A DNA stretch of 51,623 bases, taken from assembly GCF_003002815.1 (NCBI RefSeq), contig NZ_PVTF01000027.1, positions 1 to 51,623 on the forward strand. Reading direction: 5' to 3'. Shown in pieces: positions 1 to 51,623 of the stretch (position 1 is the stretch's first letter; the number at the start of each line of letters is the position of its first letter). The notes beneath the pieces were generated by a model. The model saw only the letters and a list, made by a program, of their open reading frames with translations, did not search any database and was not told where the DNA came from. Both the position numbers and the translations under genes were made by a program. The stretch is from Umezawaea tangerina (GTDB lineage: Bacteria; Actinomycetota; Actinomycetes; Mycobacteriales; Pseudonocardiaceae).

Positions 1-152
1 TGGACAGGTTGCTGCCATACCTGCCGACAACCCGTCCAGCCCACAGGCAGTCCAACAAAACCCCAGCTCAACAGCACCTAACGAAGTCCTACTAGGGCGT
101 GTATCGAAGTCCGTGTTCGCGGTAGCCGGGCCTGACGCGGCCCCTGGGGGCA

Positions 153-199
153 CGGCCGACTGGCCCGCATACAACAGCGGTATGCGGGCCAGTCGGCCG
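153..199. terminator. Perfect 20-bp inverted repeat with 7-nt loop
   Basis: Left arm 153-172 and right arm 180-199 are exact reverse complements, separated by AACAGCG. No run of T follows on either strand, so it is not a classic intrinsic terminator. GC-rich hairpins without a U-tract are common gene ends in actinomycetes, so it may end a gene lying left of the window, or it may be a regulatory hairpin. Bases 1-390 contain no convincing coding frame. Two copies of CGAAGTCC flank a GGGCGTGT motif near 94-117, which resembles the end of an IS5-type element but proves nothing alone. Confidence 0.6.
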
Positions 200-393
200 C
201 ACCGCCAGGAACCACCTCAGGCGCGACTCCCATCGAACGAGACTTCGACGCACGCCCTGGGCCGCGGTTCCCGTTCGAGAGGCCGTCGGTTCACCCGAAG
301 AGCTACCTCCGCCCCGATCCCGTTGCTGTCGACCGGGCCGAGCGGCGACCGTCGCGTCGGCGACCGGCTCGGGGAGGTGGACCGCTGTCCCAC

Positions 394-1368
394 GTGGACG
401 TGCGCGTTGTGCGCCTGGTGGGCACCGGGCTGCTGCGCGCCGTCCTCGCCGCGGGCCTCTCGACGCTCGGGTGGACTTGCGTGCACGAGCCCGCCGGGGT
501 GGCCGAGTGCGCGGCCGTGATCATCCACGACGACGGGACGTCCTCGACCGACGTGGTGGCCGAGTGCGTCGCGCGGGCGCTGCCGACGGTGGTGGTGGGC
601 TCGGTGCGCCGCCCGCACGAGCTCATCGTGGCCGTGCACGCGGGCGCCACCAGCGTGGTCGACCGGGACCTCCCGGTGCCCGACCTCCTCGCCGCGGTCC
701 AGCGCGGGCTCACCACGACCACGCGCTCCACCGAGCTGGTGCGGGAGCTGTGCGAACGCGCCCGGCTGCGCGAGCGGCTCGACCGGCTCACCCCGCGCGA
801 GCGGACCGTGCTCACCGGCCTGGCCGCTGGCCGGGCGGCGGCGGAGATCGCCCGGCAGGAGCGGGTGACCATCGCGACCGCCCGCGCGCACATCCGGTCG
901 ATCCTGCTCAAGCTCGGCGTGTCCTCCCAACTGGCCGCCGCGGCCGCCGGGCGGTCGGGCTGGCGCGAGCTGAACCTCGCCGACCACTCGGCTCCGTGTC
1001 CGACAAACACCCCGCCGCCGGGCTTCGTCCGGCGGTTCCGGCTGCTGTCCGACGACGACTGGTCACCGGTCCGGGGCCTGTTCCCCGCCCGGACCGGCCG
1101 ACCGGGGCGGCCGTTCGCGGACGCGCGGTCGATGGTGGAGGGCGTGCTCTACCGGTACCGGTGCGGGATCGCCTGGCGCGAGGTGCCCGTCGCGTTCGGG
1201 CCGTGGCAGACGATCTGGACCTGGCACCGCCGGATGTCCGCCGACGCCGTCCTGTCCCGGCTGTGCACCGCGGTGGACCCGGCGATGGCACGGGCGCACC
1301 GGCTCGCCGACGGCGTCACGCGCACGGGTGGCGGCTGGGTGGAGCTGCGGTTGTCGGACACGGGGTAG
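394..1368 (+). CDS. LuxR-type response regulator-like protein joined to an IS402/DUF4096 transposase-type domain
   Basis: 324 aa, GTG start with GGAGG at 373-377 (a long spacing, so the start is uncertain). Residues 1-120 look like a degenerate receiver: VIIHDDG sits where the phospho-aspartate strand should be, but the usual GxxGYLxK segment reads GATSVVDRD. Residues 131-188 are a LuxR/GerE helix-turn-helix starting LTPRERTVL. Residues 217-292 match the DUF4096 domain that forms the N-terminal part of many IS5-family transposases, with LSDDDWSPVRGLF, GRPGRPF and CGIAWREVPVAFGPWQTIW. No DDE catalytic half follows. The reading frame is continuous through both parts. It could be a true two-DNA-binding-domain regulator or a regulator fused to an IS remnant; the tail (MARAHRLADG) faintly recalls the next part of such transposases. 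Confidence 0.65.
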   Translation: MDVRVVRLVGTGLLRAVLAAGLSTLGWTCVHEPAGVAECAAVIIHDDGTSSTDVVAECVARALPTVVVGSVRRPHELIVAVHAGATSVVDRDLPVPDLLAAVQRGLTTTTRSTELVRELCERARLRERLDRLTPRERTVLTGLAAGRAAAEIARQERVTIATARAHIRSILLKLGVSSQLAAAAAGRSGWRELNLADHSAPCPTNTPPPGFVRRFRLLSDDDWSPVRGLFPARTGRPGRPFADARSMVEGVLYRYRCGIAWREVPVAFGPWQTIWTWHRRMSADAVLSRLCTAVDPAMARAHRLADGVTRTGGGWVELRLSDTG

Positions 1369-1458
1369 TCGATCGGGACGATGCCGGGCGGGTGCGGAGA
1401 GCCACACACTGGTCCGGCGCGCGCCGCCGACGGCCGCGCCGGACCGGAGGACAGTCCT

Positions 1459-2832
1459 ATGTGGAACACGCTCTACTTGCCCGGAACCACGATCTCGAGC
1501 TGGAACGGGGTCGCGGTGTACGAATACGCGGGCGGCGGCAGGTTCAGGCGGATGACGCACTGGTCGTGGTCGACCTCCTACCACGAGCACTACGAGGTGG
1601 CCAGGCTCGCGACCGGCTCCTGGTGGGTCCCGGTGTCGACCAACCCGCCGGGGTTCTGGGAGCGCCCGACGCTCGTCGTCGGCGTCCCGAGCACGTCGCC
1701 CGAACCCAGGGTCAACCCCAACGGCAGCGAGTACCGGCCGGGCGGGGTCTACTTCTGGGTCCCGGCCGTCCCGCCGCCGTACGTCCCCGGCATCACCACC
1801 AACCGCGTCGACTGCCACCCGCCGTCCGTGCCCCCGAACGAACTGGGGACGGACGTGGGCGCGGCACCCGCGGGCGGGCTCGCGGTGGCGCAGGAGCGCC
1901 TGGCCGCGATCCTGGCCGAGCCGGTGGAGGCCGTCGCCGCGGCGCCCGCCAACGCCTTCCAGGACTCCGACGGCCTGATCTCGTTCGTCAACCTGTCCTC
2001 CGACCTGGTCAACCACAGCGCCGAGTACAAGACCGGCACCGAGGTGTTCGACAAGATCGCGAACTTCTTCTCCACGTTGCGCGTCAAGGTGTTCACCGCC
2101 ATGCAGAACGGCAAGATCACCCCGCTGAAGGGCGACCCGAAGCCCGCGACGCAGTGGGACCTGACGGTCACCCACTACATGCAGTACCTGCTCCAGGAGA
2201 CCGGTGGGCTCACCGACTACGCGATCACCGAGGAGACCTACTCGGAGACCCAGGTGGTGGCCGAGTTCAGCGCGGACTTCGTCAAGCTGCTGTTCGACGC
2301 GGTCACCGTGCCCAGCTCGGTCATCGGCGGCGTGACGGCGTTCATCAGCGGCGTCGGCACGACCCTGCGGACCAGCTGGGACGACCGCGTCCGCACCTAC
2401 TCCGTCGACCTGCTCGGCCAGTGCCACGAGGCGGTCCAGCAGAACTCCGACGGCGCCCCGGACTACCGGTACTTCCCGAAGCTGAAGTACTACCACCTCA
2501 CCGTCGACTCCCAGCAGAGCGAGTTCACCTCGGACTGCGCGACGGTCCGCAAGATCACGTTCAACTTCAGGTACGAGGCCTACGTCACGGCCGTCGCGGC
2601 CGCGGTGCTGGACAAGACCACCGCCGAGTACAAGTCCTTCACCGCGTTCCTCGACAAGGCCCAGGCGGCGAACTACAAGGACGCCCAGAACCAGCTGGAC
2701 ACCGTGCTGGACGGCGGCGTCTCGGCCGACGTGCCGAAGCTGAACGCGTTCGGCGTGGACCTGTCGCACTACCCGCCCGCGCGGGCGGAGCAGGTCGGGC
2801 AGGTGGAGCGCAGGCGCCTGGTGGCCGTGTGA
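1459..2832 (+). CDS. Uncharacterised 457-aa protein, possibly toxin or virulence-factor-like
   Basis: The ATG at 1459 has GGAGG 8 nt upstream; the frame is open further upstream but without a better start. There is no signal peptide. Residues 1-120 are rich in Trp, Tyr and Pro and look like a beta fold. The C-terminal two thirds is mainly helical, with an amphipathic to hydrophobic stretch around VVAEFSADFVKLLFDAV followed by SSVIGGVTAFISGVGTTL, which could insert into a membrane. From memory the C-terminal part (PKLKYYHLTVDSQQS, VRKITFNFRYEAYVT, AQAANYKDAQNQLD) resembles the Erwinia Evf virulence-factor family, but I cannot verify this. It stands alone between the LuxR-like gene and a terminator palindrome; the LuxR-like protein is the obvious candidate regulator. 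Function unknown. Confidence 0.6.
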   Translation: MWNTLYLPGTTISSWNGVAVYEYAGGGRFRRMTHWSWSTSYHEHYEVARLATGSWWVPVSTNPPGFWERPTLVVGVPSTSPEPRVNPNGSEYRPGGVYFWVPAVPPPYVPGITTNRVDCHPPSVPPNELGTDVGAAPAGGLAVAQERLAAILAEPVEAVAAAPANAFQDSDGLISFVNLSSDLVNHSAEYKTGTEVFDKIANFFSTLRVKVFTAMQNGKITPLKGDPKPATQWDLTVTHYMQYLLQETGGLTDYAITEETYSETQVVAEFSADFVKLLFDAVTVPSSVIGGVTAFISGVGTTLRTSWDDRVRTYSVDLLGQCHEAVQQNSDGAPDYRYFPKLKYYHLTVDSQQSEFTSDCATVRKITFNFRYEAYVTAVAAAVLDKTTAEYKSFTAFLDKAQAANYKDAQNQLDTVLDGGVSADVPKLNAFGVDLSHYPPARAEQVGQVERRRLVAV

Positions 2833-2842
2833 CCGGCTGACC

Positions 2843-2874
2843 CTCGTCGGGGCACGGGCCCGTGCCCCGACGAG
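2843..2874. terminator. Perfect 32-nt palindrome, likely terminator
   Basis: Arms 2843-2858 and 2859-2874 are exact reverse complements with no spacer. It lies 10 bp after the stop of the preceding gene. There is no T-run. Most likely it ends the 1459-2832 transcript. The 230 bases that follow hold no convincing gene. Confidence 0.65.
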
Positions 2875-3041
2875 CTGGTCGTGCTGGGCCGGTCGGACAG
2901 GGGGGGCGTTGTCGACACGGCAGCGGTGGAGGGCTTCCGGTGCCGCGCGGCCACGTGACCTGGCTGACACCGGCGACGTACGAGCGCCACCTGTGCGACC
3001 GGCCCACCCCTACCCGACCGGCGGTATCCGGCGGCACACTT

Positions 3042-3077
3042 GTTGCCACGCCCTGGCCACAACGGGTGGTTGGCAAC
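3042..3077. promoter_or_regulatory. Inverted repeat upstream of the metal transporter operon
   Basis: GTTGCCA at 3042-3048 and TGGCAAC at 3071-3077 form a dyad with a 22-base spacer, just before the first gene of the cobalt/nickel uptake operon. Transporters of this class are usually repressed by Ni or Co sensors or by a cobalamin riboswitch; no cobalamin riboswitch is evident here. An operator role is inference only. Confidence 0.25.
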
Positions 3078-3107
3078 TACCGTGACCCCGTGTCCGAAAC
3101 CATCGCA

Positions 3108-3782
3108 ATGCACATGAGCGACGGCCTGCTCAACGCGCCGACGTCGCTGCTGTTCGTCGTGGTCGCGGTCGTGGGGGTCGGGATCGCGCTGGCCAAGGCC
3201 CGCGGCGACTTGGACGACAAGACCGCGCCGATGGCCGGGCTGGTGGCGGCGTTCGTGTTCGCCACCCAGATGCTGAACTTCCCGGTGCTGCCCGGCGTGA
3301 GCGGCCACCTGCTGGGCGGCGCGCTGGCGGCGATCCTGGTCGGGCCGTGGGTCGGCGCGCTGTGCGTGACGATCGTGCTGGTGCTGCAGGCCCTGCTGTT
3401 CGCCGACGGCGGCGTGACCGCGCTCGGCGCGAACGTCACGAACATGGCCCTGATCGGCACGGCGACCGGGTACCTGGTCGCGATGGCGCTGCGTGGGCTG
3501 GCCCGCAGGGGCAAGGGCGGGATCGCGGCGGTGGCGTTCGTGTCCGCGCTGGTCAACACGGTGGTCGCGTCCTGCGGGTTCGTGCTGGAGTACGCGATCG
3601 GCGGCCAGGGCGGGGTGTCGCTGGGCACGGTCGCCGCGGCGATCGTGGGCGTGCACGTGCTGATCGGCATCGGCGAGGGGCTGATCACGGCGGCGACGGT
3701 GACGGCCGTGTCCTCGATCCGCCCCGATCTGGTCTACCTGCTCCGCAGGACCACCCCGCAGAACCTGGAGTTGAGGGCATGA
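3108..3782 (+). CDS. cbiM: ECF cobalt/nickel transporter, substrate-binding membrane subunit
   Basis: 224 aa from ATG 3108. I chose this start because CbiM/NikM proteins begin Met-His and the N-terminal amine and His2 bind the metal; here it gives MHMSDGLL. An in-frame GTG at 3090 would add six residues, and neither start has a clear ribosome site. Several hydrophobic helices cover most of the length, including TSLLFVVVAVVGVGIAL near the N-terminus. The family hallmark GGVTALGANVTNMALIG is present. It is the S-component that captures Co2+ or Ni2+ for uptake. The stop overlaps the ATG of the next gene, so all three transporter genes form one operon. Confidence 0.85.
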   Translation: MHMSDGLLNAPTSLLFVVVAVVGVGIALAKARGDLDDKTAPMAGLVAAFVFATQMLNFPVLPGVSGHLLGGALAAILVGPWVGALCVTIVLVLQALLFADGGVTALGANVTNMALIGTATGYLVAMALRGLARRGKGGIAAVAFVSALVNTVVASCGFVLEYAIGGQGGVSLGTVAAAIVGVHVLIGIGEGLITAATVTAVSSIRPDLVYLLRRTTPQNLELRA

Positions 3783-4066
3783 AGCGGTTCTTCATCGGGT
3801 TCGCGATCGTCTCGCTGGTGCTGGCGGGCTTCGTCTCGTACTTCGCGAACTCCAACCCGGACGGTCTCGACCACGTGACCGAGGTGCACGGCATCGCGGA
3901 GCACGCGAAGGACAGCCCGTTGAGCGGGTCGCTGTTCGCGGACTACGCGGTGGGCGGCGACGACCGGTTCACCGGGGTCGCGGGCGTGCTCGGCGTGGTC
4001 GCCACCCTCGCGCTGGCGGGCGGGCTGTTCTGGTTGCTGCGCAAGCGTTCCCCGCAGGGGAAGTAG
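3779..4066 (+). CDS. PDGLE-domain protein, accessory subunit of the cobalt/nickel transporter
   Basis: 95 aa. There is one transmembrane helix near the N-terminus (FFIGFAIVSLVLAGFVSYF) and another near the C-terminus (VLGVVATLALAGGLFWLLR). Between them lies an extracytoplasmic stretch starting NPDGLDHV, the PDGLE-type motif. PDGLE proteins replace CbiN in many ECF-type Co/Ni importers and are needed for activity of the M subunit. Its start overlaps the cbiM stop in an ATGA, and only 3 bp separate it from the next gene. Confidence 0.8.
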   Translation: MKRFFIGFAIVSLVLAGFVSYFANSNPDGLDHVTEVHGIAEHAKDSPLSGSLFADYAVGGDDRFTGVAGVLGVVATLALAGGLFWLLRKRSPQGK

Positions 4067-4069
4067 GAG

Positions 4070-5512
<1,443 letters not shown>

Positions 5513-5560
5513 CTCGCGACCTGTGGCACCGGGCCGTTCACGCTGGTCCGGCGCGACTGG

Positions 5561-5735
5561 TCACCAGCCGCGGAGCCTGCCGTCCTTCGCGGCTGCGAGG
5601 AACCGGTCCAGGGTCGTCGCCGCGAAGGTGAGGGCGGGGCCGGTGCTCGCGAACGAACGAGCGCGTGCCGCCGGGATCGTGGGCTACCACCCCACCATCG
5701 TGCCCGGTTCGCTGGACGGCGACCTGCCTGCCGAG
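5561..5735 (-). pseudogene. Remnant of a DUF397-domain protein
   Basis: Read leftwards, the end of this stretch encodes LTFAATTLDRFLAAAKDG followed by RLRGW and a stop at 5561-5563, the typical C-terminus of DUF397 proteins. The matching upstream part (YVELGRQVAV) lies in another frame, and there is no start codon or intact frame. DUF397 genes are very common next to XRE regulators in actinomycetes; no such regulator is here. I read this as a decayed copy with at least one frameshift. Confidence 0.5.
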
Positions 5736-5737
5736 TT

Positions 5738-6424
5738 CTACGTAGGGGAGGTCGCCCGGGACGTCCACCGGTCACGTGAGCTCCTGGCCACGACCTGAAC
5801 CCGCACCGGCACCCGAAGCGCCTCCAGCTCACCGCGCGCCCGCTTCGGCGTCAGCACCCGCATCCCCGCCGCCGCGCACCGCCGCACCACCTCCGGCTGC
5901 TCCCGCAACAACCGCAGCCCCCGCCGCACCAGCACCCCCACCGGTTTGCGCGCCTCCACCACGTCGCGCACGAACCGCCGCGCGAACGTCACCCCCGCGT
6001 TCGGCGCCAGCACGATCGCGTCCACCAGCACCCCCGCCTCCCGGCACCCGGCCACCAACCGGTCCGCGAACAGGCCTTCCGCGATGAACGCCGGCGCGTC
6101 CCCCAGCACGACCTCGTGGCACCCGGTCTTGCGGCTCTCGCCGATCGAGTACGTCGGCGCCTCCACCCGTCCGACCCGCGCCAACTCCACCACCGCGGCC
6201 AACGCCGCCCCGGTGTCCCACGACCCCTCCGCGTCCCAGTCCGGCCGCCCGGCGGCGTCACGGGGCAGCAGCGGGTCGTCCTCGTCGAGGTAGAAGTCGT
6301 CCAACCGCAGGACCGGCCAACCCAGGTGGGCGGCGAGATGGGACTTGCCGGAGCCGGAGGGGCCCGCGAGCAACACGGCGCGCGCGTGAACGGGAGATGA
6401 CGGCACGGAACGCCATTCTGGCAC
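5738..6424 (-). CDS. Uridine kinase-like P-loop protein
   Basis: 228 aa. Walker A GPSGSGKS at residues 21-28, then VLRLDDFYLDEDDPLLP, where the Asp-Phe-Tyr motif is that of the uridine kinase/phosphoribulokinase family, then DAEGSWDTG and APTYSIGESRKT. It probably phosphorylates a nucleoside or related small molecule, but the true substrate is not known. The start is weakly supported: GTG 6424 and GTG 6406 are both possible and neither has a clear ribosome site. The last 25 residues (RSSRDRWTSRATSPT) look unlike the family and may come from read-through into the neighbouring DUF397 remnant. Confidence 0.7.
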   Translation of the reverse strand: MPEWRSVPSSPVHARAVLLAGPSGSGKSHLAAHLGWPVLRLDDFYLDEDDPLLPRDAAGRPDWDAEGSWDTGAALAAVVELARVGRVEAPTYSIGESRKTGCHEVVLGDAPAFIAEGLFADRLVAGCREAGVLVDAIVLAPNAGVTFARRFVRDVVEARKPVGVLVRRGLRLLREQPEVVRRCAAAGMRVLTPKRARGELEALRVPVRVQVVARSSRDRWTSRATSPT

Positions 6425-6463
6425 ACCGGACCACGATCAGGGCTGTGACCTGCGCGATCTCCG

Positions 6464-8037
6464 TCAGGGCTTCGGTCCGGTCTCCTTCGGGCGGTTCTTG
6501 ATCCCGATCAGGACCTCCTTGCCGAGGTGCTGCTTGATCAAGTGGATCAGCCTCGGTCCGTCGATCAGCTCGATCCGGTTGTTCTCGGCGGCCTTGGTCC
6601 AGCAGCCCGCGGTGAACCAGGACGTGGTCACCAGGATCCCGCGTCCGGCGCGCTTCTCGTCCATGGCGCCGACCAGCTCGCGGACGTGGCTCACGCCCAC
6701 CACCTTGCTGTAGCGCTTGGCCTGCACGACGCAGAGGCCGCCGACCAGCGGATCCTCGTTGACGATGACCGCGTCGACACCGTCGTCGTTGCTCTGCTGC
6801 GTCGTCCACCCCTTGAGGCCGCTCGCTTCGAACACCTGCTTCACGAGGTGCTCGAAGTTCGTGTACGACATGTCCATGAGGTCCGGACGGGAGTCGAGCA
6901 GCGACACCGCGTCCAAGCCGTCCACGAACGCGTACCTGCTCAGGTCGAAGTCCAGCAGGGGCTTGATCGGTTCCAGCTCGTACGGGTGCGGCGAGACCAG
7001 GGCGTCCAGGTGGCGCAGGCACACGTCGGGCCGCACGTGGGCCAGGTCGATCTCCGCCAGGCTCGTCCGCTCGACCTGGAGGCTGATCAGGCAGGGGAAC
7101 TCCCGTTTGCCGGTCGCGGGGTTGGTGGCCCGCACGTGCCCGTTGAACCCGACGGTCTCCAGCTTCCCATCGGCGTCGAACAGATCGCGCACGTACAGCA
7201 GCGACACCTGGCTGACGACGGACCGGTACAGCTCGCCGATCTCCTTCGCCGGACGGGGGAGGGGGCGTTCCTCGTCCTTGGTCCGCACGTACTGGTACCC
7301 GCGGACCGCAGGAACGACGTCGCGCGGAGGCAGTTCGACGCGGACGACGACCTGCTCGCCGTTGGGGTTGAACGTCACCTCGTTGTGCCGCGGGAACTTC
7401 GCCGGGAGCGGGGTGGCAGCGAGCACGCGGACGAGGTAGTCCTCCACCGCGGACCTGTCCCTGCTCCGCAGGGCCCTGGCCAGCTCGTCGACTCCCCGGT
7501 TGTGCTCGGCCACCTCGTTCTCCAGCCGCCTCCGCTCCTCGTCGTGCTTCCGGCGGAGCTCGACGACCTGTTGCTGTCGAGCGACCTCCTTCGCGTCGTG
7601 GCGCTGGTTGGCCAGCTCGAAGGCAGCCCGCGCCTCGACCAGCCGGGTGTCGTACCGCCCTCGACCGCCGAACAGGCGACCCACCGGGCCGGGCGGTCGT
7701 GGTGCGAACTGCTCCCAGTCCGGCCTGGCTTGTGGACGGGCGAGCTCACCCAGGTCGAGTGCGGGCACGTCGGCCCGCCTGCGCAGCGAGCGGACGTCGA
7801 ACCGGGCCCGCCTGGCGATGCCGCCGGTGAGGATCGACGACAGTTCGGCGACCCGTCCGGAGACCTCGGCCGACTTGCGCTCGACGGCCGCGGCCCGCTT
7901 GGCCAGGTGTCGTTCGCGCTTCGCCTTGTCCTCGGCCTTTCGGTCCGCCTCGACCGCCCGCTGGCGCCTGAGCCGCTCGCGTTCGGCCGCGCGCTGCTGT
8001 CGTTGAACTCCGCCTGCCCGCCACTCCTGGTCGCCAT
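6464..8037 (-). CDS. Mrr-type restriction endonuclease with N-terminal coiled coil; probable one-base frameshift near its start
   Basis: The protein has a highly charged N-terminal coiled coil (RERLRRQRAVEADRKAEDKA), a central region, and a C-terminal Mrr-type nuclease domain (SYTNFEHLVKQVFEASG, DDGVDAVIVNED, VVQAKRYSKVVGVSHVREL) with the D...QxK catalytic pattern. Mrr enzymes cut modified DNA. No partner methylase is nearby. The long open frame has no ATG, GTG or TTG between the rarA start and the nuclease. An ATG at 8037 with AGGGGG seven bases upstream is the natural start, but lies in the other frame. Adding one base next to 8001-8002 gives MATRSGGQAEFNRQQRAAER and joins both frames, and the total length then divides by three. 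Either a sequence error or a real inactivating or phase-variable shift. Confidence 0.72.
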
Positions 8038-8141
8038 CGGTCAGCCCCCTGTTCGCCGCGGAATCGATGCTAACCGTGTTCGACCGAATACCCAGCGTGT
8101 AACTTTCGTCCCTGTCGTACCTCCCCGGTAGGTTCGGGCAC

Positions 8142-9494
8142 GTGGACGAAGGGCTGTTCGACGAGGGTTTGTTCGGGGTCGATCCGGAAGAGCGGCAGGC
8201 GCGCATAGCGGCGAACGCGCCGTTGGCGGTGCGGATGCGGCCGGCGACCCTGGACGAGGTCGTCGGGCAGGACCACCTGTTGGGGCCGGGGGCGCCGTTG
8301 CGGCGGCTTGTCGAGGGGGCGGCGCCGGCCTCGGTGATGCTCTACGGGCCGCCGGGCACGGGCAAGACGACGTTGGCGACGTTGGTGTCGCAGGCGACGG
8401 GGCGGCGGTTCTCGGCGTTGTCGGCGTTGTCCGCGGGGGTCAAAGAGGTGCGGGCGGTGATCGACGAGGCGCGCAAGCGACTGGTGCGGTCGGGGGAGCA
8501 GACCGTGCTGTTCATCGACGAGGTGCACCGGTTCTCGAAGACGCAGCAGGACGCGCTGCTCGGGGCCGTGGAGGACCGGATCGTGCTGCTGGTCGCGGCG
8601 ACGACGGAGAACCCGTACTTCTCGGTGGTGTCGCCGCTGCTGTCCCGGTCGCTCGTCCTGCAGCTCAAGCCGCTGACCGACGAGGCCGTCCGGCAGCTGA
8701 TCCGCCGGGCGGTGTCCGACGAGCGGGGGCTGGGCGGGAAGGTGAGCCTGGCGGAGGACGCGGAGGACCACCTGGTGCGGCTCGCGGGCGGTGACGCGCG
8801 GCGGGCGCTGACGGCGCTGGAGGCGGCGGCGGACTCGGCGGCGCAGGAGAACGACGGCGTGGTCGACCTGCCGCTGCTGGAGGCGACGGTCGACCGGGCG
8901 GCGGTGCGCTACGACCGCGACGGCGACCAGCACTACGACGTGACGAGCGCGTTCATCAAGTCCATCCGCGGGTCCGACGTGGACGCCGCGCTGCACTACC
9001 TGGCCCGGATGATCGAGGCGGGCGAGGACCCGAGGTTCATCGCGCGCCGCCTGGTGATCCACGCCAGCGAGGACATCGGCATGGCGGACCCGATGGCGCT
9101 GCTGGTCGCGACGGCCGCCCAGTCGGCGGTGCAGACGATCGGCATGCCGGAGTGCACGCTCAACCTGGCCCAGGCCGCGATCCACCTGGCGACGGCGCCG
9201 AAGTCGAACGCCGTGACCACCGCGATCGGCGCCGCGATGGCGGACGTCCGCCAGGGCGCGACCGGTGCCGTGCCCGCGCACCTGCGCGACGGCCACTACG
9301 CGGGCGCGGCCAAGCTCGGCAACGCGCAGGGCTACCGCTACCCGCACGACGTGCCCGGCGGCGTGCTCACCCAGCAGTACCCGCCGGACGACCTGGTCGG
9401 CCGCGACTACTACGAGCCGACCCCGCGCGGCGGCGAGCGCGTGCTGTCCGAACGGCTGCCGAAGCTGCGCAGGGTCATCCGCGGCGAGGAGTAA
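8142..9494 (+). CDS. rarA: Replication-associated recombination protein A (AAA+ ATPase)
   Basis: 450 aa, GTG start. Walker [10 protein letters not shown] follows the RarA hallmark [16 protein letters not shown]. Walker B is [17 protein letters not shown] and sensor 1 is [10 protein letters not shown]. The C-terminal half carries the RarA tetramerisation region ([28 protein letters not shown]). It acts at stalled replication forks with the replisome and SSB. It lies a few kilobases upstream of alaS, as in many Actinobacteria. Confidence 0.93.
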
Positions 9495-9535
9495 ATCCGG
9501 TGGCCGTTCCCGGGAACCGGTGTCACCGTGGCCCG

Positions 9536-10267
9536 GTGACTCCCGCACCCGTGAACGGCCACGCCCTCCTCGACTTCAACGCCCCTATGTCTGACGCGCG
9601 CGCCTACGAGCTGATCGGCACCCTGCGGCTGGCCGAGCAGAAGATCGTCGACTACGGCTGCGGCTGGGCGGAACTGCTGCTGCGCATGGTCGAGCACGAG
9701 CCGACGGCGCGGGCCGTCGGCGTGGACGGCGACGAGACCGGCATCGCCAGGGGTCGGGCGAACGCGACCTCGCGCGGGCTCGGCAAGAACGTCCGGCTGG
9801 AACTGGCCGACCTCACGACGTGGGAGTCCGAGCCGGTCGACGTGGCCGTGTCCATCGGTTCCAGCCACGCCTGGGGCCACACCCGCGAGACCCTGGCGGC
9901 CATGCACCGGCGGATCCGACCCGGCGGGCAGCTGCTGCTCGGCGACGCGTTCTGGGAGAAGCCGCCGAGCGACGTCCTCCTGGAGCGCTTCGGCGCGAAA
10001 CCCGACGACCACGGCACGATCGGCGAACTCGTCGACCTGGCGATGGCCGCCGGGTTCCGGCTCCTGTCGCTGGCCACGGCCAACCAGGACGAGTGGGACA
10101 GCTTCGAGTCCCGCTGGTGCGCGAGCCGCGAGCGCTGGCTGCTGGAGCACCCCGACCACCCCGAGGCCGCCGCCGTCCGCAAGGTCGTGGACGACCACCG
10201 CGACCTCTGGCTGCACGGCTACCGCGGCTACCTCGGCTTCGCCTACCTGACCCTGGCACGGGCATGA
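9536..10267 (+). CDS. Class I SAM-dependent methyltransferase, unknown substrate
   Basis: 243 aa from GTG 9536; GTG 9551 (VNGHALLDFNAP) is equally possible and neither has a clear ribosome site. Motif I KIVDYGCGWAELLLR, an acidic residue in GVDGDE for the adenosyl ribose, and motif III RPGGQLLLGDAFW are all present. The protein ends DLWLHGYRGYLGFAYLTLAR. It overlaps the following acetyltransferase gene by 4 bp (ATGA), so the methyltransferase and the two GNAT genes probably share a transcript. The substrate cannot be named from sequence. Confidence 0.8.
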   Translation: MTPAPVNGHALLDFNAPMSDARAYELIGTLRLAEQKIVDYGCGWAELLLRMVEHEPTARAVGVDGDETGIARGRANATSRGLGKNVRLELADLTTWESEPVDVAVSIGSSHAWGHTRETLAAMHRRIRPGGQLLLGDAFWEKPPSDVLLERFGAKPDDHGTIGELVDLAMAAGFRLLSLATANQDEWDSFESRWCASRERWLLEHPDHPEAAAVRKVVDDHRDLWLHGYRGYLGFAYLTLARA

Positions 10268-10824
10268 CGACCTTCCTGGAGACCGAACGCCTGGTGCTGC
10301 GCCGGTTCACCGAGTCCGACGCGGACCACCTCGTCGCGCTCGACGGCGACCCGGACGTGATGCGGTACATCACCGGCGGGGTCGCGACCCCGCGCGCCGA
10401 GATCGTCGAGGACCACCTGCCCGCGTACTTCGCCTACTACGAGCGGTTCGCGGGCTTCGGCTTCTGGGTCGCCGAGGACCGCGCGGGGACGTTCCTCGGC
10501 TGGTTCCACTTCCGCCCGCAGCCCCACGACCCGCCGGGCCACGTCGAGCTGGGCTACCGGTTCGCCAAGGCCGCGTGGGGTCTCGGCTACGGCACCGAGG
10601 GCTCGAAGGCGTTGATCGACAAGGGTTTCCGCGAGTTCGGCGTCGAACGCGTCTACGCCGAGACGATGGTCGTGAACACCGCTTCCCGCCGGGTCATGGA
10701 GAAGGCGGGCCTCCGCCAGGTCCGGATCTTCCACCAGGACTGGCCGTACCCGATCGAGGGCAGCGAGCACGGCGACGTGGAGTACGCGCTCACCCGGCAG
10801 GAGTGGGAGGCCGCCGGTGGCTGA
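10264..10824 (+). CDS. GNAT family N-acetyltransferase, first of a tandem pair
   Basis: 186 aa. It opens LETERLVLRRFTESDADHLV, the signature of the RimJ/RimL-like acetyltransferase_3 branch. The acetyl-CoA binding loop is AWGLGYGTEGSKALI, followed by RVYAETMVVNTASRRVMEKA. It overlaps the methyltransferase gene by 4 bp and the next acetyltransferase by 8 bp. The acceptor (protein N-terminus, antibiotic amine or other) is unknown. Confidence 0.85.
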   Translation: MTTFLETERLVLRRFTESDADHLVALDGDPDVMRYITGGVATPRAEIVEDHLPAYFAYYERFAGFGFWVAEDRAGTFLGWFHFRPQPHDPPGHVELGYRFAKAAWGLGYGTEGSKALIDKGFREFGVERVYAETMVVNTASRRVMEKAGLRQVRIFHQDWPYPIEGSEHGDVEYALTRQEWEAAGG

Positions 10825-11374
10825 CCCGGTCCTGGAGACCGAGCGCTTGGTGCTGCGCCGCTTCACCGAGTCCGACGCCGACGACCTGGTCGCGCTCGAC
10901 GGCGACCCGGAGGTCATGCGGTACCTCACCGGCGGTGTCCCCACCCCACGCGCCGAGGTGCTGGAGTTCCTGCGCCGGCACGTCGACCACCCCGAACTCG
11001 GCGTCCTGGCGGCCGAGGACCGGGCGGGCACGTTCCTCGGCTGGCTGTCGCTCCTGGTCCGCCCGGACGAACGGCCGGGCCACGCCGAACTCGGCTACCG
11101 CCTCACCCGCGCCTGCTGGGGGAGGGGCTACGCGACCGAGGGCGCGAAGGCGCTCGTGGAGCGGGGGTTCACCGAGCAGGGACTGGACCGCGTGTACGCC
11201 GAGACCATGGTGGTCAACACCGGGTCGAGGCGGGTCATGGAGAAGGCCGGGCTCAAGCAGGTCCGGATCTTCCACCTCGACTGGGCGCACCCGATCGACG
11301 GCAGCGGGCACGGCGAGGTCGAGTACGCGCTCACCAGGGCCGAGTGGCTCCAGCGGTCGTCCGGCGGCGGCTGA
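10817..11374 (+). CDS. GNAT family N-acetyltransferase, second of a tandem pair
   Basis: 185 aa, GTG start inside the end of the preceding gene. By eye it is identical to its neighbour over roughly two thirds of positions, including LETERLVLRRFTESDAD, AEDRAGTFLGW and VYAETMVVNT. The largest differences are at residues 45-65, likely the acceptor-side wall (LEFLRRHVDHPELGVL against the aromatic-rich segment of the first copy). A recent tandem duplication with changed substrate specificity is the simplest reading. Confidence 0.85.
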   Translation: MADPVLETERLVLRRFTESDADDLVALDGDPEVMRYLTGGVPTPRAEVLEFLRRHVDHPELGVLAAEDRAGTFLGWLSLLVRPDERPGHAELGYRLTRACWGRGYATEGAKALVERGFTEQGLDRVYAETMVVNTGSRRVMEKAGLKQVRIFHLDWAHPIDGSGHGEVEYALTRAEWLQRSSGGG

Positions 11375-11383
11375 GGAGGCCCC

Positions 11384-12004
11384 CTACCTGGAGTGGATCA
11401 TCAGCAGCGCCACCTTGCCCGGCAGCAGGATCTCGCCGACGGGCTCGAACCCGCCCGCCTGGAACGACGCGATCGCCCGCTTGTTGCGCACGTCCGGCTC
11501 CAGCAGCACGCGGGTGCACTCCGGGTCGGCGGCGAACAGGGCCGCGGTCAGCACCGGCAGCACCGCCCGCACCAGCCCCCGGTCGGTCAGCGCGAGGTCG
11601 CCGACGGCCACGTGCACGCCCAGGTCGTGCGGCAGGGCGCGGTAGCAGCGGGCCACCTGGTCGCGGGCCGCGCGGTAGATCTCCAGGTACAGCATCGGCG
11701 TCGAGTCGCGGCCCACCAGGCACGGCAGCGAGTGCACGCCCGCGAGCTGGCGGCGCAGCTCCGCGTCCCACAGCTCGCGCGACCACGCCTGCTGCCAGAA
11801 CGCCGCGACGTGCGGCGACTGCATCCAGCCGTGCACCAGCTGGAGGTCGAACGTGTCCGGGTCGACCCGGCGCGCCGACCACCCGCCGGTCAGCTCCGGC
11901 AGCGGGGGAGCGGGCACCCCGAGCAGGTCACCGTGCTCCAGCGGACGGTTCGCACCAGGCCTCGACACGGCGCGGTAGTCGTCCAGGTTGGTCACCGGGC
12001 GCAC
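11384..12004 (-). CDS. Siderophore-type GNAT acyltransferase (IucB/RhbD/MbtK-like)
   Basis: 206 aa. It contains HGWMQSPHVAAFWQQAW, the hallmark of the acetyltransferase_8 family that acylates the hydroxylated amine of lysine, ornithine or cadaverine in hydroxamate siderophores. Further family signs are YLEIYRAARD and the C-terminal DVRNKRAIASFQAGGFEPVG. It is convergent with the GNAT pair, with 9 bp between stops. No siderophore synthetase or transporter lies in this window, so it either works with a distant cluster or has another acyl acceptor. GTG 12004 is assumed; GTG 11995 is an alternative. Confidence 0.75.
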   Translation of the reverse strand: MRPVTNLDDYRAVSRPGANRPLEHGDLLGVPAPPLPELTGGWSARRVDPDTFDLQLVHGWMQSPHVAAFWQQAWSRELWDAELRRQLAGVHSLPCLVGRDSTPMLYLEIYRAARDQVARCYRALPHDLGVHVAVGDLALTDRGLVRAVLPVLTAALFAADPECTRVLLEPDVRNKRAIASFQAGGFEPVGEILLPGKVALLMIHSR

Positions 12005-12144
12005 CGGTCCTCCAGTCCGCTGTAACGATCACTTCACTGCCGGTGACCACGCTAGTCGGACCAACGGCGATCCAATCGGGTCCATTCGGGGGACGCACGC
12101 TAACCTTGTGACCCTTCCACATCTTGCGTTCCCCAGGAGGATCA

Positions 12145-12549
12145 GTGTCGCCAGGGCAGATCGCCGCGCTGGTAGCAGCAGGCGCTTTCGTGCTGCTCGT
12201 GCTGCTGCTGGCGATTCCGTTGCTGAAGCTCGGCAAGACGTTGGACGAGGCCACGATCGCGATCCGCAAGGCGCACGAGAACACCGACCCGCTGTTCACC
12301 GAGGCCAACCAGACGTTGACCCACGTGAACACGCAGTTGGAACGCGTCGACGGCATCACCGCGAACGCCCGCGCCGTCACCGGCAACGTCTCCGCGCTCA
12401 CCTCGTTGTTCACCGCCACGCTGGGCGGACCGCTGGTCAAGGCCGCCGCGCTGTCCTACGGCGTGAGCAAGGCCGTCCGCGCCCGCCGCAAGGCAGCCGA
12501 GTCCCCGAACAAGCACACCCGCCGCCGTCCCCGCGGGGGCAAGCGATGA
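12145..12549 (+). CDS. DUF948-domain protein, single membrane anchor
   Basis: 134 aa. GTG 12145 is preceded by CAGGAGG four bases upstream, which decides the start. One transmembrane helix (IAALVAAGAFVLLVLLLAI) is followed by a long helical stretch (KTLDEATIAIRKAHENTDPL, VNTQLERVDGITANARAVTG) typical of DUF948 proteins, and a basic tail. Function unknown. In Actinobacteria it commonly lies directly upstream of alaS. A TAACCT sequence about 40 bases upstream could be the -10 box. Confidence 0.8.
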   Translation: MSPGQIAALVAAGAFVLLVLLLAIPLLKLGKTLDEATIAIRKAHENTDPLFTEANQTLTHVNTQLERVDGITANARAVTGNVSALTSLFTATLGGPLVKAAALSYGVSKAVRARRKAAESPNKHTRRRPRGGKR

Positions 12550-12848
12550 GCCGGCTGTTCTGGTTCGCCGCGGGTGCCGCGGCAGGGGTGTTCGTCGTGC
12601 GCAAGGCGGGGCAGGTCGCCCACCAGGCGACGCCCGCGGGCATCGGCGAGAACGTCGGCAACGGGTTGCGCGAGCTCGCGAGCGCGCTGGGCTCCTTCGG
12701 CGCCGAGGTGCGCGCCGGGATGTCCGAGCGCGAGCACGAGCTGCAGGAGTCCGTCGAGAGGCAGACCGGGTTCACCCCCGGCCGGTACTCGACCGAGCCC
12801 GCCCCGCGCAGGGGCACCGGCGCGCGAGCGCGTCGGGCGGACGGCTGA
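12546..12848 (+). CDS. Small conserved actinobacterial protein (DUF6167-like)
   Basis: 100 aa, ATG overlapping the previous stop in ATGA. A short hydrophobic N-terminal segment (RLFWFAAGAAAGVFVVRK) is followed by an amphipathic helix (LRELASALGSFGAEVRAGM) and a basic, disordered tail. Similar small proteins sit between the DUF948 gene and alaS in many actinomycetes. Role unknown; translational coupling suggests it works with the DUF948 protein at the membrane. Confidence 0.7.
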   Translation: MSRLFWFAAGAAAGVFVVRKAGQVAHQATPAGIGENVGNGLRELASALGSFGAEVRAGMSEREHELQESVERQTGFTPGRYSTEPAPRRGTGARARRADG

Positions 12849-12908
12849 GCCACTCGCCGTTCGCCTTCCCGCGCCCCTCCGACCGCAATACCCCTGAAGG
12901 ACTTCCCC

Positions 12909-15581
12909 GTGCAGACCCACGAGATCATCAAGCGCTTCCGCGACCACTTCGAGCGCGCGGGCCACACCGTCGTGCCCAGCGCGTCGCTGCTGCTGGACGA
13001 CCCCAACCTGCTGTTCGTCAACGCGGGCATGGTGCCGTTCAAGCCGTACTTCCTCGGTGAGGCCCCGGCGCCCTACAAGCGCGCCACCAGCGTCCAGAAG
13101 TGCGTGCGCACCGGCGACATCGAAGAGGTCGGCAAGACCACCCGGCACCTGACGTTCTTCCAGATGGCGGGCAACTTCTCGTTCGGCGACTACTTCAAGG
13201 AAGACGCCATCCGGCTCGCCTGGGAGCTGATCACGAAGTCCCAGGCTGACGGTGGGTACGGGTTCGACCCGGAGCGCCTGTGGGCGACGGTCTACCACGA
13301 CGACGACGAGGCCTTCGACCTCTGGCAGAAGGTCGCGGGCCTGCCGCCCGAGCGCATCCAGCGCCGCGGCGTCGAGGACAACTACTGGTCGATGGGCGTG
13401 CCCGGCCCGTGCGGCCCGTGCTCGGAGATCTACTACGACCGCGGTCCGGAGTTCGGGCAGGAGGGTGGTCCTGTCGTCGACGAGGACCGCTACCTGGAGA
13501 TCTGGAACCTGGTCTTCATGCAGAACGAGCGCGGACCGGGTGGCGCGAAGAAGGACTACCCGATCCTCGGCGAGCTGCCCGCGAAGAACATCGACACCGG
13601 CATGGGCGTCGAGCGGGTCGCGTTCCTGCTCCAGGGCGTGGACAACGTCTACGAGACCGACCTGGTGCGCGCGGTCATCAACAGGGCCGAGGAGCTGTCC
13701 GGCCGCAAGTACGGCGCCGACAAGACCGACGACGTGCGGTTCCGCGTCATCGCCGACCACGCCCGCAGCAGCGTCCTGCTGATCGGCGACGGCGTGACCC
13801 CCGGCAACGAGGCCCGCGGCTACGTGCTGCGCAGGCTGCTGCGCCGCATCGTGCGCTCCTCGCGCCTGCTGGGCGTGACCGAGCCGGTGCTGCCGACGTT
13901 CGCCGAGGTCGTCCGGGACACGATGGGCCAGGCCTACCCGGAGCTGGTCGAGAACTTCGTCCGCATCCAGCAGATCATGCGCGCGGAGGAGGACACCTTC
14001 CTTCAGACGCTGGCCGCCGGGTCGCGGATCTTCGAGACCGCCGCCGACCAGATCAAGGCCGACGGCCGCGCCACGCTGCCCGGCGACAAGGCGTTCCAGC
14101 TGCACGACACGTACGGCTTCCCGATCGACCTCACGCTGGAGATGGCCTCGGAAGCGGGCCTGACCGTGGACGAGGACGGCTTCCGCAAGCTGATGGCCGA
14201 GCAGCGCGCCCGCGCCAAGGCCGACGCGGCGGGCAAGAAGACCGGCCACGGCGACCAGACGGTCTACCGCGAGCTGCTCGACCTCGGCGCGACCGAGTTC
14301 GTCGGCTACACCGACCTCGCCGCCGAGGCGACCGTGCGCGGCATCGTCAGCGAGGGCAAGCGGGTCCGCTCCGCCCGCGAGGGCGAGATCGTCGAGGTCG
14401 TCCTCGACCGCACGCCCCTGTACGCCGAGTCCGGTGGCCAGGAGAGCGACGCGGGTGTGATCGTGGCCGACGGCGCCGAGCTGGAGGTCGTGGACGTCCA
14501 GAAGGTCGCCCGCAAGCTGTGGGTGCACCAGGTGCGCGTGGTCAGCGGCGAGATCGCCGAGGGCCAGCACGTGGAGGCCCGCGTCGACCAGGAGTGGCGC
14601 ACGGGGGCCCGGCAGGGCCACTCGGGCACGCACGTCGTGCACGCCGCCCTGCGCCAGGTGCTCGGCCCGTCCGCGCTGCAGAGCGGCTCGTACAACAAGC
14701 CCGGCTACCTGCGGCTCGACTTCGCGTGGACCGGCGGCCTGTCCGACGAGACCCGCAGCGAGATCGAGGAGGTCTCGAACCTCGCGGTCCGCAAGGACCT
14801 GCCGGTCCGAGTGGTCTACACGGACATGAACGGCGCGCAGGAGCTCGGCGCGGTCGCCCTGTTCGGCGAGACCTACGACGAGTCCGTGCGCGTCGTCGAG
14901 ATCGGCGGCCCCTGGTCGCGCGAGCTCTGCGGTGGCACGCACGTCGAGCACTCGTCCCAGATCGGCCCGGTCACGCTGCTCGGCGAGTCGTCCGTGGGCT
15001 CCGGCGTGCGCCGCATCGAGGCCTACGTCGGCATCGAGGCGTTCCGCTTCCTCGCCCAGGAGCGCGCGCTCGTCCAGAACGTCGCGGGACTGCTGAAGGT
15101 GCCGAACGCCGAGGTGCCCGGCCGCGTCGAGGCGCTGGTGGAGCGGCTGCGCGTCGCCGAGAAGGAACTGGAGCGCCTGCGCGGTGCCCAGCTGCTGTCC
15201 TCGGCCGGTCAGCTCGCCGACAGCGCGCTGGACGTCCGCGGCGTGGCGCTGGTGGCGCTCGCGCTGCCGGAGGGCACGTCCGGGGCCGACCTGCGCACGC
15301 TGGGCTCCGAGGTGCGCAACCGCCTCGGCTCCCGCGCGGGCGTCGTGGCCCTGTTCGCGCCGGACGGCGCCAAGGCCAGCTTCGTCGTGGCGACCACGTC
15401 CGCCGCCCGTGACCTGGGGTTGGCCGCGGGCAAGCTCGTGCCCGCGTTCGCCCCGGCGCTGGGCGGCCGCGGTGGCGGCAAGCCCGACCTCGCGCAGGGC
15501 GGCGGCACCGACCCGTCGGGCATCCCGGCGGCGATCACGGCCCTGCGCGCCGAGCTGGACCGCGCGGTCGAAGCCCGTTGA
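12909..15581 (+). CDS. alaS: Alanyl-tRNA synthetase
   Basis: 890 aa, GTG start. The class II catalytic core begins at [17 protein letters not shown], with motif 2 around [20 protein letters not shown] and motif 3 in the [13 protein letters not shown] region. The editing domain keeps its zinc ligands in [12 protein letters not shown] and [12 protein letters not shown]. The C-terminal C-Ala region ends with [15 protein letters not shown], typical of AlaRS. It charges tRNA-Ala and clears Ser/Gly mischarging. It is essential and heads the alaS-ruvX-mltG-aroE group; its stop overlaps the next start. Confidence 0.97.
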
Positions 15582-16093
15582 CCAGCCCCGATCGACCCGG
15601 CGTCGACGACCCCGGCCGCGGCAGGCGGCTGGCCGTCGACGTCGGGTCCGTTCGGGTGGGCGTCGCGATCAGCGATCCCACGCCGTTCCTCGCCACCCCA
15701 CTCGCTACTCTGGTGCGTGACGAAAAGAACGGTGGGGACCTGACGGAACTCACCGGGCTCATAGCCGAGCACGACGTGGTCGAGGTCGTGGTCGGATTGC
15801 CGAGGACCCTGGCCGGTCGGCACGGACCGGCCGCCGAGCTGGCCACCGCGTACGCTGCGGAGCTGGCCGGTCGGATAGCGCCGGTACCCGTACGGCTCAC
15901 CGACGAACGGTTGACGACGGTCGTCGCGAGCCGTGTACTGGCGCAACGCGGGGTGCGGGGCAAGAAACAACGTGCAGTCGTGGACCAGGCCGCTGCGGTG
16001 GAGATTCTGCAGTCCTGGCTCGACGCACGCGCGCGATTCGTGGCTCGATCCGCTGAGGAGGGTCGAGCCCCCGGAGCGAAGGACGGCACGTGA
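15578..16093 (+). CDS. ruvX: Holliday junction resolvase-like RNase H-fold nuclease RuvX/YqgF
   Basis: 171 aa with a TTG start in a TTGA overlap with alaS. The RNase H-fold core shows [16 protein letters not shown] with the first catalytic Asp, the second acidic strand VVVGLPRT, and the C-terminal [15 protein letters not shown]. Members act in pre-16S rRNA 5' processing and have been proposed as resolvases. Position between alaS and mltG is conserved across Actinobacteria. A 20-residue N-terminal extension rich in Asp and Pro is species-specific. Confidence 0.92.
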
Positions 16094-16105
16094 GCGAGCT
16101 CATCG

Positions 16106-16125
16106 GCTCGGCACTGCGTCCGAGC
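16106..16125 (+). promoter_or_regulatory. Hairpin in the ruvX-mltG spacer
   Basis: GCTCGG (16106-16111) and CCGAGC (16120-16125) pair around an 8-nt loop, six bases before the mltG ribosome site GAGGAGAG. It could tune mltG translation or mark an mRNA processing point. No terminator signal is present, so mltG is likely co-transcribed with ruvX. Confidence 0.3.
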
Positions 16126-16142
16126 GTTAGCGAGGAGAGCTC

Positions 16143-17369
16143 GTGACGGACGACCTCGGGTTGTTCACCGATCCCGACGCGCACCACGACGAACGCCCAC
16201 GACCGGCGCGTGGCAAGGCGGCCGTGGCCGCCCGCCGCGCCAAGGTCAGGCGCAAGCGGACGATCCTGTGGGTCGTCGTGGCGCTCGTGCTCGGGATCGG
16301 CGGTGTCGGGGCCTACTACGGCTACCAGGAGCTCCGGGGCATCGGCTCGTTCGAGGACTACGAGGGCGCGGGCGAGACCGACGTCGTCATCGAGGTCAAG
16401 GACGGCGACCCGGTCACCGCCATCGCGACCACGTTGAAGGAGCAGGGCGTCACGGCCAGCTCGCGCGCGTTCACCGAGGCGGGCAAGACCGACGACCGGG
16501 TGACCTCGATCCAGCCCGGCTTCTACCTGATGAAGACGAAGATGTCGGGCACGGCCGCGGTCGCCAGGATGATCGACCCCAAGACCAAGATCACGCCGTT
16601 GGAGGTCAAGGGCGGCAACGTCCTGCACGACATCACCGGCGGTGACGGCAAGGTCACCAAGGGCATCCTCTCGCTGCTCTCGGAGGCCAGCTGCGTCGAG
16701 CTGGACGGCGTGAAGAAGTGCGTCACCCCGGAGGAGCTGCGCACCGCCGCGGACACCGCCGACCCGGCCGCCCTCGGCATCCCGGACTGGGCGCTCGCGG
16801 ACGCGGCCAACGTCGAGAAGGACCGCCGCCTCGAGGGCCTCATCGCCCCCGGCCTCTACCAGCTCAAGCCCGGCGCGACGGCGGTGGAGCTGCTCAAGAG
16901 CGTCATCACGACGTCGGCGACCCGCCTGCAGAGCTACGGGATCCCCTCCGGCAGCAAGGAGACCGGCTTCCGGCCCTACCAGATCCTGGTGATGGCCTCC
17001 CTCGTGGAGAAGGAGGGCATCGGCAAGGACTTCGGCAAGGTCGCCAGGGTCGTCACCAGCAGGCTCGCGATCGGCCAGAAGCTGGAGCTCGACTCCACCG
17101 TCAACTACAAGCTGGACAAGCCGAACATCACGACCAGCGACGCCGACCGAGAGGCGGCGGGCCCGTACAACACCTACGTGAAACCCGGCCTGACCCCGAC
17201 CCCGATCGGCTCGCCCAGCCGCGAGGCCATCGCCGCCGCGATCAAGCCGGAACCCGGCAAGTGGCTGTTCTTCGTGAAGTGCCAGAAGGACGGCACCTCG
17301 TGCTTCAACGAGACCCTGGACGAGCACGAGAAGGCCGTCGACAAGGCTCGCGCGGAAGGCGTCTTCTGA
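16143..17369 (+). CDS. mltG: Endolytic murein transglycosylase MltG (YceG-like)
   Basis: 408 aa. GTG with GAGGAGAG upstream. A short cytoplasmic N-terminus ends in basic RRAKVRRKR, followed by a membrane helix (TILWVVVALVLGIGGVGAYY). Outside the membrane come a LysM-like stretch and the YceG catalytic domain. The catalytic Glu lies in MASLVEKEGIGKDFGKVA, and the conserved DSTVNYKL, GPYNTYV and GLTPTPIGSPS blocks follow. It cleaves nascent glycan strands and so sets glycan length during cell-wall growth. Four bases separate it from aroE. Confidence 0.93.
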   Translation: MTDDLGLFTDPDAHHDERPRPARGKAAVAARRAKVRRKRTILWVVVALVLGIGGVGAYYGYQELRGIGSFEDYEGAGETDVVIEVKDGDPVTAIATTLKEQGVTASSRAFTEAGKTDDRVTSIQPGFYLMKTKMSGTAAVARMIDPKTKITPLEVKGGNVLHDITGGDGKVTKGILSLLSEASCVELDGVKKCVTPEELRTAADTADPAALGIPDWALADAANVEKDRRLEGLIAPGLYQLKPGATAVELLKSVITTSATRLQSYGIPSGSKETGFRPYQILVMASLVEKEGIGKDFGKVARVVTSRLAIGQKLELDSTVNYKLDKPNITTSDADREAAGPYNTYVKPGLTPTPIGSPSREAIAAAIKPEPGKWLFFVKCQKDGTSCFNETLDEHEKAVDKARAEGVF

Positions 17370-17372
17370 GTC

Positions 17373-18224
17373 GTGGTGTCCCGTGCCGCCGTCATCGGTT
17401 CGCCGGTGTCGCATTCGCTGTCGCCCGTCCTGCACAACGCCGCCTACGAGGCGCTCGGTCTCGACTGGACCTACACGCGCCTCGAGTGCGACGAGGTCGG
17501 AGTGGCCGGCCTGGTCGCCGGGCTCGACCCGTCGTGGGTGGGGCTGTCGGTGACGATGCCGGGCAAGCGCGCGGCGCTGGCCGTCGCCTCGTCGGTGACG
17601 GAACGGGCCGCGGTGGTGGGTGCGGCGAACACGCTGGTGCGGGTCGACGGCGGGTGGCGGGCGGACTGCACCGACGTGGACGGCGTGGTCGGGGCCCTGC
17701 GGTACGCGGGCGGGTTCTCCGGCGGGTCCTCCGGTGGTGGACGCGGGCTGCTGCTCGGGGCCGGGGGGACGGCCACCGCGGCGCTGGCGGCGTTCGCGGA
17801 ACTGGGTGTGGCCGAGGTGGACCTGGTCGTGCGGGACGTGGCGCGGGTGGTGGAGGCCGTCGCCTGCGCTTCCCGGCTGGGGATCGCGCTGTCCCTTGTG
17901 GGGTGGGCTGAGGCCGACTTCGGGGCGCTCGCCGGGGCGGTGGACGTGGTGGTGAGCACGGTGCCGCCCTCGGCCACGGAGCCGGTGGCGGATCTGCTCG
18001 CCTCGGCGCCCTGTTTGCTGGACGTGATCTACCACCCGTGGCCGACGCCGTTGGGGGTCGCGGTGATGGGACGTGGGCGGACGATGGCCACGGGGCTGGA
18101 CATGTTGCTGCACCAGGCGTTCGGGCAGGTGGAGCAGTTCACGGGGCGGGAAGCGCCTCGGGAGGCGATGAGGAAGGCGCTTCGGGCGGCTACGGGGGAT
18201 TTGTTGCCGTTGCCGGTGGGGTGA
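17373..18224 (+). CDS. aroE: Shikimate dehydrogenase
   Basis: 283 aa. GTG 17373 or 17376. Shikimate-binding SPVSHSLSPVLHNAAYEALG and the MPGKRAAL segment carrying the catalytic lysine are intact. The NADP-binding Rossmann loop is LLLGAGGTATAAL. It reduces 3-dehydroshikimate to shikimate. It belongs with aroC-aroK-aroB-aroQ about 4.5 kb downstream, but a PTS locus and a repeat element now separate them. Codons become GTG- and GGG-rich towards the 3' end. Confidence 0.93.
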   Translation: MVSRAAVIGSPVSHSLSPVLHNAAYEALGLDWTYTRLECDEVGVAGLVAGLDPSWVGLSVTMPGKRAALAVASSVTERAAVVGAANTLVRVDGGWRADCTDVDGVVGALRYAGGFSGGSSGGGRGLLLGAGGTATAALAAFAELGVAEVDLVVRDVARVVEAVACASRLGIALSLVGWAEADFGALAGAVDVVVSTVPPSATEPVADLLASAPCLLDVIYHPWPTPLGVAVMGRGRTMATGLDMLLHQAFGQVEQFTGREAPREAMRKALRAATGDLLPLPVG

Positions 18225-18230
18225 TGGTGG

Positions 18231-18549
18231 GAAGCCCAGCCCCGGCGCGCGATTGTCTCAATGCCCGATCTTCGTTGTCAAGACGATAAAGCCATCTTGA
18301 CAACGAAGATCGGGCAGGAGGGTGCTGTGGATCGGGGGCAGAGGGGAAGTCTGGCTTCGCCAGCATCAGGCTTCGCCTGACCAAGCATCAGGCTTCGCCT
18401 GACCAAGCATCGAGCTTCGCTCGACAAGGCATCCTCGGCTGCGCCGTCGGACCAAGCATCCTCGCTTCGCGTCGGACAGGGCATCCTTGCTGCGCGGCGG
18501 ACAAGGCCCCAGGCGCTTCGCGCCGGATGCGCGCTGGCGGGCTGCGCCC
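18231..18549 (-). repeat. Composite repeat copy A: conserved flank, 22-bp inverted repeat and GNA mini-hairpin array
   Basis: Read on the minus strand, 18549-18351 holds about nine small hairpins with loops GAA or GCA closed by GC pairs, for example GGGCGCAGCCC, GGCGCGAAGCGCC, GAGCGAAGCTC, CAGGCGAAGCCTG (twice) and CTGGCGAAGCCAG. They are joined by linkers of the form ATGCYYKGTC. About 35 bases later comes the inverted repeat 18262-18316, then a flank with ATTGAGACAATCGCGCGCC. The element lies between convergent aroE and ptsH. Copies B and C have the same parts in the same order. The rest of the 18225-18686 gap holds the hairpin at 18630-18669. Confidence 0.85.
18262..18316. repeat. 22-bp perfect inverted repeat with 11-nt loop (copy A)
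   Basis: Arms 18262-18283 and 18295-18316 pair without mismatch. The inner end of the arms (TTGTCAAGA/TCTTGACAA) and the loop (TGGCTTTATCG on the minus strand) are shared with copies at 27612-27674 and 51337-51393, while the outer arm sequence differs and still pairs. Confidence 0.9.
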
Positions 18550-18629
18550 AATGTGGAGGGGGTTGTGCTTGCTTCGCTTCGCTTTGCTTGGTAAGCGTCG
18601 CATGGTGCCGTTTGTTTGTCTTGGATGCC

Positions 18630-18669
18630 AAGAGGCCGTGTGTCCTTTGTGGACACACGGCCTCTTTTT
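18630..18669 (+). terminator. Intrinsic terminator, 16-bp stem with T-run
   Basis: Arms 18630-18645 and 18651-18666 pair perfectly around TTTGT, and a run of five T follows on the plus strand. It would stop rightward transcription arriving from aroE through the repeat element. It also lies just past the ptsH stop; on that strand no T-run follows, but the hairpin may still protect the message end. Confidence 0.8.
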
Positions 18670-18686
18670 GGTGCGGCTCGGGCGAA

Positions 18687-18956
18687 TCAGCCCTCGTCGA
18701 GGTCGGTGGAGATGATTGTTGCGATGGCTTCGAGCGCGGCGTCCGCGCCTTCGCCGTCGGCGGTCAGCACCACTTCGTCGCCGTGCATCGCGCCGAGTGT
18801 CATCAGGCCGAGCACGCTTGCGGCCTCCACCGGTTGGCCGTCGTCCTTGCGGATGGTGACCTTCACCGGCTGACCTGCCGCCGCCTTCGCCAGCAGTGCG
18901 GCTGGGCGGGCGTGCAGGCCGACCTTGCTCGCCACGGTGACCCGTCGCTCAGGCAT
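18687..18956 (-). CDS. ptsH: Phosphocarrier protein HPr of the PTS
   Basis: 89 aa. The active-site His lies in SKVGLHARPAALLAK, and the regulatory Ser equivalent in EAASVLGLMTLGAMHGDEV. HPr passes phosphate from enzyme I to EIIA. Enzyme I (ptsI) is not in the window. The gene follows the EIIC gene by 35 bp on the same strand, so it is probably in the dasR-EIIC-ptsH operon, with an AAAGGACGG ribosome site. Confidence 0.94.
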   Translation of the reverse strand: MPERRVTVASKVGLHARPAALLAKAAAGQPVKVTIRKDDGQPVEAASVLGLMTLGAMHGDEVVLTADGEGADAALEAIATIISTDLDEG

Positions 18957-18991
18957 GATCCGTCCTTTCCATTGGTGCTCCCCGAGGGGAG

Positions 18992-20287
18992 TCAGTCCCT
19001 CAGCGGCTTGCCGGAGGTCGTGGAGGTCTCGGAGGCGGTGACGACGCTGGGGTCGGCCTCCGGGTCCTCGTCGTCCTCGCGGCCGGGGGTGTTCAGGTTC
19101 CACTTGGTGATGACGAAGCGGAACAGGAAGTAGTAGATCGCCGCGTAGACCAGGCCGAGCACGATCAGCAGGTACGGCTTGGTGGCGATGTTCCAGTTCA
19201 GGATGAAGTCGATCGCACCGGCCGAGAACGAGAAGCCGTCGTGGATGCCCAGCGCGTTGGCGATGGCCAGCGAGGTGCCGGTCAGGACCGCGTGGATCAG
19301 GTACAGCGGCCACGCCACGAACATGAACGCGAACTCGAGCGGCTCGGTCACACCGGTGATGAAGGACGTCAGTGCCGCGGAGCCCATGATGCCCGCGATG
19401 ATCTTCTTCTGCGACGGGCGAGCGGTCTGCCAGATGGCGAGCGCGGCGGCGGGCAGGGCGAACATGAAGATCGGGAAGAAGCCGGTCTGGAACGTGCCCG
19501 CGGACGGGTCGTGGGCCAGGAACCGGTTGATGTCGCCGTGGACGACCTTGCCCGTGGCGTCGGTGAAGTCGCCGAACTGGAACCACACGACGTTGTTGAC
19601 GATGTGGTGCAGGCCGAGCGGGATCAGCAGGCGGTTCACGATGCCGTAGAGGCCCGCGCCGATGATCGTGCTGCCGGTGATCGCGTTGCCCAGGCTGGTC
19701 AGGCCGCTGTTGAACAGCGGGAAGAGCAGGCCGAGGACCACGCCGACGATGATCATCACGCCGGCGACCATGATCGGCACGAACCGGCGACCGCCGAAGA
19801 AGGCCAGGTACGGGGGCAGCTTGATGCGGTGGTACCGCTGCCAGAGCACCGCCGTGATCAGACCGACGACGATGCCGCCGAGGACCCGGTAGTCGATGAA
19901 CTTCTGATCGGCGGGCAGAGCGCCCTCGGCGAGCGGGAGGACCAGCGGCGAGAGTGCCTTGAACACGCCCTGGAGCACCACGTAGCCGACGACGGCGGCC
20001 AAGCCGGTGGAGCCGTCGCCGCGTCGGGCGAAGCCGATCGCGATGCCCACGGCGAAGAGCAGGGGGAGGTTTCCGAAGATGGAATCCCCTGCCGCGCCGA
20101 TGACCGCGGCCACCTTGTCCCAACCCAGACCGTCCTTGCCGAGCAAGTCGGCCTGACCGAGTCGCAACAAGAGACCGGCTGCCGGCAACGCGGCGATCGG
20201 CAGCATGAGGCTGCGACCGAAGCGTTGGAGCGTGGCGAGTCCCTTGATCTCACGACCGCCGGTCACCTGTGGGGCGCTGGCGCTCAT
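18992..20287 (-). CDS. nagE2: PTS EIIC membrane component, GlcNAc/glucose family
   Basis: 431 aa. GGGAGG six bases before ATG 20287 fixes the start. About ten hydrophobic segments. The family signatures FITGVTEPLEFAFMFVAWPL and HIVNNVVWFQFGDF, and the N-terminal FGRSLMLPIAALPAAGLLLR, identify the glucose superfamily EIIC. The B domain is not attached and is encoded across the divergent promoter. The dre operator and DasR-like regulator make N-acetylglucosamine the most likely substrate, though glucose or glucosamine cannot be excluded from the EIIC sequence. Its ATG overlaps the regulator stop. Confidence 0.88.
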   Translation of the reverse strand: MSASAPQVTGGREIKGLATLQRFGRSLMLPIAALPAAGLLLRLGQADLLGKDGLGWDKVAAVIGAAGDSIFGNLPLLFAVGIAIGFARRGDGSTGLAAVVGYVVLQGVFKALSPLVLPLAEGALPADQKFIDYRVLGGIVVGLITAVLWQRYHRIKLPPYLAFFGGRRFVPIMVAGVMIIVGVVLGLLFPLFNSGLTSLGNAITGSTIIGAGLYGIVNRLLIPLGLHHIVNNVVWFQFGDFTDATGKVVHGDINRFLAHDPSAGTFQTGFFPIFMFALPAAALAIWQTARPSQKKIIAGIMGSAALTSFITGVTEPLEFAFMFVAWPLYLIHAVLTGTSLAIANALGIHDGFSFSAGAIDFILNWNIATKPYLLIVLGLVYAAIYYFLFRFVITKWNLNTPGREDDEDPEADPSVVTASETSTTSGKPLRD

Positions 20288-21063
20288 CGAGTACCTCCCT
20301 TGGCGGAGTGCGGTCCGGAACCCGGGACGGTCCGGTCCAATTGCATCGTCACCTGGTAAAGATCGCCCCGGTACCAGGAAGTCATGTCCTCCACCGGTCT
20401 GCCATGCGAGCTGGCGACGCGGCGGAAGACGAGGAGGGAGCTGCCCTTGCGGATGCCGAGCAGCTTCGCGGTCTCGGCGTCGGCGCTCTCGGCCCACACC
20501 GTCTGCTTGGCGTGGTCGAGCTGCACGCCGTAGGTGTCGGCGATCAACGTGTAGAGGGACGTCGACAGGTCGTGGCGGCGCAGCTCCGGCACGATCCGCG
20601 GGTTGTACCAGCCGCGTTCCACGGCCAGCGGGACGCCGTCGGCGCGGCGCAGGCGCACCAGCTGGTAGGCCCGCTCCCGTGCGGGCAGGTCGAGGGCGCT
20701 CGCCGCGGAGTCCGGCGGGAGCGCCTCGTCGCAGCTCAGGACCTCGGTCGCCGGGATCATGCCGCGCTTGCGCATGTCGTCGGTGAAGGACTCCAGGTAC
20801 AGCTGGACGTCCAACCGGCGGCGGGCGGTGAAGGTGCCGCGCCCCTTGGCCCTCGTCAGGAGACCCTCGGCGACGAGCTGTCCGACGGCTGCTCGTACGG
20901 TGATGCGCGACACCTCGTACCGGTCGGCCAGGTCGCGCTCGGACGGGATCGGCGAACCGGGGGGCAGCTCCTGCTCGGCCAGCCTGCGCAGGATGTCGCG
21001 GAGCTGGGCGTGCTTGGGCTTGGGACCGTCGACGATCCTCGTCGGAGTCTCCCTCTCGCCCAT
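20284..21063 (-). CDS. dasR: GntR/HutC-family regulator, DasR-like
   Basis: 259 aa from ATG 21063, chosen because GGGGAGG lies 6-7 bases upstream. The winged helix covers residues about 20-85 (PIPSERDLADRYEVSRITVR, KGRGTFTARR). The C-terminal UTRA ligand domain includes YLESFTDDMRKRGM, AYQLVRLRRADGVPLAVER and the end TSWYRGDLYQVTMQL. DasR-type proteins bind dre sites and release them with glucosamine-6-phosphate, linking chitin-derived sugar to metabolism and development. A dre site lies in its own promoter, suggesting autoregulation and control of both PTS arms. Confidence 0.8.
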   Translation of the reverse strand: MGERETPTRIVDGPKPKHAQLRDILRRLAEQELPPGSPIPSERDLADRYEVSRITVRAAVGQLVAEGLLTRAKGRGTFTARRRLDVQLYLESFTDDMRKRGMIPATEVLSCDEALPPDSAASALDLPARERAYQLVRLRRADGVPLAVERGWYNPRIVPELRRHDLSTSLYTLIADTYGVQLDHAKQTVWAESADAETAKLLGIRKGSSLLVFRRVASSHGRPVEDMTSWYRGDLYQVTMQLDRTVPGSGPHSAKGGTR

Positions 21064-21107
21064 GTGCACCTCCCCGCGCTCGCTTGCCGACGACCTCATT
21101 GGTACTT

Positions 21108-21123
21108 TCCGGTCTAGACCAGT
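21108..21123. promoter_or_regulatory. dre operator for the DasR-like regulator
   Basis: TCCGGTCTAGACCAGT contains the exact 10-bp core GGTCTAGACC of the dre consensus (ACTGGTCTAGACCACT). It sits in the divergent promoter region between the dasR-EIIC-ptsH arm and the EIIB-EIIA arm, 45 bp from dasR and 95 bp from EIIB. The match to the known consensus is seen directly; control of both arms is inferred. Confidence 0.85.
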
Positions 21124-21217
21124 TTGTGCGGGGAGAATGCTCTCCGCGCGGAGCGGGTGTCAACCGCCGTTACGTGACCGTGGCCAAGCGGTGTCACCAG
21201 TCGAGAGAGGACACGAA

Positions 21218-21454
21218 GTGGCTGACGAGAAGGCGGAGAAGATCCTCGCTGCGCTCGGCGGGGCGTCCAACATCATCGAGATCGAGCCGTGCATCACCCG
21301 CCTGCGGTGTGAGCTCAACGACGGTTCGGTTGTCGACGAAAAGGCGCTGAAGTCCTTGGGAGCCCACGGGGTCATGCGTCAGGGCAACGTCGTGCAGGTC
21401 ATCGTGGGCCCGGAGGCCGACACGATCGCCAGCGACATCGAGGACCTCCTGTGA
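21218..21454 (+). CDS. nagF: PTS EIIB component, GlcNAc/glucose type
   Basis: 78 aa, GTG start with GAGAGAGGA upstream. The phosphocysteine is the Cys in IEIEPCITRLRCELND. It receives phosphate from EIIA and passes it to the sugar carried by EIIC. A free-standing EIIB of this size is typical of actinomycete GlcNAc systems. Its stop overlaps the EIIA start by 4 bp. Confidence 0.92.
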   Translation: MADEKAEKILAALGGASNIIEIEPCITRLRCELNDGSVVDEKALKSLGAHGVMRQGNVVQVIVGPEADTIASDIEDLL

Positions 21455-21906
21455 CGCTCAGCGTGGGCAGCCCGGTCGCGGGCCGGGTCGTCCCGCTGAC
21501 CGAGGTGCCCGACCCGGTCTTCGCCCAGGCGATGGTGGGTCCGGGCATCGCGGTCGAACCGGACAGGGTCGCCGCGGACGTGGTGTCCCCGGTCGACGGC
21601 ACGATCGTCACGCTGCACCCGCACGCGTTCGTCGTGGCCACCGAGAGCGGCGCCGGGGTGCTCGTGCACCTGGGCATCGACACGGTCAAGCGCAAGGGCG
21701 AGGGCTTCACCCTGCACGTGGTGAAGGGCGAGACCGTGCGCGCGGGCCAGACCGTCGTCAGCTGGGACCCGGCCGAGGTCGAGGCGGCCGGGTTCGCGCC
21801 CATCTGCCCGGTCATCGCGCTGGACGCCCCGGCCGACGGGCTCGGCGACCTCGCCGAGGGTTCGACCGTCGGGGTCGGTGAGCAGCTCTTCTCCTGGCAG
21901 CGCTGA
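21451..21906 (+). CDS. crr: PTS EIIA component, glucose family
   Basis: 151 aa, GTG start. The two family histidines are in TLHPHAFVVATESGAGVLVHLGIDTV (written here in two parts: TLHPHAF and LVHLGIDTV). SPVDGTIV and GEGFTLHVVKGETVRAGQTV are typical of EIIA-Glc. It accepts phosphate from HPr and donates it to EIIB. A hairpin follows its stop. Confidence 0.92.
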   Translation: MTLSVGSPVAGRVVPLTEVPDPVFAQAMVGPGIAVEPDRVAADVVSPVDGTIVTLHPHAFVVATESGAGVLVHLGIDTVKRKGEGFTLHVVKGETVRAGQTVVSWDPAEVEAAGFAPICPVIALDAPADGLGDLAEGSTVGVGEQLFSWQR

Positions 21907-21908
21907 CC

Positions 21909-21960
21909 TCACGCGGGTGTCCCTTCGACGCATGTGGCGCATCGAAGGGCACCCGCGTGA
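21909..21960. terminator. Long hairpin after the PTS EIIA gene
   Basis: Arms 21909-21928 and 21942-21960 pair with a single bulged T. No T-run. It is the likely end of the EIIB-EIIA transcript. The remaining 130 bases to the next gene hold no evident feature. Confidence 0.65.
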
Positions 21961-22093
21961 CGCCTGGCAAGGGTTCCGTGCGTCGATCCGGTGAACCCCC
22001 GTTACCAGGTTCACCCGTCCGGGACTCCGTGAACGGTCCGTTCGGCGGTGCTCGTCCTTGCCGGACGGCGGGGTTGGGCCGGACCGTGGACGC

Positions 22094-22663
22094 ATGCACT
22101 GGACCGCTCTCGGATTCCTGGCCGGCACGGCCGGCGCCCTCCTGCTGCGCCGCCTGCGCCGCGGCGCGGACGTGCACTGGCTCTGGTGCGCCCTGCCGAC
22201 GTCGCTGCTCTGGACGGTCGCCGCGCTCCGCCACCCGCCGCCGCACTGGCTCGCGCTGACGCTGGCGCTGGGCTGGCTCGCGGTGCTGCTCACCGCGACC
22301 GACCTGCTCCACCGGCGATTACCCGACGCCCTGACCCTGCCCGCCTACCCGGTCGCGGTGGCGCTCCTGCTGCCCGCCGGTCCGCAGGTGGTGCTCCGCG
22401 CGGCCGTCGGCGGTCTGCTGCTGGGCGCCGCGCACCTGGTCGTCCGGCTGCTCGCGCCCTCGGCGCTCGGCGGCGGCGACGTGAAGCTGGCCGCCCCGCT
22501 CGGCGCCGTGCTGGGCGCGGTCTCCTACGCGGCGGTGCCGGTCGGCGCCCTGCTCGCCTCCGCGTTCACCCTGCTGGTGGCGCTCGGCCGTCCGAATGGC
22601 GGGATTCCGCACGGACCCGGACTGCTGGCCTCGACCTGGGTCATCGCGGTGTTCACCCTGTGA
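22094..22663 (+). CDS. A24 family prepilin peptidase, short form
   Basis: 189 aa, six or more hydrophobic segments. The two catalytic aspartates of type IV prepilin peptidases are visible: TATDLLHRRLPD and SALGGGDVKLAAPLG (the GxGD motif). The N-terminal methyltransferase domain of PilD is absent, as in TadV/CpaA types. Tad pilin genes are not in the window. Peptidases of this kind often lie just upstream of aroC in Actinobacteria. ATG 22094 was preferred; the ribosome site is weak. It ends 12 bp before aroC. Confidence 0.82.
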   Translation: MHWTALGFLAGTAGALLLRRLRRGADVHWLWCALPTSLLWTVAALRHPPPHWLALTLALGWLAVLLTATDLLHRRLPDALTLPAYPVAVALLLPAGPQVVLRAAVGGLLLGAAHLVVRLLAPSALGGGDVKLAAPLGAVLGAVSYAAVPVGALLASAFTLLVALGRPNGGIPHGPGLLASTWVIAVFTL

Positions 22664-22675
22664 AAGGATCCTCCC

Positions 22676-23871
<1,196 letters not shown>

Positions 23872-23875
<4 letters not shown>

Positions 23876-24375
23876 GCACGCCGGTCTACGTGGTGCTCGG
23901 TCCGCCCGGCGCGGGCAAGACGACCGTCGGCCGACTGCTGGCGGAACGGCTCGGCGTGCCGTTCCGCGACGTGGACGAGGACATCGTGGCGACGGCGGGC
24001 AAGCCGATCTCGGACATCTTCACCTCCGACGGCGAGCCGGTGTTCCGGGCGATGGAGGAGCAGGCCGTCGCGGACGGGCTGAAGACGCACGAGGGCGTGC
24101 TGGCGCTCGGCGGCGGCGCGGTGCTGTCCGCCGCGACCAGGCAGCTGCTGGCCGGGCACGCCGTGGTGTTCCTCAACGTCGGCATGGCCGAGGGCGTGAA
24201 GCGCACCGGCCTGTCGAACTCGCGGCCGCTGCTCACCGGCATCAACCCGCGGGCGACGTTCAAGGCGCTGCTGGACGCGCGGCTCCCGCTCTACCGGGAG
24301 GTCGCGACCATCGAGGTCGCCACCGACAGCCTCGAACCGGAGCAGGTCGTCGACGCCGTGCTCGAACCGCGCTGA
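23872..24375 (+). CDS. aroK: Shikimate kinase
   Basis: 167 aa. Walker [10 protein letters not shown], shikimate-binding [16 protein letters not shown] and the GGGAVL loop, and the adenine-lid segment SNSRPLL. It phosphorylates shikimate at O3. It is coupled to aroC by a GTGA overlap, and the next gene starts 3 bp after its stop. Confidence 0.95.
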
Positions 24376-24378
24376 CCC

Positions 24379-26988
<2,610 letters not shown>

Positions 26989-26995
26989 CCCCAGG

Positions 26996-27024
26996 CCCCG
27001 CGCCAGCCACCCACTGGCGCGGGG
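26996..27024 (+). terminator. GC-rich terminator-like hairpin after aroQ
   Basis: CCCCGCGCCAG (26996-27006) pairs with CTGGCGCGGGG (27014-27024) around a 7-nt loop, 8 bp after the aroQ stop. No T-run follows. Confidence 0.7.
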
Positions 27025-27063
27025 CACCACCACCCCACCCACAACACAAAGCACCCACCCGCT

Positions 27064-27700
27064 TTGTCCGGCGAAGCTCGGATGCCCTGTCCGACGCGCA
27101 GCGAGGATGCCCTGCCCGACGGCGGAGCCGAGGGTCCCCACGTTGGGCGCAGCCCGCCAGCGCACATCCGGCGCGGAGCGCCTGGGGCCGTGTCCGCCGC
27201 GAAGCAAGGATGCTTTGTCCAACGGCGAAGCCGAGGATTCCGGACAGGGCACAGCCCGCCACCTCGCCCCCGGCGCGGAGCGCCCGCCGCTTGGTCCGAC
27301 GCGCAGCGAGGATCCCCTGCCCAACGGCGAAGCCGACGGTCCCCACGCCAGCCCGCCAACGCGCATCCGGCGCGGAGCGCCCCACCGCCTTGTCCGACAG
27401 CGCAGCGACGATGCCCTGCCCAACGGCGAAGCCGAGGGTCCCCCCGCCGGGCGCAGCCCGCCACCCCCACCCGGCGCGGAGCGCCCGCCCGCCTTGTCCG
27501 CCGCGCAGCAAGGATGCCTGGTCCGACGGCGAAGCCGAGGATGCCCTGTCAGGCGCAGCCTGATGCCCCCGAAACCCACCCTTCCCCCAAGCACCCCGCC
27601 GAAAAACCATCTCTATGCCCACTCCTGCTTGTCAAGATAGCTTCACCGTCTTGACAAGCAGGAGTGGGCATAGAACACTCGGCGCCTGGGGTGCCCCCAC
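27064..27700 (+). repeat. Composite repeat copy B: GNA mini-hairpin array, 26-bp inverted repeat and flank
   Basis: The gap 26989-27725 has no gene. From 27064 to 27562 it holds about 18 small hairpins in a roughly 100-nt cycle repeated about five times: CGCGCAGCG, CGGCGAAGCCG, GGGCGCAGCCC and GGCGCGGAGCGCC, in that order with variants. The triloops read GCA, GAA or GGA, always G-N-A closed by GC pairs. The array ends at CAGGCGCAGCCTG (27550-27562). The inverted repeat follows at 27612-27674, then a diverged flank with GGCGCCTGGGG. The sense strand of aroQ carries the GNA loops, as in copy C after ggt. Confidence 0.85.
27612..27674. repeat. 26-bp perfect inverted repeat with 11-nt loop (copy B)
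   Basis: Arms 27612-27637 and 27649-27674 pair without mismatch. The loop TAGCTTCACCG differs by one base from the loop of copy C. Outer arm bases differ from copies A and C with compensating changes on both sides. Confidence 0.9.
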
Positions 27701-27725
27701 GCCCCCCACACCCCCAAGGCAACAG

Positions 27726-28139
27726 ATGAACCACGGCCTCCTCCACCACGTAGAACTCTGGGTACCCCACCTCACCCGAGCGGAGGACACCCTGGGGTGG
27801 CTCCTCCGCCAACTCGGCTGGTCCGAACACCAGCGCTGGGACGCCGGGATCAGCTGGCGCCTCGGCCCCACCTACATCGTCGTGGAGCAGTCCCCCGCCC
27901 TCACCGGCACAACCCACCACCGCACCAGTCCCGGCCTCAACCACCTAGCCCTGCACGTCAACCCCCGATCCACCCTCGACACCCTCACCGAGGCGGCCCA
28001 GCGCAACGGCTGGACCCTCCTGTTCCCCGACCGCCACCCCCACGCGGGCGGCCCCGACCACTACGCTGCCTACCTTGAGAACCACGACGGCTTCGAAATC
28101 GAACTAGTCGCCACCAGTGACGACACCAGTGCCGACTAG
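27726..28139 (+). CDS. VOC/glyoxalase-fold protein
   Basis: 137 aa from ATG 27726; an upstream in-frame extension would run into the inverted repeat and is rejected. It has HHVELWVPHLTRAEDTLGWLL at the start, PGLNHLALHV in the middle and GFEIELVA at the end, the paired beta-alpha-beta units of the vicinal oxygen chelate fold. Candidate metal ligands are the His at the start of the first strand, His in NHLALHV and Glu in EIEL. The substrate is unknown. It follows the repeat element and precedes the lipoprotein by about 150 bp. Confidence 0.75.
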   Translation: MNHGLLHHVELWVPHLTRAEDTLGWLLRQLGWSEHQRWDAGISWRLGPTYIVVEQSPALTGTTHHRTSPGLNHLALHVNPRSTLDTLTEAAQRNGWTLLFPDRHPHAGGPDHYAAYLENHDGFEIELVATSDDTSAD

Positions 28140-28166
28140 TCGCCTGGACGGGTGAACAACTCTCTA

Positions 28167-28263
28167 GACTGTCCCCGATTCGCCCACCGAAGACCGTCCC
28201 GGTCCGCCCGCCCAAGACCGTCCCGGTTCGCCCGCCGAAGACCGTCCCAGGTTCGCTCGCCGA
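28167..28263 (+). repeat. Four tandem copies of a 24-25 bp unit
   Basis: Units at 28167-28191, 28192-28215, 28216-28239 and 28240-28263, near consensus GACCGTCCCGGTTCGCCC plus GCCGAA. The tract ends 23 bp before the lipoprotein start codon, so it lies in its promoter or leader. Its unit length is a multiple of three, but the only frame across it lacks the codon bias of the neighbours. Confidence 0.85.
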
Positions 28264-28286
28264 TCGAGTGGAGGAACGTCCCCGCT

Positions 28287-29804
28287 ATGCCGAGGCCTCT
28301 CCGGCTCCTGGCGTTGGTCGCCGCAGCTGCCCTGCTGTCCTCGTGCAGCACCGGTGTCGCGATGACCCAGGCCGAGGGCACCGGCCCCATCGCCCCGCCG
28401 GTCGCACAGCAGCAGCAACAGCAGCAGAAGCGCACGCAACCCCCGGACGCGATCCCGCTCGCCTCCGACCGCGCCCGCGGCAGCGCGGGGGTCGTCGCGG
28501 CGGGTGGTGGTGACTCGCCCTACAACTACGGCCCCACGGTGCTGGTCGAGAACGGTCGCGACCGCATGTGGTGGTGCAGCCAGCTCGGTGTCGCGGTCCC
28601 CGCGGGCGACGACCTCCTGTACGCCGAGAGCGCGTCGCTGACCGGCCCGTTCGCCGCCCCCGACGGCTCGATGGCGCTGCCCGTGCTCAGCGGCAGCGTG
28701 AACGGGTTCGACGGGATGCACACCTGCGACCCGTCGGTCATCCACGTCGGCTCGACCTACTACCTCTACTACACCGGCGCGTCCGGCGAGCACGCGCACG
28801 GCAACGGGATCGGTATCGCGACCAGCGCGGACGGCATCTCGTGGCAGCGCGCGCACAACGGCCAGCCGATCATCGGGCCCGCGTACGACACGATCCGCGA
28901 CAACACCTACGGCGTCGGGCAGCCCGCCGCGCTGCACCTGGACGGCTGGTTCTACCTGATGTTCACCGACACCACCGGCCGCGCCGCGGGGTGGAACGGG
29001 GCGGGCCAGTTCGTGCTGCGGTCGAAGGACCCGCTGTTCCAGTCGGGCGTGCAGGCGTTGGGGGACAGGGGTTTCGCGACCGTGTCGGTCACCAACGCGC
29101 CGCGCGCCCGGTCCGTGGTCGACGCGTTCAGCGCGGACTGGATGTGGGTGGGGGCGCTGAACGCGTTCGCCATCGCCCACGAGACCGAGTCCGGCACCAG
29201 CATCACGTTCTGGAACTCCGACTTCACCGCCCAGCCGTACAAGCAGATCACCGTGCCCGGCCCGTGGCGCGAGGGGCCGGGGCTGGTGCGCACGTCCGAG
29301 GGCCACGCGCCGATCGCCACCGACGACCCGTGCGGTCGGGTGCCGGTCGACGTCGTCCGGGCCACCGTGGACGGCGCGGCGGGCGCGCCGACGGACCTGG
29401 CCCACTTCGGCATGGACCTCGCGGGCGTCCCCGGCTGCGCCTCCAAGGAGGCCGCGTCCGTGCTCGACGGCTTCGCCGTGCCGTCGCCGGAGCGCACGAT
29501 GGACCTCGTCCACGACGGCAAGGTCGTGCGGCTGGAACGGCGCTCGGTCACCGACCGGCTGGCGGGCGTCGTGCTCGACCGCCGTCCCGCGATCGTCGAC
29601 CAGCTCCCGGTCGTCGCGAACATCCCGTCCGGCGCGCAGGCGGTCCGCTCACCGGACGGCAAGGTCGGCGTGCTCCTGGACGGCGGCAAGGTGTGGCTCA
29701 TCGGCGACGAGTCCGTCGCCGCCCTGAACTCCTCGACGGTCAAGCAGGCCACCGCCCAGGAGTGGAAGTCCTACGACCAGGCGGGCGACCTGTCCCGCCG
29801 CTAG
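28287..29804 (+). CDS. Lipoprotein with GH43-like beta-propeller fold
   Basis: 505 aa. ATG 28287 follows GGAGGA by 11 bases. A lipobox LLSSC at residues 17-21 ends a short signal sequence, so the mature protein is anchored by Cys21. A Gln tract and a Pro/Thr-rich linker follow. Residues about 75-350 contain repeated blade-like units with aromatic Asp motifs (MHTCDPSVIHVGSTYYLYYT, DGISWQRAHNG, LDGWFYLMFTDTTGR) of the five-bladed propeller of GH43-like sugar hydrolases or binding proteins. The catalytic acids are not certain. The C-terminal 150 residues are unassigned. Surface sugar binding is likely, enzyme activity unproven. Confidence 0.7.
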   Translation: MPRPLRLLALVAAAALLSSCSTGVAMTQAEGTGPIAPPVAQQQQQQQKRTQPPDAIPLASDRARGSAGVVAAGGGDSPYNYGPTVLVENGRDRMWWCSQLGVAVPAGDDLLYAESASLTGPFAAPDGSMALPVLSGSVNGFDGMHTCDPSVIHVGSTYYLYYTGASGEHAHGNGIGIATSADGISWQRAHNGQPIIGPAYDTIRDNTYGVGQPAALHLDGWFYLMFTDTTGRAAGWNGAGQFVLRSKDPLFQSGVQALGDRGFATVSVTNAPRARSVVDAFSADWMWVGALNAFAIAHETESGTSITFWNSDFTAQPYKQITVPGPWREGPGLVRTSEGHAPIATDDPCGRVPVDVVRATVDGAAGAPTDLAHFGMDLAGVPGCASKEAASVLDGFAVPSPERTMDLVHDGKVVRLERRSVTDRLAGVVLDRRPAIVDQLPVVANIPSGAQAVRSPDGKVGVLLDGGKVWLIGDESVAALNSSTVKQATAQEWKSYDQAGDLSRR

Positions 29805-30211
29805 GGTTGGTGCGACTCGTCGGGCTGGGGCAGCAGGTTCCCGACCCCCATCCCGATGGCGGCGGACACCAGCACCACCAGCGCGGTGAACGCGGCCCCG
29901 CCGGTCAACGCGGGCCACAACGACTCGGTGCCCGTCTGGTCCACCAGCAGGCCGGTGCCGAGCACCCCCAGCACCCCCGCCAGCGGTCCCGCGACCAGCG
30001 CGGCGAAGAACCAGCACAGCCCCCGCCCGTCCATCCCGCGCCACGCGTCCAGCGCGCCCCACAGCAGTGCGACCACCACCACGAGCCCGAACGCGATCAC
30101 CCGGACCGACGAGCTCGCCTCGGGGCTGCGCACGTTGACGGCCACCACCCCGGCCTGCACGGCACCGTGCAGCAAGCCCATCCAGACCCCGCGGATCAGC
30201 CACGCACCCAT
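29801..30211 (-). CDS. Small four-helix membrane protein (B-4DMT-like)
   Basis: 136 aa with four hydrophobic segments: GLLHGAVQAGVVAV, VRVIAFGLVVVVALLWGAL, LCWFFAALVAGPLAGVLGVL and GGAAFTALVVLVSAAIGMGV. Small integral membrane proteins of this type occur next to pepQ in several Actinobacteria and are named B-4DMT family transporters, but transport is not shown. It is convergent with the lipoprotein gene and the two stop codons share one CTAG. Confidence 0.65.
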   Translation of the reverse strand: MGAWLIRGVWMGLLHGAVQAGVVAVNVRSPEASSSVRVIAFGLVVVVALLWGALDAWRGMDGRGLCWFFAALVAGPLAGVLGVLGTGLLVDQTGTESLWPALTGGAAFTALVVLVSAAIGMGVGNLLPQPDESHQP

Positions 30212-30319
30212 GGCGAACAGCGTAATGCCCCGTCAGCCGGTCGCCGGAGCGGTGCCGGGACCCGAACACCGACTTCCGCAGGCCTGTGCAACCCGTCGGA
30301 TCGCCCTACGCTGCGAGGT

Positions 30320-31408
30320 ATGCCGCTGCACGCCCCGCGCCGCGCCGCACTGCGCGCCAAGCTCCGCGAACAGGACCTCGACGCCCTGCTGGTGACCGAC
30401 CTGCTCAACGTCCGCTACCTCACCGGGTTCACCGGGTCGAACGCGGCGCTGCTGGTGTCGGCCGGGTCGGAGGAGGAGTCGGTGTTCTGCACCGACGGGC
30501 GGTACCTGACCCAGTCGCAGGCGCAGGTGCCCGACCTGGAGCGCGTCGTCGACCGGCCGTGCGACCTCGTGCTGGCGGCGCGGGCGGGCCGGGACGGGGT
30601 CCGGCGGCTGGGGTTCGAGAGCGGGCACGTGACCGTGGACGGGCTCGACGGGATCGGGCGGGCCGCGGCCGGGGTGGAGCTGGCGCGCGCGCCGGGGCTC
30701 GTGGAGGAGCTGCGGGTGGTGAAGGACGACGCCGAGGTGGAGGCGCTGCGGATGGCGTGCGCGGCGGCGGACCGGGCGCTGGTGGACCTGATCGAGCACG
30801 GCGGCCTGCGGGCCGGGCGGACCGAGCGGGAGATCGGGCGCGAGCTGGAGAACCGGATGCTCGACCACGGGGCGGACGGGCCGTCGTTCGAGACGATCGT
30901 GGCGGTCGGCGCGAACTCGGCGATCCCGCACCACTCGCCGACCGACGCCGTCGCGAAGCCCGGCGACTTCGTGAAGCTGGACTTCGGCGCGCTGGTCGAC
31001 GGCTACCACTCCGACATGACGCGCACCCTCGTCCTCGGCCGGGCCGCGGACTGGCAGCGGGACCTGTACGAGCTGGTCGCGCGGTCGCAGGCGGCCGGTC
31101 GGGAGGCGCTCGGACCCGGTGTCGACGTGCGGGCGGTGGACGCCGCGTCGCGCCGCGTCATCGAGGACGCCGGGCACGGCGAGCGGTTCCTGCACGGGCT
31201 CGGCCACGGCGTCGGACTGCAGATCCACGAGGCTCCGGCGTTGTCGAAGTCGGGTGAAGGTACACTTTCCGCCGGTATGGCGGTCACCGTCGAGCCCGGC
31301 GTCTACCTGTCGGGAAAGGGCGGTGTCCGCATCGAGGACACGCTCGTGGTGCGTGGGAACGCGCCGGAGCTCCTCACCCTGACCACGAAGGAACTCGTGG
31401 TCGTCTAA
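30320..31408 (+). CDS. pepQ: M24B family Xaa-Pro aminopeptidase/dipeptidase
   Basis: 362 aa. ATG 30320 has GCGAGG just upstream. The N-terminal creatinase-like domain is followed by the pita-bread fold with five metal ligands: two Asp in [16 protein letters not shown], His in [14 protein letters not shown], Glu in TVEPGVYL and Glu in [10 protein letters not shown]. It removes residues next to proline during peptide turnover. It immediately precedes efp, whose product helps translate proline runs; the pairing is conserved. Confidence 0.92.
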
Positions 31409-31458
31409 GCGCCCGCCTCGCCGGGCTTGCCCCTCGGACAACAGGAGAGACCACCACC

Positions 31459-32022
31459 GTGGCCACGACCAACGACCTGAAGAACGGCCTGGTGCTGAAC
31501 CTCGACGGCCAGCTGTGGACCGTCACCGCGTTCCAGCACGTCAAGCCGGGCAAGGGTGGTGCCTTCGTGCGCACCACGTTGAAGCACGTCCTGTCCGGCA
31601 AGGTCGTGGACAAGACCTTCAACGCGGGCACGAAGGTCGAGACGGCCACCGTGGACAAGCGGACGATGACGTTCCTCTACAAGGACGGCAACGACTTCGT
31701 CTTCATGGACAGCGACACCTTCGACCAGATCACCGTGCCCGGCGAGACCGTGTCGGACGCGGCGGGCTACATGCTGGAGAACCAGGAGGCCATGGTCGCG
31801 ACCCACGAGGGCGTGCCGCTCTTCGTGGAGCTCCCGACCTCGGTCGAGCTGCTGATCGAGCACACCGACCCCGGCCTGCAGGGCGACCGCTCCACCGGCG
31901 GCACCAAGCTCGCCAAGCTGGAGACCGGTGCCGAGATCCAGGTGCCGCTGTTCGTCACCACGGGCGAGAAGGTCAAGGTCGACACCCGCGACGGTCGCTA
32001 CCTCGGCCGTGTGAACAGCTGA
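31459..32022 (+). CDS. efp: Translation elongation factor P
   Basis: 187 aa, GTG start with ACAGGAGAG upstream. Three beta-barrel domains. The loop that reaches the peptidyl transferase centre is [13 protein letters not shown] with the tip lysine K32. The C-terminal [17 protein letters not shown] is the family ending. It relieves stalling at polyproline. No modification enzyme (EpmA, EarP) is in the window, consistent with the PGKGGA loop of species with unmodified or differently modified EF-P. nusB starts 1 bp after the stop. Confidence 0.96.
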
Positions 32023-32023
32023 C

Positions 32024-32443
32024 ATGGGCGCACGCAGCAAGGCCCGGAAACGCGCGGTCGACATCCTCTTCGAGGCGGACCTGCGCGGCCAGGACCCGGT
32101 GACGCTGGTCGCCGGGCGGATCGGGTCGGTCGACGTGCCGCCGGTGAACGACTACACGGTGACGCTCGTCGAGGGCGTGACCGCGCACCAGGCGCGGATC
32201 GACGACCTGATCTCGGAGCACGCCGAGGGCTGGACGTTGCAGCGGATGCCCGCGGTCGACCGCGCGGTGCTGCGGATCGGCCTCTACGAGCTGCTGTGGG
32301 CGACGGACGTGCCGGACGCGGTCGCGATCGACGAAGCGATCGAGCTGGCCAAGGGCCTGTCCACGGACGACTCGCCGCGGTTCGTCAACGGCGTGCTCGG
32401 CCGGATCGCGGTCATCGCGGACCAGTTGCGCGCCGTCCTGTAG
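32024..32443 (+). CDS. nusB: Transcription antitermination factor NusB
   Basis: 139 aa all-helical protein: SKARKRAVDILFEADLRGQ, AVDRAVLRIGLYELLW, AIDEAIELAKGLSTDDSPRF and VNGVLGRIA are family signatures. It binds boxA RNA with NusE (S10) for rRNA antitermination. It ends the pepQ-efp-nusB run, closed by a strong hairpin. Confidence 0.95.
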   Translation: MGARSKARKRAVDILFEADLRGQDPVTLVAGRIGSVDVPPVNDYTVTLVEGVTAHQARIDDLISEHAEGWTLQRMPAVDRAVLRIGLYELLWATDVPDAVAIDEAIELAKGLSTDDSPRFVNGVLGRIAVIADQLRAVL

Positions 32444-32456
32444 GAGCACTGGCAAG

Positions 32457-32500
32457 ACCGGCTAAGGCCACCTCGGGGAACCGGGGTGGCCTTAGCCGGT
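32457..32500. terminator. Bidirectional terminator between nusB and bldD
   Basis: Arms 32457-32472 and 32485-32500 pair perfectly over 16 bp around a 12-nt loop. It lies exactly between the convergent nusB and bldD stops and can serve both. Confidence 0.8.
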
Positions 32501-32989
32501 TCAGTCCTCCTTGGCCGGACGGGCCTCGGGGGGGAGCACACCCCAGTCGATGAGCTGCTCGGTGAGCTCGCCGGGGGTCATGTCGTAGATGATCGCCAGC
32601 GAACGCAGGTCCTCGGTGCGGATCGAGAGCACCTTGCCGTTGTAGTCGCCGCGCTGGCTCTGGATGGTCGCGGCGTAGCGCGCCAGCGGCCCGACCTTCT
32701 CCGCCGGTAGCTGTTGCAGCCGTTCGAGGTTGATCACGATCTTGGTGGCGGGCTCCGCGCCCGAGGGCACTCGGCCTTCCGGCAGCAGCTCGGCCACCGG
32801 GACCCCGTAGAAGTCGGCCAGCTCGGCCAGCTTCTGCACGGTCACGGCTCGGTCGCCACGCTCGTACGAGCCGACGACCACGGCCTTCCAGCGACCGCCG
32901 GACTTCTGCTCGACGCCGTGCAGGGACAAACCCTGCTGCTGCCGGATCGCGCGGAGCTTGGCCCCCAACGCCTTGGCGTAGTCGCCCAT
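32501..32989 (-). CDS. bldD: Developmental master regulator BldD, c-di-GMP responsive
   Basis: 162 aa. The N-terminal XRE-type helix-turn-helix covers residues 5-70 (LGAKLRAIRQQQGLSLHGVE, VGSYERGDRAVTV). The C-terminal domain carries the cyclic-di-GMP signature: R113-G-D115, eight residues, then R124-x-x-D127, the spacing known for Streptomyces BldD. A c-di-GMP tetramer bridges two BldD chains and allows repression of sporulation genes. A close match to the BldD box lies 65 bp upstream, pointing to autoregulation as in Streptomyces. It suggests a sporulating or mycelial actinomycete. Confidence 0.95.
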   Translation of the reverse strand: MGDYAKALGAKLRAIRQQQGLSLHGVEQKSGGRWKAVVVGSYERGDRAVTVQKLAELADFYGVPVAELLPEGRVPSGAEPATKIVINLERLQQLPAEKVGPLARYAATIQSQRGDYNGKVLSIRTEDLRSLAIIYDMTPGELTEQLIDWGVLPPEARPAKED

Positions 32990-33053
32990 ATGGCGGTTCT
33001 CCGTTCATTCGCCCCGTCAGCCGGTAGGGGACTGGGCCGGGGAGGTCAGACTC

Positions 33054-33068
33054 AATACGCAGAGTAAT
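33054..33068 (-). promoter_or_regulatory. BldD-box-like operator upstream of bldD
   Basis: On the minus strand the 15 bases ATTACTCTGCGTATT match the published palindrome NTNACNCWGNGTNAN at every fixed position but one (the last A is T). It is in the bldD promoter region, 65 bp before the start codon. Confidence 0.6.
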
Positions 33069-33202
33069 GATTGCTCTCCGTGGTCGCCAGGTCAAGCTGA
33101 TCTCGTCGGCTCGTGGGGGCGAGAGCCTCGACACCACTCGTAAGGTGGGCGCTCCGTGCCTGATACCGTGCAGGTCAGCCCGGTCGAAGCCGGGTGTCCG
33201 AC

Positions 33203-33243
33203 GTCCTTTAAGGACCCGTCCCGTGAGGCGGGGAAGGAGGTCC
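33203..33243 (+). promoter_or_regulatory. PyrR-binding leader and translational attenuator
   Basis: A hairpin CCCG (33215-33218)/CGGG (33229-33232) presents TCCCGTGAGGC, which fits the PyrR-binding loop UCCNGNGAGGY. A palindrome GTCCTTTAAGGAC (33203-33215) overlaps it, and GGACC (33212-33216) can pair with GGTCC (33239-33243), the latter overlapping the perfect ribosome site AAGGAGGT of pyrR. The arrangement fits translational control by PyrR with UMP, as proposed for mycobacteria. No T-run exists, so a transcription terminator mechanism is unlikely. Confidence 0.75.
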
Positions 33244-33247
33244 AACC

Positions 33248-33820
33248 GTGGCGCCACGTCAACGTGGTGCGACGGATCCGGCTGGAGAGCGCGAGCTTCT
33301 CTCGGCCGGTGACGTCGCACGCACTGTCGCCCGAATGGCCCATCAGATCATCGAGAAGACCGCTCTTGATGCACCGAGCGCACCCGCAGTAGTCCTGATG
33401 GGCATACCGAGTCGGGGGGCACCCCTGGCCCGGCGACTGGCCCTCAAGATCGCGGAGTTCAGCGGCGTCGAGGTGCCCACGGGCACCCTGGACGTGACCC
33501 TCTACCGCGATGACCTGCGGCGGGGCCCGACCCGGCCGCTGGAGACCACCGCACTGCCCGAAGGCGGGATCGACGACCGCCTGGTGGTGCTCGTGGACGA
33601 CGTCCTCTTCTCCGGCCGCACCATCCGCGCCGCCCTCGACGCCCTGCGCGACCACGGCCGCCCCCGCGCGGTCCAGCTGGCCGTGCTCGTCGACCGCGGC
33701 CACCGCGAGCTGCCGATCCGCGCGGACTACGTTGGCAAGAACGTGCCAACCGCGCGCACCGAGGACGTGGCGGTCCTGCTGGTCGAGTTCGACCAGCGCG
33801 ACGGAGTGGTGCTGAAGTGA
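33248..33820 (+). CDS. pyrR: PyrR, pyrimidine operon regulator and uracil phosphoribosyltransferase
   Basis: 190 aa, GTG start behind a full AAGGAGGT ribosome site. The PRPP loop [21 protein letters not shown] and the RNA-binding-side segment [16 protein letters not shown] are typical of PyrR. It binds the leader RNA when UMP is high and shuts down the operon. Its stop overlaps the pyrB GTG. Confidence 0.94.
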
Positions 33821-34749
33821 GGCACCTGCTCTCGACGGAGGGGCTCGACCGGGCGACCGCCACGTCGATCCTCGACACGGCCGACAACCTCAAGCGCGCG
33901 CTGCTCGGCCGGGAGGTCCGCAAGCTCCCGACGCTGCGCGGCCGCACCGTCATCACCCTGTTCTACGAGAACTCCACCCGCACCAGGGTCTCCTTCGAGA
34001 TCGCCGGGAAGTGGATGAGCGCGGACGTGGTCAACGTGTCCGCGGGCGGGTCGAGCGTCAGCAAGGGGGAGTCCCTCCGGGACACCGCGCTGACGCTGGC
34101 CGCCGCGGGCGCGGACTGCGTGGTCGTCCGGCACCCCGCCTCCGGCGCGGCGCACCGGCTCGCGGGCTGGCTCGCCGAGGCGGGCACGTCCGTGGTCAAC
34201 GCGGGCGACGGGATGCACGAGCACCCGACGCAGGCCCTGCTCGACGCGGCCACTCTGCGCGAACGGCTCGGGTCCGTGGAGGGCCGCCGGATCGGGATCG
34301 TCGGCGACGTCCTGCACAGCCGGGTCGTCCGGTCGAACGTGCACCTGCTCGCCACGCTCGGTGCCGACGTGGTGCTGGTCGCCCCGCCGACGCTGCTGCC
34401 CGTGGGCGTGCAGAACTGGCCGGTGACGGTGTCGCACGAACTGGACGCCGAACTGCCCAGCCTGGACGCGGTCATGCTGCTGCGCGTTCAAGCCGAGCGG
34501 ATGCACGGCGGGTTCTTCCCGTCGGCCCGCGAGTACTCGATCGCGTACGGCCTCAACGAGAACCGCCTCGGCCTCATGCCCGAGCACGCCGTCGTGCTGC
34601 ACCCCGGTCCGATGCTCCGCGGGATGGAGATCGCCTCGGCGGTCGCCGACTCCCCGCGCGCGGCCATCACCGACCAGGTGCGCAACGGCGTCCACCTGCG
34701 CATGGCGGTCCTCTACCACCTGCTTGCCCATGAGGAGGAAGCTTCGTGA
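33817..34749 (+). CDS. pyrB: Aspartate carbamoyltransferase, catalytic subunit
   Basis: 310 aa. Carbamoyl-phosphate site [21 protein letters not shown], the 80s-loop [15 protein letters not shown], and aspartate-side motifs [26 protein letters not shown] and [11 protein letters not shown]. No regulatory subunit PyrI is present, as usual in Actinobacteria, where PyrB often associates with PyrC. It overlaps pyrC by 4 bp. Confidence 0.96.
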
Positions 34750-36059
34750 GCGCGCTCGCGAGCGAACCGAGAACCCCGGACACCTTGCTGCTGCGCAACG
34801 TCCGCCCCTACGGCGAGGGCGACCCGGTCGACGTGCTGGTCCGCCACGGCGTCATCGCCGAGATCGGCGCGGTCACCGCGGACGGCGTGGAGACCGTCGA
34901 GGGGAACGGCGCGGTGCTGCTGCCCGGTTTCGTCGACCTGCACACGCACCTGCGCGAGCCCGGCCGCGAGGACACCGAGACCGTCGAGACCGGGTCCAGG
35001 GCCGCCGCGCTCGGCGGGTACACCGCCGTGTTCGCCATGGCCAACACGGACCCGGTCGCCGACAACGCGGTGGTCGTGGAGCACGTGTGGCGCCGCGGCC
35101 GCGAGGTCGGGCTGGTGGACGTGCACCCGGTCGGCGCGGTCACCGTCGGCCTCAAGGGCGAGAAGCTCGCCGAGCTGGGCACGATGGCCAAGTCCGCGGC
35201 GAACGTCCGGGTGTTCTCCGACGACGGCCACTGCGTGCACGACCCGCTGGTCATGCGCCGTGCCCTGGAGTACTCCAAGGCGCTGGACGTGGTCGTCGCC
35301 CAGCACGCCGAGGAGCCCCGGCTCACCGTCGGCGCCCAGGCGCACGAGGGCGAGCAGGCCGCGCGGCTCGGCCTGCAGGGCTGGCCCGCCGCCGCCGAGG
35401 AGTCGATCGTCGCGCGGGACTGCCTGCTCGCGCTGCACGCCGAGGCCAGGCTGCACGTCTGCCACGTGTCGACCACCGGCACGGCGGACGTGCTGAAGTG
35501 GGCCAAGGCGCGGGGCACGAAGGTGTCCGCCGAGGTCACCCCGCACCACCTGCTGCTGACCGACGACCGGCTGAGCACCTACGACCCGGTCAACAAGGTC
35601 AACCCGCCGCTGCGCACGAACGCCGACGTCGAGGCGCTGCGCCGGGCGCTGGCCGAGGGCGTCATCGACTGCGTCGCCACCGACCACGCCCCGCACGCCG
35701 TGCAGGACAAGGACTGCGAGTGGTCCGCCGCCCGCCCCGGCATGCTCGGTCTGCAGACCGCGCTGTCCGTGGTCGTCGAGGCCATGGTCCGCACCGGCCT
35801 GCTGGACTGGCGCGGTGTCGCACGGGTCATGAGCGAGCGGCCCGCCGAGATCGCCGGGCTGCCCGACCACGGCCGTCCGATCGAGGTCGGCGAACCGGCG
35901 AACCTGGTGCTGGTCGACCCGGACGCCACCTGGACCGTGCGCGGCGCCGAGCTGGCGAGCGTCGCGGGCAACACCCCGTTCGAGGGCATGGAGCTGCCGG
36001 GCGTCGTGACGACCACCCTGCTGCGCGGCCGGGTCACGGCGGGGAGGATTCCGGCATGA
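34746..36059 (+). CDS. pyrC: Dihydroorotase
   Basis: 437 aa, type I (class I) dihydroorotase. Zn ligands: [14 protein letters not shown], the Lys in [11 protein letters not shown] likely carboxylated, histidines in [13 protein letters not shown], and Asp in [10 protein letters not shown]. It closes carbamoyl aspartate to dihydroorotate. Translational coupling to pyrB suggests a complex with it. It overlaps the next gene by 4 bp. Confidence 0.96.
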
Positions 36060-36559
36060 CCAGGGTTCTGCTCTCGCTGGCGGTGCTGGCGTTCTTCGCG
36101 CTCTGCCTCTACGGCATGTGGCACGGCTGGCAGCGCCGCGCGCGCCGCCAGGCGGCCGTGCTCGCCGACTTCCCGGCCGTGCCCACCGACACCGGTGCGG
36201 TGCTGCTGGAGACGACCGGCCAGTACATCGGCACGACCATCGGCGACAACTGGCAGGACCGGGTCGCGGTCGGCGACATCGGCCACCGCGCCGAGGCCGA
36301 GCTGCGGCTGACCGACCGGGGCGTGCTCATCGAGCGCGCGGGCGCGTCGGCGATGTGGATCCCCAAGGGGGAGATCAGCTCCGCCCGCACCGACCGCGGT
36401 CTCGCGGGCAAGGTGATGACCAAGGACGGCCTGCTGGTCGTGCGGTGGCACCTGGGCGAGCAGCTGGTGGACACCGGTTTCCGCGGTGACGACAAGGACG
36501 TGTACGAGCAGTGGGTCGAGGCGCTCAACGCCGACGCCAAGGGAGGCACGACGACGTGA
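36056..36559 (+). CDS. Membrane-anchored PH-like protein between pyrC and carA
   Basis: 167 aa. One N-terminal transmembrane helix ([18 protein letters not shown]) is followed by a basic RRARRQ and a beta-rich domain with [37 protein letters not shown] and [18 protein letters not shown], resembling PH-like transporters of this locus. The place is conserved in Actinobacteria (the mycobacterial pyr operon has a comparable membrane gene there). It overlaps both neighbours by 4 bp, so it is translated in step with the pyrimidine enzymes, but its role is unknown. Confidence 0.75.
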
Positions 36560-37694
36560 CGAAGGCAGCACTGGTCCTCGAAGACGGCCGCGTGTTCCGC
36601 GGCGAGGCCTACGGCGCACTGGGCGAGAGCCTGGGCGAGGTCGTGTTCTCCACCGGGATGACCGGGTACCAGGAGACGCTGACCGACCCGTCCTACCACC
36701 GCCAGATCGTGGTGCAGACCGCGCCGCAGATCGGCAACACCGGCTGGAACGACGAGGACGACGAGTCCTCGCGCATCTGGGTCGCGGGCTACGTCGTGCG
36801 CGACCCCTCCCGCAAGCCGTCGAACTGGCGCTCGGTCCGCGGCCTCGACGAGGAGCTGGTCCGCCAGCGCGTCGTGGGCATCGCGGGCGTGGACACCCGG
36901 ATGCTGACCCGCCACCTGCGCGAGCAGGGCGCGATGCGCGCGGGCGTCTTCTCCGGCGACGCGCTGGACAGCGACGAGGTCCTGGTGGGCCGCGTGCTGG
37001 ACAGCCCGCCGATGAAGGGCTCCGACCTCGCGGGCGACGTCACCACGGCGGAGTCCTACGTGGTCCCCGCGGTCGGCGAGCGGCGCTTCCGCGTGGCCGC
37101 GCTGGACCTCGGCATCAAGTCGAACACCCCGCGGATGATGGCGGCGCGCGGCATCGAGGTGCACGTGCTGCCGCTGACGTCCACCGTGGACGACCTGCTC
37201 GCGGTCGAGGCCGACGGCGTGTTCCTGTCCAACGGTCCGGGCGACCCGGCGACCCAGACGCACGCCGTCGCGCTGACGAGGTCGGTGCTGGAGCGGCGGA
37301 TCCCGCTGTTCGGCATCTGCTTCGGCAACCAGATCCTGGGCCGCGCGCTGGGCCGAGACACCTACAAGATGCGCTACGGCCACCGCGGCATCAACATCCC
37401 GGTGATCGACGTGAGGACCGGCAAGGTCGCCATCACCGCGCAGAACCACGGGTTCGCGCTGGCGGGCGAGCCGGGGGAGGAGTTCTCCTCCGACTTCGGC
37501 CGCGTCCTGCTGAGCCACTACTGCCCCAACGACGACACCATCGAGGGCGTCCGCGCGCTCGACGTGCCCGCGTTCAGCGTGCAGTACCACCCCGAAGCGG
37601 CGGCCGGTCCGCACGACGCCGCCCCGCTGTTCGACGAGTTCTGCGATCTGATGTCCGGCTCCGCCGGGGGACACCTGAAGAGCGAGGCCCGCTG

Positions 37695-37695
<1 letters not shown>
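36556..37695 (+). CDS. carA: Carbamoyl-phosphate synthase, small (glutaminase) subunit
   Basis: 379 aa, GTG start. The N-terminal domain ([32 protein letters not shown]) is followed by a class I glutamine amidotransferase domain with nucleophile Cys in [15 protein letters not shown] and the His/Glu pair in [13 protein letters not shown]. It supplies ammonia to CarB. Its stop shares one base with the carB start codon. Confidence 0.97.
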
Positions 37696-40996
<3,301 letters not shown>

Positions 40997-41000
<4 letters not shown>

Positions 41001-41812
41001 GCTTCGGTGCCAGGCTGGCGAAAGCGGTCGCCGAGCGCGGCCCCCTGTGCGTGGGCATCGACCCGCATCCGGGGCTGCTGCGCGACTGGGGGCTGCCGCA
41101 GGACGTGTCCGGTGTGGAGCGGTTCGCGCTGACGTGCGTCGAGGCGCTGGGCGGACAGGTGGCCGTCGTCAAGCCGCAGTCGGCGTTCTTCGAGGCACAC
41201 GGCTCGAAGGGCGTGGCGGTGCTGGAGCGCGTGATCGCCGGTCTGCGCGAGGCGGACACGCTGGTGCTGGTGGACGCCAAGCGCGGTGACATCGGGTCCA
41301 CGATGGCCGCCTACGCGGCCGCCTACCTCGCGGACGGCTCGCCGCTCGCGGGCGACGCCGTGACGGTCTCGCCGTTCCTCGGCTTCGGGTCGCTCGACCC
41401 GGCCGTGGAGGCGGCCCGCGCGAGCGGCCGGGGCGTCTTCGTGCTCGCCCGGACGTCCAACCCGGAGGGTGCGACCGTGCAGCACGCGGTCCTGCCCGAC
41501 GGGCGCACGGTGGCGCAGTCGGTCGTGGACAGCGCGGCCGCGGCGAACGCGGGCGCCGAGCCGCTGGGCGACGTCGGCCTGGTGATCGGGGCGACGCTGG
41601 CGACCCTGGACGTCGACCTGTCCGACCTGAACGGTCCGGTGCTCGCGCCGGGCTTCGGCGCGCAGGGGGCCACCGCGGCCGACCTGCGCGGTCTGTTCGG
41701 GCCCGATCTGCGCGGCGTGCTGCCCGCGTCCTCGCGCGACGTGCTGCGGCACGGCCCCGACGTGGCCTCCCTGCGGGCCGCTGCGCTGCGCGTGCGCGAC
41801 GAGGTGGCCTGA
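40997..41812 (+). CDS. pyrF: Orotidine 5'-phosphate decarboxylase, long actinobacterial type
   Basis: 271 aa, GTG overlapping the carB stop. [15 protein letters not shown] and [16 protein letters not shown] bind OMP, and the catalytic Lys-Asp network is in [17 protein letters not shown]. It is the longer type 2 family. It converts OMP to UMP and ends the pyr operon; pyrD and pyrE are not in the window. Confidence 0.95.
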
Positions 41813-41818
41813 CCCCTC

Positions 41819-41880
41819 GAAACGGCCGTCGGGGCCGTCCTGCGGGCCCTGGACGGCCGCAGGGCGGCCCTGACCGTTTC
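41819..41880 (+). terminator. Nested hairpin terminator after pyrF
   Basis: An outer stem GAAACGG (41819-41825)/CCGTTTC (41874-41880) encloses an inner perfect stem GGCCGTCC (41833-41840)/GGACGGCC (41851-41858). It lies 6 bp after the pyrF stop and probably ends the pyrimidine operon. Confidence 0.65.
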
Positions 41881-42221
41881 CCGACACGCTTGCGGTGTCC
41901 GCTCACCTGGGCAAACGTTCCCTGGTACGGTCCACGCCACCGGCGGCTCTACCGCCCGAGGTGCGCATACCACACAGGTCGTGGTCATCGCGTTCCCGGA
42001 GGCGGTGACAGGACCGTCGGTGCGAGTTGGTACTACTACCCCTCGCCGCGCACCAACTGATCGCTGTAAAGCTCAACCCCGACTGGGTTGGGGCCGAAGT
42101 TGAAAGCAAGGGTCTTAGCAAAACCCATCGACTTCCGGACCCGCGTTGTACCCAGGCAATTGCAGTCGGTACGGTCGCGGCACAGATCCCTGAATTAAAT
42201 TCCCACACCACGGAGGAAATC
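41881..42221 (+). promoter_or_regulatory. Long non-coding leader region of mihF
   Basis: About 340 bases without a convincing gene, clearly less GC-rich than the surroundings, especially near CTGAATTAAATTCCC just before the ribosome site. It contains small stems, for example CAACCC (42074-42079)/GGGTTG (42085-42090). It probably holds the promoter and a long 5' untranslated leader of mihF. No known riboswitch is recognised. Confidence 0.5.
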
Positions 42222-42539
42222 GTGGCCCTTCCCCAGCTTACCGAGGAGCAGCGGGCCGCAGCGCTGGAGAAGGCTGCTGCCGCTCGTCGCGTTCGGGCTG
42301 AGCTCAAGGAGCGCCTCAAGCGTGGCGGCACGAACCTGACCGATGTGCTCAAGGCCGCCGAGAGCGACGAGATCCTGGGCAAGATGAAGGTGTCCGCGTT
42401 GCTCGAGGCCCTTCCGGGCGTCGGCAAGGTTCGTGCGGCACAGATCATGGAGCGGCTTGAGATCGCTACCAGCCGTCGTCTGCGTGGCCTGGGCGACCGT
42501 CAGCGCAAGGCGCTGCTCGCCGAGTTCAGCAGCGAGTGA
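42222..42539 (+). CDS. mihF: Integration host factor, actinobacterial type (mIHF)
   Basis: 105 aa. GTG with GGAGG six bases upstream. All-helical: [20 protein letters not shown], then the helix-two turns-helix DNA-binding part [20 protein letters not shown] and [18 protein letters not shown]. It is an essential nucleoid protein unrelated to enterobacterial IHF and supports phage L5-type integration and chromosome folding. It is coupled to gmk by a GTGA overlap, as in mycobacteria and streptomycetes. Confidence 0.96.
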
Positions 42540-43141
42540 GTAGTGGCACCGAGGCGGGGTCGGGCTCATCTGCCCGGCCCCGCCTCACCGTACTTTCCGG
42601 CCCCTCCGGCGTGGGCAAGTCCAGCGTGCTGGCCGAGCTGCGCCGCCAGGGACCGGTGAACGTGCACTTCAGCGTCTCGGTGACCACCAGGAAGCCGAGG
42701 CCGGGCGAGGTCGACGGGCAGCACTACCACTTCGTCGACCGCGTCGAGTTCGACCGGATGGCCGCCGCGGGCGAGTTCCTGGAGCACGCCGAGTTCGCGG
42801 GCAACCGCTACGGCACCCCCAGGGGCCCCGTGCTGCGGGCCCTGGAGTCCGGGCTGCCGTCGCTGCTGGAGATCGAGCTGCAGGGCGCGCGCCAGGTCAG
42901 GGCCGCGATGCCGGAGGCCCAGCTGGTGATGCTGGCGCCCCCGTCGTGGGACCACCTGGTCGAACGCCTGGTCGGCCGCGGCACCGAGGACCCCGACGTG
43001 ATCGAGCGCCGTCTCGAGATCGCCAGGGAGGAGATGGCGGCCGAGAAGGAGTTCGACGAGGTCGTCGTGAACGCCGACGTGCGCTCGGCGGCCCGCGATT
43101 TGCTAAACTTGGTGGTCGGCCCGCAGCCCGAGGTGCGATAG
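42536..43141 (+). CDS. gmk: Guanylate kinase
   Basis: 201 aa. P-loop [19 protein letters not shown]-binding [23 protein letters not shown] and [16 protein letters not shown], and Walker B-like [13 protein letters not shown]. It phosphorylates GMP to GDP. Its start overlaps mihF; rpoZ follows after 79 bp. Confidence 0.96.
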
Positions 43142-43220
43142 CCGGACCTCCGGCTTGACGATGATCTTGAGTGGCGCGGGACGACCCCAGCCGATACACG
43201 AACCGCAGGAGCGTTGACGA

Positions 43221-43499
43221 GTGACCACGCACACCGAGCTGGGCCAGCTGACGGGTTCGCCCGAGGGCATCACCAACCCGCCCATCGACGACCTGCTCGA
43301 GCAGGTCAGCTCGAAGTACGCGCTGGTGATCTACGCGGCCAAGCGCGCCCGCCAGATCAACGACTACTACGCCCAGCTGGGCGAGGGCCTGCTCGAGTAC
43401 GTGGGCCCGCTCGTCGAGCCGGGCCCACGCGAGAAGCCCCTCTCCATCGCGCTGCGGGAGATCCACGCGGGTCTGCTCGAGCACACCGAGGGCGAGTGA
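43221..43499 (+). CDS. rpoZ: RNA polymerase omega subunit
   Basis: 92 aa, GTG with AGGAG nine bases upstream. [20 protein letters not shown] and [19 protein letters not shown] are the omega signature. It helps assemble the beta-prime subunit. The stop overlaps the coaBC start by 4 bp. Confidence 0.95.
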
Positions 43500-44740
43500 C
43501 GACCCAGCCCCACCCGGATGCCCCTGTCCGCCCCCGAGTCGTCCTCGGGGTCGGCGGGGGCATTGCCGCGTACAAGGCGTGCGAGGTGCTGCGGAGGCTG
43601 ACCGAGTCGGGCCACTCGGTCCGGGTCGTGCCCACCGACGGCGCGCTGCGGTTCGTCGGCGCGGCCACCTTCGAGGCGCTCTCCGGCCAGCCCGTGCACA
43701 CGGGTGTGTTCGAGGACGTGCCCGAGGTGCCCCACGTGCGGCTCGGCCAGACCGCCGACCTGGTGGTCGTGGCGCCCGCGACGGCGAACCTGCTCGCCAA
43801 GGCCGCGGGGGGTCTGGCCGACGACCTGCTGACCAACACGCTGCTCACCGCCCGCTGCCCGGTGCTGATGGTGCCCGCCATGCACACCGAGATGTGGGAG
43901 CACCCGGCCACGCAGGCCAACGTGGCGCTGCTGCGTTCCCGCGGCGTCGTCGTGGCCGAGCCCGCCAGCGGCAGGCTGACCGGCAAGGACACCGGCAAGG
44001 GCAGGCTGCCCGAGCCCGCCGAGATCGTGGAGCTGGCGAAGCTGCTGCTCGCGCGTCCGGGAGCCCTCCCGCGCGATCTTGAGGGCCTGCACGTGGCCGT
44101 GTCCGCGGGCGGCACCCGCGAACCGCTCGACCCGGTGCGCTTCCTGGGCAACCGCTCCTCGGGCAAGCAGGGGTACGCCCTGGCCAGGGTCGCGGCCCAG
44201 CGCGGCGCGCGGGTGACGCTGGTGTCGGCGCACACCGCCGACCTGGTCGCGCCCGCGGGCGTGGACGTGGTCCGGGTCGGCACGGCCGAGGAGCTCCGCC
44301 GGGCCATGCACGAGGTCGCGCCCGCTGCGGACGTGCTGGTCATGGCCGCCGCCGTGGCGGATTTTCGCCCTGTTTCGCTCACCGGGCACAAGATCAAGAA
44401 GACCGACCGCGACCCCGATCCGGTGGCGTTGACCCGCAACGCGGACGTGCTCGCCGAGCTCGTCGAGCGCCGCCGCCCCGGCCAGGTCGTCGTCGGGTTC
44501 GCCGCGGAGACCGGCGACGAGGGCGGCGACGTGCTCGACTACGGGCGGGCGAAGCTGAAGCGCAAGGGCTGTGACCTGCTGGTGGTGAACGCGGTCGGCG
44601 ACGGCAAGGCCTTCGAGGTCGAGCACAACTCTGGCTGGCTGCTGTCCTCCGCCGGGGCCGAGACGCCTATCCCACACGGCTCCAAGGCGCAACTCGGTGC
44701 CGTCCTGTGGGACGCGGTCCGCGCCCTGGTCGAACCTTGA
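43496..44740 (+). CDS. coaBC: Bifunctional phosphopantothenoylcysteine decarboxylase / phosphopantothenate-cysteine ligase
   Basis: 414 aa. The CoaC flavoprotein domain (1-190) has [37 protein letters not shown] and PAMHTEMW. The CoaB domain (195-414) has [29 protein letters not shown] and the K-rich KIKKTDRDP. Together they make 4'-phosphopantetheine precursor for CoA. The loop that in E. coli CoaC has the catalytic Cys (ACGxxGxGRM type) reads [14 protein letters not shown] here with no Cys, a feature I believe is shared by actinobacterial homologues. Confidence 0.95.
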
Positions 44741-44749
44741 GGCATCGTT

Positions 44750-44761
44750 GAGCGAACGCTC
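44750..44761. promoter_or_regulatory. Short palindrome in the metK upstream region
   Basis: GAGCGAACGCTC is a perfect 12-bp dyad 51 bp before the metK start, directly followed by GTTAAACTCG. It could be a repressor site or part of the promoter. No SAM riboswitch is recognisable in the 71-bp spacer. Confidence 0.3.
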
Positions 44762-44811
44762 GTTAAACTCGACCAAGTCCAGCGCAGATACGAAGGTTTG
44801 GGGTAGACGCC

Positions 44812-46014
44812 GTGAGCCAGCACGCAAGCAGGCTGTTCACCAGTGAGTCCGTCACCGAGGGACATCCTGACAAGATCTGCGACGCGATCAGCGACTCGAT
44901 CCTGGACGCACTGCTGAGCAAGGACCCCCGCTCCCGCGTCGCGGTCGAGACGATGGTCACGACGGGCCAGGTGCACGTCGCGGGCGAGGTGACCACCGAG
45001 GCCTACGCCGACATCCCGTCCATCGTGCGCGAGAAGATCCTCGAGATCGGCTACGACTCCTCGGCCAAGGGCTTCGACGGCCACTCGTGCGGCGTCAACG
45101 TGGCGATCGGGTCGCAGTCGCCCGACATCGCCCAGGGCGTCGACACCGCCTACGAGGAGCGGGTCTCCGACTCCTCCGACGAGATCGACCGCCAGGGCGC
45201 CGGTGACCAGGGCCTGATGTTCGGCTACGCCTGCACCGACACGCCCGAGCTGATGCCGCTGCCGATCGCGCTCGCGCACCGGCTCTCGCGCAGGCTGACC
45301 GCGGTCCGCAAGGACGGCTCGGTGCCGTACCTGCGCCCGGACGGCAAGACGCAGGTCACCATCGAGTACGCCGGTGACCAGCCCGTGCGGCTGGACACCG
45401 TGGTCGTGTCGACCCAGCACGCGGACGGCATCGACCTGGAAAAGCTGCTCGGCGTCGACATCCGCGAGAACGTGGTCGCGCCCGAGATCGCCGACCTGGG
45501 CCTGGACGCCACCGACGTGCGGCTGCTGGTGAACCCGACGGGCCGGTTCGTCATCGGCGGCCCGATGGGTGACGCGGGCCTCACCGGGCGCAAGATCATC
45601 GTCGATACTTACGGGGGCATGGCGCGGCACGGCGGCGGTGCCTTCTCCGGCAAGGATCCGTCCAAGGTGGACCGTTCGGCCGCGTACGCGATGCGTTGGG
45701 TGGCAAAGAACGCCGTGGCCGCGGGCCTGGCGACGCGCATCGAGGTGCAGGTCGCGTACGCCATCGGCAAGGCGACTCCGGTCGGTCTCTTCGTCGAAAC
45801 ATTCGGCACCGAGACGGTCGACCCGTCGAAGATCCAGCAGGCCATCAGCGAGGTCTTCGACCTCCGGCCCGCCGCGATCATCCGCGACCTCGACCTGCTG
45901 CGGCCGATCTACGCGCCGACCGCCGCCTACGGGCACTTCGGTCGCACGGACATCGATCTGCCCTGGGAGCACACCGACCGCGCGGACGCCCTCCGCCAGG
46001 CGGCGGGCGCCTGA
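44812..46014 (+). CDS. metK: S-adenosylmethionine synthetase
   Basis: 400 aa, GTG start. [20 protein letters not shown], the [12 protein letters not shown] motif, the second signature [18 protein letters not shown], and [15 protein letters not shown] with the phosphate-binding loop. It makes SAM from ATP and methionine. It follows coaBC by 71 bp and ends at a strong intrinsic terminator. Confidence 0.98.
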
Positions 46015-46036
46015 CTTTCCTGTTTTACTCGCGCGT

Positions 46037-46067
46037 AAAGCACGGCGGCTCGTCCGCCGTGCTTTTT
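46037..46067 (+). terminator. Intrinsic terminator after metK
   Basis: AAAGCACGGCGG (46037-46048) pairs with CCGCCGTGCTTT (46054-46065) around CTCGT, followed by T-rich sequence. It lies 22 bp after the metK stop. Confidence 0.9.
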
Positions 46068-46450
46068 CGCATTTTGGCGGCAATCACGGGCGCGCTCCCG
46101 CCTCCCAATCACGGTCCTATTTCGACAGCGGGCGGATCGGTTTGCGGCACGGGGGTCGAACAACGGCTCATCGGAGGCGAGTTCGGAGGTGAGTTCGACG
46201 CCGAGTTCGACGGCCGGAAAGGCGCGACGACGACGGTGTTCCGGATCCGCTATCCGAGCTTCGCGGACTCGTCGATCCGCTGTCGCCGCCGCGCGCTCCG
46301 GGCGTGTCGAATACCGCTCCGGAAGGGCCGGGCACTTCGTGGTCCCGCATCCCCGCGGGCAACGTCCTCAGTGGAACGACGAGCGGGCCGCGGTCGCGCG
46401 TCCGCGCTGAAAACGTTCCCGCCCAACGGTTTCCGCCGCGCCGGGCGGGA
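46068..46450. other. Gene-free spacer of about 380 bp
   Basis: No frame here has a ribosome site and plausible protein. Three spaced copies of GAGTTCG (46179-46209) are the only visible pattern. It separates the metK terminator from the 3' end of a minus-strand kinase-like gene, so no promoter is required. It may be decayed sequence. Confidence 0.4.
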
Positions 46451-46906
46451 TCAGCCCTGGTCGAACAGTGCGAGCTCGGCGGCGTCCGGTGCCTCGAACA
46501 GCCCGGCGTAGTCCTCCAGCATCGCCCGCGTGATCACGGCCTCGCCGGGCTCGCGGTTGCGCACCTCCAGCCGCCGGACCAGCTCCTCGATCGGCACGTC
46601 GAGGTACCGCAGCTCCACGGCCGCGCCGACCGCCCGACCGTCCCGCAGCAGCTCCGCGCGCTCCGCCCGCGACCAGAAGCCGTTCTCCAGCACCACGTCC
46701 ACCCCCGACGCCAGCAGCTCCAGCGCGTGCCGCCGGAACACCGCCTCCAGCTCGGCCCGGAACGCGATGTCGAACAGGTCGACGCCCAGGCCCGCCATCC
46801 ACTCGTCCGGGCACAACCTGACCGCGGGCAGCTCCGCCGCCAACCGCCTGGCCAGCGTGGTCTTGCCCGCCCCCGGCAAGCCGCACATCAGGAACAACCG
46901 ACTCAT
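46451..46906 (-). CDS. P-loop small-molecule kinase (AAA_33 type)
   Basis: 151 aa from ATG 46906, which has a G-rich ribosome site just upstream; an in-frame extension exists but lacks support. Walker A is LPGAGKTT (FLMCGLPGAGKTTLARRLA), followed by RLCPDEWMAGLG and VVLENGFWSRAERAEL. The family includes chloramphenicol phosphotransferase-like and other small kinases. The substrate is unknown. It is divergent from priA, with 98 bp between starts. Confidence 0.8.
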   Translation of the reverse strand: MSRLFLMCGLPGAGKTTLARRLAAELPAVRLCPDEWMAGLGVDLFDIAFRAELEAVFRRHALELLASGVDVVLENGFWSRAERAELLRDGRAVGAAVELRYLDVPIEELVRRLEVRNREPGEAVITRAMLEDYAGLFEAPDAAELALFDQG

Positions 46907-47004
46907 GGCACACCCCCCGTGGCGCTCGACGTGCACGGTAGCGGGTGGCACCGGCGCCGCGCCTCGGTCCGGCGCTGTCGTACCCCTCTGGTAGACCAAC
47001 AGCC

Positions 47005-49005
47005 ATGGCGAGCAAAACGACGACGAGGCGGGGTGAGCGCACCCCGGCCGAGGTGCTGCCGGTCGCCAGGGTCTGCGTGGACGTCCCGCTCGCGCACCTC
47101 GACCGGCCGTTCGACTACCAGGTCGCGGCAGACCAGGCGCAGGACGCGGTGCCGGGCAGCCGGGTCCGGGTCCGGTTCGCCGGTCAGCTGGTCGACGGGT
47201 ACGTGCTGGAGCGGGTGGACGCGTCGGAGTACGGCAAGAAGCTCGCGTTCCTGGAACGGGTCACCTCGCCGGAAGCCGTGCTGTCGCCGGAGGTCCACCA
47301 GCTGGCGCGGGTGGTCGCCGACCGGTTCGCGGGCACGCTGATCGACGTGCTGCGGATGGCGATCCCGCCCCGGCACGCCCGTGCCGAGGCGCAGCCGTCG
47401 CCGGAGCCCGCGCCGCCGCCGGAGGCGCCGACGGCACCGGGCTGGACGCGCTACCCGTTCGGCCCGAACCTGCTCGACGCGCTGCGCACCGGCCGGCAGG
47501 CCCGCGCGGTGTGGCAGGCGCTGCCCGCGGAGGACTGGCCGACCAGGCTGGCCGAGGCCGCCGCGACGGTGGCGAGCACCGGCAAGGGCGTGCTGCTGGT
47601 GGTGCCGGACCACCGCGACGTGACGCGCGTGCACGCCGCGTGCGCGGAGTTGGTGGGGGAGGGCGGTGTTGTCGCGCTCTCGGCCGATCTGGGGCCCTCG
47701 GAGCGGTACAAGAGGTGGCTCGCCGTGCTGCGCGGCGCGGTCCGGGTCGTGGTCGGCACCAGGGGGGCGGCGTTCGCGCCGGTGGCCGACCTCGGGCTGG
47801 TCGTGGTCTGGGACGACGGCGACGACCTGCACTCCGAGCAGCGGATGCCGTACCCGAACGTCCGGGACGTCCTCGTCCAGCGCGCGCACCTCACCGGGGC
47901 CGCGTTCATCGCGGGCGGGTTCGCCCGCACCGCCGAGGCGCAGCTGCTGGTGGAGAGCAACTGGGCGCACGAGGTGGTCGCCGCCCGCGAGACCCTCCGC
48001 TCGGCCGCGCCGAGGGTCGCCGCGGTGGGGGACAGCGACTGGCAGGAGGTCAAGGACGCCGCGGCCCGCTCGGCCCGGCTGCCCTCGATCGCGTTCGACG
48101 CCGCCCGCGCCGCGCTGGCCGCCAAGGCGCCGGTGCTGATCCAGGTGCCGCGTCGGGGGTACGTGCCCGCGCTGGCCTGCGGCAGCTGCCGCGCGCCCAC
48201 CCGGTGCCGCCGCTGCGCGGGGCCGCTCGCGCTGCCCGGCGGCTCGGACGACGGCGTGCCGCGCCCGCCGTACTGCCGCTGGTGCGGTGCGACCGAGGCC
48301 GCCTACCGCTGCCCGGCCTGCGGCTCGCGGAAGCTGCGCGCGCAGGTCGTCGGTGCCCGGCGGACGGCGGAGGAGCTGGGCCGCGCGTTCACCGGCGTCC
48401 CGGTGCGCACGTCCGGCGGTGACGAGGTGCTGGCGTCGGTGCCCGGCAGGCCCGCGCTGGTCGTGGCCACACCGGGTGCCGAACCGGTGGCCGAGGGCGG
48501 CTACGGGGCCGTGCTGCTGCTCGACGGCTGGTCGCTGCTCGGCCGCGCCGACCTGCGGGCGGCCGAGGAGGCGCTGCGGCGCTGGATGACGGCCGCCGCG
48601 CTGGCGAAGCCGGGTGCCGACGGCGGCCGGGTGGTCGTGATCGCCGACTCGGTGCTCGCGCCCGTGCAGGCGCTGGTCCGGTGGGACCCGGTGTGGCACG
48701 CCCGCCAGGAGCTGGCAGCCCGCACCGAGCTGGGGTTCCCGCCCGCCGTGCGGATGGCGACCGTCGACGGCTCGCCGGACGCGGTCGCGGCCCTGCTGGA
48801 CGAGCTGCGGCTGCCCCCGACCGGCGAGGTCCTCGGCCCCGTCCCGCTCGACGAGGAGGGCACGAAGGAGCGCGCGCTGGTCCGGGTGTCCCGGAGCGAG
48901 GGGCGTGCGCTGGCGCTGGTGCTGACGGAGGCCCTGGGCGTGCGCAGCGCGCGCAAGGACCCCGACCCGGTGCGGGTGAAGTTGGACCCGCTGGAGGTTC
49001 TCTGA
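47005..49005 (+). CDS. priA: PriA-like replication restart protein without helicase motifs
   Basis: 666 aa from ATG 47005. The 3'-end-binding N-terminal domain starts VARVCVDVPLAHLDRPFDY. The zinc-binding cluster is preserved in part: CGSCRAPTRCRRC and CRWCGATEAAYRCPACG. The Walker A lysine motif is gone (ASTGKGVLLVVPDHRD in the expected place) and the DEAH box reads VVWDDGDD. Actinobacterial PriA proteins are known to lack these motifs, so this one likely acts as a structural loader rather than a motor. Position after metK is conserved; fmt, which often follows, is not here. Confidence 0.9.
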   Translation: MASKTTTRRGERTPAEVLPVARVCVDVPLAHLDRPFDYQVAADQAQDAVPGSRVRVRFAGQLVDGYVLERVDASEYGKKLAFLERVTSPEAVLSPEVHQLARVVADRFAGTLIDVLRMAIPPRHARAEAQPSPEPAPPPEAPTAPGWTRYPFGPNLLDALRTGRQARAVWQALPAEDWPTRLAEAAATVASTGKGVLLVVPDHRDVTRVHAACAELVGEGGVVALSADLGPSERYKRWLAVLRGAVRVVVGTRGAAFAPVADLGLVVVWDDGDDLHSEQRMPYPNVRDVLVQRAHLTGAAFIAGGFARTAEAQLLVESNWAHEVVAARETLRSAAPRVAAVGDSDWQEVKDAAARSARLPSIAFDAARAALAAKAPVLIQVPRRGYVPALACGSCRAPTRCRRCAGPLALPGGSDDGVPRPPYCRWCGATEAAYRCPACGSRKLRAQVVGARRTAEELGRAFTGVPVRTSGGDEVLASVPGRPALVVATPGAEPVAEGGYGAVLLLDGWSLLGRADLRAAEEALRRWMTAAALAKPGADGGRVVVIADSVLAPVQALVRWDPVWHARQELAARTELGFPPAVRMATVDGSPDAVAALLDELRLPPTGEVLGPVPLDEEGTKERALVRVSRSEGRALALVLTEALGVRSARKDPDPVRVKLDPLEVL

Positions 49006-49034
49006 CCCTGATCGCGTCCGGTAGGAACGACACC

Positions 49035-50807
49035 ATGACCCGTCTGATCGCCGCCGCGCTCGTCGCGTCCACCGTCCTGCTGCCGGGCACCGCGCAGGCC
49101 GCCCAGTCGCCGCCCCGCGTGCCGGAGGCCACCGGCTGGGGCGGCGCGGTGTCCAGCATCGACCCGGACGCCTCCGAGGTCGGCATCTCCGTGCTCCGCC
49201 ACGGCGGCAACGCCGTGGACGCCGCCGTCGCGACGGCGGCCGCGCTCGGCGTGACCGACCCGTTCTCCGCGGGTGTCGGCGGTGGCGGCTTCTTCGTCTA
49301 CTACGACGCCCGCACCCGCAGGGTGTCCACTGTGGACGGCCGCGAGACGGCGCCCGCCTCGGCGACCGCGAACCTGTTCGTGGAGAACGGCACCCCGATC
49401 CCGTTCGACCAGGCCGTCACCAGCGGCCTGTCCGTCGGCGTGCCCGGTACGCCGAAGACGTGGCAGGAGGCCCTGCGCCGCTGGGGCACCCTCTCCCTGC
49501 GCGAGGCGCTGGGGCCCGCCGAGCGGATCGCCCGCGACGGGTTCACCGTCGACGCGACGTTCAACCAGCAGGTCGCCAACAACGCCGCCCGCTTCGCCGA
49601 CTTCCCGGCCACCAGGGCCCTCTACCTCCCGCAGGGCACCGCCCCGGCCGTCGGCACCCGCTTCCGCAACCCCGACCTGGCCGACACCTACCGCGAGCTG
49701 GCCCGCCACGGCACCGACGCCCTCTACCGCGGCCCCATCGGCGACGACCTCGTGAAGACCGTCCGCACCCCTCCCGTCGACCCGGCGTCGACCCGCGTCG
49801 TCCGCCCCGGCGACCTCACCAAGGCCGACCTCTCCCGCTACACCGCCCCGCTCCGCGAGCCCAGCCGCACCACCTACCGCGGCCTGGACGTCTACGGCAT
49901 GGCGCCTCCGTCCTCCGGCGGCACCACCGTCGGCGAGGCCCTCAACATCCTGGAGGGCGTGGACGTCGGCACGCTGACCCCCACCCAGTACCTGCACCGC
50001 TTCCTCGAGGCCAGCCGCCTCTCCTTCGCCGACCGCAACCGCTGGGTCGGCGACCCCGCCTTCACCGACGTCCCCACCCGCGACCTGCTCTCGCAGCGCT
50101 TCGCCGACAGCCGCGCCTGCCTCATCACCCCCGACAAGGCCCTCACCAGCCCCGTAGCGCCCGGCGACCCCCGCAACCCCACTCCGTGCGCCACCTCCGG
50201 CGTCCCCGCCCCCACCCCTTACGAGGGCGAGCACACCACCCACCTCACCACCGCCGACCGCTGGGGCAACGTCGTCGCCTACACCCTCACCATCGAACAG
50301 GAGGGCGGCAGCGGCATCGTCGTCCCCGGCCGAGGCTTCCTGCTCAACAACGAACTCACCGACTTCTCCTTCACCCCCACCACCCCCGGCCTCCCCGACC
50401 CCAACCTCCCCGGCCCCGCCAAACGCCCCCGCTCCTCCATGGCCCCCACCATCGTCCTCAACCACGGCAAAGCCGTACTGGCCCTGGGTTCCCCAGGCGG
50501 CGCCAGCATCATCACCACCGTCCTCCAGGTACTCACCGCCACCCTCGACCGCCACCTACCCCTGGTGGACGCCATCGCCGCCCCCCGCGCCTCCCAGCGC
50601 AACAGCACGACCACCCAAGCAGAACAGGCCTTCCTGACCACCCCGGAAGCCACCGCCCTGCAAGCACTCGGCCACAAGTTCACCGCCACCACGGAAATCG
50701 GCGCCACCACCGCCATCCAACTCCTGCCCAACGGCCACCAACACGCCGCCGCAGAACCCACCCGCCGCGGCGGCGGCTCCGCCAGAGTCGTCTGGCCCAC
50801 CCACTAA
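49035..50807 (+). CDS. ggt: Secreted gamma-glutamyltransferase
   Basis: 590 aa, ATG with GTAGGAA upstream. A signal peptide (residues 1-22, ending TAQA) is followed by GRE-region motifs SVLRHGGNAVDAAVATAAAL and GVGGGGFFVYYD. The autocleavage site that yields the small subunit is before the nucleophile Thr in EGEHTTHLTTADRWGNVVAY. GFLLNNELTDFS and the RPRSSMAPTIVL block complete the glutamate pocket. It cleaves glutathione and related gamma-glutamyl compounds outside the cell. Codons become strongly C-ending towards the 3' end. Confidence 0.93.
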   Translation: MTRLIAAALVASTVLLPGTAQAAQSPPRVPEATGWGGAVSSIDPDASEVGISVLRHGGNAVDAAVATAAALGVTDPFSAGVGGGGFFVYYDARTRRVSTVDGRETAPASATANLFVENGTPIPFDQAVTSGLSVGVPGTPKTWQEALRRWGTLSLREALGPAERIARDGFTVDATFNQQVANNAARFADFPATRALYLPQGTAPAVGTRFRNPDLADTYRELARHGTDALYRGPIGDDLVKTVRTPPVDPASTRVVRPGDLTKADLSRYTAPLREPSRTTYRGLDVYGMAPPSSGGTTVGEALNILEGVDVGTLTPTQYLHRFLEASRLSFADRNRWVGDPAFTDVPTRDLLSQRFADSRACLITPDKALTSPVAPGDPRNPTPCATSGVPAPTPYEGEHTTHLTTADRWGNVVAYTLTIEQEGGSGIVVPGRGFLLNNELTDFSFTPTTPGLPDPNLPGPAKRPRSSMAPTIVLNHGKAVLALGSPGGASIITTVLQVLTATLDRHLPLVDAIAAPRASQRNSTTTQAEQAFLTTPEATALQALGHKFTATTEIGATTAIQLLPNGHQHAAAEPTRRGGGSARVVWPTH

Positions 50808-50904
50808 CCCACCCACCACACTCCCCACCCAACAAGGAGACCCAGCCACCCAACCGACACGTCCACCACCCACACCCAGCACGAACCGCCCACCACCATC
50901 CCAA

Positions 50905-51424
50905 CGCGCAGCGCGGATGCTTGGTCCGACGGCGAAGCCCAGGATGCCCAGTCCGACGCGCAGCGAGGATCCGTCGTTGGGCGAAGCCCGCCAACGCGCA
51001 CCCGGCGCGGAGCGCCCGCCCGCTTTGTCCGACGCGCAGCGAGGATCCGGCCACGGGCGCAGCCCGCCAGCGCGCATCCGGCGCGGAGCGCCTGGGGCCT
51101 TGTCGGCGCCAGCCGATGCCTGGTCCGACGCGCAGCGAGGATGCCCTGCCCGACGGCGGAGTCGAGGGTTCCCACGTTGGGCGTAGCCCGCCTGCGCGCT
51201 TCCGGCGCGGAGCGCCTGGGGCCCTATCGGCGCCAGCCGATGCCTTGTCCGACGCGCAGCGAGGATGCCTGTGTCAGGCGCAGCCTGATGCTGGCGAAGC
51301 CAGACCTCCTCCCGCCCCCGATAAACAGCGCCCTCCTGCCCCACCCCTGCTTGTCAAGACAGCTTCACCGTCTTGACAAGCAGGGGTGGGGCATTGAGAC
51401 AATCGCGCGCCGGGGGCCGGGCTT
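50905..51424 (+). repeat. Composite repeat copy C: GNA mini-hairpin array, 23-bp inverted repeat and flank
   Basis: The gap 50808-51472 has no gene. From 50905 to 51303 it holds about 16 small hairpins such as CGCGCAGCG, GGGCGAAGCCC, GGCGCGGAGCGCC and GGGCGTAGCCC; with GAA, GCA, GGA and GTA all four GNA loops occur. Two units (CGGCGCCAGCCG) have a GNNA-type tetraloop instead. The array ends CAGGCGCAGCCTG then CTGGCGAAGCCAG, as in copy A. The spacer GCCCCCGAT...ACAGC and the inverted repeat 51337-51393 follow, then ATTGAGACAATCGCGCGCC identical to copy A. Confidence 0.85.
51337..51393. repeat. 23-bp perfect inverted repeat with 11-nt loop (copy C)
   Basis: Arms 51337-51359 and 51371-51393 pair without mismatch around CAGCTTCACCG. 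Inner arm bases match copies A and B; outer bases differ with pairing preserved. Confidence 0.9.
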
Positions 51425-51472
51425 CGCCAGAGCGACCACAACGCAACCGAAACCCACCCCCACCACCCCCCC

Positions 51473-51623
51473 TCAACCCACAACCGGCCCCTCCGACAAC
51501 AAATACCCATCCCCCGTCTCCACCCGAGCCCTCACATCCCCCAACCCCACCCCATCCCCACCCGGCAACTCCACCGCGAACCCCCCACCTGCAACCACCC
51601 CTTCCACCTCCACACCCCCCACC
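51473..51623 (-). CDS. C-terminal fragment of an unidentified protein (runs off the right edge)
   Basis: The last 49 codons of a minus-strand gene whose start lies beyond the window, with stop at 51473-51475. The visible part, including VVAGGGFAVELPGGDGVG and DVRARVETGDGYLLSEG, looks like a beta-rich globular end. The third-position G bias supports real coding. The family is not recognised. It is convergent with ggt, with repeat copy C between them. Confidence 0.5.
   Translation of the reverse strand, partial: VGGVEVEGVVAGGGFAVELPGGDGVGLGDVRARVETGDGYLLSEGPVVG

Follow-up and report, generated by a model that had tools for sequence, protein, structure and literature searches.

REP sequences, BIMEs and REPINs are short palindromes with many clustered extragenic copies and a patchy distribution between species, and MITEs of the RU/ERIC type are palindromic intergenic repeats of ~100–300 nt that occur in tens to hundreds of copies. 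The repeat described here resembles both. Unlike the REP, BIME and REPIN sequences it has a ~105-nt core with a fixed tip and variable arms, a directional halo of substitutions around it, no Y1/RAYT protein and, in the copies read, no GTAG or CGTC tag noticed at the hairpin foot, and unlike MITEs its arms vary while their pairing stays almost perfect. A REP/RAYT system was considered and rejected, as PF01797 (Y1_Tnp) matched 3 of the 24 genomes searched and none of the 10 multi-copy genomes. The element is REP-like as a dispersed extragenic palindrome but was not filed there because the RAYT test failed. The attC sites of integrons are recognised by structure and are variable in sequence; here the conserved part is the tip, and no cassette array was noticed. 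Single-strand origins of actinomycete rolling-circle plasmids and AICEs include a hairpin near the att region of the RepSA element, whereas the present hairpin is amplified in the chromosome and has a halo.

In yeast, inverted repeats are reported to make flanking genes, even ones 8 kb off, mutate more via a translesion polymerase, an effect that thus reaches over kilobases (PMC3681665). That case is an effect of break repair at Alu or 1.3-kb repeats (PMC3681665), whereas here a bacterial hairpin of ~27 bp has the same strand sign on both sides and the substitutions are those of natural genomes. Template switching at quasipalindromes is described as creating and repairing perfect stems by copying one arm onto the other, with the arms staying complementary as their sequence changes (PMC8794818; PMC8604942). 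In our case the process would have acted at many dispersed copies, and template switching is not itself an element. Among the best-ranked titles and abstract beginnings, a coverage that lies outside most subscription journals, no description of the element or its halo was found. The core with its directional halo is the surprising part.

The window (the whole stretch of 51,623 nt that was analysed) contains, at 27064–27562 on the plus strand, an array of 18 GNA-triloop mini-hairpins with a cycle of ~103 nt (array B). The array is real: its 18 GC-GNA-GC hairpins compare with a mean of 0.98 and a maximum of 4 in 300 dinucleotide shuffles, the 14 with stems of ≥3 bp with a mean of 0.23 and a maximum of 2, and the 12 with stems of ≥4 bp with a mean of 0.05 and a maximum of 2. 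The minus strand of the same interval holds no GC-GNA-GC hairpin with a stem of ≥3 bp. Using Tandem Repeats Finder, we obtained a period of 103 nt in 4.5 copies, which bears out the higher-order cycle of about 100 nt described in the first-pass annotation. Its account of the units is right as well: the stems vary and the loops of all 18 hairpins read GAA, GCA or GGA. It had missed that array B runs on into a long hairpin at 27591–27694 and that two further units of array and hairpin lie in the window, at 18239–18546 (reversed) and 50904–51417. Elsewhere in the window, a 24-nt repeat (AGACCGTCCCGGTTCGCCCGCCGA) occurs four times at 28166–28263, upstream of a lipoprotein-like gene.

The array is the 5′ half of a composite oriented element whose 3′ half is the core hairpin. 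Core B (27591–27694, plus strand) has an outer stem GCACCCC/GGGGTGC, variable arms and the tip TTGTCAAGATAGCTTCACCGTCTTGACAA at 27629–27657; its stem is a perfect inverted repeat with 26-nt arms and an 11-nt spacer (27612–27674), and the RNA fold of 27550–27710 reaches −77.4 kcal/mol (z −10.6). Core A (18239–18339, minus strand) has 13-nt outer arms and its tip at 18275–18303, and is joined by 8 GC-GNA-GC mini-hairpins (array A, 18340–18546, minus strand). Core C (51314–51417, plus strand) has 14-nt outer arms and its tip at 51351–51379, with 14 such mini-hairpins at 50904–51309 (array C, plus strand). A promoter in the core (TTGACA ... GACAAT) was also considered; by eye its spacing is 18–19 nt, and the second box is missing in family A.

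Within G000, the 10.68-Mb genome of the window, the tip pattern TTGTCAAGA-N11-TCTTGACAA has 174 copies and the reversed-pattern control none. Further copies of the array, which had been anticipated, are present in this genome and in one related genome. The 500 nt on the 5′ side of 62 cores (53 from G000 and 9 from G022) contain 389 plus-strand GNA hairpins with stems of ≥3 bp, against 2 on the minus strand. Of the 58 mini-hairpin clusters in the loci read, 57 adjoin a core, in one orientation throughout; the sole cluster without an adjoining core has 4 units (L092:2310–2475). Across 76 regions upstream of cores there are 354 perfect triloop hairpins with stems of ≥5 bp, against 60 in downstream control regions; 299 of the 354 are closed by a C-G pair and 270 have a GNA loop, an excess far above chance that agrees with the earlier claim.

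GNA arrays were observed in these two genomes only. At five cores of G060 there are no GNA hairpins, and at 82 cores of the genome-contig scan there are 8 on the plus and 9 on the minus strand. Array length does not follow the strength of the flanking halo (rho −0.002 over 53 cores), and since the G060 cores without GNA arrays have halos too, the array is not needed for the halo. Tandem copies of a different unit (GGCGCCCGGCGACGCGAGGCGGGCCCACGAGACTTCCC) lie 5′ of the core in L135 (G112, genus g26), so that arrays recur on the same side, while tandem ~30-nt repeats (CCGGGCTTCCCACAGGTGGGAGGGCAGGG) lie on the 3′ side of the core at 10191 in L077. G060 also has close pairs of cores in opposite orientation, ~150–290 nt apart (C9:221971/222125, C12:132109/132282, C12:225129/225348 and C2:723429/723721).

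Folding of the whole of array B is no better than that of shuffled sequence, as DNA or RNA and on either strand (z +0.72, −0.13, +2.28 and +0.34). The energy rules used probably give little or no bonus for GNA loops. GNA loops closed by two G-C pairs are reported to be very stable as DNA, with a Tm of 78°C for GCGAAGC (PMC4686876), in agreement with the stability asserted in the annotation. It had left open whether the folded form is DNA or RNA; DNA is favoured by the strand bias given above and by this reported stability (PMC4686876). Its proposal that selection acts on the folded array was not supported, as relatives of the element lack the array, array length is uncorrelated with the halo, and almost perfect pairing with so few wobbles can be produced by template switching in the absence of selection. 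The functional part, if there is one, is more likely the neighbouring core hairpin.

In an alignment of 77 copies, collected by the tip pattern itself, the tip stem is nearly constant, while the next 13–17 pairs vary freely yet jointly. With gapped cells left out, 98.3% of the cells are paired and 292 are changed on both sides, against 81 in shuffles; none of 500 shuffles reached the covariation score of the core, so the covariation that the annotation had suggested looking for is there. Among 55 distinct G000 cores, counted after duplicate arm sequences had been dropped, 50 are fully Watson-Crick across 13 pairs and 44 distinct left arms occur; the 715 pairs comprise 708 Watson-Crick, 2 wobble and 5 other. 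The 1339 pairs of 103 cores in the genome-contig scan include 34 wobble pairs and 53 other mismatches. We stop short of treating the covariation as proof that the fold is selected, because G-U intermediates should leave wobble pairs and template switching need not. In five of the 21 G022 cores, however, the arms have one and the same imperfect pattern with an unrepaired mismatch; this and the mismatches of the genome-contig scan count against template-switch repair.

The exact tip TTGTCAAGA-N11-TCTTGACAA occurs in 2 of 297 genomes of the family, both of one genus (174 copies in G000, 40 in G022). A covariance-model survey with strict filters, in which no more than 26 candidates were scored per genome, turned up relatives in 18 of the 150 genomes surveyed from the family, which belong to 9 of 46 genera, and among 296 genomes of the class in one besides G000. 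A relaxed tip pattern matched at least 119 stretches, and Amycolatopsis, Umezawaea endophytica and Actinokineospora account for the 80 matches listed by name; the relaxed GGC-type tip had no match in viral contigs. No known Rfam family matched in the window. A carrier genome has either many copies or just one, and the lone copy then sits at one end of what looks like an integrative element.

A second tip type, TGTCAAGGC...GCCTTGACA, is absent from G000 and has 88 copies in G022 and 76 in G060, the first type being absent from G060. G000 has 9 copies along a 180-kb stretch; for 6 of them the corresponding gap in G022 also contains a core, oriented alike and always of the other tip type, so many copies are old. 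The arms differ too in the two orthologous pairs of G000 and G022 cores that were compared. As the tip types differ by genome though many positions are old, copies within one genome change in concert. At locus A of the window the G022 copy has the opposite orientation, and there four nearly identical 21-nt units form a recent-looking run. Presence of the element differs between the related species: G060 lacks it at two of the sites compared, and G000 also at two.

Eight genomes have one covariance-model match each (L155–L162). Their cores have a constant polarity relative to a downstream accessory gene, usually one with atypical third-position GC; in L161 this is an IS21-like transposase gene. 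Matches among the island cargo include SLFN_AlbA_2, GmrSD_N and HEPN, Apea HEPN and the Septu PtuA ATPase (PADLOC, E 6.8e-142), and three of the eight downstream proteins had no convincing match. We note a defence-like cargo slot in these apparent pSAM2-type elements. Att-like direct repeats of ≥25 nt flank 4 of the 7 islands examined, with the core ~180–280 nt inside one repeat in all four, and the two islands tested encode a pSAM2-type RepSA (E 8.3e-103 and 1.4e-48) and a tyrosine integrase. From RepSA, integrase and att-like repeats we infer that the islands are AICEs; the assignment concerns the islands alone. Flanking non-coding sequence is conserved, and CTTGATCCCATAGAGCC (≤2 mismatches) precedes the cargo in 7 of 8 islands; neither the window nor the 52 G000 loci of 20 kb contain a match to CTTGATCCCATAGAGCC. 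Plasmids gave no match to a 501-nt stretch of the L155 island. A single-strand origin of integrative elements, or a similar ssDNA signal of theirs, may have given rise to the core.

The plus strand around the 53 G000 cores has an excess of A and C and a shortage of G and T, at third codon positions as well as in intergenic DNA. Skews were calculated on the plus strand at third positions as (C−G)/(C+G) and (A−T)/(A+T). In plus-oriented genes 250–500 nt upstream they are +0.67/+0.91, against +0.05/+0.02 far away, and in minus-oriented genes <250 nt downstream +0.67/+0.88, against −0.09/+0.05; far skews are thus near zero, and the C/G skew differs in sign between plus- and minus-oriented genes. 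Plus-strand G at third positions drops from 0.455 to 0.147 upstream and from 0.515 to 0.130 downstream. The halo is oriented by strand, with the same sign in neighbouring genes of either orientation, and it fades by about 1.5–2.5 kb upstream and ~0.7 kb downstream. From this pooled extent, the halo of core B is expected at approximately 26100–28400 (plus strand), over the 3′ part of aroB, aroQ and a VOC-like gene; at this locus alone, no more than 230 near sites could be polarised. Gene calls came from a simple codon model, of which the polarised substitutions below are independent.

Taken singly, 49 of 53 G000 cores have a C/G skew above +0.15 and 4 one of 0.15 or less, the lowest being −0.24 (L094:9271); the four weak cores were retained in the pooled counts. 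The halo is also seen at 19 cores of G022 and 5 of G060. The 120 cores of the genome-contig scan show it less strongly; 38 of them were left out of the per-core skew and GNA counts because a locus end was too close. Six cores of G078/G140/G009 and 5 of G064/G145 have a weak halo or none, and at 6 cores of single-copy islands it is not clear. In 140 convergent gene pairs without a core the mean skews are small (+0.10 left, −0.04 right) and the left-right correlation is 0.27 (p 0.0016), compared to 0.76 in 31 pairs with a core; 11 of the 140 have a strong skew of the same sign, some of them holding the E2 repeat described below.

Derived changes were polarised on the plus strand with three genomes (G000, G022 and G060), and sites 100–800 nt from cores were compared with sites >3 kb away. 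Changes to A are raised most near cores (G>A ×5.65, C>A ×3.91, T>A ×3.91), followed by G>T (×2.7), A>C and A>T (both ×2.6), G>C (×2.4), T>C (×1.7) and T>G (×1.3). C>T is about flat (×1.04), and two changes to G are reduced (C>G ×0.68, A>G ×0.67). The general rise, which includes A>C, A>T and G>T, suggests that the rate is raised and that fixation alone would not account for the halo. The reduced C>G and A>G are not predicted by a purely mutational process and are predicted by selection against plus-strand G, which keeps selection alive as a cause. G>A plus G>C per G exceeds C>T plus C>G per C at 23 of 23 cores with data (25 were listed, two without alignable sites), several of which are orthologous pairs, so that these are not 23 independent cases.

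Dependence on the element itself is seen at two sites where it is present in G022 only. The G022 lineage has 45 and 46 G>A and 59 and 44 G>C changes there, against 3 and 1 G>A and 3 and 9 G>C in the G000 lineage. At the first of these sites the G000 lineage has the reverse trend (26 C>G, 13 A>G), and an older element may have been lost there or polarisation may be imperfect. The halo is thus shown to be an oriented, element-dependent change of the substitution spectrum. Replication direction was rejected as its cause, since cores 5 kb apart in the 180-kb stretch (12362, plus; 17364, minus) both show loss of G from the plus strand as defined by the core concerned; the two core orientations have skews of opposite sign (+0.67/+0.40 for plus and −0.32/−0.58 for minus cores). 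Break resection alone was rejected too, as it would give opposite signs on the two sides; the yeast precedent is break-based, which counts against the reading preferred below. An AID/APOBEC-like deamination was considered, and no neighbour preference beyond the baseline pattern was seen.

We read the array as a passenger of a dispersed extragenic palindrome whose plus strand is repeatedly removed and resynthesised, the arrays growing by slippage, and give this tentative reading a probability of about 0.42. The core hairpin would fold on the plus strand, which would be nicked or stalled there again and again by a hypothetical enzyme, removed over ~1 kb and remade with errors on the exposed minus strand, leaving the halo. 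The strong rise of changes to A would fit insertion of A opposite damaged bases. Short hairpins on the nascent plus strand might slip and duplicate, with the most stable DNA loop (GNA) winning, and we propose that this slippage would place arrays 5′ beside cores and GNA loops on the plus strand only. Intrastrand template switching would copy arm onto arm, so that stems could drift and yet stay paired.

A reading as a terminator or 3′-UTR element, in which core and array end transcription of the upstream gene, perhaps with Rho, and the A/C-rich flank is selected as RNA, appears unlikely, if the least so of the alternatives. It draws on the position of the cores: for 50 of 59 the gene upstream is directed towards the element (3 of the 62 lacked a called gene on both sides and were dropped), and in the G000 loci a core separates 32 of the 175 convergent gene pairs, 16 of the 594 tandem pairs and 2 of the 175 divergent pairs. 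These fractions are not genome-wide rates because loci were partly chosen for cores, and it is the contrast between orientations that counts; the convergent preference fits terminators and fits equally well insertion tolerated away from promoters. The strong fold of core B, the upstream gene co-oriented in 6 of 8 single-copy islands, and the loss of plus-strand G together with the reduction of new G point the same way. Selection on sense RNA alone is nevertheless insufficient, as the halo has one sign in genes on either strand, extends ~1.5 kb into neighbouring genes and raises C>A, A>C, A>T and G>T, a matter of rate as well as bias. Core stems have hardly any wobble pairs, orientation among tandem pairs is just 14 to 7, and long ordinary stems (16–20 bp) have no consistent oriented bias. 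By eye, no T run of an intrinsic terminator follows the core in the 77 aligned copies, and T is ~0.08 at 60–240 nt downstream. The location of all 59 cores outside called genes, along with the strand polarity, the hairpin excess over shuffles (18 against at most 4) and the 57 of 58 clusters beside cores, speaks against a decayed coding sequence or chance GC-rich hairpins, a reading we regard as hardly credible even though long ORFs cross the array; the region is not the decayed gene that the annotation had entertained.

We also doubt, somewhat more than for a terminator, that the element is a non-autonomous single-strand mobile element moved by a putative hairpin-recognising enzyme, with the halo as the trace of repeated plus-strand excision. 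Its presence and absence between related species, the 174, 40 and 0 copies of one tip type and the patchy distribution would suit such an element, whereas many copies are old, Y1_Tnp is missing from the multi-copy genomes, and no target-site duplication or fixed boundary was noticed by eye in four occupied/empty pairs and one partial pair, whose flanks have diverged. An sso-like initiation site on the chromosome, with a plus-strand hairpin predicted to prime minus-strand synthesis leftwards, seems improbable. The core lies just inside an att-like repeat in four islands and is co-oriented with RepSA and integrase in the two where these were identified, and the G/T-rich stretch of the minus strand reaches farther upstream than downstream; yet the halo extends downstream as well, and the islands themselves have no clear halo. 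Strand-specific removal and resynthesis remains the reading we prefer. If the halo is mutational, a ~105-nt repeat would locally reset the mutation spectrum of its neighbours, with an orientation set by the repeat and not by replication or gene direction, and the effect of natural hairpins on bacterial mutation could be tested in existing genomes. Covariation in such repeats would then be no proof of RNA function, and an origin of d(GCGNAGC)-type hairpin arrays would suggest itself. If the halo is selection, it would be synonymous-site selection of unusual reach.

A second dispersed hairpin repeat, E2 (L080:10788–10903), has the terminal inverted repeat GGTCGGCTTGACTTGGGG and the internal sequence GGGCAGGCTCTACCACCTGCCC. 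Its fold (z −7.8) consists of a bulged stem of 28 bp and, inside it, a stem that resembles a terminator, and short repeats lie 5′ of the hairpin at several copies. E2 occurs at ≥7 places in G000 and in the three genomes of the genus, the other three matches in 120 genomes being 27-nt pieces; a permissive Rfam search of L080:8300–11200 gave only sub-threshold miRNA models (best E 0.003). An oriented 700-nt skew above 0.2 is found at 9 of 11 E2 copies in the G000 loci and at 27 of 53 cores, with none opposite in either set. Given E2, the halo seems not to be private to one sequence. There could, more speculatively than for the reading of the array itself, be a class of bacterial hairpins that act as standing sites of strand-specific resynthesis, with at least two sequence-unrelated families in one genome, at which one strand would be repeatedly exposed over ~2 kb and the codon usage of neighbouring genes rewritten in a constant direction while the copy persists, mini-hairpin arrays arising as a by-product. 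Twelve of 56 skew peaks have no annotated element within 900 nt, some of them lying 0.9–1.3 kb from a core. What may be a third repeat, GTACGACATTTTCGG close to a hairpin of the GGGGGGTCC type, was noticed next to skewed gene ends at L062:17824–18045 and L098:17898–18453; it has five copies by pattern, with inconsistent orientation.
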